Shown here one piece after another: positions 1 through 64,000 of a stretch of DNA of 64,000 nt. Every line of letters begins with the position of its first letter. Position 1 is the stretch's first letter. This stretch comes from a virus. Under the pieces are notes generated by a model, which worked only from the letters and a program-made list of their open reading frames with translations, was not told the origin of the DNA and did not search any database. Location of the stretch: IMG/VR virus record IMGVR_UViG_3300047673_000554, positions 1 to 64,000 of that record. The stretch is one strand, 5' to 3'. The translations under genes and the position numbers were made by a program.

Positions 1-216
1 ATGCCAAGTGAGTATTCGCTATCGGACGTGCTGGAAAGGATTTACCACAATCAGTTGGCCTTGGAGGCCGCTTTGATGGAGTTGACGCTCCAAGCCGAGA
101 AGCAGGGATTAACCGAGGTTGGCGACAATGTCCGCGGAGCACTGGACACCATTAGCGAGAACGCAGGCCATATCAAACAGGGGCTTGCACGACTGAAAGG
201 ATTGGGCCTCCTTTGA
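1..216 (+). CDS. Small conserved protein, copy A of three
   Basis: A 71-residue acidic, helical protein beginning MPSEYSLSDVLERIYHNQ. I do not recognise a named family and see no signal peptide, membrane segment or metal-binding motif. Its value is comparative: a frameshifted copy starts at 4085 and an intact copy at 46971, all sharing the DVLERIYHNQLA core and the GENAGHIKQGL-type end (here SENAGHIKQGL). Each copy lies on the plus strand just upstream of a gene or gene pair encoding a HEPN-like protein; here the next gene starts 188 bases downstream. The upstream region is cut off by the window edge, so the ribosome binding site seen at the other copies cannot be checked. It could be a regulator, an antitoxin-like partner or an unrelated passenger of the repeated block. 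Confidence 0.7.
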   Translation: MPSEYSLSDVLERIYHNQLALEAALMELTLQAEKQGLTEVGDNVRGALDTISENAGHIKQGLARLKGLGLL

Positions 217-404
217 CAGGCAGTTATCGGCCAAGAGCGGTCAATCCACACAGGAACACGCCAAGCAGTCACAGGAAAAACTCCTGTAATGGCTCGCGTT
301 ACCCTTAGAGCTTTCGCAGTGGACGTCCACCATCAGTGGATGACTTAATGCTTAAGCCTAGCTATGTTTCGGGGTATCTTTAATCCGACTGCTAAGGAAT
401 TCGT

Positions 405-1373
405 ATGGCCTCATCAAAACCTGCATTCTTCTTTTCCGCGACTCAGAGCGTCGATGATCGACTCGGCGCTGCGTTCACGTTCATCTGGGCTAATTACGCA
501 GGTTTAAGAGAGTTTTGGTGGCAAGTCAGAGGTTTTAAAGAGCAATTTCCAGAGTTACACATAAAAGAAGTTGAGAAAAAGTTTTTATCGGGCCTGCCAA
601 TGCCGGGCGGGATCGACTTTAAAAAAGCTTTTTTGAACTCTGACTGGGCAGCTCATGAGCAAGAGTTTTCTAAGTGGCTCATTTTTGAATGTTGCACACT
701 ATATGAAGGCTGGGCCGAAAAAGTCTGCCATGACTTATTCTCTAAAAGCAAAAGGGACTCACATGCGAAGAGCCTTCAGTTCCCATTTGTGGATGCTGCC
801 AATCCTGGGTATAAATCAGTAATAACTGATGCCAATAGTCAGATCTCCACGTTCATGAAGCAAGAGCTACTGCCTACCCTTAAGACATCAAAGCTAAACT
901 GCTGGGATCAGATGGATGCGCACCTAACTGCATACAGTTACTTTAAAAAATGCCGTAATTCGATAATTCACTCTGATGGTCTATGCACCCAGTCGATACT
1001 GGACTTGCAGGTAAAAATTGCTCTTGAACAGAGCAAACAACCGTCACCATTCAAAAATAATTTTTCGCTTCCTGTGCAAGTGCTCAATCAAAAAATCACT
1101 TTTGATTTACGGGACTGCATACTATTTGGAACAATCGCTCGAAAACTAATTTGCACCCTTGATGCTGCGTTGAGTGTGGCATCAAAAAGCGAAGTGGTAA
1201 TGGAGAATAGACTTCGCAGTTTATCGAGTAAAAATGACAAGTGGAAAAATCTTCCTTCTGACCCATTAAGATATGAGCAACGCATTCATCGTATGCTCAG
1301 CGCTGCCAAAATTCCTGAACCTCAGAACCTTGTAAACTTCATTGGATGGATGAAAGGCAAAAAGCTAATTTAG
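405..1373 (+). CDS. HEPN-like protein, putative defence effector
   Basis: A 322-residue soluble protein of unknown family. The visible clue is R184-N-S-I-I-H189, an R-x4-H motif in a predicted helical region, as in HEPN ribonucleases and HEPN-like scaffolds. HEPN proteins commonly cleave RNA in toxin-antitoxin and abortive-infection systems; nuclease activity here is inference. AAGGAA precedes the ATG by a few bases. Base composition is AT-rich compared with the phage structural genes, which suggests horizontal acquisition. The gene follows small-gene copy A at 188 bases and precedes a SMEK-like/TPR gene by 580 bases, so it may form a unit with copy A. The rest of the sequence has no recognised catalytic signature. 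Confidence 0.6.
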   Translation: MASSKPAFFFSATQSVDDRLGAAFTFIWANYAGLREFWWQVRGFKEQFPELHIKEVEKKFLSGLPMPGGIDFKKAFLNSDWAAHEQEFSKWLIFECCTLYEGWAEKVCHDLFSKSKRDSHAKSLQFPFVDAANPGYKSVITDANSQISTFMKQELLPTLKTSKLNCWDQMDAHLTAYSYFKKCRNSIIHSDGLCTQSILDLQVKIALEQSKQPSPFKNNFSLPVQVLNQKITFDLRDCILFGTIARKLICTLDAALSVASKSEVVMENRLRSLSSKNDKWKNLPSDPLRYEQRIHRMLSAAKIPEPQNLVNFIGWMKGKKLI

Positions 1374-1952
1374 ACTATGGCACTCACACAATGAGACGTA
1401 CGAAGGCCTCACTCACCTATCGCAGGACGAAGCTTGCGGGGGTGTCAGCTGCTGCTCGGCCAGCACGTTTCAATATTTGGGGATCAAGGTCGATGACGCC
1501 CTGGGGATGGCGTAACAAAATTGTGGTCTAACCATGCATACCGACGGTCGAAGTCAGGCCGTCGCTAAGCGGCCGTCAGCCGCCGTACGCAAGCGACAGC
1601 TTTCGGCCAATCGTGTTGAAAAAAAGCGGTTCTTTCAAACCGCCCACACACTGACCGCTGAAAATGCTTTTTTTGCGCGCCGCTACCGTAATACTCTACT
1701 CAAAGTATAGATTTCAATCTCAATCGCCTAATTTTGTGCAGTGAAAACCATGGCCTACTTTTTCAACACAATCGGCCATAAGCAGTCAGTCGGAAAGCCG
1801 CCAAAGCTGTATGCTTCCTGACAGTTCGGCAGTCGACAAGGACGCGGCCTTTATGTCAGACCGGCTCAAAGCCCGGTCTCATGCTGCATAATTGATCACC
1901 AGCATTTTCAACACAGAAATCACGAACGCTCAAATTTTAAGGGACTAAAGCC
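1374..1952. other. Intergenic region with an imperfect inverted repeat
   Basis: No convincing gene is visible. An imperfect inverted repeat is formed by CGTGTTGAAAAA near 1613-1624 and TTTTTCAACACAATCGGCC near 1759-1777, about 135 bases apart, and could be the remnant of a small transposable element. The right part (about 1775-1795, GGCCATAAGCAGTCA) resembles sequences after small-gene copy A (near 225-240) and copy C (near 47257-47271), a degenerate intergenic repeat. The last bases before 1953 contain AAGGGA, a usable ribosome binding site for the next gene. Confidence 0.4.
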
Positions 1953-3653
1953 ATGCTCAAAGCCGATAAAATACTCGATGAAATAATATTTGTGCTCTCA
2001 ACTTTTGAAAGCTATATCAAGTATAGGTCCAAGCTTAGTCTAACCGACGCCAATATCTCTGCTGAGAGTTTGGTTGCAGATTTGTTGAACGCACTGCACG
2101 GCTGGGACTTGCGCAATACCAACGCCGCAACCAGTAATTATCCGTGTATTGACTTAATCGACGAAAAAAAGAGAATCGGCGTACAAGTAACCGCCACAAC
2201 CACGCTAAAAAAAATAAAGAGTACAATTGATTGCGTAGATTGCCATGAATTTCATTCTAAAATCGATAGATTGATCATCTTCATGCTCCTCTCTCGACAA
2301 TCGGACTATTCTGTTTCGCCTCCAAAGAATATAAAATTCAGCAAGACCGATGATATTATTGATTTTCACACAGTCATCAGATATGCAAAATATTCAGTCG
2401 GTAGTCTGGAGGCGCTCAGCAATATCAGGGCAGTTCTCAGGAATCATATCTCTAGTCGTGTCCCCTACTTCAATAACGAAGTCGAGAATTTGATTATGGT
2501 CGACATGGAGCAACGCTCTACAAGTCTTCCAAAATCCAGCACACAGCTGGAAATTTTCAACTTAATAAAAGGCAATCAGAAAGAGTTGGCGAGGGTTCGA
2601 CTGGATGATTGGGCAAAACAAATATATGCCAATGCATCAGCAGAAATATACAACTTGGCAGAGCTTTACACTCTGGTAAACCCTGTGGAAGCCGAGCTTC
2701 ATTACCAGAGGGCCATTGAGTTGAACCCTGGCAATGTCAAGCATGCAAATATTCATGGTCTGAACCTCATGAAAATTGGGAAGCTGGACGAAGCCGAAAA
2801 ACTATTCAAGGCCTGCCTGACCTCTGCTGATTTATCGCCTACAGAAAAAGAGCATATTTTGGGCAATTTGGGGATACTGTGCAAAAACCGAGCGCGCTGG
2901 CCCGAGGCAATTGATTATCTCACACAAGCCTTGGCGTTCCCTCGGCCTATGATTAATCTGGAAATGGTCAACCACCTAAATAATCTTGCAAGCTGTTACA
3001 ATAATATTGCTAATTACGAAGATTCAGAAATACTTCTCGATGAGGCCTATTCTTTGATTAACGTGCTTATCGAGGAAGAAGATGATCTTGATCGCAAAAG
3101 TATGTTGAAGCTCAAAAAAAGCAATATTCTGACCAATATATCAATCCGTCTCAGGCACAAAGCGAACAGGGATAACGATGAAACCCTACTTTTAAAAGCA
3201 ACCGCCGTAGTTAAGGAAGCGATTGATATTGCTGAGCTACTGAAAGAAAAAACAGAATTGACGCGTCACTACGGAAACCTGTCAAATATTTACAGCCAGA
3301 GGAAAAACTATGAAAGAGCAAGGAGCTTTCTGGAGAAATCGTTAGCTCTTGCCGTGGAAAACCAAGATCATCGCTCAGAGGTCGCGAACCTAGTCAATCT
3401 TGGTTTGCTGCAGATAAATGAACAACTGCTCCCCGACGCTGAACGCACTCTTCAGCATGGGCTCAAAAAAGAAAATAACCAGTACCCTCATTTTCGCGCC
3501 CATCTTTATGCAAACCTGGCTGTTGTGAATAAGTTAATGAAGAAGCATGTAGAATCAGCGCTTTTTTTCTCGGAAGCAGAACAACTTTATATTAAACACA
3601 ATATGCAGTCTCACCTGAAAGAGTTAAACAATAGATTTCTGGAATTGAGATGA
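1953..3653 (+). CDS. SMEK-like N-terminal domain with TPR repeats
   Basis: A 566-residue protein. The N-terminal ~140 residues resemble the SMEK domain: helices followed by a nuclease-like core with IDLID at about 66-70 and GVQVT at about 76-80, where a PD-(D/E)XK enzyme would carry its acidic-x-lysine pair. The Q-V-T ending means catalysis is uncertain. From about residue 215 onward come TPR-type helical repeats (for example AELHYQRAIELNPGN and ARSFLEKSLALAVENQ), a protein-binding scaffold. Proteins of this layout occur in bacterial defence islands, with the TPR part as likely sensor or partner-binding region. It stands alone, far from its neighbours, with its own ribosome binding site. Composition is AT-rich. 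A role in phage defence is inference from context. Confidence 0.6.
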   Translation: MLKADKILDEIIFVLSTFESYIKYRSKLSLTDANISAESLVADLLNALHGWDLRNTNAATSNYPCIDLIDEKKRIGVQVTATTTLKKIKSTIDCVDCHEFHSKIDRLIIFMLLSRQSDYSVSPPKNIKFSKTDDIIDFHTVIRYAKYSVGSLEALSNIRAVLRNHISSRVPYFNNEVENLIMVDMEQRSTSLPKSSTQLEIFNLIKGNQKELARVRLDDWAKQIYANASAEIYNLAELYTLVNPVEAELHYQRAIELNPGNVKHANIHGLNLMKIGKLDEAEKLFKACLTSADLSPTEKEHILGNLGILCKNRARWPEAIDYLTQALAFPRPMINLEMVNHLNNLASCYNNIANYEDSEILLDEAYSLINVLIEEEDDLDRKSMLKLKKSNILTNISIRLRHKANRDNDETLLLKATAVVKEAIDIAELLKEKTELTRHYGNLSNIYSQRKNYERARSFLEKSLALAVENQDHRSEVANLVNLGLLQINEQLLPDAERTLQHGLKKENNQYPHFRAHLYANLAVVNKLMKKHVESALFFSEAEQLYIKHNMQSHLKELNNRFLELR

Positions 3654-4084
3654 CCATCGAGCACTGCAAGCAAAATTTCTTTCTGATCCTAAATAACCGA
3701 ATCAAAGCTAACCATCTGCTCCTGTGGCTCAAGTTATACAGGACGGAGCCTGTCGGCGATCAGTGCTGGTGACGCCGCAGTACCGGCGTCCAGGCTGAGC
3801 GATGCGTTCAAACATATCCGTTTGGAGCTGACCTGGCTGCTTTGGGCTCATATTCTGCGAGGATTCAAAAGCAGCTTTGGGTCGACTGCTGCCGGTGACG
3901 ACCTAGAGTCGTGAGCTTTTTTCAGTGATGGATTGGGCGTAGCTCTGCGTCTCCCCCCTAGCCAGACGGGATAACCCACCACAACCTCTTCGCTTTGTCG
4001 CAATTTCTAAGCAAGCCGTAATAACTGCCTGACAGGGGCACTGCCGGTAATATGCTTGTATTTTTCTTGAAAGGAGTCGACACC
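3654..4084. other. Intergenic region holding the putative left attachment site
   Basis: No gene is visible. The stretch contains TGATGGATTGGGCG at 3926-3939, repeated exactly at 43965-43978 beside the integrase. Just before the pseudogene at 4085 is GAAAGGAGTCGACACC, the same leader type as at small-gene copy C. Confidence 0.5.
3926..3939 (+). repeat. Putative attL core (14-bp direct repeat)
   Basis: TGATGGATTGGGCG matches 43965-43978 exactly. The right copy overlaps the DusA codons for MMDW, the known target of DusA-type integrases. The left copy is not embedded in a dusA reading frame, so this may be an insertion at a secondary site. Confidence 0.5.
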
Positions 4085-4305
4085 ATGCCTGGTGATTATT
4101 CGCTATCGGATGTGCTGGAGAGGATCTACCACAACCAGTTGGCCATGGAGGCGCCGTGATGGAGCTGACGCTGCAGGCTGAACAGCAGGGTTCATCTGAG
4201 ACGGGCGGAAATGTCAGGGGAGCGCTGCAAACGATTGGTGAAAACGCAGGCCACATCAAGCAGGGCCTGGTCCGCATCAGGAGATTGGACATCGGCTACC
4301 GCTGA
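4085..4305 (+). pseudogene. Frameshifted small conserved gene, copy B
   Basis: The reading frame opens MPGDYSLSDVLERIYHNQLA, nearly identical to copies A and C, then stops early. One base is missing near 4153 compared with copy A; after that point the other frame continues VMELTLQAEQQ through GENAGHIKQGL to a stop at 4303-4305. The ribosome binding site (AAAGGAGTCGACACC before the ATG) is retained. The lesion looks recent because both halves remain well conserved. It sits 235 bases upstream of the DGQHR/HEPN-like gene pair. Confidence 0.75.
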
Positions 4306-4540
4306 GCTGGATGAGGCATGCAGGTAACACGCCGAAGCGAATAATGTAGGAGTGTTCCTAGGTTCTACAAGAAAGGAGCGGGTTACTTTCAAAATCCATG
4401 TCTTTGCCAATGGATTGGTTCCTACAGAGCCAAGCTGAAAACCCAGAAACGATTAAATTTCTGGGCCCCTCCAAAAACGGCTGGTTTTCGCTTACGATGG
4501 CATAAATACAGCTAGAATTATTTTAGATAGAGGGGCAAAA

Positions 4541-5680
4541 ATGTTCGAGGTTTTCTCAGTAGACTATGACTCCAGACTAAGTGCTTTTTGTGTAAACTGC
4601 CGGTGCACTTACCAAACATTTTTGCAAATCACTGAAGGTGCGGAATTAAATCTTGCCATACAACGAAACATCATTGGCGGAACGAAAACCTACAGAACAC
4701 TTCGTGCGGATTTAAAGCGTGGATGCATTCTCCCTCCAATCGTACTAGCACTAGACAAACAAGTCCTAACACAAAGGATAATAAACAGAGGCTCTGTCAC
4801 ACCTTCCGAAATATCTTTACTTGGTGAAAAGCTTTCAGCATCGATAGATCAGTGCGAAGTTTACATTATTGATGGATTACAGCGCACTAACGCAATGAGA
4901 ACTGCGGCTAAAGAACTTGAAAATGAATCCGAAGAAGATCTAGGCCAGTATCTTGAGCGTAAAATTCGCCTTGAAATATGGGTAGGTATTTCATTCGGGG
5001 CGATTGCATACCGAATGCTACTTTTAAACGCTGGTCAAAAACCAATGTCTATCAAGCACCAGGTAGAGATTCTTAGCTTCAAACTGAGAGACGATCTAGC
5101 ATCCATTGAAGGCATTGATATTTTCACGTCCAAAGAAAAACGACGTCGTAGGCAGCCAGGACAATTCCATCTATCTGTACTTGCTCAGTCATTTCAGGCA
5201 TGGATTCAAAGACAGCCTAACATTGACATGACCAATACTGTAATGGAGGAACTTTTGGCAGAGTCCGCCATTGAGACTCTCGGCGCAGCACTTTCAACTC
5301 GCGAATCCGACGACGCATTTAAAGATCTGATTCGCTGGATAGTGGATACTGACCAAAAACTAGGCGTAGATTACTTAGAGTTTTTTGGAAATGATACAGT
5401 CATGCTCGGCCTAAGTGCCGCTGTTGGAGAGTTCGGGGCTGACGAAGATTTAAGACATGACATGATGACAGCATTAGAAACATTAACCAAACGATTAAAC
5501 TCTGAGGGCCCCTCTGCAATAGGCATCGAACTATTTAACAAACTTAGACGCGGAATTGACTCTAAGAAGTTCAACGTAGGTGCTGCCACAAGAGATATGG
5601 TATCCAAAGCATTTGAACAATTTTTTTACTCTGGAGGAAGAAAAACCATGGATCGGTGCTGGCAACTGGCGAGTAAGTAA
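4541..5680 (+). CDS. DGQHR/ParB-like protein (DndB-like fold)
   Basis: A 379-residue protein with DGLQR at residues 111-115, a variant of the DGQHR motif found in DndB-type and ParB/sulfiredoxin-like proteins, followed by LLNAGQKPMS at about 161-170, also typical of that group. Such domains bind DNA or nucleotides and occur in phosphorothioation, restriction and other defence loci. The gene is followed two bases later by a HEPN-like gene, so the two are probably one transcript and one system. AGGGGC lies about 8 bases before the ATG. AT-rich composition sets the pair apart from the neighbouring phage genes. Inside the prophage limits it would be cargo at the end of the late region. No methyltransferase or other Dnd gene is nearby. 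Confidence 0.65.
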   Translation: MFEVFSVDYDSRLSAFCVNCRCTYQTFLQITEGAELNLAIQRNIIGGTKTYRTLRADLKRGCILPPIVLALDKQVLTQRIINRGSVTPSEISLLGEKLSASIDQCEVYIIDGLQRTNAMRTAAKELENESEEDLGQYLERKIRLEIWVGISFGAIAYRMLLLNAGQKPMSIKHQVEILSFKLRDDLASIEGIDIFTSKEKRRRRQPGQFHLSVLAQSFQAWIQRQPNIDMTNTVMEELLAESAIETLGAALSTRESDDAFKDLIRWIVDTDQKLGVDYLEFFGNDTVMLGLSAAVGEFGADEDLRHDMMTALETLTKRLNSEGPSAIGIELFNKLRRGIDSKKFNVGAATRDMVSKAFEQFFYSGGRKTMDRCWQLASK

Positions 5681-5681
5681 A

Positions 5682-6755
5682 ATGGCTTACTCCGAAAAAT
5701 TCTTAGACTTTCTTGAATTACCCGCCGATACCGACTTGGAGGCCTTCAGCAACCGTCTCGAAGAAATAATCCCTGAAACACCGCTTAGCGGATTGATAAG
5801 CAACCAAACAAAACAAACTCTCATAGACAACTTTGACACTACTCTAAATTTCACGACAAAAACTACTATCCCCAACACTACCTTTTCAAATAGCTCTGCA
5901 TATCACGAAATACACTCATCGATAAATGACACATTGATATGCCGCGTCTTGGAGCTTCATAAAATTAGTAGCTTTTCTGCGCTCGCATCTGACGGCGAAC
6001 GGTTGCTTTTATTATTTATCGCGCAAGAAGGTTTCACTGACTTTCCTTTTCTAGCGCCCTCAGGCCCAGGAAACACACTTCCTTTCCAAAACTCAAACTT
6101 CAATGTAATTTTTGAGTGGGCCGACCAAAGCGCGAAAGAAACGGATTTAATCTCGTCAATATATGCCCCTTCATTCACACCATTAGTTGCGCACACCGAC
6201 TACAACACTCATGCAACCGTATCTTTAAACCCAAATGGGTTTTATACAAAATTAGAAGATTTTTCGATATTAAACGAAGCCGTATCAGAATCGAGAATCA
6301 AATGGAGGTTTCTTCTTCTATATCGCATCCTGGAACATGGATACATAAGAAACTTATTAGAGCTAATACAACAGAATATTTTCTTTAAGCCCAAAGACAC
6401 TCTAACAAAAGCGACAGAGACCTTAACAAACGAATATTCACAACTTACAAATCTAATCGAACAAAACGGATTGATTCCTATCTTTGACAAAATACAAAGA
6501 ACGACTCACCACACAACAAATCTTTATCTTGGCGCTATCAAAGAAAAACTTGAACAAGATTCGAGAGCAAAAAATGGCAAACCGTTTCAAAAGGGTGCTT
6601 ACATAATATATCAAATCAGATGCAGCATCGTGCACGCCGGTGAAATGTCAATATTTTATGACAAGTACCCTGATGCTGAGTCAGGGCTGCACGAACTTTA
6701 CGATCTATTCGACAACGCCGTATTTAAATACTTAGGCATCGAATACAAAAAATAA
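5682..6755 (+). CDS. HEPN-like partner of the DGQHR protein
   Basis: A 357-residue protein starting MAYSEKFLDF. Near its C-terminus is R313-C-S-I-V-H318, an R-x4-H motif in the helix-rich setting of Apea-like HEPN domains; this supports a ribonuclease or RNA-binding effector role but does not prove it. There is no clear independent ribosome binding site: the ATG starts two bases after the upstream stop, pointing to translational coupling. A longer in-frame start inside the upstream gene is possible but unlikely. The gene ends just before a strong bidirectional hairpin terminator, so the pair forms a closed two-gene unit. The N-terminal two thirds match nothing I recognise. Confidence 0.6.
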   Translation: MAYSEKFLDFLELPADTDLEAFSNRLEEIIPETPLSGLISNQTKQTLIDNFDTTLNFTTKTTIPNTTFSNSSAYHEIHSSINDTLICRVLELHKISSFSALASDGERLLLLFIAQEGFTDFPFLAPSGPGNTLPFQNSNFNVIFEWADQSAKETDLISSIYAPSFTPLVAHTDYNTHATVSLNPNGFYTKLEDFSILNEAVSESRIKWRFLLLYRILEHGYIRNLLELIQQNIFFKPKDTLTKATETLTNEYSQLTNLIEQNGLIPIFDKIQRTTHHTTNLYLGAIKEKLEQDSRAKNGKPFQKGAYIIYQIRCSIVHAGEMSIFYDKYPDAESGLHELYDLFDNAVFKYLGIEYKK

Positions 6756-6762
6756 AAACAAT

Positions 6763-6796
6763 ATGGGCAAGACGACCTATGTCTTGCCCATTTTTC
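6763..6796. terminator. Bidirectional hairpin terminator
   Basis: GGGCAAGAC (6765-6773) pairs perfectly with GTCTTGCCC (6781-6789), with an A-rich run on the left and T5 on the right. It separates the plus-strand DGQHR/HEPN pair from the converging minus-strand phage genes. Confidence 0.85.
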
Positions 6797-6800
6797 TCTA

Positions 6801-7601
6801 TTATTGGCTAAAAAGTCCTCCGAAAGCATTCGGCTCCCAATTCATGATCACCAGTTCACCACTCACCTCGGCCTTACCCTGCCGCTGGTTGGTGTTGCAG
6901 TAACGAATGTCCAGCGTCTCGAAATGGAAGCCCTCGAACACTCGGCGAATGTCCGGATGGTCGTTGATACTGACCATCACCTTGCCCTTGCAGCGGCGCA
7001 TGAAGTCGGCCATCCGCTCGTAGTTCTCGAACGGAAAGTCCACGCCGTAACCGGCGGTTTGCCAGTAAGGCGGATCCATATAGTGGAAGGTATGGGGACG
7101 GTCGTAGCGCTCGGCGCACTCAAGCCAGGGCAGGTGTTCGACATAGGTGCCGGACAGGCGCTGCCACGCAGCCGAGAGGTTTTCCTCGATCCGTAACAGG
7201 TTGATCGCCGGGCCGGTGGTGGCGGTACCGAACGTTTGCCCGGTGACCTTGCCGGCGAAGGCATGGTGCTGAAGATAGAAAAATCGCGCGGCGCGCTGAA
7301 TGTCGGTGAGGGTTTCGGGGCGGGTCATCTTCTGCCACTTGAACACCTGGCGCGAACTGAGCGCCCATTTGAACTGGCGAACGAATTCTTCCAGGTGGTT
7401 CTGCACGACGCGGTACAGCGTCACCAGGTCGCCGTTGATGTCATTGAGGACTTCAACCGGCGCGGCCTGAGGTCGCATGAAGTAAAGCGCGGCACCGCCG
7501 GCAAAGACTTCGACGTAGCATTCGTGAGGCGGAAAAAGCGGGATGAGGCGATCGGCCAGGCGGCGTTTGCCGCCCATCCAAGGGATGATGGGTGTAGACA
7601 T
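6801..7601 (-). CDS. Dam-type DNA adenine N6-methyltransferase
   Basis: A 266-residue class D12 adenine methylase. Visible motifs are WMGGKRRLA at residues 8-16 and EVFAGGAALY at about 31-40 (AdoMet binding), and catalytic DPPYW at 176-180. It would methylate adenine in a short duplex site, most likely to protect phage DNA from host restriction or to influence packaging. The start is set at the ATG at 7601 rather than the upstream TTG, because MSTPIIPWMGGK is the usual family beginning. No restriction partner is adjacent. A LexA-like box lies 18 bases upstream, so expression may follow DNA damage. It is the last minus-strand gene of the late region. Confidence 0.85.
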   Translation of the reverse strand: MSTPIIPWMGGKRRLADRLIPLFPPHECYVEVFAGGAALYFMRPQAAPVEVLNDINGDLVTLYRVVQNHLEEFVRQFKWALSSRQVFKWQKMTRPETLTDIQRAARFFYLQHHAFAGKVTGQTFGTATTGPAINLLRIEENLSAAWQRLSGTYVEHLPWLECAERYDRPHTFHYMDPPYWQTAGYGVDFPFENYERMADFMRRCKGKVMVSINDHPDIRRVFEGFHFETLDIRYCNTNQRQGKAEVSGELVIMNWEPNAFGGLFSQ

Positions 7602-7618
7602 AGAGAGCAAGACCTTTA

Positions 7619-7634
7619 CTGTATGGATAAACAG
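7619..7634. promoter_or_regulatory. Putative LexA (SOS) box
   Basis: CTGTATGGATAAACAG fits CTG-N10-CAG with an AT-rich centre. It sits just upstream of the methylase start at 7601. Confidence 0.5.
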
Positions 7635-7710
7635 GTGCTAGGCTCGCCGCGCTTCGTGCACGGAGTAAGAGCCTTGGCTGGACTTGCAGGGACCATCTGC
7701 AGGGACGGCG

Positions 7711-7747
7711 GTCGGGTGGGATGTTGACGCATCCCACCCGGCCGCTC
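7711..7747. terminator. Strong stem-loop between Rz and methylase
   Basis: CGGGTGGGATG pairs with CATCCCACCCG around a short loop, followed on the plus strand by GCTCTTTT. It probably limits read-through in this interval; only the plus-strand side has a T-rich tail. Confidence 0.5.
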
Positions 7748-7750
7748 TTT

Positions 7751-8293
7751 TCACTTCGGTGCTGAGACTTCTTTGACGTAGGCCTGACAGGCCGCTAGGG
7801 CGATCAGCCCTTGGTCGCCGGCATTGGTGATGCCGATAATTCGTTGAGCATGCGTTGGGTCAAGTTGGGCTCTTGTGGCTCCATGAACCACGCCGCCGGC
7901 GGTGGTGCTGGCTGGCACTGAGTCACCGCCGACAACAGCGGTGGCGTCGAGTAGGACTGACAGGCGCAGATCAGCAGTGGCAAGGCGGTCGCGCAGGCGA
8001 CCTTGATCACGTTGGGCATCGCTCAGGACTCGGTAATGGGTTTGTTCACTGGCGGAGAGCCGTTGCTCCAGCGCCAGGCGCTTGTCCTGCTCGGCTTGTT
8101 GCTGGGTCGCGGCCGCCAGCGTCTGTTGATTGAGGATTTCAGCCTGCCGGCGGGCTTGCTTCTCCAGCTGCTGGCCGTAGCGCCAGTCCTGGACCTGCCA
8201 CGCTAACGCAGCGGATCCTCCTACCAAGGCGACCAACAGGACACCGCTGGCCAGCAGCCGATACGGCGCCGGGATCAGGTCGACGAGACGCAT
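7751..8293 (-). CDS. Spanin inner-membrane subunit, Rz-like
   Basis: A 180-residue protein with one N-terminal membrane segment (about residues 10-30, LASGVLLVALVGGSAALAW) followed by a long coiled coil rich in Q, E, R and A. This is the standard i-spanin layout; with Rz1 it bridges the periplasm and disrupts the outer membrane in the last step of lysis. The start MRLVDLIP overlaps the end of the endolysin gene by 19 bases, normal for lysis cassettes. An Rz1-like reading frame is embedded in another frame at 7804-8019, which supports the call. Confidence 0.8.
   Translation of the reverse strand: MRLVDLIPAPYRLLASGVLLVALVGGSAALAWQVQDWRYGQQLEKQARRQAEILNQQTLAAATQQQAEQDKRLALEQRLSASEQTHYRVLSDAQRDQGRLRDRLATADLRLSVLLDATAVVGGDSVPASTTAGGVVHGATRAQLDPTHAQRIIGITNAGDQGLIALAACQAYVKEVSAPK
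7804..8019 (-). CDS. Spanin outer-membrane lipoprotein, Rz1-like (embedded)
   Basis: A 71-residue frame wholly inside the Rz gene in a different phase. It has an N-terminal signal ending in LPLLICAC, an acceptable lipobox with the modified cysteine last, then a proline-rich stretch (CQPAPPPAAW). Nested position, lipobox and proline content are diagnostic of Rz1 o-spanins. Confidence 0.75.
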   Translation of the reverse strand: MPNVIKVACATALPLLICACQSYSTPPLLSAVTQCQPAPPPAAWFMEPQEPNLTQRMLNELSASPMPATKG

Positions 8294-8838
8294 AGCACCG
8301 CCCTCGCCCGCTCCCACAGTTGCAATCGATCCGTCAGGCCATTGAGGCCGCCGTTGATCTTGCGGGTGATCGCTTCGAACTCATCCTCATCGGCCAGCAC
8401 GTTCAGCTCGCGTACCCACCAGAACCACGCGGCAGACTCGGCAGCCCATTGCGGCAATTCCAGCAGCTCAGGTGTGCGCAGCAGTCGCTCATCGCCAAAC
8501 AACGCCAAGCTGCAGCGCAGGTAATTGTTGCGGCCGGTGATCTGGATCAAACCGCGACCGCGATAGCGCTGGCCATCCCCGTCCGCTTCCGGCGTGTTGC
8601 CCAGTTTCGCCGCCAGATTGCCGGTGTCGTACTTGCTCAGGTACTGCTCACCACCCAGTTCACGGACATACTGCAGCTGACCCGACTCATGGCCCACTTG
8701 CGCCAGGAACGCCGCTTGCCGCTTCGGGGTAGTAATTTGCCGGTGCGCCATGGCGGCATTGAGGGCGGATACAAAAACGCCCGCTTGGCGGCGGGCGTTG
8801 GGCATGATGCGTTGCAGTTGTTGTTCGGTAATGGCCAT
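8275..8838 (-). CDS. Phage endolysin, GH19 chitinase-like
   Basis: A 187-residue glycoside hydrolase family 19 enzyme that cuts the peptidoglycan glycan chain. The catalytic glutamate is E51 in VGHESGQL, and YRGRGLIQITGRNNY at about 90-105 is the conserved substrate-binding block. There is no signal peptide, so release depends on a holin. The start is chosen at MAITEQQLQ, preceded by CTGGAG, not the longer MCGFF start, which lies in a terminator hairpin. A stem-loop with a T-run (8854-8873) immediately precedes this ribosome binding site, a pattern shared with other structural genes of this phage. Confidence 0.88.
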   Translation of the reverse strand: MAITEQQLQRIMPNARRQAGVFVSALNAAMAHRQITTPKRQAAFLAQVGHESGQLQYVRELGGEQYLSKYDTGNLAAKLGNTPEADGDGQRYRGRGLIQITGRNNYLRCSLALFGDERLLRTPELLELPQWAAESAAWFWWVRELNVLADEDEFEAITRKINGGLNGLTDRLQLWERARAVLCVSST

Positions 8839-8853
8839 ACAAACTCCAGGCAT

Positions 8854-8873
8854 AAAAAAACCGCACACGGCGG
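8854..8873 (-). terminator. Hairpin plus U-run before endolysin
   Basis: CCGCCGTGTGCGG followed by seven T on the minus strand, between the gpD-like gene and the endolysin ribosome binding site. Confidence 0.65.
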
Positions 8874-8896
8874 ATTAGGGATGCGCAACAGCGCGG

Positions 8897-9943
8897 TTAC
8901 AGGTTCACGACTTTAAGCGGCTTCGTTTGTTTCTTAGGCTTCTTGCCCTTGGCTTTCGCCTTGCCGTGCTTGCCGCCGTTGCATTCGACGGTGGTCGACC
9001 AGCCCGCTTGGGTGTAGACCTGCTCTACCGAGTCGGTCAGATACTCGCCATCGAGACCGACCTTGAAGCCCTGGGCAATGATCGGGCGTTCGGCAAACAG
9101 ATCCGTGCGGCCGGGCATTTCGAAACGCACGCCAGCGCTCGATCGGTTGAACGCGGCCAAGCGCGCCTTGGCTGCAGACTCAGCGGCGGTTTTGTCGTGG
9201 TAGATATGCCGATCGGTATGCACCGCCGGCAGGCCGGTCGGCAGGTCGTCATTCTCCAGGGACACCACCACCAGCTTTCCGGTTTTCTTGTCCTGATGCT
9301 TGGCCGCGACCGACTTGTGTGTGTTTCGATCCTCCAGATTGAACTGCCAGCGGCTGACGTCGCTGCGCGTCAGGGTGATCGCGCCGAAGACCTTGCCGCT
9401 GGCGGTCTGTCCGCCTTGACGCGGCATCACCAACAACTTGCCGTCCGCGACCTTGGCCGTGCAGTCGTACTGCTTAGCCAGGCGCGTGACGAAATTGAAG
9501 TCGGATTCGCCGAGCTGGTCCGCTCGGGCGACCTTCGTCGACACCGAGCACCCTGGCGCCCAGCCATTGCGCGTGGCGATATCGCCGACGATCTTCGACA
9601 ACGGCACCTCCTCCCAGCTTCCGCTGCGGATGGTCTTGCCACTGCCGCGCATGTCGCTGGCCTTGCCCTTGATCACGATCGTATCCGGCGGCCCGGACAC
9701 CGTGACCGAATCGACCACGTAGCGGCCCAAGCGGGCCAGCCCCGTCTCGGCATAGCCCAGGTAGACCTCGATCCCGATGCCGCGTCGGGGCAACGTCACC
9801 AGCCCGTCACGGTCATCAATGCGCAGTTCGAACGTGTCCGAATCCATGCCCGGTTTGTCGGTGGTGCTGAGCTGAATCAGCCGATCATTGATCAGGCCGG
9901 TGATATCGGCGCCATCGGCCACAATCCGAAACTGGGGTGTCAT
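8897..9943 (-). CDS. Tail protein D (late control protein D family)
   Basis: A 348-residue homologue of P2 gpD, the baseplate hub protein that caps the tube next to the gpV spike. Family features include the opening FRIVADGADITGLINDRL, the SDTFELRIDDRDG block and the central FNFVTRLAKQYDCTAKV region. The C-terminus ends in a lysine-rich tail (KAKAKGKKPKKQTK). The start is MTPQFRIV at 9943; the nine upstream codons fall in the U-run of a hairpin. It is followed by the lysis genes and preceded by tail X and U, the P2 order. Confidence 0.88.
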   Translation of the reverse strand: MTPQFRIVADGADITGLINDRLIQLSTTDKPGMDSDTFELRIDDRDGLVTLPRRGIGIEVYLGYAETGLARLGRYVVDSVTVSGPPDTIVIKGKASDMRGSGKTIRSGSWEEVPLSKIVGDIATRNGWAPGCSVSTKVARADQLGESDFNFVTRLAKQYDCTAKVADGKLLVMPRQGGQTASGKVFGAITLTRSDVSRWQFNLEDRNTHKSVAAKHQDKKTGKLVVVSLENDDLPTGLPAVHTDRHIYHDKTAAESAAKARLAAFNRSSAGVRFEMPGRTDLFAERPIIAQGFKVGLDGEYLTDSVEQVYTQAGWSTTVECNGGKHGKAKAKGKKPKKQTKPLKVVNL

Positions 9944-9955
9944 CGATTTTTTCCC

Positions 9956-9978
9956 AAAAAAAACCCGCACAAGGCGGG
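9956..9978 (-). terminator. Hairpin plus U-run before gene D
   Basis: CCCGCC-TTGT-GGCGGG-type stem-loop (plus strand 9964-9978) followed by eight T on the minus strand, directly before the gene D start. Confidence 0.65.
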
Positions 9979-10025
9979 CCAGAAAGTAAGGAAGTTCAAA
10001 CGATGAACGACACGAGTGTAGTCCA

Positions 10026-10232
10026 TCAATCCCACAGGGTGACTTGTTCCTGGGCGGGGGCCGCCAGATCCGGCAACAGGATCACCACGCCGTCGCGGTA
10101 CGGTTGCGGCTCATCGGCCAGGCCCTGATTGGCATTAAGCACCGCCTCCACGCTGCCGTTGAGGTGGCCATAGAAGTTATGGCAGATGGTGTCCAGCAGA
10201 TCCCCGTCAGACGTTCTGCATGTCGTCGCCAT
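10026..10232 (-). CDS. Tail protein X, LysM-like
   Basis: A 68-residue homologue of P2 gpX, a small baseplate-associated protein with a LysM-like fold. Typical features are CRTSDGDLLDTICHNFYG near the N-terminus and a V-I-L-L-P-D-L end motif. The start MATTCRTSDGD overlaps the 3' end of the gpU-like gene by 26 bases. Position between U and D matches P2. Confidence 0.82.
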   Translation of the reverse strand: MATTCRTSDGDLLDTICHNFYGHLNGSVEAVLNANQGLADEPQPYRDGVVILLPDLAAPAQEQVTLWD

Positions 10233-11067
10233 AGTGCCCAAACTCCAGAGTGAACCCTTGTTTACGCGGGATCCCGCCTTGCATCAACGAGCTTTGTTCT
10301 TCCTCGATGCTTTTCAGGCACCAGGTGCCCAGCACGTCGCCATAACCCGTGGTCAGGGTCATCGGCTTGAGCTGGGCACCCAGCGTGCGCAGCGTGTCGA
10401 GCTGTTTCAGGCCGCCCTTGAAGCCGGGGAAAATTGCGCCCTTGAGCGTGATTTTTTCGTCCCCCATGCCCACGCCTTGCTGCGCCGGTCGCCGCGACAG
10501 GCGCTCCTGGGAGGCCCAGCGAAATTCGGTCGAGCGCCGCAATTCATCAAATGCCGCCGTGTCGAGATTGAAGAAATACGGCTGCGCCTTGGGATCTTGC
10601 GGCTGGATGATCAGCAGGTGCGGGAACGGTTTCACCGCCTCCGGTGCCGGCGTCTGGTCCGTGGCAAACGCCCCCGTGGGCACAATGTTGGCCAGCGCCG
10701 GGCTGACCTTGCCGGCGATCTTGCCGATCGCCGTCGTCGCCTTGCCCGCCTGCTCCTTCAGCACGCCCATGCGTTCATCAATTTGCGACAGCGCCCGGGT
10801 GGCCGTGCCGTACATGGCCACCACTTTCCCGACCTGGGCCTGAGCGGCATTCACCCCGCGCATGACGCGCTGAAGCTGGGCGCCGACCGCCGGACCGACA
10901 AAGGGCAGCCCCTCCAGCTCGGAAGCCGCGCCGGTGATTTCCCCGATCGCGCCATTCACCGGCCCCAACATGCCGTCCAGGCTGCGCCGCCCGGTTTCCC
11001 CGGCCGAGGCCAGGAACCCCAGCCCCGACTGTAATCGCTGCAATGCGGTCTTGTTTTGATCAGACAT
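10207..11067 (-). CDS. Tail protein U (P2-like) with N-terminal extension
   Basis: 286 residues. The C-terminal ~140 residues (from PFPHLLIIQPQDPKAQPYFFNL to EFGHYGDDM) match P2 gpU, a protein at the tube end/baseplate hub. The first ~135 residues form an alanine/glycine-rich helical extension (GPVNGAIGEITGAASELEG and similar) absent from P2 gpU, which is about 160 residues. It may be a fused tail-interior segment or a linker to the tape-measure protein, encoded just upstream. The ATG at 11067 starts MSDQNKTALQ; the gene begins 12 bases after the tape-measure stop. Confidence 0.8.
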   Translation of the reverse strand: MSDQNKTALQRLQSGLGFLASAGETGRRSLDGMLGPVNGAIGEITGAASELEGLPFVGPAVGAQLQRVMRGVNAAQAQVGKVVAMYGTATRALSQIDERMGVLKEQAGKATTAIGKIAGKVSPALANIVPTGAFATDQTPAPEAVKPFPHLLIIQPQDPKAQPYFFNLDTAAFDELRRSTEFRWASQERLSRRPAQQGVGMGDEKITLKGAIFPGFKGGLKQLDTLRTLGAQLKPMTLTTGYGDVLGTWCLKSIEEEQSSLMQGGIPRKQGFTLEFGHYGDDMQNV

Positions 11068-11078
11068 ATGTCCCCCGA

Positions 11079-13739
11079 TTAAACGTGCGGCGCGTCAAAC
11101 AGTTGAGCGCTCCCCACCTGCTTGGCCATGTCGCGATAGTACTGATCGAGCTGCGGCTTGATCTGCGCAAAAAGCTGATTGCCATCCTTCACGTCGCCGT
11201 TGACCGTCAGCGAGAACGGCGCCTGAATCGCCACGTTCGACTCGACCTTGGGCGCCTCCGCTTTCGCCGCCATCGGCTTGACCAGTGCCCCGGCCGCCGG
11301 GTCCGCGCTGGCCGGCGGCAACATCATGGCTTTCGCCGCCTCCCCCGGTTGCGGCGGCGGATCTTCCAGGCCCGAGCGAATGACCTTGGGCCGGCGCAGC
11401 TCGGAGCCCGGGAAACGCACCTTGTTGGCAAAGTGCGGCAGCAACATGGCGTCCTTGGAATTGAGGTCGCGCGGGTCATACGATACCGGCGGCGCAGCAG
11501 CGGCCGACGTGGCGGCGACACTCGCCCCCGGACCGGCGCCGGGGTTGGTCAGCATCAGCGGCCCGGTGGTCGATGGCGCGAACGACTGGGCAATCCCGCC
11601 CAGCACCGGCGGGATGTCCTTGCCGGCATTGGCCATCATCAGCGGTCCGGCGGCCGGTAGACGCTTCAGATCGTCGGGCGTACCGAACGCCGCCTTACCC
11701 AGCGCACCGCCCAGGGCGTCCCCCCCTTCACTGCCGAGATAGCCGCCAATCAGCCCGCCGACAAAAGTACCAATCACCGGCAATACCGCCGTGCCGATGG
11801 CCGCACCGGCTGCCGCACCGACCAGCGTGCCCGCCAAGCCACCAGCGGCCGCACCATAACCTTCGGCTTTATCGTCCTGCGTTTCGGCGTTCTGATACGT
11901 GTCGTAGGCCTTAAACCCGGCATCCACCACCGACACCACGGCGGCGCCCTTGACAGCGGAGCCGATCCCCAAGCCTCGACCACCACCACTTCGCCCCCGC
12001 CCTCGGCCGGACCGCCCGCCTTTCTTGCCTTTTTTGCCGTCCTTGCCTTCGGCATCGAGGTCGCCCGCCTCCAGACCGCCGCCACCGCCGCCACCCCCGC
12101 CCACCACAATGACCTTTTGAGGGATGTTCGGATTGCCCATCAGCGAACCGCGCCCGATGTTGAGCAAGCCCTTGGCAATCTTGAAGGTGCTCATGGCGCT
12201 CTGAAAGGCGATCACCGCCGCCACGGCCGCGCCAATGCCGGTCACCACCTTGGGCGATTCGTCAGACAGCTTGCTCAGCCCCTGGGTGACGTAGGTCAGC
12301 CCGTCCGCCACCTTGTCGGTGACCGGGCGGAATGCGTCGCCGATCGCGCGCATGGCGTCGTCCATGCCCTGGGCCATTTCCGACCACTTCTGCGCCGACG
12401 ACTGCCGGCGCTCCTCCAGGTTCTTGTCCAGGATCCCGGTGGCATTGGCCGAGTCCTTTTTCAGACTGGCATACAGCTCCTTGTTCTGCATGAACGCCGT
12501 CAGCGCGCCCTTGACCTGCATGTCGGCGAACAGGTCGCCGGTGCGCAAGGCTTGCTCCAGGGACGCGATCATGGCCTTGGCCTTTTCCGGGTCCGCCTCC
12601 TTGCTGATCTTGGCCGTGGCTTCTGCCATCGCGGCGGCCTTCTTCGGATCGGTCGCCGCGATGTATTTTTGCGCCAGCTCAAAGCTGGATTCCAACGTGG
12701 ATTTGCCGTTCTGCAGCCCGGTATTCATCGACGCCTGATAATCGATCCCGGCCTTTTTGTAGGCCGTCACCGTGTCACCCGAGCCGATCTTTTCCATCCA
12801 GTTTTTCAGGTTGTTGGCCGCCTCGTCAGAGCCGCCGGCGGTCTTCATTTGCACCTGCAGCATGGCGCCCAGTTGCGACACCGAATCCATGCCGGTGATG
12901 CCCAGCTTGCCCATCCCCGCCAGCAACTCGGGGAACCACCGCGCCATGTCGGCCGCTTCGAAACTGCCCGCCTGCCCTTGGTAGGCGATCGCCTCCAGGG
13001 CCTTTTGCATCATGGCCGGGTCGGTGATCTTGGCGTTCTGCCCCAGGGCGTTGATCATCTTCGCCGTTTCGCCACCGTCGGAGCCTTGGCCCACCGCGAA
13101 CTTGGCGGCGGTCGGGGCGTAGGCCAGTGCCTTGTCCAGCTCCATGCCGGCGCCCACCAGGGCGTTGACCACTTCGGCCACGTCGTTACGCGCCATACCC
13201 GTGTCCCGCGACGTGTCGATAATCTTCTTCGACATCTGCGCTTCTTCGGGGTTGTTGGCAATGTTCGACTTGATCGCAATGTCGCGAATGATCGCGCCAT
13301 AGTCCGCGCTGACCTTGGTCGGAATCGCCATCGCCGCCGTGGCGGCCACCGCTTGGCCCACGCTACTTTTGAGCTTCTGCTTGCCTTCGTCGAGTTGCTG
13401 GTGACCTTTGGCCTTCAGCTCGGCCTTGTGCGCCGCCTGCCCCATGGCCGAGTAGGCCTTGGCCAGATTGCGTACTTCCACGCCTTCTTTCTTCAGGCTG
13501 CTCAGGTTGCTTTCGAGTTGCTTTTGCAACGCCGAAGCGCCCTTTTCGCCCGCCATGTGCGCCCGGCGCCATTCGTCGCGCAGGCGCATGGTGTCGCCAA
13601 TGGTCTTTTCCAGCACCCGGGATTTTTTGCCGGTTGCCTCCAGGCGCTGCATGCGATTGGTGACGTCCTTGAACGCCAAGCCCACCGTGGAGCTGACCGC
13701 CCCGCCAATGACCAGGCCGAGCGCGAGTTTGTTCGCCAT
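11079..13739 (-). CDS. Tail tape-measure protein (P2 gpT-like)
   Basis: An 886-residue tape-measure protein that sets tail length and is ejected during infection. The N-terminal half has long helical, coiled-coil-prone segments and the TP901-type core (GRDMARW-like blocks around the tail-tape domain). The centre holds hydrophobic glycine/alanine stretches (AGTLVGAAAGAAIGTAVLP) likely to cross the membrane. A low-complexity insert at about 550-595 combines nine glycines, GKKGKKGG and RGRGRSGGGRG. It follows the E/E' genes and precedes U, X and D, as in P2. Start MANKLALGLVIGG is preceded by no competing start. Confidence 0.88.
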   Translation of the reverse strand: MANKLALGLVIGGAVSSTVGLAFKDVTNRMQRLEATGKKSRVLEKTIGDTMRLRDEWRRAHMAGEKGASALQKQLESNLSSLKKEGVEVRNLAKAYSAMGQAAHKAELKAKGHQQLDEGKQKLKSSVGQAVAATAAMAIPTKVSADYGAIIRDIAIKSNIANNPEEAQMSKKIIDTSRDTGMARNDVAEVVNALVGAGMELDKALAYAPTAAKFAVGQGSDGGETAKMINALGQNAKITDPAMMQKALEAIAYQGQAGSFEAADMARWFPELLAGMGKLGITGMDSVSQLGAMLQVQMKTAGGSDEAANNLKNWMEKIGSGDTVTAYKKAGIDYQASMNTGLQNGKSTLESSFELAQKYIAATDPKKAAAMAEATAKISKEADPEKAKAMIASLEQALRTGDLFADMQVKGALTAFMQNKELYASLKKDSANATGILDKNLEERRQSSAQKWSEMAQGMDDAMRAIGDAFRPVTDKVADGLTYVTQGLSKLSDESPKVVTGIGAAVAAVIAFQSAMSTFKIAKGLLNIGRGSLMGNPNIPQKVIVVGGGGGGGGGLEAGDLDAEGKDGKKGKKGGRSGRGRGRSGGGRGLGIGSAVKGAAVVSVVDAGFKAYDTYQNAETQDDKAEGYGAAAGGLAGTLVGAAAGAAIGTAVLPVIGTFVGGLIGGYLGSEGGDALGGALGKAAFGTPDDLKRLPAAGPLMMANAGKDIPPVLGGIAQSFAPSTTGPLMLTNPGAGPGASVAATSAAAAPPVSYDPRDLNSKDAMLLPHFANKVRFPGSELRRPKVIRSGLEDPPPQPGEAAKAMMLPPASADPAAGALVKPMAAKAEAPKVESNVAIQAPFSLTVNGDVKDGNQLFAQIKPQLDQYYRDMAKQVGSAQLFDAPHV

Positions 13740-13775
13740 GTGCGTGCCCTATACGTCGGGGAATTCAAAGGCGGC

Positions 13776-13892
13776 TCAATCCGTGAGCCACCACAGCATC
13801 TGATCGAAGGGCAGCGCTTCAATCTCGGCCGCCGAGAAACCGGTCTCTTTGGCCAAGCGTTGAGCCGCGTCCCTGAGCGTGACAGCGTTAAA
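13776..13892 (-). CDS. GpE'-like extension of the tail assembly chaperone
   Basis: A reading frame without its own good start that continues past the gpE-like stop in another phase. It reads NAVTLRDAAQRLAKETGF and then SAAEIEALPFDQMLWWLTD, matching the small P2 GpE family ending (EIEALP...LMxW). In P2 this segment is made by -1 frameshifting on the E message. Here the phase offset is +1 relative to E, at GTTTAACG, so the mechanism could be frameshifting or internal initiation. The start coordinate is approximate. Confidence 0.5.
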   Translation of the reverse strand, partial: FNAVTLRDAAQRLAKETGFSAAEIEALPFDQMLWWLTD

Positions 13893-14208
13893 CGTCGTCT
13901 TCTTCGACCAAGCGAAAATAGCCCGCCGACAGGCGTTGGTAGTCCTTGTATTTCAAGGTCAGCAGCTCCGCCTCGGTCAGTCCGGTCAGGCTGCCAAACA
14001 ACGACAGCTCCTGTTTTTCGTAGTCGCCATTGCCGGCGACCTTGGACGCGCGCCAGTCCTTGACGCTGGGCGCGCGCATGGTCAGCGCATCCGTGAGGAC
14101 TTCACTGATCAGGGTTGGGTACTTGAGCGTTACGGTCACGCCCTCATCGCTCAGCTTCAGCCACTTCGGCAAGGTCGGCGCGGTGGTGTCTTGGGTTTCT
14201 TGAGTCAT
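13888..14208 (-). CDS. Tail assembly chaperone E (P2-like)
   Basis: A 106-residue protein of the P2 gpE/Mu gp41 tail assembly chaperone group, which coats the tape-measure protein during tail assembly. It contains the family block WLKLSDEGVTVTLKYPTLI and the acidic end FRLVEEDDV. The start MTQETQDTT is used because the longer frame runs back into the tube gene. It sits between tube and tape-measure genes, the canonical place, and overlaps an E' extension frame at its 3' end. Confidence 0.82.
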   Translation of the reverse strand: MTQETQDTTAPTLPKWLKLSDEGVTVTLKYPTLISEVLTDALTMRAPSVKDWRASKVAGNGDYEKQELSLFGSLTGLTEAELLTLKYKDYQRLSAGYFRLVEEDDV

Positions 14209-14221
14209 GTTCTTTGAGTCC

Positions 14222-14725
14222 TTAGAGGCCGAGGGCCGAACGTTCTTCCGCCAGTTGATCGACACCGTCGACCACCTGAATCATGTTGAGTGGGTCGATC
14301 TCGTACATCACGCGCCCGTCGATTTCGAGCTTGTAATAAATGGCCTTGATCGCGTGCTTGATTTCCGCTTTGTCGCCCGGCTTCCAGTCGCCCATGTCGA
14401 CCTCTTTGATGCCACCGCGCAGGGTGACCACCACCGGCGTGATCGCGCCTTTGAGGCCCTTGAAGGCGCCCCGAAAAACGATGGTGCAAGCGGTCTGATC
14501 GGCCAGCCCGAAGTACTTCAGCGCCTCACGGCGCACGCCGTTGGTGGTAAAGGCCGCTTCCAGCTTTTCCAGGCCCATGCCCATTTCAATCGGGGCGGAC
14601 ATGCCGCCGCCCTGATAGTCGTCGGTCTTTTGCGTCAGCTTGGGCAGCGACAGGGTGGGCACGTCGCCGGCGAAACTCACACCGTCGACAAAGGCGTTCA
14701 TGTTGGAGAGAACTTGAGGAATCAT
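14222..14725 (-). CDS. Major tail tube protein (FII)
   Basis: A 167-residue P2 FII-type tube protein that polymerises into the inner tail tube. It begins MIPQVLSNMNAFVDGVSFAGDVPTLSLPKL, a typical FII start, and contains the GGMSAPIEMGMGLEKLEAAF block. It follows the sheath gene by 12 bases in a sheath-tube-chaperone-tape order identical to P2. Confidence 0.92.
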   Translation of the reverse strand: MIPQVLSNMNAFVDGVSFAGDVPTLSLPKLTQKTDDYQGGGMSAPIEMGMGLEKLEAAFTTNGVRREALKYFGLADQTACTIVFRGAFKGLKGAITPVVVTLRGGIKEVDMGDWKPGDKAEIKHAIKAIYYKLEIDGRVMYEIDPLNMIQVVDGVDQLAEERSALGL

Positions 14726-14737
14726 CGTGCGAGCCCC

Positions 14738-15904
14738 TTAGGCGGATTCAAGAACTTCGGTCAGCCATTCGTTGGTGACTTCAATGAGGAAATTCGGGTT
14801 TTCGGCCGGCGGCACGTCGGTGAAGCGGATGCGCCAGAACACTTTGCCCTGCTCGATTTGGCTGGCCGTGTTCCGCTCCTTGTCCGCGTAGACCTCGAAG
14901 TTGATCACCGCACCGGCGTTCTTCTGATCGCGCATGAACGCCTGAAGGCCCTCGGTCACGTCCTGCACGTAGGTCTTGGTGATCGAGCGGTCGACCGCCC
15001 ACTTGTGCCCCGCCTGGATCGCATCCATGAGGATGTCGCAGGTCCGTACCCGGGTGACGAACGCCCATTTCGGATCGCTGGACAGCGTGCGGTTACCCCA
15101 CAGGCGATACCCGCCGTCACGAATGATCGTCGCGATGTTTGCGTTATTCAGCAGGTTGGCCCGGCAGGTTTCGTCGCCGTCCAGGTACTCGATCGGGCGC
15201 GTGGTGCCGGTGATGCCGACAAACTCTTTGTTCGACGGCGATGCCCAGTAGCCATACGTGGCGTCGGTCCAGGCAAACAGGCCCGCCACCCAGGCCGAGC
15301 CCGGCGCGTCGATGGTTGTGCTCAATACCGAGTCCCAGTACTTGACGCCGGGATCGACCATGTACAGACGCTTGCTGCCGAACTCCAGCGCGTAAGCCAA
15401 GGCCGCTTCATCGGTGGTGTTCGGGCCGTCGAGGATGGCCATGGCGCGCAGCTTGGCGGCCAGGGCATCCATGGCGGTGGCCACGGCTTGGGTGGCCGAG
15501 TGCTTCGGGGCGATCAGCAGTTTCGGCTGGGCGTTGTGCTTGCTCTTGCCATCGAGCAGCGCTTGCAACCCGGTACGGTGACCATCGGCCAGCACCCCGC
15601 CAATGATGGCGGATGTTTGCAGCGCGGCGTCTTCCAGCTTAGGGACGCCGATCGCGACGATCACCGCTTTGGCGCGCACGTAGATCGCCTGGGCGGCTTT
15701 GGTGATCGCCGAGTCCGGGCCGAATGCGGCAATGGCTTCGCGCTCGGACGTGAGCAACACCAGCTCGCCGGCCTTGGCCGTACCGCCGCCGAGCAGGCCC
15801 GGGGTGAAGGTGTCGCACAGGCCGATGATCGACGACGACGGCAGCGAAATAGTCCGTGCGCCGGTGTCGATCAGCGAGGTGGTGACGCCGTGAAAGAAAC
15901 TCAT
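14738..15904 (-). CDS. Contractile tail sheath protein (FI)
   Basis: A 388-residue P2 FI-type sheath subunit; the sheath contracts to drive the tube through the envelope. The start MSFFHGVTTSLIDTGARTI is characteristic, and the C-terminal region FRIRFTDVPPAENPNFLIEVTNEW is the inter-subunit handshake domain. The ATG at 15904 is preferred over an upstream TTG because CTGGAG lies 11 bases before it. A hairpin with a U-run precedes the ribosome binding site, so the gene can start a separately controlled transcript segment. Confidence 0.93.
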   Translation of the reverse strand: MSFFHGVTTSLIDTGARTISLPSSSIIGLCDTFTPGLLGGGTAKAGELVLLTSEREAIAAFGPDSAITKAAQAIYVRAKAVIVAIGVPKLEDAALQTSAIIGGVLADGHRTGLQALLDGKSKHNAQPKLLIAPKHSATQAVATAMDALAAKLRAMAILDGPNTTDEAALAYALEFGSKRLYMVDPGVKYWDSVLSTTIDAPGSAWVAGLFAWTDATYGYWASPSNKEFVGITGTTRPIEYLDGDETCRANLLNNANIATIIRDGGYRLWGNRTLSSDPKWAFVTRVRTCDILMDAIQAGHKWAVDRSITKTYVQDVTEGLQAFMRDQKNAGAVINFEVYADKERNTASQIEQGKVFWRIRFTDVPPAENPNFLIEVTNEWLTEVLESA

Positions 15905-15925
15905 AAGGCTCAATCTCCAGAAACG

Positions 15926-15948
15926 AAAAAGCCCCGCATAAGCGAGGC
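15926..15948 (-). terminator. Hairpin plus U-run before sheath gene
   Basis: GCCTCGC-TTAT-GCGGGGC stem followed by five T on the minus strand, then CTGGAG and the sheath ATG. Confidence 0.65.
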
Positions 15949-15984
15949 TGTCAGGGATGTTTGTGTTACGCGTAACGGAAAAGA

Positions 15985-16010
15985 AAACGCCCCGTCAGTG
16001 CGGGGCGTTT
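15985..16010 (-). terminator. Terminator after tail fibre assembly gene
   Basis: AACGCCCCG pairs with CGGGGCGTT around a short loop, followed on the minus strand by TTCTTTT. It closes the baseplate/fibre operon. Confidence 0.75.
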
Positions 16011-16566
16011 ATTTGGGTTTGTCGGCGATCCAGCTCGGCGCCACCGGCCGGTCTTTTTGCTCCGGAAACTGACCGGCTTCCGGCCAGTTGCGCAGAGCCT
16101 GTCGATAGGCATACAGCTCCGCGCGCTGATCGGCGCTTAGCGGATAATCCGGCATGACCAGATAATCGGTGCTCGCAATTTGCGCATTGCGCCACGCTCG
16201 CTCACCCGCTTGCGCCGCTGCAATCTGCGCCGCCTCATCCAGAACCCAATCGCCACCCGCCCACATGTAGAACTGACCCGGCCAGCGTTTAGCGGTCAGT
16301 CCTTCGGGCAGATCGCCAAGCTTGGAATACTCCTCCGCGACGCCTGGTTCTTCCGTGCGGAAAACAGCACCGCGATAGTCGGCCAATAGTTGCGGCTTCC
16401 CCTCGACCAGCGCCCATACGTGGCCAGCCTCGGGCGGGCTCAGAGGCTTTTCAAGCTGGACGGTATTGCCCGGCAGATACGGGCCAAATCCCGGGACATC
16501 TGGAAACTCTGACAACTTAAACGGCCCGGTCAGGATGCCCAGCGGGTCGAACACATAGATATTCAT
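16009..16566 (-). CDS. Tail fibre assembly protein
   Basis: A 185-residue chaperone-like protein of the Tfa/P2 gpG group. It contains KPLSPPEAGHVWALVEGKPQ, then the coil-forming AAQIAAAQAGERAWRNAQIAS and the terminal YPLSADQRAELYAYRQALRNWPE block typical of these proteins. It helps the fibre encoded just upstream to fold and trimerise. The start MNIYVFDPLG is preferred to the codon two positions earlier. It ends at a strong terminator. Confidence 0.85.
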   Translation of the reverse strand: MNIYVFDPLGILTGPFKLSEFPDVPGFGPYLPGNTVQLEKPLSPPEAGHVWALVEGKPQLLADYRGAVFRTEEPGVAEEYSKLGDLPEGLTAKRWPGQFYMWAGGDWVLDEAAQIAAAQAGERAWRNAQIASTDYLVMPDYPLSADQRAELYAYRQALRNWPEAGQFPEQKDRPVAPSWIADKPK

Positions 16567-16573
16567 TAGCACC

Positions 16574-18337
16574 TCAGATCACTTTAATTCTGCCCGGCCA
16601 GGCGATGTTTTTCGGAACCGTCTCAGCACCGCCAGCGGCGCCAGTGCCACCACCGGCCCAGGTGGCATAGGTGATGCTCCCGCCGCCCATCGCCTGCGTG
16701 CCGTAACCGCCGGAACCGACATAGTGGTTGTGACTCTTGAAGTCATCGAGACGATAGCTGCCCCCAGGACGGCCCGGGTCGATCCCGGCAGATTCGTCAA
16801 GATGGCGGATGAATTTACCGCGCGGATCTGGACTACGGAACGTGGTCGCGCCATCGCCCGAGGTCCAACCGCCCTCCATCCCCGCGCGAGCGGCTTCCGT
16901 AGTCAGCATTCCCGACTGTTGAGCGTGGTCCCACAACCATGGCCAATCGGCACGAACAAAGAGGGCATTGCCCAACGGGACGTGCCCCCCTGGATTCAAT
17001 ACGGTCGTCGTTTCAAGCACGGGCCGCCCGAGTGCCGTACCGTCTAGGCGCGCAATCGGTATCCAGTTGCCCTTGCCATCACTGCGCAAATGCCAATAAT
17101 CCCCGGCCCCCATCAGGTATAAGAATGGATAGCCGGCCGCATTCAGATGGGTATGAAACTTGATTTTGTTGCTGCCGGCCGCCTTGATTGTCAGTCGGTT
17201 GCTGGTGTTATCGACCCGTCGCACCACCACACTACGAACGCCCAGCGCTGAGTTGGCATCGGGCAGATCAACCGTCAACGCCCCCGCGCTGGCATCAATC
17301 AGGACAAGCCCCAACTCGTTCGCCACCAGGGGCCTTGAGGTGTTGACCTCCACCAAAGGGACTTGGCTCGTCCCGTTAATCAAGTCGAGCGTTTCAGTTT
17401 TGGTGAAGGCGTCCGTGATCGCATAACCGGCCAGCGTGGTCGGGTTGGTCCCACCCACCACCCGACCGTATTTGTCCACGGTCACACTGCGGTAGGTGCC
17501 GGCATTGATACCGGTGCGCCCGGCCGCCATTTCAAACAGCAGATCCGTCACGCCCAGGACAATCGGCGCATCCGTCACCAGTTGCCAAATGCTGTCGCCG
17601 TTGATGGTGCCGCGCTCGACATGCACAAACAGCCCGGGCGTCACTTCCAGACTGCTGTCGGCATCCGCGCTACGCGCCCACACACCCGCAGCCGCCACGT
17701 AAAGGCCGTTGTCTTTGGCCACGGCCTGGTTTTTCACCAACACGCGATCACCGGCAACCAGGGCGACCCCGTCAATGGTCTGAAGGCCGATCAGCACCAC
17801 AGGGGCGGTGGTCGCCACCCGTACCGAGTGCTTAAAGTCCAGCTTGCCCAGCTCCTCCAGCACCTTTTGATCGACGTACTCACGTGTTGCCAACACCACC
17901 GATGGATCGATTTTTAACTGAATGTTCGCGGTGCCGCTGGTGACGATGTGCATGCGTACCACTTGGTTACGCCCTGAGCCTTGCGCCAGCAAGGGCTTGT
18001 AACTCGGCGCGGCGTTGGCCACCGCCGAAAACACCCCATCCTTGTCTTCCAGCGCCAGCTCACGAATCCACCAGCCGCCCACGTCCGGCGGCAACACCAG
18101 CTCGGCGATCAACACATTGTCGTCGGTGGGAGAGACGCGCAGCTGATTGAGCTGCGCGCGATAGACCTGATTGACCAGCTTGGTTTGCGATGCACTGGGC
18201 ACCGGATCGGTGCCGTTCGCATCACCGATCAACATGTAACGCGGCTCCCAAGGGATACCCAGCGCGTCGCAGTTGGTTTTTTTGGCGGCCCCCTGAGTCG
18301 TGAGCATGCCGCCGAAAATAGAGTTTTTATCAACCAT
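16574..18337 (-). CDS. Tail fibre protein with collar domain
   Basis: A 587-residue receptor-binding fibre. The N-terminal ~160 residues (MVDKNSIFGGMLTTQGAAK onward, with QLRVSPTDDNVLIAELVLPP) are the baseplate-attachment domain of P2-like fibres. The C-terminal part has the tail-collar motif GKFIRHLDESAGIDPGRPGG, an SHNH metal-binding-like motif and a glycine-rich tip. The start overlaps the end of gene I by 8 bases. Host range is probably set by the C-terminal ~150 residues, the usual site of rapid change. Confidence 0.9.
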   Translation of the reverse strand: MVDKNSIFGGMLTTQGAAKKTNCDALGIPWEPRYMLIGDANGTDPVPSASQTKLVNQVYRAQLNQLRVSPTDDNVLIAELVLPPDVGGWWIRELALEDKDGVFSAVANAAPSYKPLLAQGSGRNQVVRMHIVTSGTANIQLKIDPSVVLATREYVDQKVLEELGKLDFKHSVRVATTAPVVLIGLQTIDGVALVAGDRVLVKNQAVAKDNGLYVAAAGVWARSADADSSLEVTPGLFVHVERGTINGDSIWQLVTDAPIVLGVTDLLFEMAAGRTGINAGTYRSVTVDKYGRVVGGTNPTTLAGYAITDAFTKTETLDLINGTSQVPLVEVNTSRPLVANELGLVLIDASAGALTVDLPDANSALGVRSVVVRRVDNTSNRLTIKAAGSNKIKFHTHLNAAGYPFLYLMGAGDYWHLRSDGKGNWIPIARLDGTALGRPVLETTTVLNPGGHVPLGNALFVRADWPWLWDHAQQSGMLTTEAARAGMEGGWTSGDGATTFRSPDPRGKFIRHLDESAGIDPGRPGGSYRLDDFKSHNHYVGSGGYGTQAMGGGSITYATWAGGGTGAAGGAETVPKNIAWPGRIKVI

Positions 18338-18941
18338 GTGGGTACACATCCAATTCGTCGAGGTTGTATTCGCTAACGCCGTGGCAGCCCTGAATCACCA
18401 CGTCCAAATCGGGATTGTTCCAGGGGTAAACATCGATCTCGTCGCCGTCATACACAGCGAAGCCGACATAGGCGTTCAATCGGGTTTCCAGCGTGATATC
18501 GAGACCGGTCAAATGCCGGGTCACGGGCTTGGCGTCGTCGATCAGGCGCTCCAGCTCCTGATACATGTCTTCGGTGATCCCGGTGTCCAGCACACCGACC
18601 TTCAGCGCAAAGGTGCCCGGCGGCCCTTCGGGGACGGTGTTGAACCACTCAATGATTTCGACCAGATAGCCTAGGGGCTCGACCACCCGGCGCAACGCAC
18701 CGATGGTGCCCTTGCGGGCATGGATGTAATACGACGCCTTGATCGCCGCGCGCTTGGTCGCCTCCGACCACCGATAGTCCCAGCGATCGACCGACCACGC
18801 CCATGCCAAATGCGGCAGCAGATGGACCGGACAGGTGTCGGGGTTGTACAGGGTGCGCAGCGGGACAATGGTTCGCTCGTAGAAAGCCGCCTCCAGAGCG
18901 CGCTCCAGTTGCGTGCTATTGCTTGGCAGCAGGCTTTTCAT
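18330..18941 (-). CDS. Baseplate protein I (P2-like)
   Basis: A 203-residue P2 gpI-type protein of the baseplate wedge. Family signatures include MKSLLPSNSTQLERALE at the start, LPHLAWAWSVDRWD at about 45-58 and GTIGALRRVVEPLGY at about 80-94. It overlaps gene J by four bases (ATGA) and the fibre gene by eight, so the three are translationally coupled. Confidence 0.92.
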   Translation of the reverse strand: MKSLLPSNSTQLERALEAAFYERTIVPLRTLYNPDTCPVHLLPHLAWAWSVDRWDYRWSEATKRAAIKASYYIHARKGTIGALRRVVEPLGYLVEIIEWFNTVPEGPPGTFALKVGVLDTGITEDMYQELERLIDDAKPVTRHLTGLDITLETRLNAYVGFAVYDGDEIDVYPWNNPDLDVVIQGCHGVSEYNLDELDVYPHG

Positions 18942-19825
18942 GTCGCCCCCGCCAGCTTCACCTCATAGCCGGTACACCATGCCGCCTGAGCCTTGCTCGG
19001 CGCCAAGTCCACCCAGCCGATCAGCTCAACCCGGGACACACCGGCGACGTGCAATTGCGCATCCACCGCCGAGCGTGCGACTTCGACACCCAAGCGCTTG
19101 CGCGGATTGATCCACTTTGCCAAGCGGTTGATGGCTTCGGCCAAACTGGCGTCCCCCTCAGGCCCGGCGCCGTTCATGTGCAAAAGGGCGTTAATGCGAT
19201 AGTCGATAATCTGCGCACCCTGCACCGTCACCCGATCGCCCAGCGGGCGCACGTCTTCATCACTCAAGCCCGCTTCGACGGTAGCCAGCAGCGCGGGACT
19301 GGCCTCGCCGCGCCCCTCGGAACTCAGCACCGTTACCGTAACGCAGCAAGGCTTCGGGCTTTCCGCCGAGGCATCCATCACCAACCCCGAGGCGTTACGG
19401 GCGTGCAGAATGTAGCTGACACGCGGCCCGGCCGTGGTCAGCCCCTCAAACGCCAACTGGATGCGCTCGCGAAACGGGTCGTCCAGCTCCTTGACCTCGG
19501 CCACCGGCGGCACCGCCGCTAGGTCCGCCGCCTGGATTACCAGGCGCTTGAGGTTGTAGTTCGCGCCCAACTGATCGAGGTCCGGGCCGATCGCGTGAGC
19601 CAGTAACAGCGCCTTGGCGGCGTCATTGACCCGGGCACGGTTACCGACCTTCTGATAGGCCCCCACCTCCAGCACCTTCACCACCGGATCGCTCTCAATT
19701 GCCGCGCTCCAGTTGTCGCCCATGTAGCCGCGAAACGTGCCCAGGGCTTCGTCATAGGTGACTTCGAAGTCCAACGGTTCCAGCACGTCCGGCGCCGGCA
19801 ACGCCGACAGATCCACGATGCTCAT
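18938..19825 (-). CDS. Baseplate assembly protein J
   Basis: A 295-residue gpJ-type wedge protein. It opens MSIVDLSALPAPDVLEPLDF, and carries YHLHARNASG-like and GDRVTVQGAQIIDY segments typical of P2/Mu J proteins. It forms the outer baseplate with W and I. ATGA overlap with W upstream and I downstream gives tight coupling. Confidence 0.92.
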   Translation of the reverse strand: MSIVDLSALPAPDVLEPLDFEVTYDEALGTFRGYMGDNWSAAIESDPVVKVLEVGAYQKVGNRARVNDAAKALLLAHAIGPDLDQLGANYNLKRLVIQAADLAAVPPVAEVKELDDPFRERIQLAFEGLTTAGPRVSYILHARNASGLVMDASAESPKPCCVTVTVLSSEGRGEASPALLATVEAGLSDEDVRPLGDRVTVQGAQIIDYRINALLHMNGAGPEGDASLAEAINRLAKWINPRKRLGVEVARSAVDAQLHVAGVSRVELIGWVDLAPSKAQAAWCTGYEVKLAGAT

Positions 19826-20148
19826 ACGCTCACCTCAAACAGAAAACGGTCGCCGAGGTACTCGCCGGCAATGCTCAGATTGATTTGCCCGCCCAGCACC
19901 GAGAGCGCGCGGACGCGCTCCAGCTTGACGCGCGGCTCCCACCGCCCGATCGCGCAGACCGCCTCGGCTTGCACCGAACTTTTCCAGCCTTCGTTAATCG
20001 GCATGTCGACGTACAAGGGGATCTTGCTGCCGTACTCCGGCCGCTGCCGGCGACTGCCCAGGCGCGTGCCCAAGATGTCGGCAATGGACTGCCGCACATG
20101 CTCGATGCCGGAGATGGGTTGGCCGGTGTGGCGGTCCATTCCGATCAT
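19822..20148 (-). CDS. Baseplate wedge protein W (gp25-like)
   Basis: A 108-residue gpW/T4 gp25-like protein with the lysozyme-like wedge fold. It has DRHTGQPISGIEHVRQSIADIL and RRQRPEYGSKIPLYVD, both highly typical. It overlaps J by four bases. Two ATG codons (MIGMD) are possible starts; the first is kept. Confidence 0.92.
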   Translation of the reverse strand: MIGMDRHTGQPISGIEHVRQSIADILGTRLGSRRQRPEYGSKIPLYVDMPINEGWKSSVQAEAVCAIGRWEPRVKLERVRALSVLGGQINLSIAGEYLGDRFLFEVSV

Positions 20149-20153
20149 CTAAC

Positions 20154-20390
20154 TCACTCCAGCGGTTCGAACTCTTGATGGGTCTTCAGGTAACGAACGG
20201 CCGGCTCGTCTGAAACAGATACTTCGACGCAGCCTCTGGCTACCGGCAACGTCCGTCCCGATTCGGGAAGGACCAAGGTGCGCGACGTGTACACCCGGTC
20301 GCGAAATTTCATCGTCAGATCCGCCGCCCGTTGCGGCTGCGGCTGCGGCTGCGGCTGCTCAATACTGAGCACATCGTTTGTCTTCGCCAT
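20154..20390 (-). CDS. Small unknown protein between V and W
   Basis: A 78-residue protein, MAKTNDVLSIEQ followed by a PQPQPQPQ run encoded by a hexanucleotide GCCGCA-type repeat (near 20334-20360). The run may vary in length. The rest has no recognised domain. The start is placed at MAKTND because GGAGAAATC precedes it; a hairpin with a U-run lies upstream. Position inside the baseplate operon suggests a virion or assembly role. Confidence 0.65.
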   Translation of the reverse strand: MAKTNDVLSIEQPQPQPQPQRAADLTMKFRDRVYTSRTLVLPESGRTLPVARGCVEVSVSDEPAVRYLKTHQEFEPLE

Positions 20391-20406
20391 GATTTCTCCA
20401 GGCATG

Positions 20407-20429
20407 AAAAAGCCCGCACTCGGCGGGCT
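20407..20429 (-). terminator. Hairpin plus U-run after gene V
   Basis: AGCCCGCCGAGTGCGGGCT followed by T-run on the minus strand, then GGAGAA and the next gene's ATG. Confidence 0.7.
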
Positions 20430-20444
20430 TGGATGAGTTAGTGA

Positions 20445-21050
20445 TTAGTGCGAGTGATGGTTGCTGTTACCTGTGGCGTCGAGAATCGAGGCGTCACTGG
20501 TGATGTCCTGCGTGACGTGTAACGGCCCGTCGATCGCCACTGCGCCCACCAACTTGATAGCCGCTGCTTTGACCGTCGCCGAACCCGGCGTCAGCGCCAC
20601 CTCAGTGCCTCCGACCTTGGCCGTCACGGCGGCATCCGTAACGACGACCTCGGTGCTACCGACCTTGATGGTGACGGTGCCGGTGGGCAGGGTGATGGTG
20701 TAGCTCTTGGCCTGCCAGTCATAGACTAATGAACCGCCGTCGTCGAAACGCCACACCTCCACATGGTCGCGGTTATCCGGCGGCGCGCCGGCATTGCCGT
20801 ACAGCCCCGGGATAAAGGTGCCCATGCCGGCCTGACCACTGGGGTTGAACAGCACCCCCTGCTCGCCCAGGCTCGGCGCCCGCCAATGCCGCGCCTTACC
20901 CGCCGCGAGGCTGTGCCAGCGCACCCAGGCGCTTGTCCACTCGCCATTCGACACTCGCACCGCCGGCCCCGTCAGATCCACCCCGACCACCGCGCAGGGC
21001 ATCAGCATGGCCGCGATCATGCGGTCATGCTCGGCACTGGCGTAACTCAC
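20445..21050 (-). CDS. Baseplate spike protein V
   Basis: A 201-residue gpV-type spike that punctures the outer membrane. The N-terminal OB-like part has [26 protein letters not shown]. The C-terminal part is a beta-prism repeat ([20 protein letters not shown] and similar). The tip ends HHSH, giving the H-x-H motif that binds iron at the apex of P2 gpV. It overlaps the upstream gene by four bases. Confidence 0.9.
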
Positions 21051-21556
21051 AGATCCTCCGGATTGAAAGGCCCATCGCCCGATTCAACGTCGAATACCAG
21101 CGAGCCCGGCGGCTCATTCGGCCAGGGCCACTCCTCAACACCCAGGTAGAGTTGGTGAGTCCATTCCACTAACCAGACCACGTAGCCATCCAGCTCCGGC
21201 TTGGTCCAGTCCTGCATCGCCTGGCCAAACTCGGCGGGCTCTACCTCAAGCCCCCACGTTTGCAGTCGTAACAACACAGCCAATTGGGCTGCAAGGTACG
21301 CGGCTTGCTGCAAATGCTGTGGTCGTATCGGGTCGACAATAATCCGCGCTTCGAACTTGCAAACCAGAGTGGTTTGCCCCGTTCCAATGTCGACACCAGG
21401 TTCCATCTCAGCCAGCTCGATGAACACCGCCGGTAGTGCAATGCGATCCTTGATGTTGGGCCACGCCGTCACCGCTTGAACGCCCGGCAGATGATCCTTC
21501 AGGTTCTGTTCTATTGCCCGGTAGAGCTGGTCGAGACTAAAAGGCTCGTCAGACAT
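21047..21556 (-). CDS. Putative tail terminator or completion protein
   Basis: 169 residues. The pattern ([22 protein letters not shown]..., central KFEARIIVD strand) and position between the Z-like gene and V suggest a small tail-completion or head-tail connector protein comparable to P2 gpR or lambda U. I do not recognise it to family level. It overlaps both neighbours (8 and 4 bases). Confidence 0.55.
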
Positions 21557-22214
21557 TCGCCGTCCCCTTCAAATACTTTTGCAGCTCAAAGTTGAATTCC
21601 TGCCGCAGGATTTCCAGCAGGCGCGCATCAGCGCGTTTAACCCAACTGTCGAAGTGCGGCTGGGCTTGTTCCAGTGACACCTTGGCTTTGGCCAGCGGAA
21701 AGCGATCGCCGTTTTCCGCCACCCACCCCGAACTGGGTCCACCGCCGGACGACACGGTGCTGTCGGGATAGTGATCCGCATTGAAGTGCTTGCTCGCGGT
21801 ACGAATCCAGATATCGGGTTTGTTGCCGTAGACCTTCTTGAGAAAGGCGCCCTGGTAACGCCGGCCGGCCACCGACACGCCAGTGCCAGACTGCCGTGCC
21901 CGGCCGATACGACTGGACTCGATGGCATTCAAACCGAACCACAACTTGCCACTGGTGGCCCCGCCGGAGACCGGGTAGCTGCGCAAGCGCTGACGAACCG
22001 CCGCCACGGCAATGCGTTCCTGCCGACTTACGGCCCGGGCAATGTGCGTGCGCAGCCAACCTAGCGTTTTGTTGATCGCCCGACGTTGGGCGGCGGCGGC
22101 CGCCTTGGGCACCAGCTTGGCGAAGTCCTGGAACGCTTTCAGGTCCGCCATCGAGGACTGGATGGAAATCATCCCACCACCGGCCGAGGGCTTGAAGTGA
22201 CTGCCGACACTCAT
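21549..22214 (-). CDS. Minor tail protein Z-like
   Basis: 221 residues resembling lambda minor tail protein Z: an N-terminal RRAINKTLGWLRTHIARAVSRQERI segment, a basic RLRSYPV stretch and RYQGAFLKKVYGNK, the usual 'GAF' block. In lambda, Z acts with U at the head-proximal tail end. It overlaps the genes on both sides, consistent with the head-tail junction block. Confidence 0.7.
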   Translation of the reverse strand: MSVGSHFKPSAGGGMISIQSSMADLKAFQDFAKLVPKAAAAAQRRAINKTLGWLRTHIARAVSRQERIAVAAVRQRLRSYPVSGGATSGKLWFGLNAIESSRIGRARQSGTGVSVAGRRYQGAFLKKVYGNKPDIWIRTASKHFNADHYPDSTVSSGGGPSSGWVAENGDRFPLAKAKVSLEQAQPHFDSWVKRADARLLEILRQEFNFELQKYLKGTANV

Positions 22215-22531
22215 GGGCGCATCCTCAGAATCAAGGCGACCAGACCGTCACCGCTCGGCTCCAGCTGCAACAGGTCGTAATCGCCACCGCCATCCAGCGC
22301 GGGCAGATCGATGCTGACCAGCATGCCCTGCTCCATGCCGTGCGAATCGCTGACGCGGATCTCGAACCGCGGCTCACGCAAACCGGTGTTCAGCTTGCCG
22401 AACTTGGGCTGCAACCACGGAGCGGCGAACATACCCAACACCGGTTCTTCGCGACCCTCGATCCGTGCGGTATCGCCCAGCGTTTCGAACACCACTGCGT
22501 CCACCTCGGCAATTAGATCGCGAAAGCTCAT
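22211..22531 (-). CDS. Head-tail joining protein (lambda FII-like)
   Basis: 106 residues starting MSFRDLIAEVDAVVFETLG. Length, position directly after the capsid gene and a beta-rich VRVSDSHG...GMLVSIDL core fit the lambda FII/head-tail attachment family. The start lies two bases after the capsid stop. It overlaps the Z-like gene by four bases. Confidence 0.65.
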   Translation of the reverse strand: MSFRDLIAEVDAVVFETLGDTARIEGREEPVLGMFAAPWLQPKFGKLNTGLREPRFEIRVSDSHGMEQGMLVSIDLPALDGGGDYDLLQLEPSGDGLVALILRMRP

Positions 22532-22533
22532 GG

Positions 22534-23529
22534 TCAGAGCTCCAGCAGGATCTGGGCGCGCGGCCGGGTGCACAAGTGCAGCGGGTTGGACTGGGCTTCG
22601 CCGGCCATGCCCTTGCCGAACTGCATCGGCTCAATCTTGCTGTAATACGGAATGCCTTGGGTGTTAACCGTTTCCATGTAGTCAGCCGGTGCGAACACTG
22701 AGATGTACAGATCAGGAACACCTTCAGGAACCAGCAGCGCCTTATCGTCGTGGACGAAAGAGACGCCCGCAACTTTGCCACGGTAGCGCTCCCAGATGAT
22801 GCCGCCGAACTCGAAGCTTTCCCGGGCATCACCACGCAACGCCGCTGCCTGTTGGCTGTTGAGGTAAGTCTCTTTGACCGAATCGTGAACGATCAGACTG
22901 TTCCAGAAATGCTTGCCGCAGAACGCGCGGGAACCCGTGCTGGTGACGGCACCGAGTGCGTCCTCCTGCATGTCCAGCGCTTCGACACATTGAACACGCA
23001 GCTCGGTGTTGGGGTCCGTCAGGCCCATGGAGAGCTTCTGACGCTCCACACCGAAACGATCATAGAGGTTCAACAGCACCGTCGAACCGTCGGCATCAAG
23101 GATCACGCCATTGAGTGCGCCCATGCGCTGAAACTCGTGGGTTGCGTCCAACTGGCGGCGCGCTTTGGCCAGGCGGGCATTGACCACATCTTGCACGGCC
23201 TGCAACTCGGTGCGGGTACCGAAGGCGCGAATGCCCTGGATCTCGTCGGCCTTGATGGTGAAGCGTTCCGGCAGGTGCACGGTGTTGAAGGGAATCAGGT
23301 TGCGCTTGCTGGCGGCGACCACCAGACCAGAGCCACCGCGCTCACCGGCCGGCACCAGCGCCAGGGTGTCGCCGTCCTTTTCGATCTGTACGGTCAGGGT
23401 GTTGATCCCTTCCTCGCGAAACAGGCCCAGGGCGCTGATACGGCCCGGCAGGTAGGGTTGATCGTTGAGTGCAGCAGTCAGCGCGGTAACGGTAAACGCT
23501 TCGTCGTCAAAAATGGCGATCTCGGCCAT
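22534..23529 (-). CDS. Major capsid protein E (lambda-like)
   Basis: A 331-residue HK97-fold capsid protein of the lambda gpE family. It begins MAEIAIFDDEAFTVTALTAALN, and contains LPGRISALGLFREEGINTLTV and GGIIWERYRGKVAG, both strongly typical. The start is placed at 23529 with GGAGAG upstream; the longer frame runs into a hairpin. It works with the decoration protein encoded just upstream. Confidence 0.93.
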   Translation of the reverse strand: MAEIAIFDDEAFTVTALTAALNDQPYLPGRISALGLFREEGINTLTVQIEKDGDTLALVPAGERGGSGLVVAASKRNLIPFNTVHLPERFTIKADEIQGIRAFGTRTELQAVQDVVNARLAKARRQLDATHEFQRMGALNGVILDADGSTVLLNLYDRFGVERQKLSMGLTDPNTELRVQCVEALDMQEDALGAVTSTGSRAFCGKHFWNSLIVHDSVKETYLNSQQAAALRGDARESFEFGGIIWERYRGKVAGVSFVHDDKALLVPEGVPDLYISVFAPADYMETVNTQGIPYYSKIEPMQFGKGMAGEAQSNPLHLCTRPRAQILLEL

Positions 23530-23548
23530 GGGTACTCTCCAGAAATTG

Positions 23549-23570
23549 AAAAGCCCGCTCAAGGCGGGCT
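23549..23570 (-). terminator. Hairpin plus U-run between decoration and capsid genes
   Basis: AGCCCGCCTTGAGCGGGCT followed by TTTT on the minus strand, then CTGGAGAG and the capsid ATG. Confidence 0.7.
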
Positions 23571-23591
23571 GGGTAAACGTGACTAAAGGTC

Positions 23592-23936
23592 CTAGCGGAC
23601 GATCAGGAAATGGGCGGCCAGGTCTTTCTCGGCCTCAGGGTCCAGTCCGGTCAGGTGTACTTCGCTGACCTCCGCCAGTCGCACCACGGCGCGCCCCCGG
23701 CGCACGATGTCCGACGCCCCCAGTGGCCCGAAGAGAATCGCCACAGCAGTCTGGGTGCCGTCTTCAGCGGTCGGGTGGTACGGCGCGAATTCACGCGTCG
23801 CGGTCACCAGCCCCAGGACTTGCCCTGGGTACAGCGCTGGACCTGCCGCAACGTTGATCGATTCCCGCGAAATGTTCCCCGCCCCTTCAGACAGAAGAAA
23901 CTCACCCGCGTGGATCGGCTCTTTTTTGATGGTCAT
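23592..23936 (-). CDS. Head decoration protein D
   Basis: A 114-residue lambda gpD-type protein that trimerises on the expanded capsid. It has the N-terminal arm HAGEFLLSEGAGNISRE, the GLVTATREFAPYHP block and LFGPLGA. It overlaps the protease gene by four bases. Confidence 0.9.
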   Translation of the reverse strand: MTIKKEPIHAGEFLLSEGAGNISRESINVAAGPALYPGQVLGLVTATREFAPYHPTAEDGTQTAVAILFGPLGASDIVRRGRAVVRLAEVSEVHLTGLDPEAEKDLAAHFLIVR

Positions 23937-25093
23937 GGTCTTGCTCCTTTCGCGCCGCGCGCAGTTCCAGATTGGGCCGCTTGACGCGAAGCCCAGATCG
24001 AGGTGGGATCAGGTTGTTTGGCCAGCACCTTGGGGGCTGGGTCGTCATCCAGCGGCAGACTGTTATCGATTTCGAAGCCCTTGCCGCTGGTGACAATTTT
24101 GTCGAACAGACGCGCCCGAACTGCTGCAGCATCCAACCCCGCCGCAACGTATTCAGCGCTGAACTCCGGTAAACGAGCCGCCACGCAGAGATCATTCACG
24201 GCCTTGGCACGTGCCAACCCGGCCAAGACGATCTCTTCGCTTTCGAGCTGGGTCGAACTGAGCAACGGCTCGACCAGATTGGAGATGCCCGCCGCCGTGC
24301 AGCGCTGGGAGATCATCAGTGCCAACTTGGCCGAATCGACCACCGGCGGCACCAATGGCGGATCGACCGGATCCAGCTCCAGATCCGGATCCGCTTCCGG
24401 TGGCTCGTCGAGCTGGGCCAACAACTCAGCCGGCGTATGCTGGTAACGCTGCAACACACCACCTTGGCCAAGGCAGGCATTGACCTTAATGCCGTCGCCG
24501 ACTTCATCGGCCAAGCCCAAGGCCACGGCCTCATTCGCGGTGAGCCAGGTTTCAGCGGCAACCAGCCGTCGCAGTTCGACCTCATCGATTTCCGGCGCCT
24601 TCGCTTTGTAGGCTGCGATGATCGCCTCCATCGTCTGGTCGAGCGCATCGGCCACCTTGCGGAAGTCTTCGGCATCCCCGGTGGCGTAGGTCCAGGGGTT
24701 GTGAATCATCAACATGGCATTGGCCGCAATCACAACCTTATGCGCGCCGCACACCGCCACGCTGGCGGCACTGGCGGCCAGCGCATCAACACGACCGGTG
24801 CAACGCTCAGCCAGACGCGACAACGCGTTGTGCATAGCCAGCCCGTCGAACAAATCGCCGCCGATGCTGTTGAACGCCGCGATCACCGGCGATACACCGT
24901 CATCCATGGCCCGCAGGTCTTGCACGAACTGATTGGCCGTAATGCCCCAGGTACCGATCTCGCCATAGACAAAGACCTCAATCACCCGCTCGGCAGCTTC
25001 GCCGCTGGCCTGCACGGCATACCAGGTTTTGTCCTGAACCGGCACACGCTGGCCGGCGCGGTTGTAAATGCGCGGTCGCGCTTTTTTGCTCAT
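23933..25093 (-). CDS. Prohead protease, ClpP/S49-like
   Basis: A 386-residue serine protease of the lambda gpC group that matures the capsid; the C-terminal third probably doubles as scaffold (as lambda Nu3 does). NSIGGDLFDGLAM forms the oxyanion block, ALAASAASVA carries the catalytic serine and MLMIHNPW the histidine. It overlaps both portal and decoration genes by four bases. No separate scaffold gene is visible between protease and capsid. Confidence 0.9.
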   Translation of the reverse strand: MSKKARPRIYNRAGQRVPVQDKTWYAVQASGEAAERVIEVFVYGEIGTWGITANQFVQDLRAMDDGVSPVIAAFNSIGGDLFDGLAMHNALSRLAERCTGRVDALAASAASVAVCGAHKVVIAANAMLMIHNPWTYATGDAEDFRKVADALDQTMEAIIAAYKAKAPEIDEVELRRLVAAETWLTANEAVALGLADEVGDGIKVNACLGQGGVLQRYQHTPAELLAQLDEPPEADPDLELDPVDPPLVPPVVDSAKLALMISQRCTAAGISNLVEPLLSSTQLESEEIVLAGLARAKAVNDLCVAARLPEFSAEYVAAGLDAAAVRARLFDKIVTSGKGFEIDNSLPLDDDPAPKVLAKQPDPTSIWASRQAAQSGTARGAKGARP

Positions 25094-26571
25094 GGTTGCT
25101 CCTTGTCGTCGTTGGTGTCGACGGCATCCAGGGTGTTGTAGTTGAGGCCCAGTTTCGTGGCCCGTGCCAGATCGGCGGCGTTTTCCTGATCGACCGTTTC
25201 AGCGTCGTAGCCGGTGCGCAGAACCATCTCGCTGCGTGAGGCAAAGCCGGCCTGCACTTCCATCCGCCGGGCTTGCACGTCCTGCACCGGCTGGATGTAG
25301 GCCCAACCTTGCGGCACCCAGCGGGTACGCAAGTAGTCGCGGCGTTTCTGCGCGTAATCGCCCAGCACCAGGACACCCGACAACACGGCCATGTCCATCC
25401 AGGCCGCCCGCACTGGGCGGCAGAGCTGGTGGACGTAAACGCCGAATTGCAGTTGTTCCAGGCGGCGCCGAAACTCGTTGAGCACCACTCGCAGCGCTCG
25501 GTCGTTGATGCCGCGCATGTCGCCGGTGAGGATCTCGTAAGGCGTGCCGGACCCCGCCGCTGCAGCCATCAGTTGCTGCCGCATGAAGTCTGGGTAGTTG
25601 TTGCCCGCGTCCGGTGGCTTGGAGAACTCCACCTCTTCGCCAGGACCCAACTCCTGCATGGTGCCGGGTTCAAGGGCGACCATCGGTGTGAAGCCATCAC
25701 GATCCAGATTCAACGGAGCGCCTGTCACCGGATCTCTGGGTACAGGCCCAGACTCCGGCGTCGGTCGCTTGATAAAGCCGGCAAACAGGTTGGCCACTTC
25801 CTGGCGAAACAACACGGCGTCGTCGTAGTTGTCGAGACTGCGCAGACGCTTGAGCACCGGCGACAATCGCGGCACGCCGCGCAGTTGACCGGGCTCCACC
25901 GGTTCAAAGATGTGCAGCACCTGCGACGCCGGAACCCGCACCAGTTGGTTGTAGCCAGCGTTCAGCGACGCCGCATCGCGCGGATGCGACAAGTACATCC
26001 AGTAAGCCACGCGCTTGCCGCCGGGGTTGAACTCGATCCCGGCGCGGATGGTGTTGCCGGTTTTAGTGCTCTCATACTTGTCGTGCGGGACAAACTCCGG
26101 CGCCAGAATCTGCAACTGCAGCGGAACCGCCAATCCCTCGTCCAGGCTGCGCGGTCGCAACCGCACAAAGCACTCGCCCGAGGTTTCAACCGTGCGCGCC
26201 ACCAGGCCCTGCTGGCCGTAGAAGTCAGTGCGATCATCCGCATCCGACTCATCGACCCAATCGCCCCACAGTTCCTGCAGCAACTTGCGTAAAGCATCGT
26301 CTTCAGTGGTGGGTCGCGGGGTGATGCCCGTGCCGATCAAGTTGCTGACGCGTTTGTCGATCACGTTGAAGGCATACGGGTCATTGCGAACGGCTGCCCG
26401 AGAGCGCGAACGCAGGTTGCGCAATGCCGGGGTGTTGATGCTGTTGATCCCGTTGTCGGGAGCATCCCAACCAGTGGAGCGCCGGCCCTCCCCGGCGCCT
26501 TCGTAACTGGCCTTGATGTTCGACGGCAACACGAATCCGTTACGGGTCAGAGTCGGAAAGTGTCGGGCCAT
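25090..26571 (-). CDS. Portal protein (lambda gpB family)
   Basis: A 493-residue portal that forms the DNA entry ring. Signatures include YEGAGEGRRSTGW, TLRNLRSRSRAAVRNDPYAFN-like residues, VDWDESGxxD-type WGDWVDESDADDRTDF and LTGDMRGINDRALRVVLNEFRRRLEQ. It overlaps the protease gene by four bases and abuts the gpW-like gene with no gap. Confidence 0.93.
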   Translation of the reverse strand: MARHFPTLTRNGFVLPSNIKASYEGAGEGRRSTGWDAPDNGINSINTPALRNLRSRSRAAVRNDPYAFNVIDKRVSNLIGTGITPRPTTEDDALRKLLQELWGDWVDESDADDRTDFYGQQGLVARTVETSGECFVRLRPRSLDEGLAVPLQLQILAPEFVPHDKYESTKTGNTIRAGIEFNPGGKRVAYWMYLSHPRDAASLNAGYNQLVRVPASQVLHIFEPVEPGQLRGVPRLSPVLKRLRSLDNYDDAVLFRQEVANLFAGFIKRPTPESGPVPRDPVTGAPLNLDRDGFTPMVALEPGTMQELGPGEEVEFSKPPDAGNNYPDFMRQQLMAAAAGSGTPYEILTGDMRGINDRALRVVLNEFRRRLEQLQFGVYVHQLCRPVRAAWMDMAVLSGVLVLGDYAQKRRDYLRTRWVPQGWAYIQPVQDVQARRMEVQAGFASRSEMVLRTGYDAETVDQENAADLARATKLGLNYNTLDAVDTNDDKEQP

Positions 26572-26778
26572 TTAGAGTCCTTTGCCCCCGTGGTAAAGCC
26601 GAACCGCACGCGAACGCGGTCCGGCAGCGTTGACCAGCGACGAACGAATCTCTTCGCGTGCTCTAAGCAGTTCGTCGACGGTGCGGTACTCCACGGTACG
26701 GTCGGTGTAACGCACGGTTTTCTCACCGCGAGCGATGGCCGCCTCAACCGCGTCGAGGTGCTTCTGGGTAAATGACAT
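26572..26778 (-). CDS. Head-tail joining protein gpW-like
   Basis: A 68-residue lambda gpW-type protein (MSFTQKHLDAVEAAIARGEKT, YRTVDELLRAREEIRSSL), which plugs the filled head. Placement between terminase and portal is the lambda order, with a one-base gap to the terminase gene. Confidence 0.92.
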   Translation of the reverse strand: MSFTQKHLDAVEAAIARGEKTVRYTDRTVEYRTVDELLRAREEIRSSLVNAAGPRSRAVRLYHGGKGL

Positions 26779-26779
26779 A

Positions 26780-28795
26780 TCAGCGTCTCTTCAGGTAACC
26801 GCTGGTGGAACTGCGGCGTTGAGGTGGTGTTGCTGCGGGGCGCGTTTGCACGACTGCAACAGCGGGTGGTGACGCCGGTTGCCGAGTCGATGTTTCTGGA
26901 TCAGAACTATCGACCCGTTCGCCTTGAACGGGCTTGATGCCCAGGGCTTCGTCAAACAGTCCGGACTGCGCCAGGGACTGACGCACGCGCTCCCAGTCGT
27001 GTTCCTTGTAGCGATTCAGGCCCAGGTAATGCGCCATGGCCAGGCAATACACCATCAGGTCGAGCGCTTCGTTGCGCTCGGCTTTGCCCTTCACCCATTC
27101 GATGCGCTTGTGACCGCGCACGTAGCGCGCAACTTTTCGCTCTGCGACGCACTGATCGAAGAAGTCATCCGGCAGGTCATTGGCAAAGTGCAACGCGCCC
27201 GGTCCGGATTCGAACGGGTAGCGGTTGTAGATCCAGTCCTTTGCCGTGTCCGTACCGACGAACCACAGCTCGGCACCATTGCGTTCGGTCTGGCCTCTCC
27301 AGGTCACGTCGACCATCGATGGGCGTTGAGCAATGACCGGCTTGCCGGGTTTGCTCGCGCCTTTGATGGCGAACACGTTGCGCCAGCGACGAACACGGCA
27401 GAACTGATAAACCTCATCGGTGTGGTGACCGCCGGAGTCGACGGCCACCGCGAGAATGCCCAAACCAACACCGCACGGATGGCGGTATTTGGCCTTGAGC
27501 AATTCATCCAGCGCCGCCCAGGTGCGCTCGTCGGCGGGAGCGCCCGAGACTACTTGGAAATCAACGATCCAGCGCTCCATGCCGGCACCCCAGCCCATGG
27601 CCATGAATTCCAGCCGGTTGGCTTGAACATCGACGGCCCCAGTGATCATCAACACTGCCGCCGGCATTGAGCCGAGGGTGTAACCTTCCAACCGCGCCCG
27701 CTGCCTGAGCACGTCCGCTTTGGTCTGCTCTTGCGCCGCGTCCCAAACCTTCGCCAGACGGGTGTTATAGAACACCTGCATGGGCTCAAGGTCGCCTTTG
27801 GCCTGGGCCTTTTTGGCCTTCTCGAATTGCTTAGCCAGTGACTTCCAGTCCATCCACCCTAGCGGCGAATACAGCGCGTTGAGGTGGAAGCCCACCGTCT
27901 CGCCGTCACCTTCGGCGTGAGCGCGCCATTCGCCGTTGGCGAGCATTTCGCCCTTGTGGTACTCCTCGATCAGCACATCACAGTCAGGTCCAGCGCACTG
28001 GTAATGCACCACGCTGAAGTCCGGCGAGTAGTGCAGCCGCTCCCACTCAAGGATTTGCATGTGCCCACACGTCGGGCATGGCACGTAGTAGTGACGCTGG
28101 TCGCTGCCATCGAACAGGTCGGAGATTCGCGAGGCGCCCTTGATCGTCGGCGAGCTGGAGAAGTAGAACTTGGCGTTGCGGCCAAAGGTACTGCCCCTGG
28201 TTTCTGCCAGCTCGATAGGGTCACCCTCCTCGCCGATGTCCACCTCCCAGCGGTCGATCTCGTCGCCGTACACGTAGCGCGCTGACAGCTCCGACAAGTT
28301 GGCGGCCGAGCCGGCGGTGGTCACGTACAACGTACCGCCCTCGAACTCTTTGGTGTCCATGGTGTTGCGCGAATCTCGCGAGCGGTTGGCCGCCACACGT
28401 TCGCGCAACACCGGCGTCGCCTTGATCGTTTTGCCGATCCGCGAGGACACCCGTTTTGCCAATCCCAGACTGGGCAGCAGCGCCAGGATATTCGATGGCG
28501 CCATGTGCATCAGGCCGCCGATCCAGTTCAGACCAATCTGAGTTTTCATCAACTGCGACGCGACCATGGTGATCACGCGCTTGCAGGGGTGAGCCGGCGA
28601 CAGGCAACGCATGGGCTCGCGGGCATACGGCGTACGCGAGGTGCGGTACTGGCCCGGCTCAGCGGCGCCGGTATCACGCGGGATACGCATGTACTCGTCA
28701 GCCCACTGATCGATCCAGACATCCGGGTCAGGCCGTAGCCCACGGAAGTACGCCTCGCGGTACACCTCTGCACCGTCAGGAAATCCGGTGGGCAT
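26780..28795 (-). CDS. Terminase large subunit (lambda gpA family)
   Basis: A 671-residue packaging motor with ATPase and nuclease domains. N-terminal WADEYMRIPRDTGAAEPG and SPAHPCKRVITMVASQLMKTQIGLNWIG mark the gpA family. YVYGDEIDRWE is the Walker B region, CPTCGH with CAGPDC is a zinc knuckle and AVDSGGHHTDEVYQFC belongs to the nuclease. The C-terminus is proline- and threonine-rich, perhaps a prohead-binding tail. It ends one base before the gpW-like gene. Confidence 0.94.
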   Translation of the reverse strand: MPTGFPDGAEVYREAYFRGLRPDPDVWIDQWADEYMRIPRDTGAAEPGQYRTSRTPYAREPMRCLSPAHPCKRVITMVASQLMKTQIGLNWIGGLMHMAPSNILALLPSLGLAKRVSSRIGKTIKATPVLRERVAANRSRDSRNTMDTKEFEGGTLYVTTAGSAANLSELSARYVYGDEIDRWEVDIGEEGDPIELAETRGSTFGRNAKFYFSSSPTIKGASRISDLFDGSDQRHYYVPCPTCGHMQILEWERLHYSPDFSVVHYQCAGPDCDVLIEEYHKGEMLANGEWRAHAEGDGETVGFHLNALYSPLGWMDWKSLAKQFEKAKKAQAKGDLEPMQVFYNTRLAKVWDAAQEQTKADVLRQRARLEGYTLGSMPAAVLMITGAVDVQANRLEFMAMGWGAGMERWIVDFQVVSGAPADERTWAALDELLKAKYRHPCGVGLGILAVAVDSGGHHTDEVYQFCRVRRWRNVFAIKGASKPGKPVIAQRPSMVDVTWRGQTERNGAELWFVGTDTAKDWIYNRYPFESGPGALHFANDLPDDFFDQCVAERKVARYVRGHKRIEWVKGKAERNEALDLMVYCLAMAHYLGLNRYKEHDWERVRQSLAQSGLFDEALGIKPVQGERVDSSDPETSTRQPASPPAVAVVQTRPAATPPQRRSSTSGYLKRR

Positions 28796-28799
28796 GGGC

Positions 28800-29402
28800 T
28801 TAACTCGTGGTCAGTGCGTGTTCAAGGTCCGCTGAAGACATCCGTTCGGCGTCTTCCAGCGAGCGGCGGATCGCCGCCGTGAGGTGCTTTTCGATTTCCC
28901 AAGGGTCGGTCATCGATGCCAGTTCAGGAGCCAGTTGCGGCGGCATCCCCAGCAGTTGATCGCGCAGCATGCGACCGGCGTTGTAAGCACCGGTTTGAAC
29001 TGCCGACAGAACTACCAGCGAGCCCTTGGCTTTGTGCAACTCGATCTCGGCGAGCTGGGCCAGGTTGTGCTCGCGCAATGCGCGGGCTTTCTGGAAATCG
29101 GGGAGCTGTCCCGCAGGGGTGATCGCGAGCGGCGGCGCAGCCGTTGAAGTCGGCTCGACCTGGCTGGATAGCTGACTGTAAACGTCACGCTGAAGCCGAT
29201 CTTGGTGGTGGCGGTCAGCGACAGCAGTCTTGCTGGGGTCAGCGGTGTCGCGAATCAATGCTTCGCTCGCCGTGACATCGACCTGTTTACCGTCGGCGGT
29301 CAACACCAGGCGGTTGTTGTTTTTCAACCAGGTGATGTAGCTGGGCGCCCTGCCGATCCGAGCCGCGAAGGCGCTCTTTGACAGGTACATTGGTTCTGTC
29401 AT
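28800..29402 (-). CDS. Terminase small subunit (Nu1-like)
   Basis: A 200-residue protein with an N-terminal winged-helix motif (YLSKSAFAARIGRAPSYITWLKNN) for cos recognition and a C-terminal assembly region (ELHKAKGSLVVLSAVQTGAYNAGRMLRDQLLGMP), as in lambda Nu1. It lies four bases before the large-subunit gene. The upstream 166 bases hold no gene and could include the cos site. Confidence 0.88.
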   Translation of the reverse strand: MTEPMYLSKSAFAARIGRAPSYITWLKNNNRLVLTADGKQVDVTASEALIRDTADPSKTAVADRHHQDRLQRDVYSQLSSQVEPTSTAAPPLAITPAGQLPDFQKARALREHNLAQLAEIELHKAKGSLVVLSAVQTGAYNAGRMLRDQLLGMPPQLAPELASMTDPWEIEKHLTAAIRRSLEDAERMSSADLEHALTTS

Positions 29403-29568
29403 AAGCCCTCCTTTTCAACGGCTTTTCAATGGAACCTTTCGATTTCAATGGATTGAATTTCAGTAAGCTGGCAACCCTGCCGCTAACAACTTCCCGCGGG
29501 TTTCCGACCCCGTACCCGCGGGATAACCCCAGGGTCCCCGGCAGTTTTCGACGCCCCAAATCGGTGCA

Positions 29569-29913
29569 TCACCCCTGCTCACCACCAGCAGGTGGCACTT
29601 CGCAGACCCCCAGCCGCTTGGCGGCCCATCGCTCGTACAAGCCGATGGCCACATCGGCTCCGGCCATTGCGGTCAGGCAGCCCATCGCCGACGCAGCCCA
29701 GATCGACACCCCGGCGGCGTGCAACAACATCATGGTGGACAGTCCGCAACCAACGCAGGCACCGGACCGAAGTGCCAGGCGCCGTAACAATGCCCAACCC
29801 CTTGCCCCGTCCTTATCAGCTCGCCACATCTCGCCCGACACGCCGCCGACCAGGGCCAGGACGATCACTAACCAGATCGGCATCTCTGCCAGCGTTTGCT
29901 GCTCGTTCGTCAT
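29569..29913 (-). CDS. Holin-like membrane protein
   Basis: A 114-residue protein with an N-terminal membrane segment (IWLVIVLALVGGVSG, about 13-27), a central one (LRSGACVGCGLSTMMLLHAAGV, about 52-73) and a third hydrophobic stretch (IWAASAMGCLTAMAGADVAI). This fits a class I holin placed in front of the packaging genes instead of beside the endolysin, as in several Pseudomonas phages. The start MTNEQQTLAEM is preferred to an upstream ATG. A hairpin terminator precedes it. Confidence 0.75.
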   Translation of the reverse strand: MTNEQQTLAEMPIWLVIVLALVGGVSGEMWRADKDGARGWALLRRLALRSGACVGCGLSTMMLLHAAGVSIWAASAMGCLTAMAGADVAIGLYERWAAKRLGVCEVPPAGGEQG

Positions 29914-29931
29914 CGCCCTACCCCATAAACG

Positions 29932-29959
29932 CAAAAACCCGGCGCAATGGCCGGGTTTG
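29932..29959 (-). terminator. Terminator before the late genes
   Basis: AAACCCGGC pairs with GCCGGGTTT around ATTGC-type loop; on the minus strand it ends in a T-run. It lies downstream of the antiterminator-like gene and just upstream of the holin, the expected target of an antiterminator. Confidence 0.75.
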
Positions 29960-30137
29960 GTGTGTGGTGCCTTCCGCTCTCTGCGGTCGCACCTATCGAA
30001 GATGACTACTTTTTACAGGTGGATTCCGGTGGCAGCAACCCCACTTTAATGCCACCCGGTGAATATGTGGGTAACGCAGGGTGAACGCCTAGGCAATGTC
30101 GGTGAATACACCACCTCGGCTATCTGTTGCTTTTGCG

Positions 30138-30417
30138 TTGTCCCATTTGTCCCACTTTTCAAAATCGAAGTGGGACGCCTGAGAGCGCCTAAATTCGGGG
30201 CGTCGCCCCACTGTCCTACTTTTTTATCTTCTTTCTCGTGTAAAGAAAGTAATTGAATTACACGCGTGCGCGCCACGGGCGCGTGCTGGTGCCCGCTCCG
30301 CTCACATGGGCGGGAGGCTCCAACAGGCGGGACGGTGGGACAGCCCAACAACGACAAGGCCCGCACTTGTCCCACTACGTTAAAACGCAGCGGGACAAGG
30401 CGAGCCAGAGGGACAAC
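30138..30417. repeat. Cluster of TGTCCCAC/GTGGGACA repeats
   Basis: At least six copies of a TTGTCCCAC-like motif occur in both orientations within 280 bases: 30138-30145, 30147-30155, 30170-30176 (inverse), 30335-30342 (inverse), 30367-30375, 30390-30398 (inverse, GCGGGACAA) plus degenerate ones at 30212 and 30410. The second and third form a hairpin with 9-bp arms. No protein is supported in this interval (29960-30440). It could bind a regulator, mark the late promoter or serve in replication. Confidence 0.6.
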
Positions 30418-30440
30418 AACTACCGGTGTCGTGCCTGGGA

Positions 30441-30806
30441 TCACGCAGCCTTCCCCATCAACATGCCGGCGATGCACAAATGCGCCTCATGCAAACGCTG
30501 GTAGTACGTGTCACGACTACACCCGCAATGGGTGTATTTCTGCGATAGAAAGCTTTCGTGATTGCAGTAATGCTCCCTCACCACCACCGACAACTGCGGT
30601 GGCAGGTGTTTGTTCACGATCAGTTCAATATCCGCCGACTCATCCAACAACACCCGACTGCCTCTAGTCCCGCGAATCAACTCACCTTTGCATTCCATCA
30701 GCATGGCGATCATGTTGCCGCCACTCGCCCCGCCGAAAGACTCGGCCACCGGCGAATGCAAGTCCTCAGCCCAAAGCTTGAGCATTTCATCAATTCGCTT
30801 AATCAC
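30441..30806 (-). CDS. Putative antiterminator / late gene regulator
   Basis: 121 residues (MIKRIDEMLKLWAEDLHSP, then LPPQLSVVVREHYCNHESFLSQKYTHCGCSRDTYYQRLHEAHLCIAG). The C-terminal half has the helix-turn-helix-like RDTYYQRLHEAH pattern and cysteines found in Q-like phage antiterminators and related Pseudomonas phage regulators. Position at the end of the replication operon, before a terminator and the late genes, supports the role. It overlaps the primase gene by eight bases. Confidence 0.65.
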   Translation of the reverse strand: MIKRIDEMLKLWAEDLHSPVAESFGGASGGNMIAMLMECKGELIRGTRGSRVLLDESADIELIVNKHLPPQLSVVVREHYCNHESFLSQKYTHCGCSRDTYYQRLHEAHLCIAGMLMGKAA

Positions 30807-33018
30807 CGAAGCAAGGCTCCTCGATCGGTTCCACCTTCAACGCCGAAGCGCCACCCCAACCTGCCGGCTTCTTGTAAGCCCAAGGACGCTGCCCACTTTT
30901 CGCCAGCGCCGGCATCCGGGTACGCCGCCAACCAAGCCGGTGCATGATCGCCCCGACACGCATCTGCTCGGGCTTACCCCAATGACCGAAGTCGAGCTTC
31001 AGCGCATTAGTCAGCACCTCACTGCCGGACGTGGTTTCACCGATCTGCGATTCTTCCAACCAGGTCAGGATTGGCCCTTCCCACTCATCCACAACAAAGC
31101 GCTCTTCCTGCGCCTCGGCAAAGGTCGGCGCCTCATCAGGCGTCACCCACCAGATGTCACCCGCCTCATAGCAAAACATCGCTTCAGCCCAGAGCTGGTC
31201 ACGGATCTCACGCAACTGCTCCAGATCGACCTTGGTACAAGCCACCGGCCAATATCGCCGGTTGCCAGTGGCGTCCTTGAGGTACTCGTCTTGGTTGGTC
31301 GTGCCCACGAACACACACTGGCGTGGCACGTCGTTCGTTCTGCGGCCATAGCTTTCGCGGTAGGTATCGGTCGACGCTGAGAAGAACTGTTTAGCCTTGG
31401 TGCTTTCCGCCTTGTTGAAGCTGTCCAGCTCCCCCAACTCGACGATCCATTTGCCACGGATCGCCTGAAAGCCGTCCTTGTCACCCAGGGCAAAAGGCGT
31501 ATCCATGAACCACTCGCCGCCGAGGATGCTCATCGCCGTCGACTTACCCGCGCCCTGCGCGCCTTCAAGAATCATCACCGAGTCAGCCTTGCAGCCGGGC
31601 CTCATAACCCGCCCCACCGCCGACAGCATCCAGCGCTTACCGACCTTGGCCGAGTAGTCGCTGGCCTGCACGCCCATGACATCGGTGAGCCAACTTTCCA
31701 ACCGAGGTACCCTGTCCCATTCGAGCTTTTGCAGGTACTCCCGCACTGGATGAAATGCATGGTCATGAGCAACAACGCTCACCGCCTCAATCACCTGCGT
31801 CGACTTGACCCTTAGGTTGTATTGCTGCGCGAGCCACTTCATCACCCGCACGTCATCGATGTCGGCCCAGTCGCCCGTACCACCGCCATAAGGGGCAGAA
31901 CGTAGCTTGACGATCTTCGAACTGAAGGCGCTGTAAGTGATCACGCCGGCCCAGCGTTCGTCGTTGCCAAGTATCAGCTCAACGTTCTGCATGTGGGCAA
32001 TCAGGGCGCCGCTTTCGGTGCGAGCCAATTGGTCTTTCCATCCACCCGCTGCCGGCGGCTTGACCACCGCCAACACCTGACGCCGGACTGCCTCCAAGCC
32101 TTCGGCGACGTGCAGATCATTGAAGTCCGTCCACTTGTCTTCCCGCTCACCGGAGAAGATCGGCGCGACGACCTGGCCACCGACGATCAATGCCGCGTTG
32201 TTGGCCTTCTCCTCCCCGGGGTTCCAGGCATCACCATTGGCGCGTTTCGTCTTCCAGTCATCATCCCGGCAAACAATCAGCGGGCAACCCGGAAAGCGCT
32301 CACGCATGGCCTTGCATACCACCAACAGGTTGCCCGCATCGAAGGCGATGGCCACCGTCAGCGAGGTCGCCATATGCAGACTCGCGCCCGTGGCGTAACC
32401 CTCACATACCAGCACCGGCTCCCCCGGTTCAGGGTGAGGCCCGATCAGGTGAAAAGCCCCCTCCTTCGACATCCCATAAGGCCAGTAAGACTTATCCCGA
32501 CCGGTATCTTCCTGCTTAGCCGGAAAGACCACCTGCAGGCCAACAATCTGGTCCCGCACGTTGCACATCGGCACCAAAAACGCGCCCGTGCGCGGCGCGT
32601 AACGAACACCAAAACCAACGATCTGTTTTCGATCCAGGTAGTCGCTACGCCCCTTCTCCGGCATGCGCTTGAACAGCCCTGCCGCACGGTTCGCCGCTCG
32701 ACGTGCAGCATTGGCCGCTATCTCGGCGGCGCGACGCTTGGCGTCCTCCTGCCGAGCGCGCATGACCTCACGTCCTTCAGGCGACATCCGCCCAGCCTTC
32801 ACTTTGATCTTCTGCGTCTCGCCCGAACGCCAGTCACCGAAGCTCCCGAAGATCAACGTCTCGCCTTTCTCGGTGCGATGTTCGTGGACGACATACCAAC
32901 CGTTCTTTTCTTTGCCCTTGTCCTGAGCGGTCTTGCAGCGGGTCAGCTTGCCAAAGATTAAGGGCTGGTCTGGCTCAAGGCCGTAGTCCGCGAATTGACC
33001 CAGTACCTCATCGAGCAT
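30799..33018 (-). CDS. Phage primase/helicase, Toprim-VapE type
   Basis: A 739-residue replication protein. The N-terminal half holds a Toprim domain (VLVCEGYATGASLHMA with the catalytic glutamate, then VCRDDDWK). The C-terminal half is a VirE/VapE-type P-loop ATPase (ILEGAQGAGKSTAMSILGG Walker A; ELGELDSFNK Walker B region; VFVGTTNQDEYLKD sensor). Together they give priming and unwinding for phage replication. It lacks an obvious N-terminal zinc-ribbon. It overlaps the zinc-finger gene upstream by 11 bases. Confidence 0.9.
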   Translation of the reverse strand: MLDEVLGQFADYGLEPDQPLIFGKLTRCKTAQDKGKEKNGWYVVHEHRTEKGETLIFGSFGDWRSGETQKIKVKAGRMSPEGREVMRARQEDAKRRAAEIAANAARRAANRAAGLFKRMPEKGRSDYLDRKQIVGFGVRYAPRTGAFLVPMCNVRDQIVGLQVVFPAKQEDTGRDKSYWPYGMSKEGAFHLIGPHPEPGEPVLVCEGYATGASLHMATSLTVAIAFDAGNLLVVCKAMRERFPGCPLIVCRDDDWKTKRANGDAWNPGEEKANNAALIVGGQVVAPIFSGEREDKWTDFNDLHVAEGLEAVRRQVLAVVKPPAAGGWKDQLARTESGALIAHMQNVELILGNDERWAGVITYSAFSSKIVKLRSAPYGGGTGDWADIDDVRVMKWLAQQYNLRVKSTQVIEAVSVVAHDHAFHPVREYLQKLEWDRVPRLESWLTDVMGVQASDYSAKVGKRWMLSAVGRVMRPGCKADSVMILEGAQGAGKSTAMSILGGEWFMDTPFALGDKDGFQAIRGKWIVELGELDSFNKAESTKAKQFFSASTDTYRESYGRRTNDVPRQCVFVGTTNQDEYLKDATGNRRYWPVACTKVDLEQLREIRDQLWAEAMFCYEAGDIWWVTPDEAPTFAEAQEERFVVDEWEGPILTWLEESQIGETTSGSEVLTNALKLDFGHWGKPEQMRVGAIMHRLGWRRTRMPALAKSGQRPWAYKKPAGWGGASALKVEPIEEPCFGD

Positions 33019-33235
33019 GACGGGCCTCCCGCGATTCTGCGATCGATTGGCAAGGCACGCACTGCGAACAACCGGGCTGCGCTAAGCGACGGTCTTCCGG
33101 TATCGGGTCATCACACCCCTCACAGAATAGAAATGAATGCGCCGCCGAAGCGGGCTTGGCGGCGTTACGTTCAGCGAGTGCCTGATCAAGACGCTCCTGC
33201 ACCAGGTCGTTGGCAAAGTCAGCGATGTCAGCCAC
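33008..33235 (-). CDS. TraR/DksA-type zinc finger protein
   Basis: A 75-residue protein with FCEGCDDPIPEDRR...GCSQCVPCQ, the C4 zinc finger of TraR/DksA. Phage TraR-like proteins bind RNA polymerase and shift host transcription. The start is GTG at 33235 (GTGGCTGA overlaps the stop of the CII-like gene by eight bases); the longer ATG frame would run through that gene. The usual DksA acidic coiled-coil tip is short here. Confidence 0.8.
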   Translation of the reverse strand: MADIADFANDLVQERLDQALAERNAAKPASAAHSFLFCEGCDDPIPEDRRLAQPGCSQCVPCQSIAESREARHAR

Positions 33236-33746
33236 GGTCGACACCCCGCGTGGTCTGATTGACGTAGGTAGCGCGGTTGAACATCCCCAACAGCCCTTGA
33301 ATACCGCGAAACACTTGCAGCCGGATTTCGGCCAATTCGTGGTCACTCACCACCCCATCACCAATGCTCTTGGCCCAAGTGTCGGCCAGATCAGCAACCT
33401 GCCGGAAATAAGCAGCAATGCCGGTGGTCAAGGTTTCAGGCATGTCGTTGGTGTACGCCTCGGCCAACTCCTGCCAAGTCGTATCCCCGACCAGCGCATG
33501 CACTGCATCGAGAATGCGGCGGTCTTTGGTCAACTCCAGGATCTCGCCGAACTCCTGAATGTTCACGGTATGGCTAGGGTGGGTTGGAGACAGCTTGTGC
33601 TGCAGCGTGGTGGCGTTTCTGCCGGTGGTGGCGGCAATTGCAGCGGCGCCGCCGGGATAGTCTCGGGCAGCATGGTAAAGCGCTAAATCGAGCGGCAGGA
33701 TTTCCCGCTGCGCCCGTTCTACAGAACTCAGAGCGATTCGGCTCAT
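33228..33746 (-). CDS. CII-family phage regulatory protein
   Basis: A 172-residue DNA-binding protein of the phage regulatory CII group of Pseudomonas and Burkholderia phages. MSRIALSSVERAQREILPLDLALYHAARDYPGG with AATTGRNATTLQHKLSP is the helix-turn-helix core. It probably controls the lysis/lysogeny choice or the replication operon. The start at 33746 is chosen by family length and AAGGAT just upstream. Confidence 0.8.
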   Translation of the reverse strand: MSRIALSSVERAQREILPLDLALYHAARDYPGGAAAIAATTGRNATTLQHKLSPTHPSHTVNIQEFGEILELTKDRRILDAVHALVGDTTWQELAEAYTNDMPETLTTGIAAYFRQVADLADTWAKSIGDGVVSDHELAEIRLQVFRGIQGLLGMFNRATYVNQTTRGVDRG

Positions 33747-34076
33747 GGCATTAATCCTTACAGGTTGCCAGTGCCTCGCGACATGCAGTGGTGATACATT
33801 TGCCGCGTGGCTTGAAAGGGCCCAAACGCCGGCTAGATCTTCAGGATCGAACCGGCACCGTGCCGAGGCGAACAATCCGTTGTTCACCCCTGGCGCAACA
33901 GCTGCCCAATCTGTGGTGGAAAAGGCAGCAACACCAAGGCATCCGTGCCTTGGAAAGCGCGATAAAGAGAGGTGGTTAGCATGTGGTGTGCCCGCCTATC
34001 TTTACCGCGACCCGACAGCGCTGTGGTGGTGCGTGGCGGGAGGAACTGGGCGACCTTAGGGTCGCCTTTTTTCTTG
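33747..34076 (+). ncRNA. Possible plus-strand small transcript with terminator
   Basis: No minus-strand gene fits this 330-base gap between the CII-like and Cro-like genes. On the plus strand it ends in a strong terminator (GGCGACC-TTAG-GGTCGCC then T6, 34048-34072), opposite to all nearby genes. A terminator needs a transcript, so a small RNA antisense to the switch region, or a very short peptide, may be made here. I see no clear promoter. Confidence 0.3.
34048..34072 (+). terminator. Plus-strand terminator in the switch region
   Basis: GGCGACC and GGTCGCC form a 7-bp stem with TTAG loop, followed by six T. Confidence 0.8.
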
Positions 34077-34337
34077 CTACGCAGCGGTTTTTTGAGGAGC
34101 CGATGCGTTCAAAAGCCAAGCAGCTTGGAAAGCATTGCCTTTCTGTTCCGCAGCAATTGCCAATAGCTCAGCGTATTTGGTTTCACCTGTGAAATCCGTT
34201 CGCGGCAGACATGCCGCCTGACGCCATTTGTTCAACGCCTGATAGCTTCTATTGCATATCTTCGCGGCGGCCCCGATGCCGCCTACGGCTTCAAAAGCGA
34301 ACGCAATGGCGCTCGGAAATTTTGCGGGGTCCAACAT
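34077..34337 (-). CDS. Cro-like repressor
   Basis: An 86-residue helix-turn-helix protein (MLDPAKFPSAIAFAFEAVGGIGAAAKICNRSYQALNKWR) of the YdaS/Cro type, divergent from the main repressor gene. The ATG at 34337 is used because GGAGG lies seven bases upstream; the apparent upstream ATG at 34349 overlaps that ribosome binding site. It should antagonise the repressor at the shared operators and head the leftward operon. Confidence 0.8.
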   Translation of the reverse strand: MLDPAKFPSAIAFAFEAVGGIGAAAKICNRSYQALNKWRQAACLPRTDFTGETKYAELLAIAAEQKGNAFQAAWLLNASAPQKTAA

Positions 34338-34351
34338 GACAACCTCCATTT

Positions 34352-34368
34352 ATCAACTCGTGGTTGAT
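34352..34368. promoter_or_regulatory. Repressor operator, site 1
   Basis: ATCAACTCGTGGTTGAT, a perfect 6-bp inverted repeat with 5-base spacer, in the cro-repressor intergenic region. Confidence 0.7.
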
Positions 34369-34408
34369 GTTATAGATCAACTGACTATTGCGCAACCTTT
34401 GTGAGACT

Positions 34409-34425
34409 CTCAACTCATGGTTGAT
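34409..34425. promoter_or_regulatory. Repressor operator, site 2 (over start codon)
   Basis: CTCAACTCATGGTTGAT, the same inverted repeat with one mismatch. The repressor start codon (34417-34419) lies inside it, pointing to autoregulation. Confidence 0.7.
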
Positions 34426-35148
34426 AAAAATGCACTCCGCGCAGCTTTTAGCGAGCGCCTCCATGAAGCACTCGACGACGCCGGCGTACGTACCCGGGGT
34501 CGTGGCGTGGACATCCATCGTCAGTTGAAAAGCTTGGGGGTAGATAAAACCACACAGGCCATCAGCAAGTGGCTGAATGGTGAAGCCATAGCTGAGGCTG
34601 ACAGCATGGTTGCGCTTTGTTCTTGGCTAAAGGTGCGGCGCGAGTGGCTGGAGTATGGCGTTTTGCCAAAAGAGCGGACAAGTGAGAGTAATGTTCGCCA
34701 TATGGGGCTCGGCGATGGGAGTAATGTTAGTGAAATCAACCATCGCTTTGGCAAGGTTCCCTTGATTTCCTGGGTACAAGCTGGAGCATGGTGCGAGGCT
34801 TTTTCAAACATTGAGATCTACGATGCAGACTCATGGCTTTCTTGCCCTGTTCCGATCAGCAACAATGGATTTGCATTGAGAGTGCAAGGCGATTCGATGA
34901 CGAATCCAGGGCCTGGTCGCAGTTATCCAACCGGTTGCATAATCTTTGTAGACCCTGAAGCAGAGACACGAACTGGTGACCGCGTAATAGCTAGAGTTCC
35001 CCGTACCAACGAGGCTACATTTAAAGTTCTAGTAGAGGATGCCGGTCGACAATTTCTGAAGCCGATCAATCCGCAATACCCAATCATTGATATTACGGAA
35101 GAGACGCACATCTGTGGCAAAGTAGTTGGATCATTCATCCCTGAATAA
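34417..35148 (+). CDS. CI/PrtR-like repressor with LexA-type peptidase domain
   Basis: A 243-residue lysogeny repressor. The N-terminus (ERLHEALDDAGV... IHRQLKSLGVDKTTQAISKWLNG) is a helix-turn-helix; the C-terminus is an S24 peptidase with A122-G123 (VQAGAW) cleavage site, S160 in GDSMT and K203 in ATFKVL. RecA-stimulated self-cleavage should induce the phage. It is plus-strand, divergent from cro, with an operator across its start codon. Related to the pyocin repressor PrtR, which fits the PrtN-like genes in the early operon. Confidence 0.9.
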   Translation: MVDKNALRAAFSERLHEALDDAGVRTRGRGVDIHRQLKSLGVDKTTQAISKWLNGEAIAEADSMVALCSWLKVRREWLEYGVLPKERTSESNVRHMGLGDGSNVSEINHRFGKVPLISWVQAGAWCEAFSNIEIYDADSWLSCPVPISNNGFALRVQGDSMTNPGPGRSYPTGCIIFVDPEAETRTGDRVIARVPRTNEATFKVLVEDAGRQFLKPINPQYPIIDITEETHICGKVVGSFIPE

Positions 35149-35158
35149 ATCCATTTCG

Positions 35159-37651
35159 CTACCGGTTTTTCACCCTAAATGGAACCGTGTACATATCACA
35201 AAAATCAGAAGCGCGAAGTTTAGCGGCGATCAATTTTTGTCTTATCGCAACCGCATCACCCAACTCATTACTGCTTGCTACTGAATTAATGAATTTCCGA
35301 ACAGACTCTCTAAACTCTCCAAGCTTTTCCCGTGTCATGACACGAATATTTTGGTTAGGTGAAGCAGCGTATTCGAACAACGAATATGGGTGCACCAAAA
35401 TTGGAGTATAAGCACTCGAGTGATCATAACGCTCCTCAAACCACTCACAAGAGCCATTAAGCTGATTACAGTAATACTTGGTTATAGTTTCAACCACAGC
35501 CTCATTTTTACATTCAATCACAAAATAATTTAACTCTCCAACTTTCCACAGTACATCAGGCCCCTTTTGGTACTCTTGCTCCGGGCGTTGACTACGGAAG
35601 CCTAAATACCTAGCTACATCCTTCATCCTTGCTTCAAACAATTCGGAACTATCAAGCTTAAAGTCCAGCCCCTCCAACACCCCATTTATTTCCACTACAA
35701 GCTTATTTGGATCTTGAAACGTTTTAGTCAAAAACTCACTACATGCTTTAGCCTGATCCAGCACCGCCCCAGAAATTTTATGATATTGAATACCTTCGAT
35801 AGGCTTCAATAGCCTTCTATTGTCCCCAACAGCAGACATTTGAATTTTTTGAGCAGAGGCTTGATCTAGCAAATTAGTGTATTCCGCATAATGCTGCTTA
35901 ACCAAACCTCTAAACTTCAAGTCAGCAACTGCATTAACTAACTCCTTTAACTCTTGAGCCGCAGCAGCAAAATTGCTATTGCACGCATAATCGTATGCTT
36001 TTCTGAGTGACAAGATATTACTATCAATGGAGTTTTCTTGAGTGTAAGCCAAAGTTGCCAACACCCCCTTACTTGCTGCAACCCACTCCTCTTTGCGCGC
36101 CCAGCAATAATTTAACGTATCTGTAATCTCTGATAATTTCTTTCCTTTGATCTGTTCAGAAACCTGCTCGGACAGGGCTAACTGGGCTCTAGTACCCGGT
36201 GAAAACTTGCTCATAGCACCTTGCGCATAAAGCTTGCTGGTCAGATCTCTACCCATTAAAAAAACAACACAGTAATCATCATTTGATCTAACGCCACGCC
36301 CCATACCCTGTTCAACGCGTTGAATTACCTGATTTACGTCCCGATCACTTCCCAATAAAACCGTTTGATTGACCCTGTCGATTTTGCTGCGAACATCTGG
36401 AAACCCATCTATCACTAACAGCCTGCAGGCATCACCGGGCAGGTCAATCCCATCATACTTATTAACAAGTACGACCAAACCAACTTTACCGGCCTTTAGC
36501 TTATCCACCCCCTCGTAAAGATTATTTGCAAATAGAACTAAATTAGCGCTATCCCTCCAGTAATCAGCACGCGCCTTCGAAGGTACAATAACTACCACAT
36601 TCATATATTCAGCGATGAACTTGCAATATTTCTTTATATGATCATCAGCTAGTTCAGAATTAATTACTTGAGGCAGGAGTATCATACGATCCCCAACATC
36701 ACCCGCTGAATCAGGAACGATAGGACGCTGTAGAAATTTATCATCAACCCCGAAATGACTAGCCAAAATTGAATCATCAACTAACGTGGCGGTCATGAAC
36801 AACTTACGATCGGCATCAATGATACTAGGAATCATATGAATCGGAATTGCATGCGGGGTGATCTCGATACTCTTCGCCCCAACGACACAATGACTCAATT
36901 TTGGAAACTCTTTCACAAGAGGCCACACAAACTGTAAATAATCTTCTTTTTTATGCGCAATTAGAATTTTACAAACTTCTGATATTTTACTCTGCCAAAC
37001 CCAATAGGGAACTTGCATCAACGCAGCTGAACTACCACTTTCGACTTCAAGAGCTTTTGATTCGCATTGGTTATGGAGAGATTCCTTAAATAAATCATAC
37101 AGCGCGGTATATACCGCGGTGCCCTGCGGAATCTCGATTGTAAACTGCTCTTCAACGTAGCCAATACATGCATGAGCATCATCTACGACAAGACTAGCAA
37201 TTTTTATTTTTACACCTTCGTCACCAACGCCGAACGCTGATCGGCCATTGACCAATTTGAAAATATTCGCCACGAGAATTGCTTTACCGGAAATAAAGCG
37301 ATGTGAATGTACATCGTCAGTAACTTCAACACCCAGTTCTTCAGCAGCATCCATCACTTGTTTTACAAGATAAGGATCAGGGCAAATATATACAGCGGGA
37401 AACTTTCCCTCATTTATACAACTTTTTAACGCAAGTAAACCAACGACAGTTTTTCCGCTACCAGTGTTTAACTTTAGAACTAAACTATTTTCATTTCGAC
37501 GCTCGAACCACTTCGACCAAACCTGAGATTGGACATCTCGAGGATATTGAAACTTTTGAGCATTTTTTTTGGGTAAAGCATTAAAAATTTCCCTGGGCTG
37601 CAGGACGGTATCAACCGTTACACCTGTTCCAATACGTGTGAAGTCAATCAT
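35159..37651 (-). CDS. Superfamily 2 helicase with C-terminal PD-(D/E)XK nuclease
   Basis: An 830-residue protein. Helicase motifs: LNTGSGKTVV (motif I, 63-68), VVDDAH (motif II, 155-160), MTATL (motif III) and QGMGRGVRSND (motif VI). Near the C-terminus GPDVLW (697-702) and FVIECKNE (E713-C-K715) form a PD-(D/E)XK active site, so helicase and nuclease are on one chain. It lies convergent with the repressor gene and between the two operator clusters, a cargo position. AT-rich composition differs from phage replication genes. A single-gene DNA-targeting defence system is the likely role; a recombination function for the phage is the alternative. AAGGGA lies about 12 bases before the ATG. Confidence 0.75.
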   Translation of the reverse strand: MIDFTRIGTGVTVDTVLQPREIFNALPKKNAQKFQYPRDVQSQVWSKWFERRNENSLVLKLNTGSGKTVVGLLALKSCINEGKFPAVYICPDPYLVKQVMDAAEELGVEVTDDVHSHRFISGKAILVANIFKLVNGRSAFGVGDEGVKIKIASLVVDDAHACIGYVEEQFTIEIPQGTAVYTALYDLFKESLHNQCESKALEVESGSSAALMQVPYWVWQSKISEVCKILIAHKKEDYLQFVWPLVKEFPKLSHCVVGAKSIEITPHAIPIHMIPSIIDADRKLFMTATLVDDSILASHFGVDDKFLQRPIVPDSAGDVGDRMILLPQVINSELADDHIKKYCKFIAEYMNVVVIVPSKARADYWRDSANLVLFANNLYEGVDKLKAGKVGLVVLVNKYDGIDLPGDACRLLVIDGFPDVRSKIDRVNQTVLLGSDRDVNQVIQRVEQGMGRGVRSNDDYCVVFLMGRDLTSKLYAQGAMSKFSPGTRAQLALSEQVSEQIKGKKLSEITDTLNYCWARKEEWVAASKGVLATLAYTQENSIDSNILSLRKAYDYACNSNFAAAAQELKELVNAVADLKFRGLVKQHYAEYTNLLDQASAQKIQMSAVGDNRRLLKPIEGIQYHKISGAVLDQAKACSEFLTKTFQDPNKLVVEINGVLEGLDFKLDSSELFEARMKDVARYLGFRSQRPEQEYQKGPDVLWKVGELNYFVIECKNEAVVETITKYYCNQLNGSCEWFEERYDHSSAYTPILVHPYSLFEYAASPNQNIRVMTREKLGEFRESVRKFINSVASSNELGDAVAIRQKLIAAKLRASDFCDMYTVPFRVKNR

Positions 37652-37752
37652 GGTCAGTTCGTCCCTTTCTGATGCAGTGGGATCGCACCGTAAACCTTAG
37701 GCGCTGACGATGTCCATACGATATCAGTCGATACACCCTCAACAACTCGCAT

Positions 37753-37769
37753 ATCAACCACTGGTTGTT
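37753..37769. promoter_or_regulatory. Repressor operator, site 3
   Basis: ATCAACCACTGGTTGTT, the inverted repeat with one mismatch, overlapping the -35 region of the early promoter. Confidence 0.65.
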
Positions 37770-37796
37770 GACAATTAGCAACTTACGGTTGATATT
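37768..37796 (+). promoter_or_regulatory. Early promoter
   Basis: TTGACA (37768-37773), 17-base spacer, GATATT (37791-37796). It is flanked and overlapped by operators 3 and 4 and precedes the early operon by 35 bases. Confidence 0.6.
37777..37793. promoter_or_regulatory. Repressor operator, site 4
   Basis: AGCAACTTACGGTTGAT, the inverted repeat with one mismatch, lying in the spacer and -10 region. Confidence 0.65.
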
Positions 37797-37831
37797 TGCT
37801 TCACTCTTCCACCACAGAGCGAGGCAACACC

Positions 37832-38008
37832 ATGCACACCACAGCCACCCTGCACGTCCATCCGGCTGCTGCTGATCCATTCCGCATCTTCGAAATCCGC
37901 CGCCTGGCCCGCGAATGCGGCTGCACGTTTGTCACTACCAAACCAAAGCAGAAAGCCCGCATCTCACCCACTCCGTTCGATCCGAATGGCGGAGGGTGTG
38001 CAGCATGA
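37832..38008 (+). CDS. Small early protein, unknown
   Basis: 58 residues (MHTTATLHVHPAAADPFRIFEIRRLARECGC), the first gene after the early promoter. No domain recognised. GAGGCAAC lies just upstream of the ATG as ribosome binding site. Its stop overlaps the next start (ATGA). Such small leading genes are common in Pseudomonas phage early operons. Confidence 0.65.
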   Translation: MHTTATLHVHPAAADPFRIFEIRRLARECGCTFVTTKPKQKARISPTPFDPNGGGCAA

Positions 38009-38595
38009 GCAAGTACAAGCTAGACAACCGCACCCTGCAATTGCTCAACGCTCAGGTCAACCTGACCGAGACCTTCAACCACACGCTAAGGTCGACGCCT
38101 AAGCGCGAAGCTCTGTCGTTCCGCCTGAAAGTTGAACGCAACACATCCGACACCCTTTTCACCGTTGAACTGGGCAGCGAGCGCCACACGCTGACCTTGA
38201 AGAACGAAAAAAAGATGCACCTCAAGCTGGCCGACTTTATCGAAGAGATCGTCAATGGCCCCTTCGACCCCAACAATGCTGCCGACCTGTTGAACCTCCC
38301 CCACGCCAGCCGTCAATACGCTCGCTTCGACACTGAGCACAAGCAGCGGGTATTCGAGCTGGTGCGCACGGGTGGTGTGGTGAGCCTCGACATGGGTTTT
38401 GATCTGCCCCTCCACGTCGCATTGCATCGCACACAAGCCCGCTCGGGTGTCACCAGCATCATGAGCATCGGCGAGAAAAGGCCACGCACCAAATGCTTCA
38501 CCGTGTACGGAAGCGATGTCGAGATCTACGAGAAAGTGTCCGAGTCCATCAACCACCTGGCTGCGGCAGCAACACCCGCCGCACACGCTGCGTGA
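38005..38595 (+). CDS. Early phage protein, unknown
   Basis: 196 residues, MSKYKLDNRTLQLLNAQVNL. Soluble, with mixed alpha/beta pattern; two basic stretches could bind nucleic acid. I do not recognise the family. ATGA overlap with the first early gene shows coupled translation. The alanine-rich tail (AAAATPAAHAA) is probably disordered. Confidence 0.65.
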   Translation: MSKYKLDNRTLQLLNAQVNLTETFNHTLRSTPKREALSFRLKVERNTSDTLFTVELGSERHTLTLKNEKKMHLKLADFIEEIVNGPFDPNNAADLLNLPHASRQYARFDTEHKQRVFELVRTGGVVSLDMGFDLPLHVALHRTQARSGVTSIMSIGEKRPRTKCFTVYGSDVEIYEKVSESINHLAAAATPAAHAA

Positions 38596-38604
38596 GGGGG
38601 TGTC

Positions 38605-38889
38605 ATGGAACGCACTCTCGCCCAAGCCGCGAAGCACCTCGGCATCACTCGGCCCAAGCTGATCGAACTTATGCGGGCTAAAGGTCTGCTCAATAACCGG
38701 AACCTGCCCACCTACCCGACCCGCGATCGCGAATACCTGCGGATCAAGGACAGCAACTGGTACCACGAGACCGCCGGCATGCAGTACAGCCAGTCAACCC
38801 GCGTCAGACAACCCGGCATCCGCTGGCTGGCCGATCAACTGGGGCTGGATCTACCCGCCATCCCGGCAAACCACCGTGACGTGGCCTAG
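38605..38889 (+). CDS. Antirepressor KilAC-domain-like protein
   Basis: A 94-residue protein resembling the KilAC domain of phage antirepressors: TLAQAAKHLGITRPKLIELMRAKGLLNNRNLPTYPTRDREYLRIKDSNWYH is a DNA-binding helix-turn-helix core followed by a short strand-rich end. It probably modulates repressor or phage gene expression. GAGGGGG lies upstream of the ATG. Its end overlaps the next gene by 14 bases. Confidence 0.75.
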   Translation: MERTLAQAAKHLGITRPKLIELMRAKGLLNNRNLPTYPTRDREYLRIKDSNWYHETAGMQYSQSTRVRQPGIRWLADQLGLDLPAIPANHRDVA

Positions 38890-39055
38890 GGAATACGCTC
38901 GCCAGATCGTCGCCATGAGCACACGCGAAGAGCGCAATGCCGCGCTCCTCGAAGTGCCTGAACATCTGCGGGAGCTGACCAAAACACACTGCCTGAATGC
39001 CTGGAACCACCCGGCAAGAACACAACGCAAGGAGGCTCAGCAAGCCGATGCATAA
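38876..39055 (+). CDS. Small phage protein starting with GTG
   Basis: A 59-residue protein, MTWPREYARQIVAMSTREERNAALLEVPEHLR, read from GTG at 38876. The WPREYARQI... TREER...VPEHLR pattern recurs in short Pseudomonas phage proteins of unknown function. It overlaps the upstream gene by 14 bases and the PrtN-like gene by eight, typical of a packed operon, and fills what would otherwise be a gap. Confidence 0.65.
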   Translation: MTWPREYARQIVAMSTREERNAALLEVPEHLRELTKTHCLNAWNHPARTQRKEAQQADA

Positions 39056-39365
39056 CACCAGCCAAACACCGCTACGACTGCGACCCGCACCCGAGTCAGC
39101 CACCGTGGAACTGCTTTACCGCACCTTCGGTGACGTGCTGATCCCGCTGGAAAAAGTCCGCGAGCAGTACTTCCGCAACCTCAACGAGCAATCGTTCGTG
39201 GCCGAGATCAATAGCGGCCGGATCCAGCTCCCCATCACCACGCTGGACACCAGCCGCAAGGCCCCGAAATACGCACACATCCGCCATGTCGCTTCGCTGA
39301 TCGACATCCGCGCCTACAAGGCGGATGAAGAGATGCTGCGACCGCAGGACGATTCAACCGAGTAA
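39048..39365 (+). CDS. PrtN-like transcriptional activator, first copy
   Basis: A 105-residue pyocin activator PrtN family protein: VELLYRTFGDVLIPLEKVREQYFRNLNEQSFVAEINSGRIQLP then PKYAHIRHVASLIDIRAY. PrtN activates pyocin genes in Pseudomonas aeruginosa after PrtR is cleaved. A good ribosome binding site (AAGGAGG) is 12 bases upstream. With the second copy at 40809 the phage has two PrtN-like proteins under repressor control. Confidence 0.8.
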   Translation: MHNTSQTPLRLRPAPESATVELLYRTFGDVLIPLEKVREQYFRNLNEQSFVAEINSGRIQLPITTLDTSRKAPKYAHIRHVASLIDIRAYKADEEMLRPQDDSTE

Positions 39366-39422
39366 GACACCCGACCCAAAGGCTGCCACCACCGGCCTAC
39401 GACATCACCAGGAGCACACCAC

Positions 39423-39842
39423 ATGACTGCAATTCAAATCTGCGCATTGATCGGCCTCATCGTCGGCGCTGCCCTTCTCTACTGGACCGGCTACCGAGGC
39501 GGTCAAATCGATGGTCGCATCGAGGGAATCGACGAAGGCAAAGCCATCCAACAATCCGACAACTCGCAAGCCCTCCGAAACCTGGAGCACTCACTACTCC
39601 AAGCACGCGCCGAGGAGTTGCAACTGTACGGCCACTACGAGCGTGCACTGGCGGCCTCAAAACTGGGAGAGCAGGAGCGTCAAACCCTACTTGCCATCGC
39701 CGAAAAACTCAGGATCGCCGCGGAGACATTCAGCGCATTCCGCACCGGCAAAAAACTCGAACGCGATTCACTAGCCCTGCGCGAACAAGCGCTCTCCATG
39801 GCAGCCCTGCTAGAGCCAGAAACGCAGGAGGATGCGGCATGA
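39423..39842 (+). CDS. Membrane-anchored coiled-coil protein
   Basis: 139 residues: an N-terminal membrane segment (ICALIGLIVGAALLYWTGY, about 6-24) followed by a glutamine/glutamate-rich coiled coil. This resembles spanin-like layout, but the gene lies in the early operon, not with lysis genes. Function unknown. It overlaps the next gene by four bases. Confidence 0.65.
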   Translation: MTAIQICALIGLIVGAALLYWTGYRGGQIDGRIEGIDEGKAIQQSDNSQALRNLEHSLLQARAEELQLYGHYERALAASKLGEQERQTLLAIAEKLRIAAETFSAFRTGKKLERDSLALREQALSMAALLEPETQEDAA

Positions 39843-40060
39843 ATCGCTCGCTTCCAATGTTACGCCTGACACCACAGGCGGCCGGCGCCTTGCAACAGCA
39901 ATGCACCAAAGCCACCACCGAGTTGCGGGAACTGACGCGCTTTCGCAAAGAGTTCGACCGGCAACTGGTCGCACTGATCGGCAACGACGCCCTGCGCAAA
40001 CTGAACAAAGATACCAAGAACGCTCTGCTACTGGCGGACTTGGTCAAGGAGGCAGCATGA
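39839..40060 (+). CDS. Small early protein, unknown
   Basis: 73 residues, MNRSLPMLRLTPQAAGALQQQCTKATTELREL, predicted mostly helical. No domain recognised. ATGA overlaps tie it to both neighbours. Confidence 0.6.
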   Translation: MNRSLPMLRLTPQAAGALQQQCTKATTELRELTRFRKEFDRQLVALIGNDALRKLNKDTKNALLLADLVKEAA

Positions 40061-40812
40061 GCCAAATTTCTCACCATCATCGCAACACGGCTCACGCTTC
40101 ATCAGCACTTGATGGACCAACTCGCTATCGAACACCGGAGCAAAGCGGCATCAAAATGGACCAGCACACCACCCAAACATCGACCGCTTTGCTCTGCAAC
40201 GCGAATGGGGTCGACACACCAGAAACAAACAGCCTCTGCTGCGCAGCAGCAGGCATTATTGCCCCTCTCAGCGCCACTGCCGAGGCACTTATACCCCACG
40301 AAAAGCTGCGCGAGGCAGCCGCACCTGATGCAACGCTAATCGCTCAAAATCGGCTGCCCGCGCAGCTTGTCGAGGGGTATAAGCTACTTTTACATACTCA
40401 TGACGCTTCGAAGCAGGCTGCCGTCAAGGCCGCCAAAATTGATGAGCGCGCAGAGTTCGAGAAAGAGTTTCCAGCTCCTGAGGGGCTTCAGTATTGCAAA
40501 CAACGTGGGACGTACATTACGTCGCCTGGTGTGAGCGTATCTGCCACATTTTCGCGCGAGCATTACGCGTACAGAGCAGGCTATTCAGCGTGGATGCGTC
40601 GAGCTTGGAAGCACGGCGCTTTGGTCAACCAGCAACCTCCGGACCGAGAATGCAGTAATAATCCGTTGCCTATAGGCATTGATAGCGCGCCCGCCGAGAA
40701 GGCTCCCCTGCCGAATAAGACCGCCGAACCTCCTATGTTCAGCGACGTTTCAACATGGGCACAGCCAGCAGCTATCGCCTCAAGTGAATCTCCGCGGGAA
40801 AGAGAGCAATGA
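40057..40812 (+). CDS. Early phage protein, unknown
   Basis: 251 residues, MSQISHHHRNTAHAS. The N-terminal third is polar and probably disordered. The middle (FEKEFPAPEGLQYCKQRGTYITS, REHYAYRAGYSAWMRRAWKHGAL) recalls short phage proteins of Pseudomonas with a YxxGYxAW-type motif, function unknown. Four-base overlaps with both neighbours. Confidence 0.6.
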   Translation: MSQISHHHRNTAHASSALDGPTRYRTPEQSGIKMDQHTTQTSTALLCNANGVDTPETNSLCCAAAGIIAPLSATAEALIPHEKLREAAAPDATLIAQNRLPAQLVEGYKLLLHTHDASKQAAVKAAKIDERAEFEKEFPAPEGLQYCKQRGTYITSPGVSVSATFSREHYAYRAGYSAWMRRAWKHGALVNQQPPDRECSNNPLPIGIDSAPAEKAPLPNKTAEPPMFSDVSTWAQPAAIASSESPREREQ

Positions 40813-41078
40813 ACACCTTGTTTTTATTGATGGCTCAATACAACGGTCAAGCCGTAATTCCCCTCGATCGTGTATGCGCTGACTATATGCACCTGACGGT
40901 CGAGAAGTTCAAACGCAAACGGTTGGACGGAGAGATTGATGTTCCGATAGTGCGCTTGGGGGCTGACAGCCAAAAGGCAGCACTTGGTATCCACCTAAAA
41001 GATCTGGCCGATTATATAGACCGCCAGCGGGAAAAAGCAGCCAAGGAGCAGAACCAACTGATGGGGAGAGCTGCTTAA
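40809..41078 (+). CDS. PrtN-like transcriptional activator, second copy
   Basis: An 89-residue PrtN family protein, MNTLFLLMAQYNGQAVIPLDRVCADYMHLTVEKFKRKRLDGEIDVPIVRL, then GIHLKDLADYIDRQREKA. It is closer to classical PrtN in length and opening than the copy at 39048. Last gene of the early operon, followed by a terminator. Confidence 0.85.
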   Translation: MNTLFLLMAQYNGQAVIPLDRVCADYMHLTVEKFKRKRLDGEIDVPIVRLGADSQKAALGIHLKDLADYIDRQREKAAKEQNQLMGRAA

Positions 41079-41088
41079 CTCCAAACAT

Positions 41089-41121
41089 GGGCGAGCCTAA
41101 ACATTGACCTCGCCCTTTTTT
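41089..41121 (+). terminator. Terminator of the early operon
   Basis: GGGCGAG (41089-41095) pairs with CTCGCCC (41109-41115), followed by six T. Confidence 0.85.
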
Positions 41122-41145
41122 CCATCATTAATAACCTGCATAACT

Positions 41146-41640
41146 CTACTCACCATACATAGAAATTTCCGCTCGCAAATTGTTTGCGGTAACGAATCCC
41201 ACCAACTGAACAAGCACCACAACAAGAACACTCAACAAACAAGCACCCCGAATAGACAAGGCACCCCACACCCAATATTGCGAAAACCCCAATTTCTGTG
41301 CAAAAGCCATTTCCCCAACAGCACCAACAACAAATGCAACCACAATCAAGACAACAACCAAAACAACATTAACAATAACTTCTCGCTTCAAATCAGTCAA
41401 AGCGCTAACAACCAACACGTACGCCTGCGGCTTTTGCAACCTTAACTTCCTTGGGACATCCTTCAAGATTCCTTCAACGTAGTTAAAAAACGCGAACGAT
41501 AGAGCCCCGAACAATGCACCCAAGGCGAATAAAACAGTATTAACATTACTAAACATTGGGCTAGCCTCCCCTGCCGACCCCCATAATGACAGGAAGGAAA
41601 GACCGAACGATGTTAAAAACACAAATACCAGGCGAAGCAT
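41146..41640 (-). CDS. Four-segment membrane protein of a two-gene module
   Basis: 164 residues with four predicted membrane segments: LVFVFLTSFGLSFLSLWG near the start, VLFALGALFGALSFAFF, IVNVVLVVVLIVVAFVVGAV, and ACLLSVLVVVLVQLVGFV near the end; the loop after the second carries KDVPRKLRLQKP. Family unknown. The start is one base after the stop of the 314-residue gene, so the two form one transcript. In prophage defence modules a membrane protein is often the effector that damages the inner membrane; here that is inference. Confidence 0.6.
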   Translation of the reverse strand: MLRLVFVFLTSFGLSFLSLWGSAGEASPMFSNVNTVLFALGALFGALSFAFFNYVEGILKDVPRKLRLQKPQAYVLVVSALTDLKREVIVNVVLVVVLIVVAFVVGAVGEMAFAQKLGFSQYWVWGALSIRGACLLSVLVVVLVQLVGFVTANNLRAEISMYGE

Positions 41641-41641
41641 A

Positions 41642-42586
41642 CTAACGCCTCAATGAATTACCTATAGCAGAATAAACTTCAGCCACCATGCGGGCATCGT
41701 TATCAGAACGACCCGGAGCAGGCTGTCCAGTTTCAAGTTCCAGCTGCCCCTCGTGCATCACTACCTCATCCGATGGAACATCCAGATCAAGAGTAACTAT
41801 AGCAGAGATGCTTTTATGTGTTTTTTTGCCACCATGATCACCTTCAGTAGTAACACTCCACTTACCTTCTCCCTCCTCAATATAATCCACGTAATCTTCA
41901 ATGGGCGCCTTCGGGATTCTGAGGTCGCCATATTCGTTACTCAGTGTAATCTTAACCTCATCTTGATCAAAAAGCTCTTTCATGGCCTTAAGTGCATCAC
42001 GTGCTTTGACATTCGTTTCTAAAATATTTGGAGAGATGAGCTCCAACTCAACTTTATACACTTTCTTATGAGTTTTAATAACATTCCAAAACTCACCTTT
42101 AATGGTTTTCGGCTCAATGAAAATCGAGTAATTATACTCATTCAAGACAGCGTCTTTTAATCCCGCATGAATAGCATTTGCAATTTGTTCTTCAGTACCA
42201 AAGCGCCAATCATGCTGTACAAAAACATACTGCTCCACGATATCCACTATTGTAATTACTGGAACCCAATCATCAGCATCATGAGGGACAATATCACCTG
42301 GTATCTTATCGCCAACTTTTGTTATTTTGTGTTTAGCCGTCTTCCCGACCAGAAATCTTCCCTTCGGGAATTCATCAGCTATAGGGTCAACGTACGAAAA
42401 GCCTACAAAACTATAACGAACCTTATTTTTAACAAACTCACTGCCATCGTCCTGAAGGGCAGAAACGACCACCGCTCCTTTGGGGCTCGGTAAGGGCTTT
42501 GGAACAAGGGCGCCCTGCTTGTTTTCGATCAACGAGTATCGCAGCACTAAAAACGGTTTGATTCCTTTCACAACAAAATCCTTCAA
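41642..42586 (-). CDS. Unknown soluble protein of a two-gene module
   Basis: 314 residues, beta-rich and soluble, with no family recognised. Visible parts are SALQDDGSEFVKNKVRYSFVGFSYVDP near the start, an acidic EDYVDYIEEGEGKW stretch at about 230-245 and a polar C-terminus (GQPAPGRSDNDAR). It probably works with the membrane protein encoded next, either as sensor or as regulator. It sits between the early operon and the integrase, the usual place for cargo genes in temperate phages, and is AT-rich for this phage. Confidence 0.6.
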   Translation of the reverse strand: MKDFVVKGIKPFLVLRYSLIENKQGALVPKPLPSPKGAVVVSALQDDGSEFVKNKVRYSFVGFSYVDPIADEFPKGRFLVGKTAKHKITKVGDKIPGDIVPHDADDWVPVITIVDIVEQYVFVQHDWRFGTEEQIANAIHAGLKDAVLNEYNYSIFIEPKTIKGEFWNVIKTHKKVYKVELELISPNILETNVKARDALKAMKELFDQDEVKITLSNEYGDLRIPKAPIEDYVDYIEEGEGKWSVTTEGDHGGKKTHKSISAIVTLDLDVPSDEVVMHEGQLELETGQPAPGRSDNDARMVAEVYSAIGNSLRR

Positions 42587-42691
42587 CGTAAATTAGGAGT
42601 TCAGCAGTGCTCGGCAACGTACCCTTTTTAGAGAGCGATCTCAATGTGCAATCACGCGACTCTTAAGTATGCGACCGCTTCGCTACGCCGG

Positions 42692-43780
42692 CTAAACCAG
42701 CTTGCTTAACCACTCCCACTTTTTATAAGCGTCCCCTCTCCCTCGAAGGTGGGTATACCGCCTCAACGAGTTCCAGTCCCTGTGCCCTGAAACACTCGAC
42801 ACTCTCGGGATATCCCAGTCCATCTCAAACAACCGACTCACCCCTTCGTGTCGCAGATCATGGAAATGCAGGTCTTCGATGCCTAGCATCGGGCAGGCCC
42901 GGGTGAAGGACGCCGACACCGACCTGGCGTTGTAGGGAAAGATCTCCACTTCCGTTTTGGGCATGGACTGCAGGATCGCCCAGGCTTCATCCGGCAGATG
43001 ACACCACACGTTGTTGCCGATCTTCTGCCCGGGGTTTTTCATGTCCCGCACCAGGACGGCCTGACGGATCTCATCCAGGTCCTCCCAGCGAATCCGCGTA
43101 ATCTCTTCCTGCCGGCGAGTTGAGAAGAGCGCGAAAGCAATCAGCTTTGGCATATCGATTTGGCTTTTTCGACGCTCCTGCATTTCGAAAAAATGCTTCA
43201 TCAGCTTGTCCAGCTCATCAAGGGTTGGCCGACGGTTACGCTCCTTGCTCTTGCTCACCATGCCCAACTTGCGCAACACCCTGCGTGCGTCGGACATGGC
43301 CAGCGGGTTCACCTCATAACCCCAGGCTGGCCTCGCCACGGACAGCACCGCCCCTAGGTGCGACAAATCGTTGCCGACTGTCTGCGCCTGGACGCCACCA
43401 CCCTCCTTGCTCATTCGCCACTGCGCGAACTCCACCAGCTTCTGACTACTCAGCGCCGCGTCGTCGAGCTCGCCCAACCAGGTGTCCTTGATCGCGTTCA
43501 GCGTGGCGCTCTTGGTCTTGCCCAGCGGTCGGATCTTCTCGTACTCATCCAGGTACTGCTGGATCATCTTCTTGATCGTCACCCCTTTGCGGTTCGCGCG
43601 CTCGATGGCACCCGGTTCCGCCAGCTCTGTTTCCCGGCGCTTGATCCAAGCCTGGGCTACCTGCTTGCGGTCGAAGGTTTGGCTTTCCTGATAAACTGTC
43701 TTCCCGTCCCGATTGATCCGTATCTGCGCCGTGTAGGCCGTCGAGTTGTCCTTGCGCTTACGTGATGTGATCGTGCCCAT
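42692..43780 (-). CDS. DusA-type tyrosine integrase
   Basis: A 362-residue tyrosine recombinase. Catalytic residues: R222 or R223 (STRRQEE), H307-x-x-R310 (FHDLRHE), H333 (SGHRDW) and Y342 (LRRYTHL). The N-terminus (MGTITSRKRKDNSTAYTAQIRINRDG) matches integrases that target dusA. A dusA 5' mimic is found 103 bases beyond its start, as in that class. It is minus-strand and ends the prophage on the right. Confidence 0.92.
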   Translation of the reverse strand: MGTITSRKRKDNSTAYTAQIRINRDGKTVYQESQTFDRKQVAQAWIKRRETELAEPGAIERANRKGVTIKKMIQQYLDEYEKIRPLGKTKSATLNAIKDTWLGELDDAALSSQKLVEFAQWRMSKEGGGVQAQTVGNDLSHLGAVLSVARPAWGYEVNPLAMSDARRVLRKLGMVSKSKERNRRPTLDELDKLMKHFFEMQERRKSQIDMPKLIAFALFSTRRQEEITRIRWEDLDEIRQAVLVRDMKNPGQKIGNNVWCHLPDEAWAILQSMPKTEVEIFPYNARSVSASFTRACPMLGIEDLHFHDLRHEGVSRLFEMDWDIPRVSSVSGHRDWNSLRRYTHLRGRGDAYKKWEWLSKLV

Positions 43781-43786
43781 TTCCAG

Positions 43787-43831
43787 TTGCTACATTGCTG
43801 AAGTCGATTGCTACATTGTAGCAACCGACTT
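43787..43831. repeat. Repeated TTGCTACATTG and palindrome upstream of integrase
   Basis: TTGCTACATTG occurs at 43787-43797 and 43808-43818, 21 bases apart. The second copy is part of a longer inverted repeat, AAGTCG-a-TTGCTACA-t-TGTAGCAA-c-CGACTT, 43801-43831. Likely integrase arm sites or an operator for its promoter. Confidence 0.55.
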
Positions 43832-43861
43832 CGAAAAACAAGGAAAAATGGGTAAAAACCG

Positions 43862-43877
43862 CTGTATAAAAGACCAG
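43862..43877. promoter_or_regulatory. Possible LexA-like box
   Basis: CTGTATAAAAGACCAG fits CTG-N10-CAG, seven bases from the dusA mimic start. Weaker than the site at 7619, because the right half is GC-richer. Confidence 0.3.
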
Positions 43878-43882
43878 TATCA

Positions 43883-43984
43883 ATGAATCTCGAAAAACCT
43901 GAAGCGCCCGTAAATACTAGCCACACCCGTTCCGAGCCATCCCGCCGCTTCAGCGTGGCCCCGATGATGGATTGGGCGCACTAA
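43883..43984 (+). pseudogene. dusA: dusA 5' mimic (tRNA-dihydrouridine synthase N-terminus)
   Basis: A 33-residue frame ending SRRFSVAPMMDWAH, followed by a stop. FSVAPMMDW is the conserved DusA start, after which the enzyme should read TDRHCR. Phages that integrate at dusA carry such a piece next to their integrase so that the host gene is restored after insertion. Here the 3' part of dusA does not follow, so either another element is inserted in tandem or the phage sits at a secondary site. Confidence 0.8.
43965..43978 (+). repeat. Putative attR core (14-bp direct repeat)
   Basis: TGATGGATTGGGCG, identical to 3926-3939, located on the MMDW codons of the dusA mimic. Confidence 0.6.
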
Positions 43985-44413
43985 CGGTCCCCCCCCCCGC
44001 AAATAAAGGCCGTTAGGTCTGTTCTAAATCCCCGGTACCAATTTCGTACCAGCAACATTCGTCCTCCATCAAATCCGAGTAGCTCTCTCACCCGCTGTAG
44101 CAAATTTTAAGCAACCGTTTTCGGCTCCAATCATGGGCACTGTTGTGACTGCCCCCCCTTATCCGCTACAGTTTCCAGGTTGATTGTTGATTGTTTATTT
44201 TTGCATGTATGTACACGCACGCTCTGCGTTAATAAAAACAAAATATATCACTACACCCCCCTAACCTCGCTCATATTATCAATGCACATTACAACCCCTT
44301 TAAACTAAAAAATACGCCCCCATCGCCAAAGCAAAAAGAATTTGAAAATTAATTTAAAAAATGAGAAGGTGGCATTTTGCCCACAATGGATTGCATCCCT
44401 AAGGAAATATTAA
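43985..44413. other. AT-rich intergenic region before the NACHT gene
   Basis: No gene. CTAACGG (43982-43988) and CCGTTAG (44008-44014) form a short inverted repeat flanking a run of C. The right part from about 44180 is very AT-rich and should hold the NACHT promoter. AAGGAAATATTAA precedes its ATG. Confidence 0.5.
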
Positions 44414-46231
44414 ATGATTGTAACTTCAGCAATGGCTGCCGCAGCCATACGCAGCCTCACTCCGCTGATTGGTGCAGCCTACAAAGGTGCAAGCAAATCA
44501 TTGAAATCCAGTTTTTCAAACTGGTCCAATACGAATAGTAATGAAGAAATTGCGAATCATCTTTTACAGATCGGCGTTGTTAAAACAATCTGGTCATCAG
44601 GAAAAAGCAAGTTTATTAAAGACTTTTATTACCCATCAAAGATTGACGAAATCAACGATGGCGAGGGCATTGACCATGTCGATCAACTCCCTAAAGGAAA
44701 CATAGTTATTCAAGGCATAGTTGGCCAGGGCAAATCTATGTTCATGCGCCACCTAGCTTGTTCTGCCATTGGAGAAATTGGGAACTCTTATATACCGGTA
44801 TTCATTGAACTTCAAAAGATAAGTTCAAAAAAAGGCTTGAAACAGATCATATTTGAAAACTTGGAACTATTGGGAATCACAGTAACTGAAGAGAGTGTTA
44901 AATATCTAGCATCAAAAGGCTACTTAGTCTTTCTGTTAGATGGATTTGATGAAGTCGTAGATGCATGCATCAATGAAACTGTTGAAGCGCTTGATGAATT
45001 TCAGAGACGCTATCCAAAACTTAAAATCATTGTCTCATCACGCCCCGGTAGTGGCATCCAGCAGATGGTAGGCTTCGAAGTTCTAGATCTGACGCCTTTA
45101 ACGGAAGATGATTACGAACCTTTCTTAAAGTGCCTCCAGCTAGATACCGTAAAAAGAGAGGCGTTGATAGCCGCAACTGAATCTGCTCCAGATTCAGTTA
45201 AAGAAATTATAAGCACACCATTAATGCTCACGTTAGTTGTTTGGGTTTACGAATCCGAACAAGAAATTCCATCTACGCTAAGAGATTTCTTTGAAAAACT
45301 ATTCCATGTCGTTTTCACCAGACACGATAGTTTAAAGGTTGGCTTTACAAGACAACACTACAGCGGTCTTTCGGAAACAAAACTCCTACAACTTTTTGAG
45401 GCGTTCTGTTTTATGATCGTTCAAGAAAATTTCGGAAGAAGTTTAACACGACCAGAATTTAATACTGCATTCACCAATGCACTTGAGTATTCAGAAGCAA
45501 CAAATTGCGATGTGGACCATTTCAGAAAAGACATTGTAAAAGTCGCATGCCTGATGCTGGAAGATGGCCTTGACCTAACTACTTTTCTGCACAAAAGCAT
45601 TTTGGATTATTATGCCGCCGCATTTATATTACACAGCGAAGAAGAGTTATCCGAACTATTTTATTCGGACGCTTTTGAAGGATTTAGCCAATGGCAGCAT
45701 GTGTTATTCTTCTTAGCTGACGCTGACAAATACCGATATTCAAAACATTATTTACTCACCCATTTCCAACCGGGCATTGATGAAATCGATCAGTTACTTA
45801 AATCAAAGAGTGACGATATTTTATTACGACACATAAATAAGAAGCATACTGGCTTCACTTACTTAATTAGTGAAAAAGGGCAAATGCTTGGTTGGTCAGG
45901 CGCCAAATCGGCAGCAACGCAAATTGGTATCTATTTTGAAAGAGCATTAATTTACGGAGGCCAAAAAATATTCAATGGGAGTTTACCTGCCACCCAGCTA
46001 GCCCAAATAATAAAAGTTGCGGCTGTACAAGGGAAAAACAAACCTGCAGGTAGAAACTATTATCACATTGAAATCAGCGAGGTTATGCGCATTATTGGCA
46101 CTGATTCATACTGGCGCGAAATTGCTCTCATCGATCTTGAATTACACAAAAAAATGGACGAGGCACAACGCACAGTTGAACATCAAAACAAAAAGAAAAA
46201 AATCTTTGGTAAAAAACTGAAGCCCCGCTAA
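44414..46231 (+). CDS. NACHT-domain NTPase (bacterial NLR-like)
   Basis: A 605-residue STAND NTPase. Walker A GIVGQGKS at 101-108, Walker B VFLLDGFDEV at 172-181, VSSRPGSG sensor at about 207-214, and the HKSILDYYAAAFI motif typical of the end of the NACHT module. The N-terminal ~85 residues have no clear effector domain; the C-terminal ~200 residues may sense the trigger. Bacterial NACHT proteins are known anti-phage proteins that act by cell suicide. Gene stands alone and is AT-rich. Confidence 0.85.
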   Translation: MIVTSAMAAAAIRSLTPLIGAAYKGASKSLKSSFSNWSNTNSNEEIANHLLQIGVVKTIWSSGKSKFIKDFYYPSKIDEINDGEGIDHVDQLPKGNIVIQGIVGQGKSMFMRHLACSAIGEIGNSYIPVFIELQKISSKKGLKQIIFENLELLGITVTEESVKYLASKGYLVFLLDGFDEVVDACINETVEALDEFQRRYPKLKIIVSSRPGSGIQQMVGFEVLDLTPLTEDDYEPFLKCLQLDTVKREALIAATESAPDSVKEIISTPLMLTLVVWVYESEQEIPSTLRDFFEKLFHVVFTRHDSLKVGFTRQHYSGLSETKLLQLFEAFCFMIVQENFGRSLTRPEFNTAFTNALEYSEATNCDVDHFRKDIVKVACLMLEDGLDLTTFLHKSILDYYAAAFILHSEEELSELFYSDAFEGFSQWQHVLFFLADADKYRYSKHYLLTHFQPGIDEIDQLLKSKSDDILLRHINKKHTGFTYLISEKGQMLGWSGAKSAATQIGIYFERALIYGGQKIFNGSLPATQLAQIIKVAAVQGKNKPAGRNYYHIEISEVMRIIGTDSYWREIALIDLELHKKMDEAQRTVEHQNKKKKIFGKKLKPR

Positions 46232-46369
46232 AACGTCATGGCGTGATACTGGTGCAAAACATTTCCTTGCCCGACATCACTATCGGCAAGTGTTTCCCTT
46301 TTGCGTCGGAGGTGTCGCCGTAGGATTCGTTAATGACGGTTTTGGAGACTTTAATAACCCTCCCCGCTT

Positions 46370-46402
46370 CCTCGTTATCAGCTTCCCAAGCTGATAACGA
46401 GG
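46370..46402. repeat. 15-bp inverted repeat over the anticodon stem
   Basis: CCTCGTTATCAGCTT and AAGCTGATAACGAGG are perfect complements separated by CCC (the anticodon). A tRNA anticodon stem is only 5 bp, so the extra symmetry was contributed by the inserted element. Confidence 0.7.
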
Positions 46403-46426
46403 GTTCGATTCCCTTCACCCGCTCCA
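46378..46426 (+). tRNA. tRNA-Gly(CCC) 3' fragment (attachment scar)
   Basis: From the anticodon arm (TCAGC-TTCCCAA-GCTGA) through the T-arm (GGTTCGATTCC) to CACCCGCTCCA. The acceptor 5' strand and D-arm are absent, so it cannot be a working tRNA. It is the duplicated 3' end left by integration into tRNA-Gly, so the element lies to the left, with the intact tRNA expected beyond the window's left edge. Confidence 0.75.
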
Positions 46427-46970
46427 CTATTTTCAAGGCCTGCAGCCCTGTTCATCCATTACCGTAACCCACTGGGGGACGTATTGGGGGACGTTTGATG
46501 CAAGCACACGCAACGCGCTGTAACTCCTGATCCAACCCCCGTATAGGTGCCAATCCTAAAATCCGTGGGGGTTCGAAAAAATAGTAATATCAGTAATACC
46601 CCCTCCGTAAAACAGCCACAGCCCTTATCGATCAAGGCGTCCAGCGATTCATGGGGAAGGCGATATTTAAGCGATAGAAAGGCGATAGTATTACCTTTCT
46701 ATAAAGCTATATTTCCATTCTTTGAAACCCAATGAATCCGGGGGTTTGGCCGAAATATTACTTTTCATATCGCCTCGTATTACCTTGCTTTGTAATACCG
46801 AAAGCCTAGTAAAACCGGGGGCTCCAAACCCGCTACCTATAAGGTATCGCTGATATCGCTCTTTTTGAAAATGCCCCCGCCCCCTAAGAATCACTCTCAA
46901 TAAAGCGATGTTTTCGGTTCTCGGTCTGTCGCTGCTATGCTTGAATTTCTTTCGAAAGGAGTCGGCAACC

Positions 46971-47201
46971 ATGGCAAGCGAGTATTCACTGGCGGATGTG
47001 CTGGAACGGATTTACCACAATCAGTTGGCCTTGGAAGCGGCAGTGATGGAGCTGACTCGGTGGGCAGAGCAGCAGAATGCAGTAGATGTGGGCGATAACG
47101 TGCGGGGAGCGCTCTACACTATTGGCGAAAACGCAGGTCATATCAAACAAGGCTTGGCTCGACTGAGCGGGTTCCCGCCAGATCTTCGTGAGGCCAATTA
47201 G
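46971..47201 (+). CDS. Small conserved protein, copy C of three
   Basis: A 76-residue relative of the protein at position 1 (MASEYSLADVLERIYHNQLA), ending IGENAGHIKQGLARLSGF. The leader TTTCGAAAGGAGTCGGCAACC gives a strong ribosome binding site and is shared in form with copy B. It precedes a HEPN-like gene by 103 bases. After its stop is GGCCAAAAGCAGTCA, the repeat also found after copy A. Function unknown. Confidence 0.75.
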   Translation: MASEYSLADVLERIYHNQLALEAAVMELTRWAEQQNAVDVGDNVRGALYTIGENAGHIKQGLARLSGFPPDLREAN

Positions 47202-47304
47202 ACGATGGCTTAGCGTCTTATGAACAGTTCTCCCCGCTAGGCAATCGACAGTAATTGGCCAAAAGCAGTCATTCAATCCTCTACAAAAGCAGGGGCGATT
47301 CACC

Positions 47305-47955
47305 ATGCAGGATCACGTACTCAAGCGCATCGATGAACTGATTTCGCGGGGCAATGCCGCCGCCCGGTCACAATCATCCCAAGACTATTGGATGAAAGAC
47401 GTCGTGGAGGCACAGAGTTGGTTCTCGTCCGCGGCTAACGCGATACACCAGGTCGCCCCGCCTGGCAGTTTCTACATGGCAGAGCTGCAGAGGATCGTCG
47501 AGCATGAGCAACTCCAAAGCGGCTTCCCGATTTCCTCCGTCGAAAAACTCCTTGGTCTGCTTCAGTCGGTGCAGCTTGAAGCGCGAGCTGGGTTGCTGGT
47601 CAAACTCGAGGACCAAGTAGTCGCCTCAGCGTTCGATGACTTTCTTGATCACGCGACGCAGTATCACAAGGCCGGCAAGGTCAACGAAGCTGCTGTCCTG
47701 GCTTCTGCGGTGCTTGAAGACACTATCAAGCGCATAGCACGGAAGTCTGAGATTGCGGTTGGTGGTGTGTCTCTCGAACCTCTCATTGATGAACTGACCA
47801 AGCGCAGCGTCTTTACGCAGGTGAAGGCGAAGCGTTTGAAATCATACGCAGCGGTTCGCAACCACGCTCTTCACGCGGAGTGGGAGAAATTGGACATTAG
47901 AGACGTTGGTGCACAACTCTCTGGGCTTCGTGAACTTCTAGATGAGCATCTTTGA
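47305..47955 (+). CDS. HEPN-like protein in an integron-cassette setting
   Basis: A 216-residue helical protein with R185-N-H-A-L-H190 (AAVRNHALHAEW), the R-x4-H motif of HEPN RNases and close to DUF4145-like proteins; EAAVLASAVLEDTIKRIA is the preceding helix. It may cleave RNA or bind nucleotides. The stop is followed seven bases later by an attC site, as in integron gene cassettes. No integrase or second cassette is visible. Copy C of the small gene lies upstream. GGGGCGATTCACC before the ATG is a weak ribosome binding site. Confidence 0.7.
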   Translation: MQDHVLKRIDELISRGNAAARSQSSQDYWMKDVVEAQSWFSSAANAIHQVAPPGSFYMAELQRIVEHEQLQSGFPISSVEKLLGLLQSVQLEARAGLLVKLEDQVVASAFDDFLDHATQYHKAGKVNEAAVLASAVLEDTIKRIARKSEIAVGGVSLEPLIDELTKRSVFTQVKAKRLKSYAAVRNHALHAEWEKLDIRDVGAQLSGLRELLDEHL

Positions 47956-47962
47956 CGCTGAC

Positions 47963-48020
47963 GCCTAACCCGTCGTTCCAGCCGACCGCCTTCGGCGGCG
48001 GTTGAACTCCAACGTTATGC
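47963..48020 (+). other. Integron attC recombination site (59-be)
   Basis: A 58-base imperfect palindrome from GCCTAAC (47963-47969) to GTTATGC (48014-48020), whose inner part CAGCCGACCGCC-TTCG-GGCGGTTGAAC folds into the hairpin typical of the site. Core sites R' (GTTATGC) and R'' (GCCTAAC) match the attC consensus, and the inner AGCCGAC...TTCG...GCGG...AACTC order is as in aadA-type attC sites. It follows the HEPN-like stop at once. Confidence 0.8.
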
Positions 48021-48888
48021 AAAAGGAGTTCGCCGCCCCCTGAAATTTCTGACTGAATCGGACTTAGTTTTTAGACAAGCCGGTATGTCAGTAATGGATC
48101 GATTGCAGTCGTCTGAATTATCCGTACACGGGTGATCACCTGTGAAATGCGCTATAGGGCCTGAAAGCCCCCTGTGTCGGGGCTTCCGGGCAAGCTACCC
48201 CTCGTCCTAAAACACTTCAAAGCGCCCCTGATACGAACTTTTGAGAATTCGAAAACTCAATAAGACGCTTATTTTCCAGCGTCACACCCTTGTAAATTGG
48301 GGGTTCTGCAGATCGACCACCGACCTGGCTTGCTCTGGACGATACGCAAAGCCACTGCACTTTTTTGCAAAACCTTGCACACCGTGAAATTGCAAAATGC
48401 GCCACTAACTGCTCGGCGGGCTTGGGCGCGACCTTGACTTGCGCAACACCCGCCTTTGCACAATAAAGGGACGCAAAGCCCGTCGGCGGGAGGGGGATAA
48501 GTGCTTTTTTAATCGTTTTTTTATCATCCAATGATTTTTTTGCTGTAGGACTGCGGTTACACACTACTGCGTTCATCAATACTGCAAGCGTCATCTTGAT
48601 CAATCCTCGTTGCGATCGGCAGCCACACGGCGCCCCAGGCATCGCCGACTACATCGCACGATCAGCGTCCCTCCACCCATTGCGGCGCTCCAAGACGGCA
48701 TCCTCAGGAGTGCATTTGTTCTCATTAGCCGCAAATGAGTGCGAAGGCTACAGCGCTGAATTTAGCTACCTTAGCCCTCCATAGCCGTTCGACAACCTCC
48801 AAACACCTTAACTCGCTCTAGCATTACACCCTTAGAAATGCTATCTAAATCGAAAGTCGTTTAAGTAATCAGCGTAGGAGTTAAATGG
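48021..48888. other. Intergenic region after attC
   Basis: No second cassette is evident. A minus-strand frame at 48217-48642 (starting about 48597, MTLAVLMNAVVCNRS) is open but has weak codon structure and no recognised domain; I do not call it a gene. A stem-loop GAAAGCCCC/GGGGCTTCC lies near 48158-48189. The last ~60 bases hold GTAGGAG before the next gene's ATG. Confidence 0.4.
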
Positions 48889-50610
48889 ATGTTTCAGCAA
48901 CCTCAAATTTTTTTAATTGATACGGATGAAGATATTTCTAAGGCCATCCTTAAAAGCTGGTCTAATATTGGTACTGGAACGCTCGGCACCCCATATGAAA
49001 CTCCTACTGATAGTGACTGGCGCCCAGTAATCCAAAATAAACCGCTGGGTAAATTTGAGGAATCAGATTTAATCATTGTTGATCTTTCATCAAAAAAATT
49101 AGCACATCATGCACCAGGCGAAAAGCACACACCGACAGGAGAAGTAGATCTATGGGCGAAGTGTGACAAAGGCTGGATTGATGCCAGAGTTCGCACAGTT
49201 TTATCCGCAAAAGCAGATCTGAATAGAATTGTAAGGAATGGCGGCGTACTTATCATTTTTGCCGCACCTGATAGCCCAATGAATTTTCAATGGGCAACAG
49301 TTAGCAACTATCGAATGTCAACTCGAAGTACCGTTGATGGTGGAGTATGGAATCTTGCCGACCCACTAGATCGATTGAGAGTTGATGCCGAGTCTGGATC
49401 CGTAATTAACGTAACAGACAACTCCCCAATAGGATCGCTTTTAAAACGGCATTTGACAGGTGCCGAATTCACATGTGTGTTCAGCTCTGTATGGGATCAC
49501 GACTCAACATGGAAATCATTAGCGACTAATAAGTATGGCGTGAGTGTTGCGGTCTCTGCTGAACATGGCAACGGACATATTTTCGTACTCCCTCAGTTAA
49601 TAGAAAAAGCACGGTTCATCGAAGAGTTATTAGGGTCAATTCTTCCTGAAATAGTACCCAACCTATTTCCAGATATCGAAAAAGGCAAATGGACTCATCG
49701 GCCGGAATACGAACTTGAGCGTGTTAAAGAATTAGAATCTCGAAAAGCCTTAGTAATCGCCGAGGCAGAAAAACAACTCAATAACATACAACAAGAAATC
49801 GATGAAAATCGTGCCGCGAATGGCTGGCTACATGATCTAATTACGGGAACAGGTGATGACCTAGTTAACGCTATAAAAATCGCCCTTTCAGAACTAGGCT
49901 TTCAGCGTGTTATAGACGTTGATGAAATACGAGACGCTGAAGGCAAAAGCCGACGCGAAGACCTTCGAATAGAAGACGGCGACCCGCTCTTGATTGTCGA
50001 CATCAAAGGCGTCGGCGGGAGAGCTGGTGACGATGACATTATGCAAGCAAACAAACACGCCTTAATTAACATGAGGGAACTAGACAGAACCAACATTCAA
50101 GGTTTATCGATAATTAACCAGCAAAGACATTTACCCCCATTAGAAAGGGATAACAACGAAGCTTTTCGAAAGGAAATAGTAGATTTTGCTGGTGAAACAG
50201 GCCTAGGGCTACTAACTGCATTCGACCTTTATCGAATAGTTGTAAACAAACAAAGACACGGCTGGTTACCAGATTGGGTAAAACCGCTTTTTTTTAGGCA
50301 TCAACGCATTACTGCTGTGCCTACGCACTATAAATATCTAGGAACAATCTCCAAAGTCTTTACCGAAGTTTTTGGCATGCATATATTAGAAAACGAAATC
50401 GAAGTAGGCGACTACTTAGCGGTGGAGGGAGACATTTATTTTGAGGAGGTCGAAGTTCTGTCAATACAAGTAGAAAATGTTGAAGTAACAAGTGCTGCCG
50501 TTGGGGATCGTGCGGGCTTCAAATGGCCACAAAGTGCAGCGAAGCTTCGAGAGAATATGCGCGTCTATGCAATACCTCGCTCATTTCAAGACTCGAGGTT
50601 GCAGCCTTAA
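48889..50610 (+). CDS. Coiled-coil protein with PD-(D/E)XK nuclease-like domain
   Basis: 573 residues. The N-terminal ~260 residues form an unfamiliar alpha/beta domain (IFLIDTDEDISKAIL; SDLIIVDLSSKK; GGVLIIFAAPDSP). A coiled coil follows (about 275-310, ELERVKELESRKALVIAEA). Then REDLRIEDGDPLLIVDIKG at 356-374 has the PD-(D/E)XK arrangement, with D358 and D371-x-K373, before an OB-like end. It should cut DNA in a controlled way, perhaps as a single-gene restriction factor. AT-rich, alone between the attC site and the second phage element. Confidence 0.65.
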   Translation: MFQQPQIFLIDTDEDISKAILKSWSNIGTGTLGTPYETPTDSDWRPVIQNKPLGKFEESDLIIVDLSSKKLAHHAPGEKHTPTGEVDLWAKCDKGWIDARVRTVLSAKADLNRIVRNGGVLIIFAAPDSPMNFQWATVSNYRMSTRSTVDGGVWNLADPLDRLRVDAESGSVINVTDNSPIGSLLKRHLTGAEFTCVFSSVWDHDSTWKSLATNKYGVSVAVSAEHGNGHIFVLPQLIEKARFIEELLGSILPEIVPNLFPDIEKGKWTHRPEYELERVKELESRKALVIAEAEKQLNNIQQEIDENRAANGWLHDLITGTGDDLVNAIKIALSELGFQRVIDVDEIRDAEGKSRREDLRIEDGDPLLIVDIKGVGGRAGDDDIMQANKHALINMRELDRTNIQGLSIINQQRHLPPLERDNNEAFRKEIVDFAGETGLGLLTAFDLYRIVVNKQRHGWLPDWVKPLFFRHQRITAVPTHYKYLGTISKVFTEVFGMHILENEIEVGDYLAVEGDIYFEEVEVLSIQVENVEVTSAAVGDRAGFKWPQSAAKLRENMRVYAIPRSFQDSRLQP

Positions 50611-50743
50611 GCGCCGCGACTTCTTTTGCTCTTGGCCCCGCTTTCAGTTAGTGCCGCAACTACGTGGTCTAGAACCCCGAGTGCAGCCCATTGGCGAGCT
50701 GGGGCTTCTAGGCAACAATAACCTTAAACTGACTGTCACGAAT

Positions 50744-50767
50744 GAAAAGGCCCCGCACATGCGGGGC
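50744..50767 (-). terminator. Terminator of the second tail operon
   Basis: GCCCCGCATGTGCGGGGC followed by CTTTT on the minus strand; it closes the operon after the lectin-like gene. Confidence 0.85.
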
Positions 50768-50778
50768 ATGAGCCGTAT

Positions 50779-51504
50779 TCAAGGAATTGCGTACGCTCTG
50801 TGTAGTTCGATGGAAGCCGCCTCGATATCCGAATTGTTCAGTGCACGGTCGTATGCCCTGATAAAGGCATAGCCTCCCACCAGCCCTGCTGTGGCCAGCG
50901 CCGATCCTTGCCCGCCCAGAATATTCCGTCCGCTGAGAGACACCCCGGTCGCGCCTTCGACGATTGGGCTAGTGCCGACTTTGATTTTGGAGGTTGGACC
51001 GTCGAACACGGCGAGGATGACCGTCCACTCGGTCGATTTGTCACTGCTTTCCAGTCGACTGGCCGCTGAGATACTTTCATAGAAGCCATTCGCACCTGGT
51101 GCGAGGATCTGGGCGCCCGACGCCATCAGACGCGCCTGATTCGCCGCAAAGACAGAAGCCTTGACCACCATCGCGTAAGTCATCGACTGCGCGATAGCGA
51201 CCGTGCCCGGGCCATTTCCGATCTGCTGTGTCCCGTCAAATAACACGGCTGGGTTGCCACCTGGTCCACCAGTCAGCGAAAACTTCGGTTTCCCCCAGCC
51301 CGTGTACTGGAAGTTGAAAGTGCGGTTGACGATCGGCGCCGGTCCGTTTGCCAGCCAGGTGTCCACGGCAGCACCGTCGGCCAGTGCGGCCAGACTCGCG
51401 GCATCGAGCTCGTAAATGATGTTCGACTGCACATCAGGGATGGTTGGGGTATCGGAGAGAGGGTTGGACAACACACCAGGTGCGCTAATCACGAGAGAAA
51501 ACAT
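50779..51504 (-). CDS. Lectin-like (LamG/ConA fold) tail protein
   Basis: 241 residues with the pattern of a concanavalin-like jelly roll: YELDAASLAALADGAAVDTW (opening strand region), GNPAVLFDGTQQIG, VFDGPTSKIKVGT and GGYAFIRAYDRALNNSDIEA, the classic LamG ending. It probably binds surface polysaccharide at the tail tip. It follows the SGNH tail protein and ends at the operon terminator, so it is a receptor-related protein. Confidence 0.75.
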   Translation of the reverse strand: MFSLVISAPGVLSNPLSDTPTIPDVQSNIIYELDAASLAALADGAAVDTWLANGPAPIVNRTFNFQYTGWGKPKFSLTGGPGGNPAVLFDGTQQIGNGPGTVAIAQSMTYAMVVKASVFAANQARLMASGAQILAPGANGFYESISAASRLESSDKSTEWTVILAVFDGPTSKIKVGTSPIVEGATGVSLSGRNILGGQGSALATAGLVGGYAFIRAYDRALNNSDIEAASIELHRAYAIP

Positions 51505-51523
51505 TTGATGCTCCTTACTGCGT

Positions 51524-53428
51524 TCAGCGCAGCGCGGTGTAGAAGAATTCAGAAATCACTGGGGCGCCCTTGGCCGGATCCGGATGGATTTTGTCATCAC
51601 TGATCAGCGGGGTTTGCCCGGTACTGGCGTACTTCGCCGGGTCACCCATGGCCGCGTACTGCATATCCATAAAGGCAATGCCCTGCGTCCAGCACCAGGC
51701 AGCGGCGAGCTTGGTGTAGGCACTCATGGGGTACTGACTGGATCGTGTGGTGTCCCATCGCATGGCGACGATGAAGGACGCGCCGGGATGGACTTCCAGG
51801 TGAGTCGCGACCACGCCCTGCAGGTTGGCGAGAAAGGTCGCCGGCGTGACTGATGCGCCCTGATCGTTACCGCCCAGCATCACCAGCACGGCATCTGCGG
51901 GAATGAAGCCCGTGGCGGTCTTCTGCTGCGTTAACCAGGTCGTATCGTTCTTGTACCAGTCACCCGAGGCCGAACCGCTGGCCGCGCACTTGGAGACGAC
52001 CACACCCGACGTACTGTTTTCGGTGTAGATGCCAAACAGCGTCGGCGTGCCGGTGAAGACTTCCATGCGCAGCTTCCAGTTACCGCCAGCAGGCAACACC
52101 GGAAAGGCCACTTGCTGGGGCCCCACCCCGGACAGCGACAACGTGTTCCACTCCAGGGCATCACCCCAGCGATACCGCAGGGTGGAATTTGTGCCATCGC
52201 CCAGGAATAGCAGCTTCGCCAGTGTCGCCGCTGTCGAGATATCCGCGGTGTCGACGGCTGCGATGCTCACGTAATCACCCACAGCCCCCGCCTTGATCGT
52301 CCTGTTGTCGGGACTGGCCGCGCCCAATGGCGATAGCGTCCAGCTGCCGCCGAAGTAGGTCAGGCTGCCATTGGTGTACAAGAAGTTTTTCGTGCCCAGG
52401 GACGAGCCGTGGTTGAAGCCGATGTAACCCGAACCGCCAAAGCCAAAGTCTTTGGCTAAAAACCGGGTGAGGTCGTTCATGTAGAAGTTGTGAGCGGCGG
52501 AATAGGAGTCGCCGATGATTTTTAGGTACAGCTTTACCCCAGGTACACCCGCGCGAATCTGGCCTTGCTTCATTCGCATTTTGGGCACGTTGGAGATGTT
52601 GTTGTAGGCCGTCTTCGGATGACTGTCGTCACTCCCGATCAGCGGTTTCAGCCGCTTGGCCCAACGAAAGATCACCCAGTCCGGCACCTGACCGTCGGTG
52701 TCGCGGATCGACAAATCAGTCAGGCGTCCCAGGGCATCAGGAAACGCATACAGCAGACCCGGGACATACGCTGGCTTGACGCCCAGGTACTTGTACAACA
52801 TCTTCAGCGCCCAATTGCTCGGCCCGCCATCCCGATTATTGATGCCCATCCACGTTTCATGGCCGGCGGCATCACGCACTGCCACCAACGTGTCATTGAC
52901 GGTCTGAACTTTGAATTTGCTCTGCACAAAGCTGTTGATCGTTTCGACGGCGGTCGAGCTCGGGTAGCGCGTTTGCTCAATTGCCACCCCCGCTTCATTT
53001 TTAAACAGAATCAGCGACTGGGCGTTCTCGGGTGAAACCACCGTGAAAAACATGCCGTCGGTCGTGGTGCGCAAGCCTTCCGCCGTGCTGGCTTTCACGC
53101 CGGCAGCCAACTGGGCCGCATCCCTTGCCGATTCTGCGCGTAACGCCGCGCCGTTCGCCTCGGCTAGGGATTCGGTGACGTCCAGGAACTGGACGGGCAA
53201 ACGGTAATCCCGTTTTCCTTTGGTGATGCGCAGGTCATACAGCCCGTTCGGCGCGGCAAACTGGGCCAATCCGTTTGCGTCGGCCAGGAACGGGTTGAGC
53301 AATCCTAAGCCGTTGCTTTTACGTAAACCGAAGACGATGTTTTCGGTGCCGCGCTCGTACAGGTAGCAGGTCGCAGCGGGCAAGGCATTGCCCAGGTCAT
53401 CCTGTGCAAAGAAACTCTTGAGTTCCAA
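51524..53428 (-). CDS. Tail spike with SGNH/GDSL esterase domain
   Basis: A 634-residue protein with N-terminal attachment part (LELKSFFAQDDLGNALPAATCYLY) and an SGNH hydrolase domain: GDS at 306-308 with catalytic S308, VMLGGNDQ (block III), and D612-x-x-H615 in DDKIHPDP. It should deacetylate or de-esterify surface glycans during adsorption. The start is TTG at 53428, because the upstream in-frame ATG lies deep in the preceding gene and the usual N-terminus begins here. Confidence 0.8.
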   Translation of the reverse strand: MELKSFFAQDDLGNALPAATCYLYERGTENIVFGLRKSNGLGLLNPFLADANGLAQFAAPNGLYDLRITKGKRDYRLPVQFLDVTESLAEANGAALRAESARDAAQLAAGVKASTAEGLRTTTDGMFFTVVSPENAQSLILFKNEAGVAIEQTRYPSSTAVETINSFVQSKFKVQTVNDTLVAVRDAAGHETWMGINNRDGGPSNWALKMLYKYLGVKPAYVPGLLYAFPDALGRLTDLSIRDTDGQVPDWVIFRWAKRLKPLIGSDDSHPKTAYNNISNVPKMRMKQGQIRAGVPGVKLYLKIIGDSYSAAHNFYMNDLTRFLAKDFGFGGSGYIGFNHGSSLGTKNFLYTNGSLTYFGGSWTLSPLGAASPDNRTIKAGAVGDYVSIAAVDTADISTAATLAKLLFLGDGTNSTLRYRWGDALEWNTLSLSGVGPQQVAFPVLPAGGNWKLRMEVFTGTPTLFGIYTENSTSGVVVSKCAASGSASGDWYKNDTTWLTQQKTATGFIPADAVLVMLGGNDQGASVTPATFLANLQGVVATHLEVHPGASFIVAMRWDTTRSSQYPMSAYTKLAAAWCWTQGIAFMDMQYAAMGDPAKYASTGQTPLISDDKIHPDPAKGAPVISEFFYTALR

Positions 53429-53429
53429 A

Positions 53430-54380
53430 TTAGGCTCCCGTGATGGGCTTGAGCTGCCCAGTAAGCTGTAGGCCGGTACCGGCGTTGGTAGTGAAGTTCG
53501 CGGCGTTGGCAGGGACAGGGCTAGGTCCGTGGACGTGGGCCGCCAGTTCGGTGTTCGTCTGCGTGACCAGGTCAATCAGATCGCACAGCACCTGCAGTAC
53601 GTTGACCGACTCAGAGCCCAACCAGGTCTTGGCAGCGATGCTGCGGCGGGCACCTTCGATGCGCTCGAGCAGCTGGCCTCCCACGGTCAAATTGAGCTTC
53701 TGGCCCACCACCTGGTTGAGGTCACGCCCGCTGGCCAGGTGCAAGTCATCCAGTGCGGCCAGGCTGGCGGAACCGCCCGACAGCAACTTGAGCGAGCCGA
53801 TCGCTTCGATCGTCTTAATGCCCCCGACCGACTCGGTCGAATGGTCGTCCACCGTCACCGTGCTGCTCTGGTGGCGCTCGACGTTGGTCAGGCTTTCAAC
53901 CTCACGCTCGATCGACTTGTCCAGAATCCGGCCATCGGTCTGGCGCAGCCAGTTGCCGTCCGCATCGGCGCGCTGCTGGGCGGCGTCGCTGTGCTGCCAC
54001 ACCTGGTCACCTTTCGGCACCTTGGGCAGACTCAGGCCGTGCGGCAGGATTGCCTGGATAAACGGCTTGCTCGGCAGGCCGTAGGCGAAGGACACGACAA
54101 CCCGTGTCCCTTCTTCAGGGAACGCGAAAAAGCCCATCTCATCGCCGCCCATAGGCATGGGCAGCGGCACGCCGGCGAGCACTGGCAGCTCCGGATCCGG
54201 CTCGTCATCCTCACCCAACAGTTCGAGGTCCACCGCAAAGCGCGGACGGAAGTCGTCGCAGATCCCGGCGCCGGCGGGAGCATCGGCCACACCCACCACG
54301 CGGGCGAAGCGCGGCAGGTGATAACCGCCGGTGAGTTCGGGAAATTGCCGCTCTACGCTGCGGCGGATTGCGTCTTCCAT
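53430..54380 (-). CDS. Baseplate spike protein (gpV/gp45-like)
   Basis: 316 residues. The N-terminal part includes RFARVVGVADAPAGAG and MGFFAFPEEGTRVVVSFAYG, an OB-like spike base as in Mu gp45 or gpV. The middle is a beta-helical repeat region (SVGGIKTIEAIGSLKLLSGGSASL), and the C-terminus carries HVHGPSP, an H-x-H-type motif. It punctures the outer membrane. The end adjoins the TTG start of the esterase spike gene. Confidence 0.75.
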   Translation of the reverse strand: MEDAIRRSVERQFPELTGGYHLPRFARVVGVADAPAGAGICDDFRPRFAVDLELLGEDDEPDPELPVLAGVPLPMPMGGDEMGFFAFPEEGTRVVVSFAYGLPSKPFIQAILPHGLSLPKVPKGDQVWQHSDAAQQRADADGNWLRQTDGRILDKSIEREVESLTNVERHQSSTVTVDDHSTESVGGIKTIEAIGSLKLLSGGSASLAALDDLHLASGRDLNQVVGQKLNLTVGGQLLERIEGARRSIAAKTWLGSESVNVLQVLCDLIDLVTQTNTELAAHVHGPSPVPANAANFTTNAGTGLQLTGQLKPITGA

Positions 54381-55063
54381 CGGATCGCCATTTGGTTGCC
54401 GGTGAGCGTGACATTCGTGATCCGCTCGCCTTGGTTGATGGATGCACCTGGTCGCAACCCGGGAAGGGCCGCGATCATCGCGCTCTGATTGTTTTGGTAG
54501 CCGTTGAACAGCTCGACGGGCAGCTGCAGCGGCGATCGGGAACCGAAAAAGCCGTCAGCCCAACTGCCCACATACACTTCGCCGTCGCCTTGCTGCTGCC
54601 AGATAAAGTCGGGAATCCCGAACACCCGGGACAGGCTGTCCATGGCCTGGTAGCCGGCGGCCAGATTGTAGAAAAACGGGGCTTTGACTTTGGCGTAGGC
54701 CTTGTCCGGCACTCGAAAGCTCAACCCGGTTATCTGGTTGATTTCCCCCAGCACAGTCGTCAGATCCGCATGGCGCAGGTTGAGCGGTAAAGGGTTGGCC
54801 AGGATCGCCGCCAGTTCACGACAGAACAGCACTTGCTCGATCGCATTGGACGACGTGCAACGTTCGACATATCCAATGAAGTGGCGCTGCAGCGAGCTGT
54901 CGTTGTAGCCGATATCGAGCGTCACCAGTCCCTTCACCGGCGCAACCGCTTGAATGGTCAGCGTGGCGCGGCCGGGGGTGCGCAGCTCAAGGCGAACGTC
55001 ATCGGTGATCAGCGGATAGACCACGCCACCGACGGTCAGCACCTTGTGCAGTTTCATGCTCAT
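54353..55063 (-). CDS. Baseplate hub protein (D/gp44-like)
   Basis: 236 residues, MSMKLHKVLTVGGVVYPLITDDVRLELRTPGRATLTIQ, with LNLRHADLTTVLGEINQITGLSFRVPDKAY typical of hub proteins that bind the tube and spike (P2 gpD, Mu gp44). Overlaps the spike gene by 28 bases and the next gene by four. Assignment by order and pattern. Confidence 0.65.
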   Translation of the reverse strand: MSMKLHKVLTVGGVVYPLITDDVRLELRTPGRATLTIQAVAPVKGLVTLDIGYNDSSLQRHFIGYVERCTSSNAIEQVLFCRELAAILANPLPLNLRHADLTTVLGEINQITGLSFRVPDKAYAKVKAPFFYNLAAGYQAMDSLSRVFGIPDFIWQQQGDGEVYVGSWADGFFGSRSPLQLPVELFNGYQNNQSAMIAALPGLRPGASINQGERITNVTLTGNQMAIRWKTQSAAA

Positions 55064-55602
55064 GCCCCACCGCCCAAGTAGTTATCCAGCTTTTTCAGGG
55101 TGGCTTCGAAGCCACTGAGCTCCTCACCTGGTGCGCCGGTTTCACCTGCACCTGGTGCCGTCACTGACTGCCCCGGGGCGCCCTGCTGCGTGACAGCCTT
55201 GGCCGATCGCCGCGTCTCGACCCGCTCGGGGTTGGAGAGCTTTTCCGACAGCGTGAATTGAACGAGCCAGGCGCGAAGCGAGTCGTCTTCCCGGGCGCTG
55301 ACGCCCTCGGAGAACTGCACCTGGCGCACGCCGAATGCGGACGCGGTGTCGTTGACCAGCCGATAGGTTTTGAGCTGGCCACCGGTGCCGGTCGCCTCGG
55401 CCAGGCGCATCAGACTGCGTAGCTGCGACTCATCGACAAACGGGATCAGCAATGTGACCGCCAGCGTCTTGGGTTTGAAGCCTTTGTGGGCCGAGTCGGT
55501 GTTGCTGGTTTGGCCGGACAGGTCGTCGCTTTCGATTCGCAGGTTGGCGGTGACCTTGAGGTTCTTGCCGCGTACCTGTTCGCCATCGAGCAATAAGGTC
55601 AT
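55060..55602 (-). CDS. Baseplate protein, unknown subfamily
   Basis: 180 residues, MTLLLDGEQVRGKNLKVTANLRIESDDLSG, with SQLRSLMRLAEATGTGGQLKTYRL. Comparable proteins occur in kappa-type tails between hub and tape-related genes. The C-terminal glycine/proline part is linker-like. ATGA overlap with the upstream gene sets the start. Confidence 0.6.
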   Translation of the reverse strand: MTLLLDGEQVRGKNLKVTANLRIESDDLSGQTSNTDSAHKGFKPKTLAVTLLIPFVDESQLRSLMRLAEATGTGGQLKTYRLVNDTASAFGVRQVQFSEGVSAREDDSLRAWLVQFTLSEKLSNPERVETRRSAKAVTQQGAPGQSVTAPGAGETGAPGEELSGFEATLKKLDNYLGGGA

Positions 55603-56519
55603 AGGCCCACCAATTCCCGAACAAAGCCCAACCCTTTCAGGGAGCCGACCAGCAGCACGCCGGCCGACAGTCCCCACTCGTGACCTGGTGCGTCGCCCTG
55701 CAGCAGCTGGTGCCGCAACTCGGCGGCATTCCCCGGACCGATCAGGCGGGCGCGCATGGTGTCGTCGGCCGTGCCGCCGGCGAACTGCGATTTGAGGTTG
55801 GCCAACTGTTTGGCCTGTGCCTGGGCCTGGCTGGCTTTACGAGTAGCCAACCGTGCTAGATCCGCCATCGGCGAATTGTCCGCATAGCTTTCCAGTGCCG
55901 ACAGCTGACTGTTCAGGGCTTGCGTGGCGGCCTTGGTCACGGTGCAACGCTCCAGGGGCAGCGCGCCCCAACGCGGGAGCGTGCCGGCGGTGGGCAGTTC
56001 CCACTTTTCGGCGTCCAGCGCGAACAGGTTCTTCGCTCGACGTTCGGCGCGCTGCAGGTCAGGCATGGGCAGCACTGCGTTGAAGCGGGACAAGGTCGCC
56101 GCGAACTTGTCATAGCGCGTGCCCAGGAACATCACCGCCAAGGCGTATTGCGCGCCGGCAGGACGACCGTCATCGCCGGTGTCTTCCAGCTTCTCGCCCA
56201 GCTGCTGCAGCAAGTTCGGCGCGGACAGATAACGCTGGTTACCTCGGCCCTGCCCTACCCCACTTTGGAATGGCGTCACCACCAGGCAGGCCGGTACTTC
56301 GCCCAAGGCACCACTGAGTCCGGCGCGGCCAGCGGCCACGGCCGCTTCTGCAGCGGCGCCGACCGGCCCCGGCGAGGTGGTGGCCAAGTCGGCGAGATCT
56401 GCCAGACGTTGCCCGGTGCTGGTCAGTTCGAGACTCGCCAGATCCTTGGCCGCCTCGAGGTCGTCAAGCCACTGGGTGGACTGCTCCGGCCAGCGCATGG
56501 TGATAGGCGCCCAATTCAT
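55599..56519 (-). CDS. Tail protein, unknown
   Basis: 306 residues, MNWAPITMRWPEQSTQWLDDLEAAKDLASL. Alanine-rich and helical; contains QSGVGQGRGNQRYLSAPNLLQQL. It occupies the place of a DNA-circulation or tail-length related protein in Mu-like phages, but I cannot assign it. Start and stop overlap neighbours by four bases each. Confidence 0.5.
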   Translation of the reverse strand: MNWAPITMRWPEQSTQWLDDLEAAKDLASLELTSTGQRLADLADLATTSPGPVGAAAEAAVAAGRAGLSGALGEVPACLVVTPFQSGVGQGRGNQRYLSAPNLLQQLGEKLEDTGDDGRPAGAQYALAVMFLGTRYDKFAATLSRFNAVLPMPDLQRAERRAKNLFALDAEKWELPTAGTLPRWGALPLERCTVTKAATQALNSQLSALESYADNSPMADLARLATRKASQAQAQAKQLANLKSQFAGGTADDTMRARLIGPGNAAELRHQLLQGDAPGHEWGLSAGVLLVGSLKGLGFVRELVGL

Positions 56520-57226
56520 ACCGGCGTGGACTCCCACACCACAGCGTTGAGCGCGTCGAGGTCCGACGTCGATCGCGCCGCTGCCAAGGCTTGCTTGAGG
56601 TCGTTGGCTTTGAGCAGACGCTGCAGTTTGAAGTCGGTGAACTCGTCACCGATCTGGCGCAGTTGGTCGCTGGTGTGTTCCAGGAAGGCTTTCACCCCGG
56701 CTTGATCCTGGCAGGGGCAGAGGCCACCCAACCCGCGCAAAATCATGCTGGTCAGGTTCAACTGATCCTGAAGCTGAGTTTCGTAGAAAAAACGATCGCC
56801 CAACACCGACGACCAGAACCCGCCGGTGATCTCCTGCAGACACGCCGTGTTGATCGCCGCCAGTTGGGCGACGTAGCGCAACTCAATCACGGCCGGGATA
56901 TCGTCAACCCAGTGACCGTTGCCCCAGATCTGGCCCGGGCCTGGCACTTCCAGCGTGTAGCCGGTCGGCAGCGAACCCGCCCGCTCAATGACCAGGGGCT
57001 CACGGGTTTGGATGTTGTAGGCCGTCAGCCCCTGGTAAGAGTCAACCAACTGCCAGCGTCGACCATCCCAAAACGCCGCCTTTCTTTCCGGTACCGCTGG
57101 CGGCGCCACTTCGACACACCCGCCGGGAATCAACCAAACATCCGGTTCCAGCGGCGAGCGATCGGCCACTGTCTTGCCGGTAAAGATGCCCAGGTGATCG
57201 GTTTGATAGACGGTTTTGGTATCCAT
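56516..57226 (-). CDS. Tail fibre assembly-like protein
   Basis: 236 residues. The N-terminal half (YQTDHLGIFTGKTVADRSPLEPDVWLIPGGCVEVAPPAVPERKAAFWDGRRW) is typical of fibre-assembly proteins. The C-terminal half (AQLAAINTACLQEITGGFWSSVLGDRFFYETQLQDQLNL) is DUF4376-like. It follows the fibre gene by nine bases. Start at MDTKTVY. Confidence 0.75.
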   Translation of the reverse strand: MDTKTVYQTDHLGIFTGKTVADRSPLEPDVWLIPGGCVEVAPPAVPERKAAFWDGRRWQLVDSYQGLTAYNIQTREPLVIERAGSLPTGYTLEVPGPGQIWGNGHWVDDIPAVIELRYVAQLAAINTACLQEITGGFWSSVLGDRFFYETQLQDQLNLTSMILRGLGGLCPCQDQAGVKAFLEHTSDQLRQIGDEFTDFKLQRLLKANDLKQALAAARSTSDLDALNAVVWESTPV

Positions 57227-57234
57227 GGCGGGTC

Positions 57235-58902
57235 TCAATACTTAATGCAGGCAAGGAAGGCGATGTTTTGGGGGCGTGTTTCCGCGCCTCCCGAGTAGCC
57301 AACGGTGACGGCGTGGGCATGATCACCAACAGCTCCGACGGTGATGACGTGCGCGTGGTCGCCGACGGCGCCCACGCTGATGTTGTGGGAGTGGTTACCC
57401 GCTTCGTTGGTGATGTTGGCCGGTTGATCGACCCCGCCGCCGAAATCCGCGAAAGTCCAACTGCCGGGAAAGACGCCCGCCGCACTGGAGTTGTTGACGG
57501 TGTGGGCGTGGTTACCCTGGGCATCTGCCCATGCCGAGTGACCGTGTCCACCAGCAGCCCCTGCATTAGCTGAGTGGCTGTGGCCACCCGCGGCCGCCGA
57601 ACTGCCGGCGTGGTTGTGGGCGCGCGTTTCGTCCGCTTGCGAGCTCCCCAATACCCGGCCGGCATCGATGCCGCGACCGTCATCCAGCACGCGGATGAAC
57701 TTGCCGCGTGGGTCCGGCAGGTTGAACGTGTTGACGCCGTCACCCGCGCCGTAAAGGGTGCCGATCTTGGCGAACAACGCGGCGTACACCGTGCGCGACA
57801 CCGCCGCGCCATTGGCCCGAAACCATCCCGGCGGCGGTGTGGCCATCGCAAAGGTGCCGATGCGCCCGACTTCGGAGTCAGCGATAACCTTGCGCAGGGC
57901 GTTGAGCGCCTTGGTGGTCGCCAGAATCTCGCTGCTGTCCGTACCTGGGTCGTCACTTTTCGCGTTGGGCAGCTCGCCCAGGTCGACGTCGTCTTTGGTC
58001 GTGGCCCGGGCGCGCAGGTTTTCGTAGTCGCCGTTGCGCAGCGCGAATTGCTTGACCAGGGCGCCGGTGATCGGCTCGCTTTGACGCAGATCCGTGATGT
58101 CCTCGGACACCGACACCTGGGCGAGCTCCACCAGGTAATGGGCGGTACCGTTGCTGTCGACGTAGTCCGTCTTCGCGGCGCCGAACACCACCTTCCAGGC
58201 GGCGACCGAGTCGCTGCCCTCGCGGGCCAGCGCAACGTCGAGCCAGGCTTTGACGGGGAGCGCCGGCAGTTGCACCTGGACCGGCTCAGCCAGCTCGACG
58301 CGAATGCCTTCCACGTAGGCAATGCCCGCTTTCACCTGGTACAGGTCAAAACTGCGTTCCATCTGCAGGCTGTCGGCCAGGTAGCAGACCCGACCAAAGA
58401 CGTCGCGGTTGCTCATGCGTTCGCGCAGATCGATGCCGTTCAGGCGAATCGTGAAGTCGTGCTGCCAGGTACTGGCGTCGACGGTGATGCCCGTCAGTGC
58501 CTGGGCACCGTTGAACTCCACCAGGAAGTTGCGGGTGACGTTGTTGCCGATCTGCAGCGGCGGAATGTTCTTGCGCTTCTGCTGCACAGGCACGGTCGCG
58601 ACTGCTAGCAGCACGCCTTCCGACGCTTCCAGGCCAATCCAGTTAAAGTCCCAGTCGCCCACGTCGGAGCCCACCATCAGGCTGTAGATCACCTGATTGG
58701 GGCTGACGTAGCCTTTGCGGTCGTAGGCTTTGGTGAAGACAATCTGAGACGCTGGCGGCTTGCCGGCGGCGCGATCAACCGGGGCGTTCGGATCAAGGCC
58801 TGGCACAAGTGCCAGGACGAAGCGAGCAACCTCGAGCTTCTCCCCGGCGCCTTGCTTCTGGGCAATAAGACTCTCGCCGGCAAGCGTGATGCTAGCTCCC
58901 AT
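57235..58902 (-). CDS. Tail fibre with collar domain and H-x-H repeats
   Basis: 555 residues. The N-terminal ~330 residues (GASITLAGESLIAQKQGAGE; SEGVLLAVATVPVQQKRKNIPP) form the DUF3751-like attachment domain. The C-terminus has the collar motif GKFIRVLDDGRGIDAG and at least seven H-x-H repeats (HNH, HSH, HGH, HAH, HSH, HAH, HAH), which bind metal in trimeric fibre tips such as T4 gp37. It probably recognises the host surface. Confidence 0.85.
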   Translation of the reverse strand: MGASITLAGESLIAQKQGAGEKLEVARFVLALVPGLDPNAPVDRAAGKPPASQIVFTKAYDRKGYVSPNQVIYSLMVGSDVGDWDFNWIGLEASEGVLLAVATVPVQQKRKNIPPLQIGNNVTRNFLVEFNGAQALTGITVDASTWQHDFTIRLNGIDLRERMSNRDVFGRVCYLADSLQMERSFDLYQVKAGIAYVEGIRVELAEPVQVQLPALPVKAWLDVALAREGSDSVAAWKVVFGAAKTDYVDSNGTAHYLVELAQVSVSEDITDLRQSEPITGALVKQFALRNGDYENLRARATTKDDVDLGELPNAKSDDPGTDSSEILATTKALNALRKVIADSEVGRIGTFAMATPPPGWFRANGAAVSRTVYAALFAKIGTLYGAGDGVNTFNLPDPRGKFIRVLDDGRGIDAGRVLGSSQADETRAHNHAGSSAAAGGHSHSANAGAAGGHGHSAWADAQGNHAHTVNNSSAAGVFPGSWTFADFGGGVDQPANITNEAGNHSHNISVGAVGDHAHVITVGAVGDHAHAVTVGYSGGAETRPQNIAFLACIKY

Positions 58903-59503
58903 GGGTGCTCCTAAACGGGTTGTTCAAAAAGGTGAGCAATGCGAGCTCGTTGATCACGACTAGGCGACTGGCGCTGTCGTCCAGGGTGGCAATCAGGGTT
59001 TGTTGGTCGTCGTTAAGATCGGCCACGCCGATGTTCAGCTTCACGGGGGTGATCGTGACAAAGTCGTAGCGCCGGCACGTGCGGCCGTATTGCTGCATCA
59101 GGACGCGCAGCAACACCGGGTTTTCGCTCAGCTGCGTGTCGGACAGGTGCAACAGGACCACGTCCCAATCGAGGTCCGGCAGGCGCTCCTGGATCTCCAC
59201 ATAACCGACGCCCAGGCGTTCGAAAATGCGGACCATGCCGGCGGTGCTGCCCGCGTCCACAGCATTGATGAAGGCGTACTTCACCCGCCGGCGGTAGAGC
59301 TTTTCGGGTTCGCCGTGAAAGCGTTGGATGTCGCGCTGCCAGGCCAGCAGATCGAGCACGCTCAGGTGGCAGGTCTCGGCGTCCATTTGCAGCAACGGCC
59401 AGTGCAGCCAGCCTTCGACCTTGACCCACCAGGCTTGCGCGGCCGCTTTCAGCTTGGCCAGCTCCGGCCCATCCAGCCAAAACGGGAGACTCAACTTAAG
59501 CAT
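58892..59503 (-). CDS. Baseplate protein I-like
   Basis: 203 residues, MLKLSLPFWLDGPELAKLKAAAQAWW, with CHLSVLDLLAWQRDIQRFHGEPEKLYRRRVKYAFINAVDAGSTAG, the gpI-type pattern of kappa-like phages. It overlaps J by eight bases and the fibre gene by 11. Confidence 0.8.
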   Translation of the reverse strand: MLKLSLPFWLDGPELAKLKAAAQAWWVKVEGWLHWPLLQMDAETCHLSVLDLLAWQRDIQRFHGEPEKLYRRRVKYAFINAVDAGSTAGMVRIFERLGVGYVEIQERLPDLDWDVVLLHLSDTQLSENPVLLRVLMQQYGRTCRRYDFVTITPVKLNIGVADLNDDQQTLIATLDDSASRLVVINELALLTFLNNPFRSTHGS

Positions 59504-60671
59504 TCAACATCACCTCAACCCCGGACAGGCGCGGGATGGTCAGCTTGGAAATGATGTCCGCGTTGTCAAAGTCCAGCGAGTCGATGCCCGGGAATTGCTG
59601 GTGCAGCTCCTCGCCCAAACGGCTGAAGGAGAACCGCGACTGGGGGTGAGTCAGCGTCGGTTGGTAATCACTGGCCGTGCTCTCACGAAATGCGGCGCGG
59701 ATGAACAGCTCGATATCAGATTTCAACGCTGGCCAGCGCTCGGCACCGACTTCGGCCTTGGGCCAGACCGTCAACCTCACCGTATGCAGCGTGGCGGGCA
59801 TCTCCAACACCAAAAGGTCGTCACCGTGACCATGGTTGCCCTGGTCCCGGATGTAGTGGTTGATTTCAGCCAGGAAGGTATCCGCCGGCGAGTCGGCTTC
59901 GAACAGCACAAAGGCATTGGCACTGCCGGGGCCCCGGGGCGCGTTGTGTTCAAAGTAAACGCCGTCGGGCTGCACACCGGGGAACACGGCAATCATGGCG
60001 CGATAGACGGCGTCGGTGTGCCATTGGTTGACGGCCGAGAACTGGTTGCGCACACGCAAACGCAGCTCGTCGTCAGGCTCAGTGTCGGCGCCGGGTTGGC
60101 TCAGCCAACCGTCAGCGTTCACCACCTGGACAACCCCCGGCACCGGCTCCGGCAGAATGGAAAAGTAACCTGGTGCGAGATTGAATCCGCTACCGGCCTG
60201 CTTGGCCCGGGCCAACACCCGGATCTGGGATTCACCGTCGGCAAAGCTGGCCGCTGCCACCGTCACCAGCTCGTAGACGTTGCCGTTGATCGCGATCGAT
60301 TGCACCCGAGTACCGGCCGGCACTTCCAGCAGACCGGCCAGCGCGCTTCGGGTGAACAGCAGCAACCCCTCGGCCTTGGTCGCCGGCTTGCGGGTGACGT
60401 TCACCGCCCAGGCCAACATGTCCAGCCAGGCACCGGCGGCGGTCTTCACGAAAAAGTTCGGCAATACGGTGCCGGCGATAAAGTCGATCAGCCACATGAC
60501 CGGCTTGGTCACCAGGGCGGTGATCACCCGCCAGAACGGTGACCAGGCGCTGGTGTTGCTCAACTTGCTGCCCTGGGCGACGACTTCCAGTTCCCAGGCA
60601 GCGCGCAGCTTAGCCTCGGTCGTCGGAATACCGGCGTCACTCAACGCCTGTTTGAAATCTACGTCACTCAC
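59496..60671 (-). CDS. Baseplate assembly protein J
   Basis: A 391-residue Mu gp47/P2 gpJ-like protein. VLPNFFVKTAAGAWLDMLAWAVNVTRKPATKAEG and PAGTRVQSIAINGNVYELV are hallmark blocks. The start is GTG, overlapping the stop of the upstream gene (CTGTGAGTGA). Confidence 0.9.
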   Translation of the reverse strand: MSDVDFKQALSDAGIPTTEAKLRAAWELEVVAQGSKLSNTSAWSPFWRVITALVTKPVMWLIDFIAGTVLPNFFVKTAAGAWLDMLAWAVNVTRKPATKAEGLLLFTRSALAGLLEVPAGTRVQSIAINGNVYELVTVAAASFADGESQIRVLARAKQAGSGFNLAPGYFSILPEPVPGVVQVVNADGWLSQPGADTEPDDELRLRVRNQFSAVNQWHTDAVYRAMIAVFPGVQPDGVYFEHNAPRGPGSANAFVLFEADSPADTFLAEINHYIRDQGNHGHGDDLLVLEMPATLHTVRLTVWPKAEVGAERWPALKSDIELFIRAAFRESTASDYQPTLTHPQSRFSFSRLGEELHQQFPGIDSLDFDNADIISKLTIPRLSGVEVMLNA

Positions 60672-60985
60672 AGCACTACCTCGACAGATCCGAATTCAAC
60701 GGTTTTGGCGGTGACCAGGTATCTGCCCTTCCCCTCTTCCAGGATCCGGACGGTGCCTGGTACCAGGCGCACGTCCGCCTCAACCAGTAGTTCCAGTTGC
60801 TGGATGCAGTCGGCTTGACGGAAACGATCGCGCTCGGCCACCTGCGTCACCAACAAGCCGCTTTCGCGGATCATGTGACCGATGTCCTGGGCGATGCTGG
60901 CCCGATCGTCCACCAGCAATGGCTGATTCGAAGGGTCCAGGGTCAGGTCGTTATTGGTGATCAACAGATCGATATAGAGACTCAT
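60668..60985 (-). CDS. Baseplate protein, DUF2590-like
   Basis: 105 residues, MSLYIDLLITNNDLTLDPSNQPLLVDDRASIAQDIGHMIRESGLL. Matches the small gp25/W-like protein of kappa-type tails (DUF2590). ATGA overlap with the tape-measure gene. Confidence 0.75.
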   Translation of the reverse strand: MSLYIDLLITNNDLTLDPSNQPLLVDDRASIAQDIGHMIRESGLLVTQVAERDRFRQADCIQQLELLVEADVRLVPGTVRILEEGKGRYLVTAKTVEFGSVEVVL

Positions 60986-62964
60986 CCGCCTACCCCCATC
61001 GCGACCATGTTTTCCAGCTCCAACGGGGTCAGCGGCTTGGCGGTGTGGATGTTCACGTTTTCAACGTGGGTGCCCTTGTTCTGGCTGTTGGTGTTCTGAA
61101 TGCTGGTCAGCAACCCGCCCGGGGGCACGGCAGAGGCCCGCGACGGTGAAAGGCTGGGGATTGCCGCATTGATGGTCTGCTGGGTTTTCTGCGCGGTGCT
61201 GGCGGCGTTGGCCGCACTAATCGCCGCGTCGACACCGGGCACTTCCGGCATGCCGCCAAAACGCGCTTCGATGTTCACACCCGGGATGCTGTTGATCATC
61301 TCGATCAGGCTGTTGATGGATTTGTAAAAGACGCTGACGATGCTGTCCCACGCGCCCTTGGCCATGCTCGACCAGCCGCCCATGGAGCCGAACCAGTCGG
61401 ACAGCGTTTTGAACTGGTCACTGACCCACTTGAAGGCCTCGCTGTTGAGCAGCGCGGCGGTCCATTCGTCCCAGTAGTAGACGGCGGCAATGACCAGCGC
61501 GACCAGGGCGGCAATCCCCATCACCACGACGCCGATCGGGTTGGCAGTCAGGGCAAAGTTGACCAGCCAGATCGCGCCCTGCCACAGCATCATGGCGCCC
61601 CGAATGACAGCCAGGCCGGCGCTCAGGCCATAGATCACGCCGGTATAGGCCAGGATGGCCAGCTTTTGTAGGACGAAACCTGCAGCGGTGCGCAGATTGA
61701 GCAGCTGCACCACTTTCCACACCGTGACCAACCCAAGCCAAGTGGTCCTGGCGATTCCGACCACAAGGGTGAGCAACGACATGCTGGCCACAATGCCCAG
61801 AACAGTCAGCGTGGTGATGCCGATCACGCGGGTGATATTCGGAAAAATCTGCGTCCAGCGCGTAAGGGTTTTCCCGATACCCACCAGCTTATCCATGAGA
61901 GGCGCCAGGATCGGAATCAGCACCTGGCCGAAGGCAATACGCAACGCCTCGACGGCAGCGGCGAACTGTTGCCACGGATCGACCATGGCTTTGGCCATGT
62001 TCTCGGCGTTCTCCAGGCCTCGGACTTTGCCCAGTTGGTCCATGCCGTTGCGCAGGCGATCAGTGTCCTTGGTCAATGCGGTGATGACGCGGGCGCCCTC
62101 CCCGCCAAAGGCTTCGATCAGCTTGGCGCCGGTACTCGCGCTGTTCAGGTCGCCAAACTTGCCTTCCAGCTTGCCGAGGATGTCGAGCATCGGTAGCAAC
62201 TTGCCGTTCTGGTCGACGAACTTCATCCCCAGCTTTTCCGAAGCCCCGCCGATGTTTTCGAAAAATGATTTGTAGATGCCGCCAGCGTCCCCGCCTTCCA
62301 TGGTGCTGCTGAGTGAGCCGATCACCGCGAACTGCTCGGCCAGGTCCACACCGGCAGTGGTGGCGATCGAGCCGACTTCCTTGAACGCGTCCTTCAACTG
62401 CGCGCCGTCGGTACGGAACAACTGCACTGCCAGCGCCGTTTGGCCGCCGAGTTTCTCCACCCACTCGCCCTTGCCCATGGCGTCGGCCTGGCCTTTGAAC
62501 AGGTTGTACATGGTGCCCACGTAGTGCCCCATTGTTTCGGCGTCGGTCCGGGTCGCCTTGGCCATCACGTCAGAGGCATTGGTGAACACCGCCAACTGGT
62601 TGCCGGTCAGTCCCTTGATGGCGCCCTCAACGGTGGTCGCCGAGGCGACAAAGTCCCGGGCGCTTTCGCCGTAGGTAACCGAAAATTCCAACGCCTTCTG
62701 ATTGAGCGCGGACAACGCATCTTCGGCCACGCCCAGCGAGCGGACCTCGCCCAAGGCGCGGTTCACTTCCAGCGCCGGCGCCAAAGACTCGGTAATGGCC
62801 ACACCGGCACCGACCAGGCCACCCAGCCCCAAGCCCATCGTCTTGATGTTTTTTTCGCTCTTTTCGGCAAGGTCGGAAAACCCCATTTTCACTTTACCCA
62901 GGGGCGCGGTGACCTTGTCGGTCAGACTCAAGATGAAGGCCAGGCGAGCAGCGCGGTCAGCCAT
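60982..62964 (-). CDS. Tail tape-measure protein
   Basis: A 660-residue TP901-type tape measure, MADRAARLAFILSLTDKVTAPLGKVKMGFSDL. The N-terminal part holds the core block (SVTYGESARDFVASATTVEGAIKGLTG), and several hydrophobic segments at about 380-520 (VLGIVASMSLLTLVVGIA; IGVVVMGIAALVALVIAAVYYW) may enter the host membrane. It starts just downstream of the frameshift-extended chaperone. Confidence 0.9.
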   Translation of the reverse strand: MADRAARLAFILSLTDKVTAPLGKVKMGFSDLAEKSEKNIKTMGLGLGGLVGAGVAITESLAPALEVNRALGEVRSLGVAEDALSALNQKALEFSVTYGESARDFVASATTVEGAIKGLTGNQLAVFTNASDVMAKATRTDAETMGHYVGTMYNLFKGQADAMGKGEWVEKLGGQTALAVQLFRTDGAQLKDAFKEVGSIATTAGVDLAEQFAVIGSLSSTMEGGDAGGIYKSFFENIGGASEKLGMKFVDQNGKLLPMLDILGKLEGKFGDLNSASTGAKLIEAFGGEGARVITALTKDTDRLRNGMDQLGKVRGLENAENMAKAMVDPWQQFAAAVEALRIAFGQVLIPILAPLMDKLVGIGKTLTRWTQIFPNITRVIGITTLTVLGIVASMSLLTLVVGIARTTWLGLVTVWKVVQLLNLRTAAGFVLQKLAILAYTGVIYGLSAGLAVIRGAMMLWQGAIWLVNFALTANPIGVVVMGIAALVALVIAAVYYWDEWTAALLNSEAFKWVSDQFKTLSDWFGSMGGWSSMAKGAWDSIVSVFYKSINSLIEMINSIPGVNIEARFGGMPEVPGVDAAISAANAASTAQKTQQTINAAIPSLSPSRASAVPPGGLLTSIQNTNSQNKGTHVENVNIHTAKPLTPLELENMVAMGVGG

Positions 62965-62970
62965 GTTTTT

Positions 62971-63422
62971 TTATCCGTTCAGTGCATGAGCGATGCCGTT
63001 AGCCACGGCGATTTCCATGCGTCTCCAGTGTTCGTCCTCCAACCACTTGGCTGCGCCCATCACCTCGGGTGTGGGCTCAGCACCAGGCAGCCAGCGACTG
63101 GACAAGGTCATCAGTTGACCAAGCCCGTCTTCACTCAGGCGCTCAGCGTGCTCGAGTGCTTTTTTACGATGATTTCAACGTCCGGCGCGTACTCCTCGAG
63201 CAGCGCACCGGCGATCTGCATCGTCATCACCGGGTTGGCCAGCAGCGTGCGCAGCTCGGTGCGTTGATCGGGCGCCACGGTGTTGCTGAGCAGGTTGTGC
63301 GACGGCGACACCTTGTTGTTGGCGGTCATCGCGTTGAAGTACTTGGTCACGTCCTGCGGGGTCATGGAGAAGGTGAATTCTTTGTCGCCGACTTCCAGGG
63401 TGATATCGCGTTTCTCGGTCAT
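62971..63422 (-). CDS. Frameshift fusion of the tail assembly chaperone (G-GT type)
   Basis: The 95-residue chaperone frame contains A AAA AAG at 63165-63159 in the correct phase. A -1 shift there continues ALEHAERLSEDGLGQLMTLSSRWLPG to a stop at 62971-62973, giving a 150-residue fusion. The extension lies just before the tape-measure gene, as in lambda G-GT. The usual product of the unshifted frame is the next entry. Confidence 0.7.
63135..63422 (-). CDS. Tail assembly chaperone (short form)
   Basis: 95 residues, MTEKRDITLEVGDKEFTFSMTPQDVTKYFNAM, a kappa-type tail chaperone that coats the tape measure during assembly. Both a short and a frameshifted long form are normally required. Located between the lysis genes and the tape measure. 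Confidence 0.82.
   Translation of the reverse strand: MTEKRDITLEVGDKEFTFSMTPQDVTKYFNAMTANNKVSPSHNLLSNTVAPDQRTELRTLLANPVMTMQIAGALLEEYAPDVEIIVKKHSSTLSA
63159..63165 (-). other. -1 ribosomal slippery site
   Basis: A_AAA_AAG read in the zero frame as GTA AAA AAG, the classical -1 heptamer. Confidence 0.75.
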
Positions 63423-63453
63423 CTCGTTGTTCCATTCAGGTTTAAAGGTGAGG

Positions 63454-63921
63454 TCAGCGCAGGCAGATCCGGCGCACGTGGTCCTGCAGGCCCAGGATCA
63501 TTTGCCGACTCAGGGCAAGCTGATTTCTGAGGGTGAAATAATCCGATCGAGCGTCTGCTGTGAGTTCGGCGGTGCCTGCATTAGCCACGCGGCCGGCGTC
63601 GGGTTGGGCGGGCGTTGCGGTGCTGCAGGTGGCGGCGAGGCGCAGCCGCTGACGGCCATCGTCAACAGAGCGGCGCAGGTCATCGTTTTGATTGAGCGCA
63701 TGGCTCAGCTCCTGGGTACGTTGAAGATCGATCGCATCGCGGTCGGCCAACATCTCACCGCTGATGCGGGCCGCTTCGCGCAGGCCTGTAACCTCACGCT
63801 GCACGTCGTCGCGTTCGCGGCGAGCGGTCTCGAGCTGATCGATCACCTGGTCAAACGCGACCCAGACCAGCAGCCCGGACAGCAGAAGAAAAAGGACGAG
63901 GCGCAACGGTGGAATGGTCAT
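63454..63921 (-). CDS. Spanin inner-membrane subunit, Rz-like
   Basis: A 155-residue protein: one N-terminal membrane segment (LVLFLLLSGLLVWVAF) and a coiled coil. The ATG at 63921 overlaps the lysozyme stop (ATGA), which decides the start over an upstream GTG. An Rz1 frame is nested inside. Confidence 0.8.
   Translation of the reverse strand: MTIPPLRLVLFLLLSGLLVWVAFDQVIDQLETARRERDDVQREVTGLREAARISGEMLADRDAIDLQRTQELSHALNQNDDLRRSVDDGRQRLRLAATCSTATPAQPDAGRVANAGTAELTADARSDYFTLRNQLALSRQMILGLQDHVRRICLR
63510..63701 (-). CDS. Spanin outer-membrane lipoprotein, Rz1-like (embedded)
   Basis: A 63-residue frame inside Rz. MRSIKTMTCAALLTMAVSGC is a lipoprotein signal with lipobox VSGC, followed by a proline-rich region (ASPPPAAPQRPPNP). 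Confidence 0.8.
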   Translation of the reverse strand: MRSIKTMTCAALLTMAVSGCASPPPAAPQRPPNPTPAAWLMQAPPNSQQTLDRIISPSEISLP

Positions 63922-64000
63922 TGCGCGCACAGGCTCGCTTCCGCCAGGCGCCGTGCATGCAGTCCGCGAACAAACTGTTTGCGGCCCTGGGCGTCGGTAA
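63918..64000 (-). CDS. Phage lysozyme-like endolysin, 3' end only
   Basis: Only the last 26 residues are visible (ending FVRGLHARRLAEASLCAQ), cut by the window edge. The GLxxRRxAE...LC ending is usual in T4/P2-type phage lysozymes. It overlaps the Rz start by ATGA, so it is the endolysin of the lysis cassette. Confidence 0.65.
   Translation of the reverse strand, partial: TDAQGRKQFVRGLHARRLAEASLCAQ

Follow-up and report, generated by a model that had tools for sequence, protein, structure and literature searches.

The stretch of DNA analysed here (the window) comprises the first 64 kb of a 79,597-bp IMG/VR virus record. Reading of its ORFs reveals two tailed-phage structural modules with cargo in between, and within this cargo lie a gene for a HEPN-fold protein (47305-47955) and an attC site. 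Because sequence next to this locus is also present in Pseudomonas genomes (36 of 150 and 38 of 150 sampled), we take the host to be a Pseudomonas. The features of the locus are:

42692-43780, minus strand: phage-type tyrosine integrase, distinct from integron integrases (Pfam Phage_integrase, E = 1.5e-15)
46379-46426, plus strand: 3′ half of a tRNA-Gly (CCC), a probable remnant of an attachment site (from its sequence; no ARAGORN call)
47247-47302, plus strand: dispersed Pseudomonas intergenic repeat, in the position of a cassette leader (alignment of genomic copies)
47305-47955, plus strand: HEPN-fold gene, 216 amino acids, the ORF of the cassette (relatives, structural model, Foldseek and dN/dS)
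47857-47874, plus strand: codons of the Rx4H motif, R185-NHAL-H190 (alignment of 12 homologues)
47963-48020, plus strand: attC site, 58 bp (covariance model R1, bottom-strand fold and plasmid attCs)
47963-47969, plus strand: R″ core of the attC, GCCTAAC
48014-48020, plus strand: R′ core of the attC, GTTATGC, with the crossover expected after G48014
48021-48053, plus strand: 33 bp behind the attC, in common with Pseudomonas alkylphenolica (sequence)
48087-48110, plus strand: second short-repeat copy, CAGTAATGGATCGATTGCAGTC, where the P. alkylphenolica homology ends

The phage-type integrase scores only 16 bits against the integron integrase model TIGR02249 (cut-off 265), and nothing in the whole record or in P. 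alkylphenolica exceeds that cut-off. The tRNA-Gly 3′ half stands close to this integrase, and ARAGORN calls no tRNA gene anywhere in the record, the window included. A sequence-only reading of this DNA had placed the HEPN gene in a tRNA-linked island; this description does not hold, as only half a tRNA is present and the region is not a simple island but lies between the two prophage structural modules.

The stretch between a phage-type integrase and a tRNA 3′ half is a usual site of prophage cargo, and here it encodes a NACHT-domain protein (44414-46231; Pfam, 3e-11). Elsewhere in the window are adjacent DzbA and DzbB homologues (4541-6755; PADLOC E-values of 4.9e-102 and 2.3e-35), a Dazbog-type pair adjoining the first phage module; an almost full-length PDC-S28 candidate defence protein (35159-37651; PADLOC, E = 0); and a TPR protein (1953-3653), the N-terminal stretch of which matches the PADLOC Aga_REase-PNTD model (E = 3.4e-37).

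The attC site

The attC (GCCTAACCCGTCGTTCCAGCCGACCGCCTTCGGCGGCGGTTGAACTCCAACGTTATGC) begins 7 bp beyond the HEPN stop codon, and its coordinates and cores agree with those of the 58-bp GCCTAAC/GTTATGC site previously read from the sequence. A covariance-model search had been proposed as a check. Our model, R1, was seeded with 11 attCs from plasmids and chromosomal arrays, the window site being excluded. The site matches R1 over its full length (1-60) with 67.7 bits and an E-value of 1.4e-15, and the match covers the R″ and R′ cores, the L boxes, the spacing and the fold. Part of this high score reflects the fact that three plasmid seeds belong to the same attC type as the window site. These three, located by unrelated genes (on the ereA side, by a Polaromonas gene and by aacA34), are 83-87% identical to the window attC over 52-58 bp. 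No second attC is detected by R1 up to E = 10 in the 64-kb window or at E ≤ 0.01 across the 79.6-kb record. The claim that neither an integron integrase nor a second cassette site is visible is borne out. One of the three plasmids, Polaromonas sp. JS666 plasmid 1, carries two attCs behind two hypothetical genes (3356-4627), and genes for SIR2 and an ATP-binding protein come soon after.

On the bottom strand, the unconstrained and the R-box-constrained minimum free energies of the site are the same (−11.8 kcal/mol), with the R boxes paired. Plain shuffling indicates a stem that is only mildly stable (z-scores of −1.2 and −1.6), and the case for an attC is therefore one of motif arrangement, not of stem energy. 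The palindrome could alternatively be a transcription terminator or a chance hairpin: attC hairpins look like terminators, the stem is only mildly stable, the record has no other such site, and Rfam yields no match for it, relaxed threshold included. However, an E-value of 1.4e-15 with both cores, the L boxes and the spacing in place is at odds with such an origin, there is no T run, and sites of the same kind stand behind unrelated plasmid genes and behind HEPN relatives. This reading is already contradicted, and we give it next to no weight. The palindrome at 47963-48020 is, as judged from its sequence, an attC with a predicted recombinogenic hairpin.

The HEPN protein and its relatives

The assignment of the 216-residue protein to the HEPN fold is based on its Rx4H motif together with its top fold matches, in agreement with the earlier description of a HEPN-like gene. 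R185, A188 and H190 are invariant in 12 homologues, at identities as low as 23%. The AlphaFold model, generated from four sequences, is almost entirely helical and of moderate confidence (pLDDT 81, pTM 0.54). Its best Foldseek matches in the PDB are HEPN proteins, including HepT toxins, with a probability of 1.00 and weak E-values (0.04-0.3, best 0.043). Against Pfam DUF4145 (PF13643), the window protein scores below the cut-off (14.5 bits against 23.1; E = 0.037), and distant homologues at about 25% identity reach or approach it. No PADLOC defence model matches the protein.

RNase action of HEPN domains is established knowledge (PMC3710099), and on that basis the fold and motif make an HEPN RNase the most likely, and a reasonably probable, identity for this protein. 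Once triggered by phage infection or stress, it would cut RNA by means of the Rx4H motif, and this might lead to dormancy or abortive infection. Since HepT toxins are among the nearest solved folds, the gene might instead derive from an MNT-HEPN toxin-antitoxin pair, as the toxin left behind after loss of its antitoxin. However, no antitoxin or nucleotidyltransferase gene adjoins it, and E192 occupies the place, two residues beyond H190, of the HxY tyrosine of HepT; we regard such an origin as very improbable.

The closest relatives form a clade of seven, the window included, at 46-93% identity. Genome scans identified P. alkylphenolica PSB00016 (93%), a Burkholderiaceae metagenome-assembled genome (MAG; 74%) and a Curvibacter MAG (70%); three more came from sampled genomes (G1017, 77%; G1070, 49%; G1124, 46%). 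In all seven, an attC or attC remnant lies directly behind the stop codon. The P. alkylphenolica site is decayed (37.3 bits; R″ GTCGAAC, R′ GTCATGC) and fails the bottom-strand R-box folding test. An R″ remnant, GCCTAATC, follows the stop codon in the Burkholderiaceae MAG, as does GCCTAAC and then unrelated sequence in G1017 (both judged by eye), with GTTAAGC just ahead of the G1017 ATG. G1070 has a complete attC of 24.5 bits and further sites downstream; G1124 has a decayed site followed by a gene, seen by eye, for which R1 gives no match. In Curvibacter, a GTTAGCC core lies just upstream of the HEPN start, and the stop codon is followed by a collapsed 32-bp site, a second ORF and another collapsed site. 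Relatives lacking the palindrome, which would speak against a cassette, were sought in this clade, and the site was found present, decayed, collapsed or truncated, never traceless.

The Curvibacter locus (10646-11310) is itself a two-gene array, the attCs of which have shrunk to about 30 bp without a hairpin (16 bits). Because its sites have collapsed and lost their hairpins, standard attC finders would probably miss this array.

Beyond the clade, 18 more distant homologues were identified among 800 sampled genomes. Five of the 18 are located between attCs on both sides, some cores being recognized by eye; the remainder have no clear attC sites. One of the five (in G615) lies within an array of at least 150 model matches. 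Integron integrases above the curated cut-off are present in four of the genomes (G325, G386, G482 and G615), in G325 at 0.9 kb from the HEPN gene. One 44%-identity copy is a broken gene with its 3′ end missing. HEPN genes and attCs are thus often associated across the wide family, and regularly so in the close clade only. Close relatives in other bacteria precede attCs as well, which makes the gene part of a family that integrons have spread. Plasmid relatives of the protein are all below 30% identity, and neither the single-protein and profile scans of IMG/VR nor the phage records yielded a HEPN relative.

Flanking repeats and the history of the cassette

No GTTRRRY (G/TTRRRY) 5′ cassette core is found shortly ahead of the HEPN ATG. 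Its place is taken by a dispersed Pseudomonas repeat, which ends at CGATTCA, 2 bp upstream of the ATG. This repeat is about 55 bp long with a 22-bp core and in some regions occurs in several copies per 10 kb (loci L154-L180); we know of no name for it. A second copy, of the 22-bp core, lies behind the attC at 48087-48110; because the 22-bp pattern was drawn from these same two copies that bound the unit, the chance value of the match is not independent. Similarity between the window and P. alkylphenolica runs from about 47249 to about 48107 and falls to background outside; identity is 79% in the leader, 92% in the ORF, 83% in the attC and 79% in the tail. The unit bounded by the repeats thus recurs in P. 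alkylphenolica, at an unrelated site. The right flank of the window has a similar stretch in genome G118, where the likeness starts within the short repeat and the cassette is absent; in G120, a relative of P. alkylphenolica, the SDR gene has no unit behind it. The left repeat, the right 22-bp copy and these two comparisons place the ends of the unit at repeats.

The tail itself (48021-48130) is found in P. alkylphenolica alone among 200 Pseudomonas genomes, and its exact 16-mers give only chance matches in unrelated sequence of IMG/VR. In P. alkylphenolica it reads core-AAAAGGAG-TTCGC-ATG, which resembles the first bases of a next cassette. An arrangement of the left and right flanks as MITE-like inverted repeats was rejected, local alignment scoring no higher than in shuffles. 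Gene-length-spaced repeat copies elsewhere were considered as cassette-like arrays, with nothing clear; one was a duplicated methyltransferase-like gene. The dN/dS between the window HEPN gene and the P. alkylphenolica copy is 0.14; the protein has therefore been kept while the P. alkylphenolica attC decayed.

Taken together, the best explanation of the locus, and one that we hold to be highly probable, is a gene of an integron cassette that is now stranded. Its status as a cassette gene is strongly supported by the model match, the fold, the plasmid attCs and the relatives in true arrays. In the simplest history, an ancestor of the HEPN gene would have been taken up into an array through the action of an integron integrase on the folded bottom strand of the attC. 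A piece of this array, the HEPN cassette and the first bases of the next, would then have been joined to Pseudomonas intergenic repeats with loss of the 5′ core, and the repeat-bounded unit would have moved between chromosomal sites through recombination between repeats. The structure originally proposed, that of an integron gene cassette, thus stands as to the ORF followed by an attC and the relatives in arrays, whereas the 5′ core is missing and a Pseudomonas repeat is found instead. That the locus is a whole cassette put in place directly is not supported: an integron integrase was probably not responsible for the most recent relocation, because the 5′ core is absent, the repeat abuts the ATG and the unit recurs elsewhere. 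Normal excision of the cassette is no longer possible, since there is one att site and no integrase.

Integration of cassettes into attG targets is known (Loot et al. 2024, as cited in PMC12901181), and a lone attC without an integrase is the expected product. An integron integrase might therefore have placed a free cassette directly into an attG, in which case the two halves of the target would be the left flank and the stretch behind the attC. We consider this unlikely: the TTRRRY cassette start is absent at the left end, a cassette-free site joining the left repeat to the tail was not found, and the same ends at unrelated sites in the window and in P. alkylphenolica require later movement anyway. 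It is less probable still that the 22-bp repeat is recognized by an as yet undescribed recombination mechanism which shifts gene-sized units between loci and picked up an integron cassette.

Comparison with known cassettes

Lone cassettes, CALINs, phage cassettes and attG insertion are all known already. As in orphan or CALIN-type cassettes (Cury et al. 2016; for phage CALINs, PMC9892861), an ORF is followed here by an attC with no integrase nearby; unlike them, the window cassette has no 5′ core and is flanked by Pseudomonas repeats. The CALINs of PMC9892861, which also documents cassettes in phages, have at least two attCs, whereas there is one in the 79.6 kb of this record, which is thus not a CALIN by that count; nor, having no integron integrase, is it a complete integron.

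An integron cassette HEPN family with a known structure (3jrt) has been proposed to act as a dormancy RNase (Anantharaman et al. 2013, PMC3710099). It likewise consists of an integron-carried HEPN domain with an Rx4-6H motif. However, no sequence match between 3jrt and the window protein is found among PDB sequences at E-values up to 1, and the window protein is nearer to DUF4145-type HEPN proteins, found in Pseudomonas and Burkholderiales. Phage-defence cassettes were reported in 2025 (Kieffer 2025 and Darracq 2025, cited in PMC13092281); to the extent that they are described there, they are alike in carrying a single defence-like gene, and the HEPN gene, with a putative role in defence, is a candidate single-gene cassette of this kind.

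The seven members make up a clade, spanning Pseudomonas and Burkholderiales, of HEPN toxin-like genes linked to integron cassettes. One member has left integrons, its site decayed and its protein under purifying selection in P. alkylphenolica, providing a concrete case of integron cargo becoming fixed in chromosomes.

Separately, two phage contigs, IMGVR_UViG_3300021189_000016 (L181/L183) and IMGVR_UViG_3300034191_000008 (L182/L184), contain 7 and 11 attC-like sites, respectively. These alternate with short ORFs, several of which appear by eye to encode DNA methyltransferases. In the portions read, the sites score on one strand and the apparent genes lie on the other, the reverse of normal cassettes.
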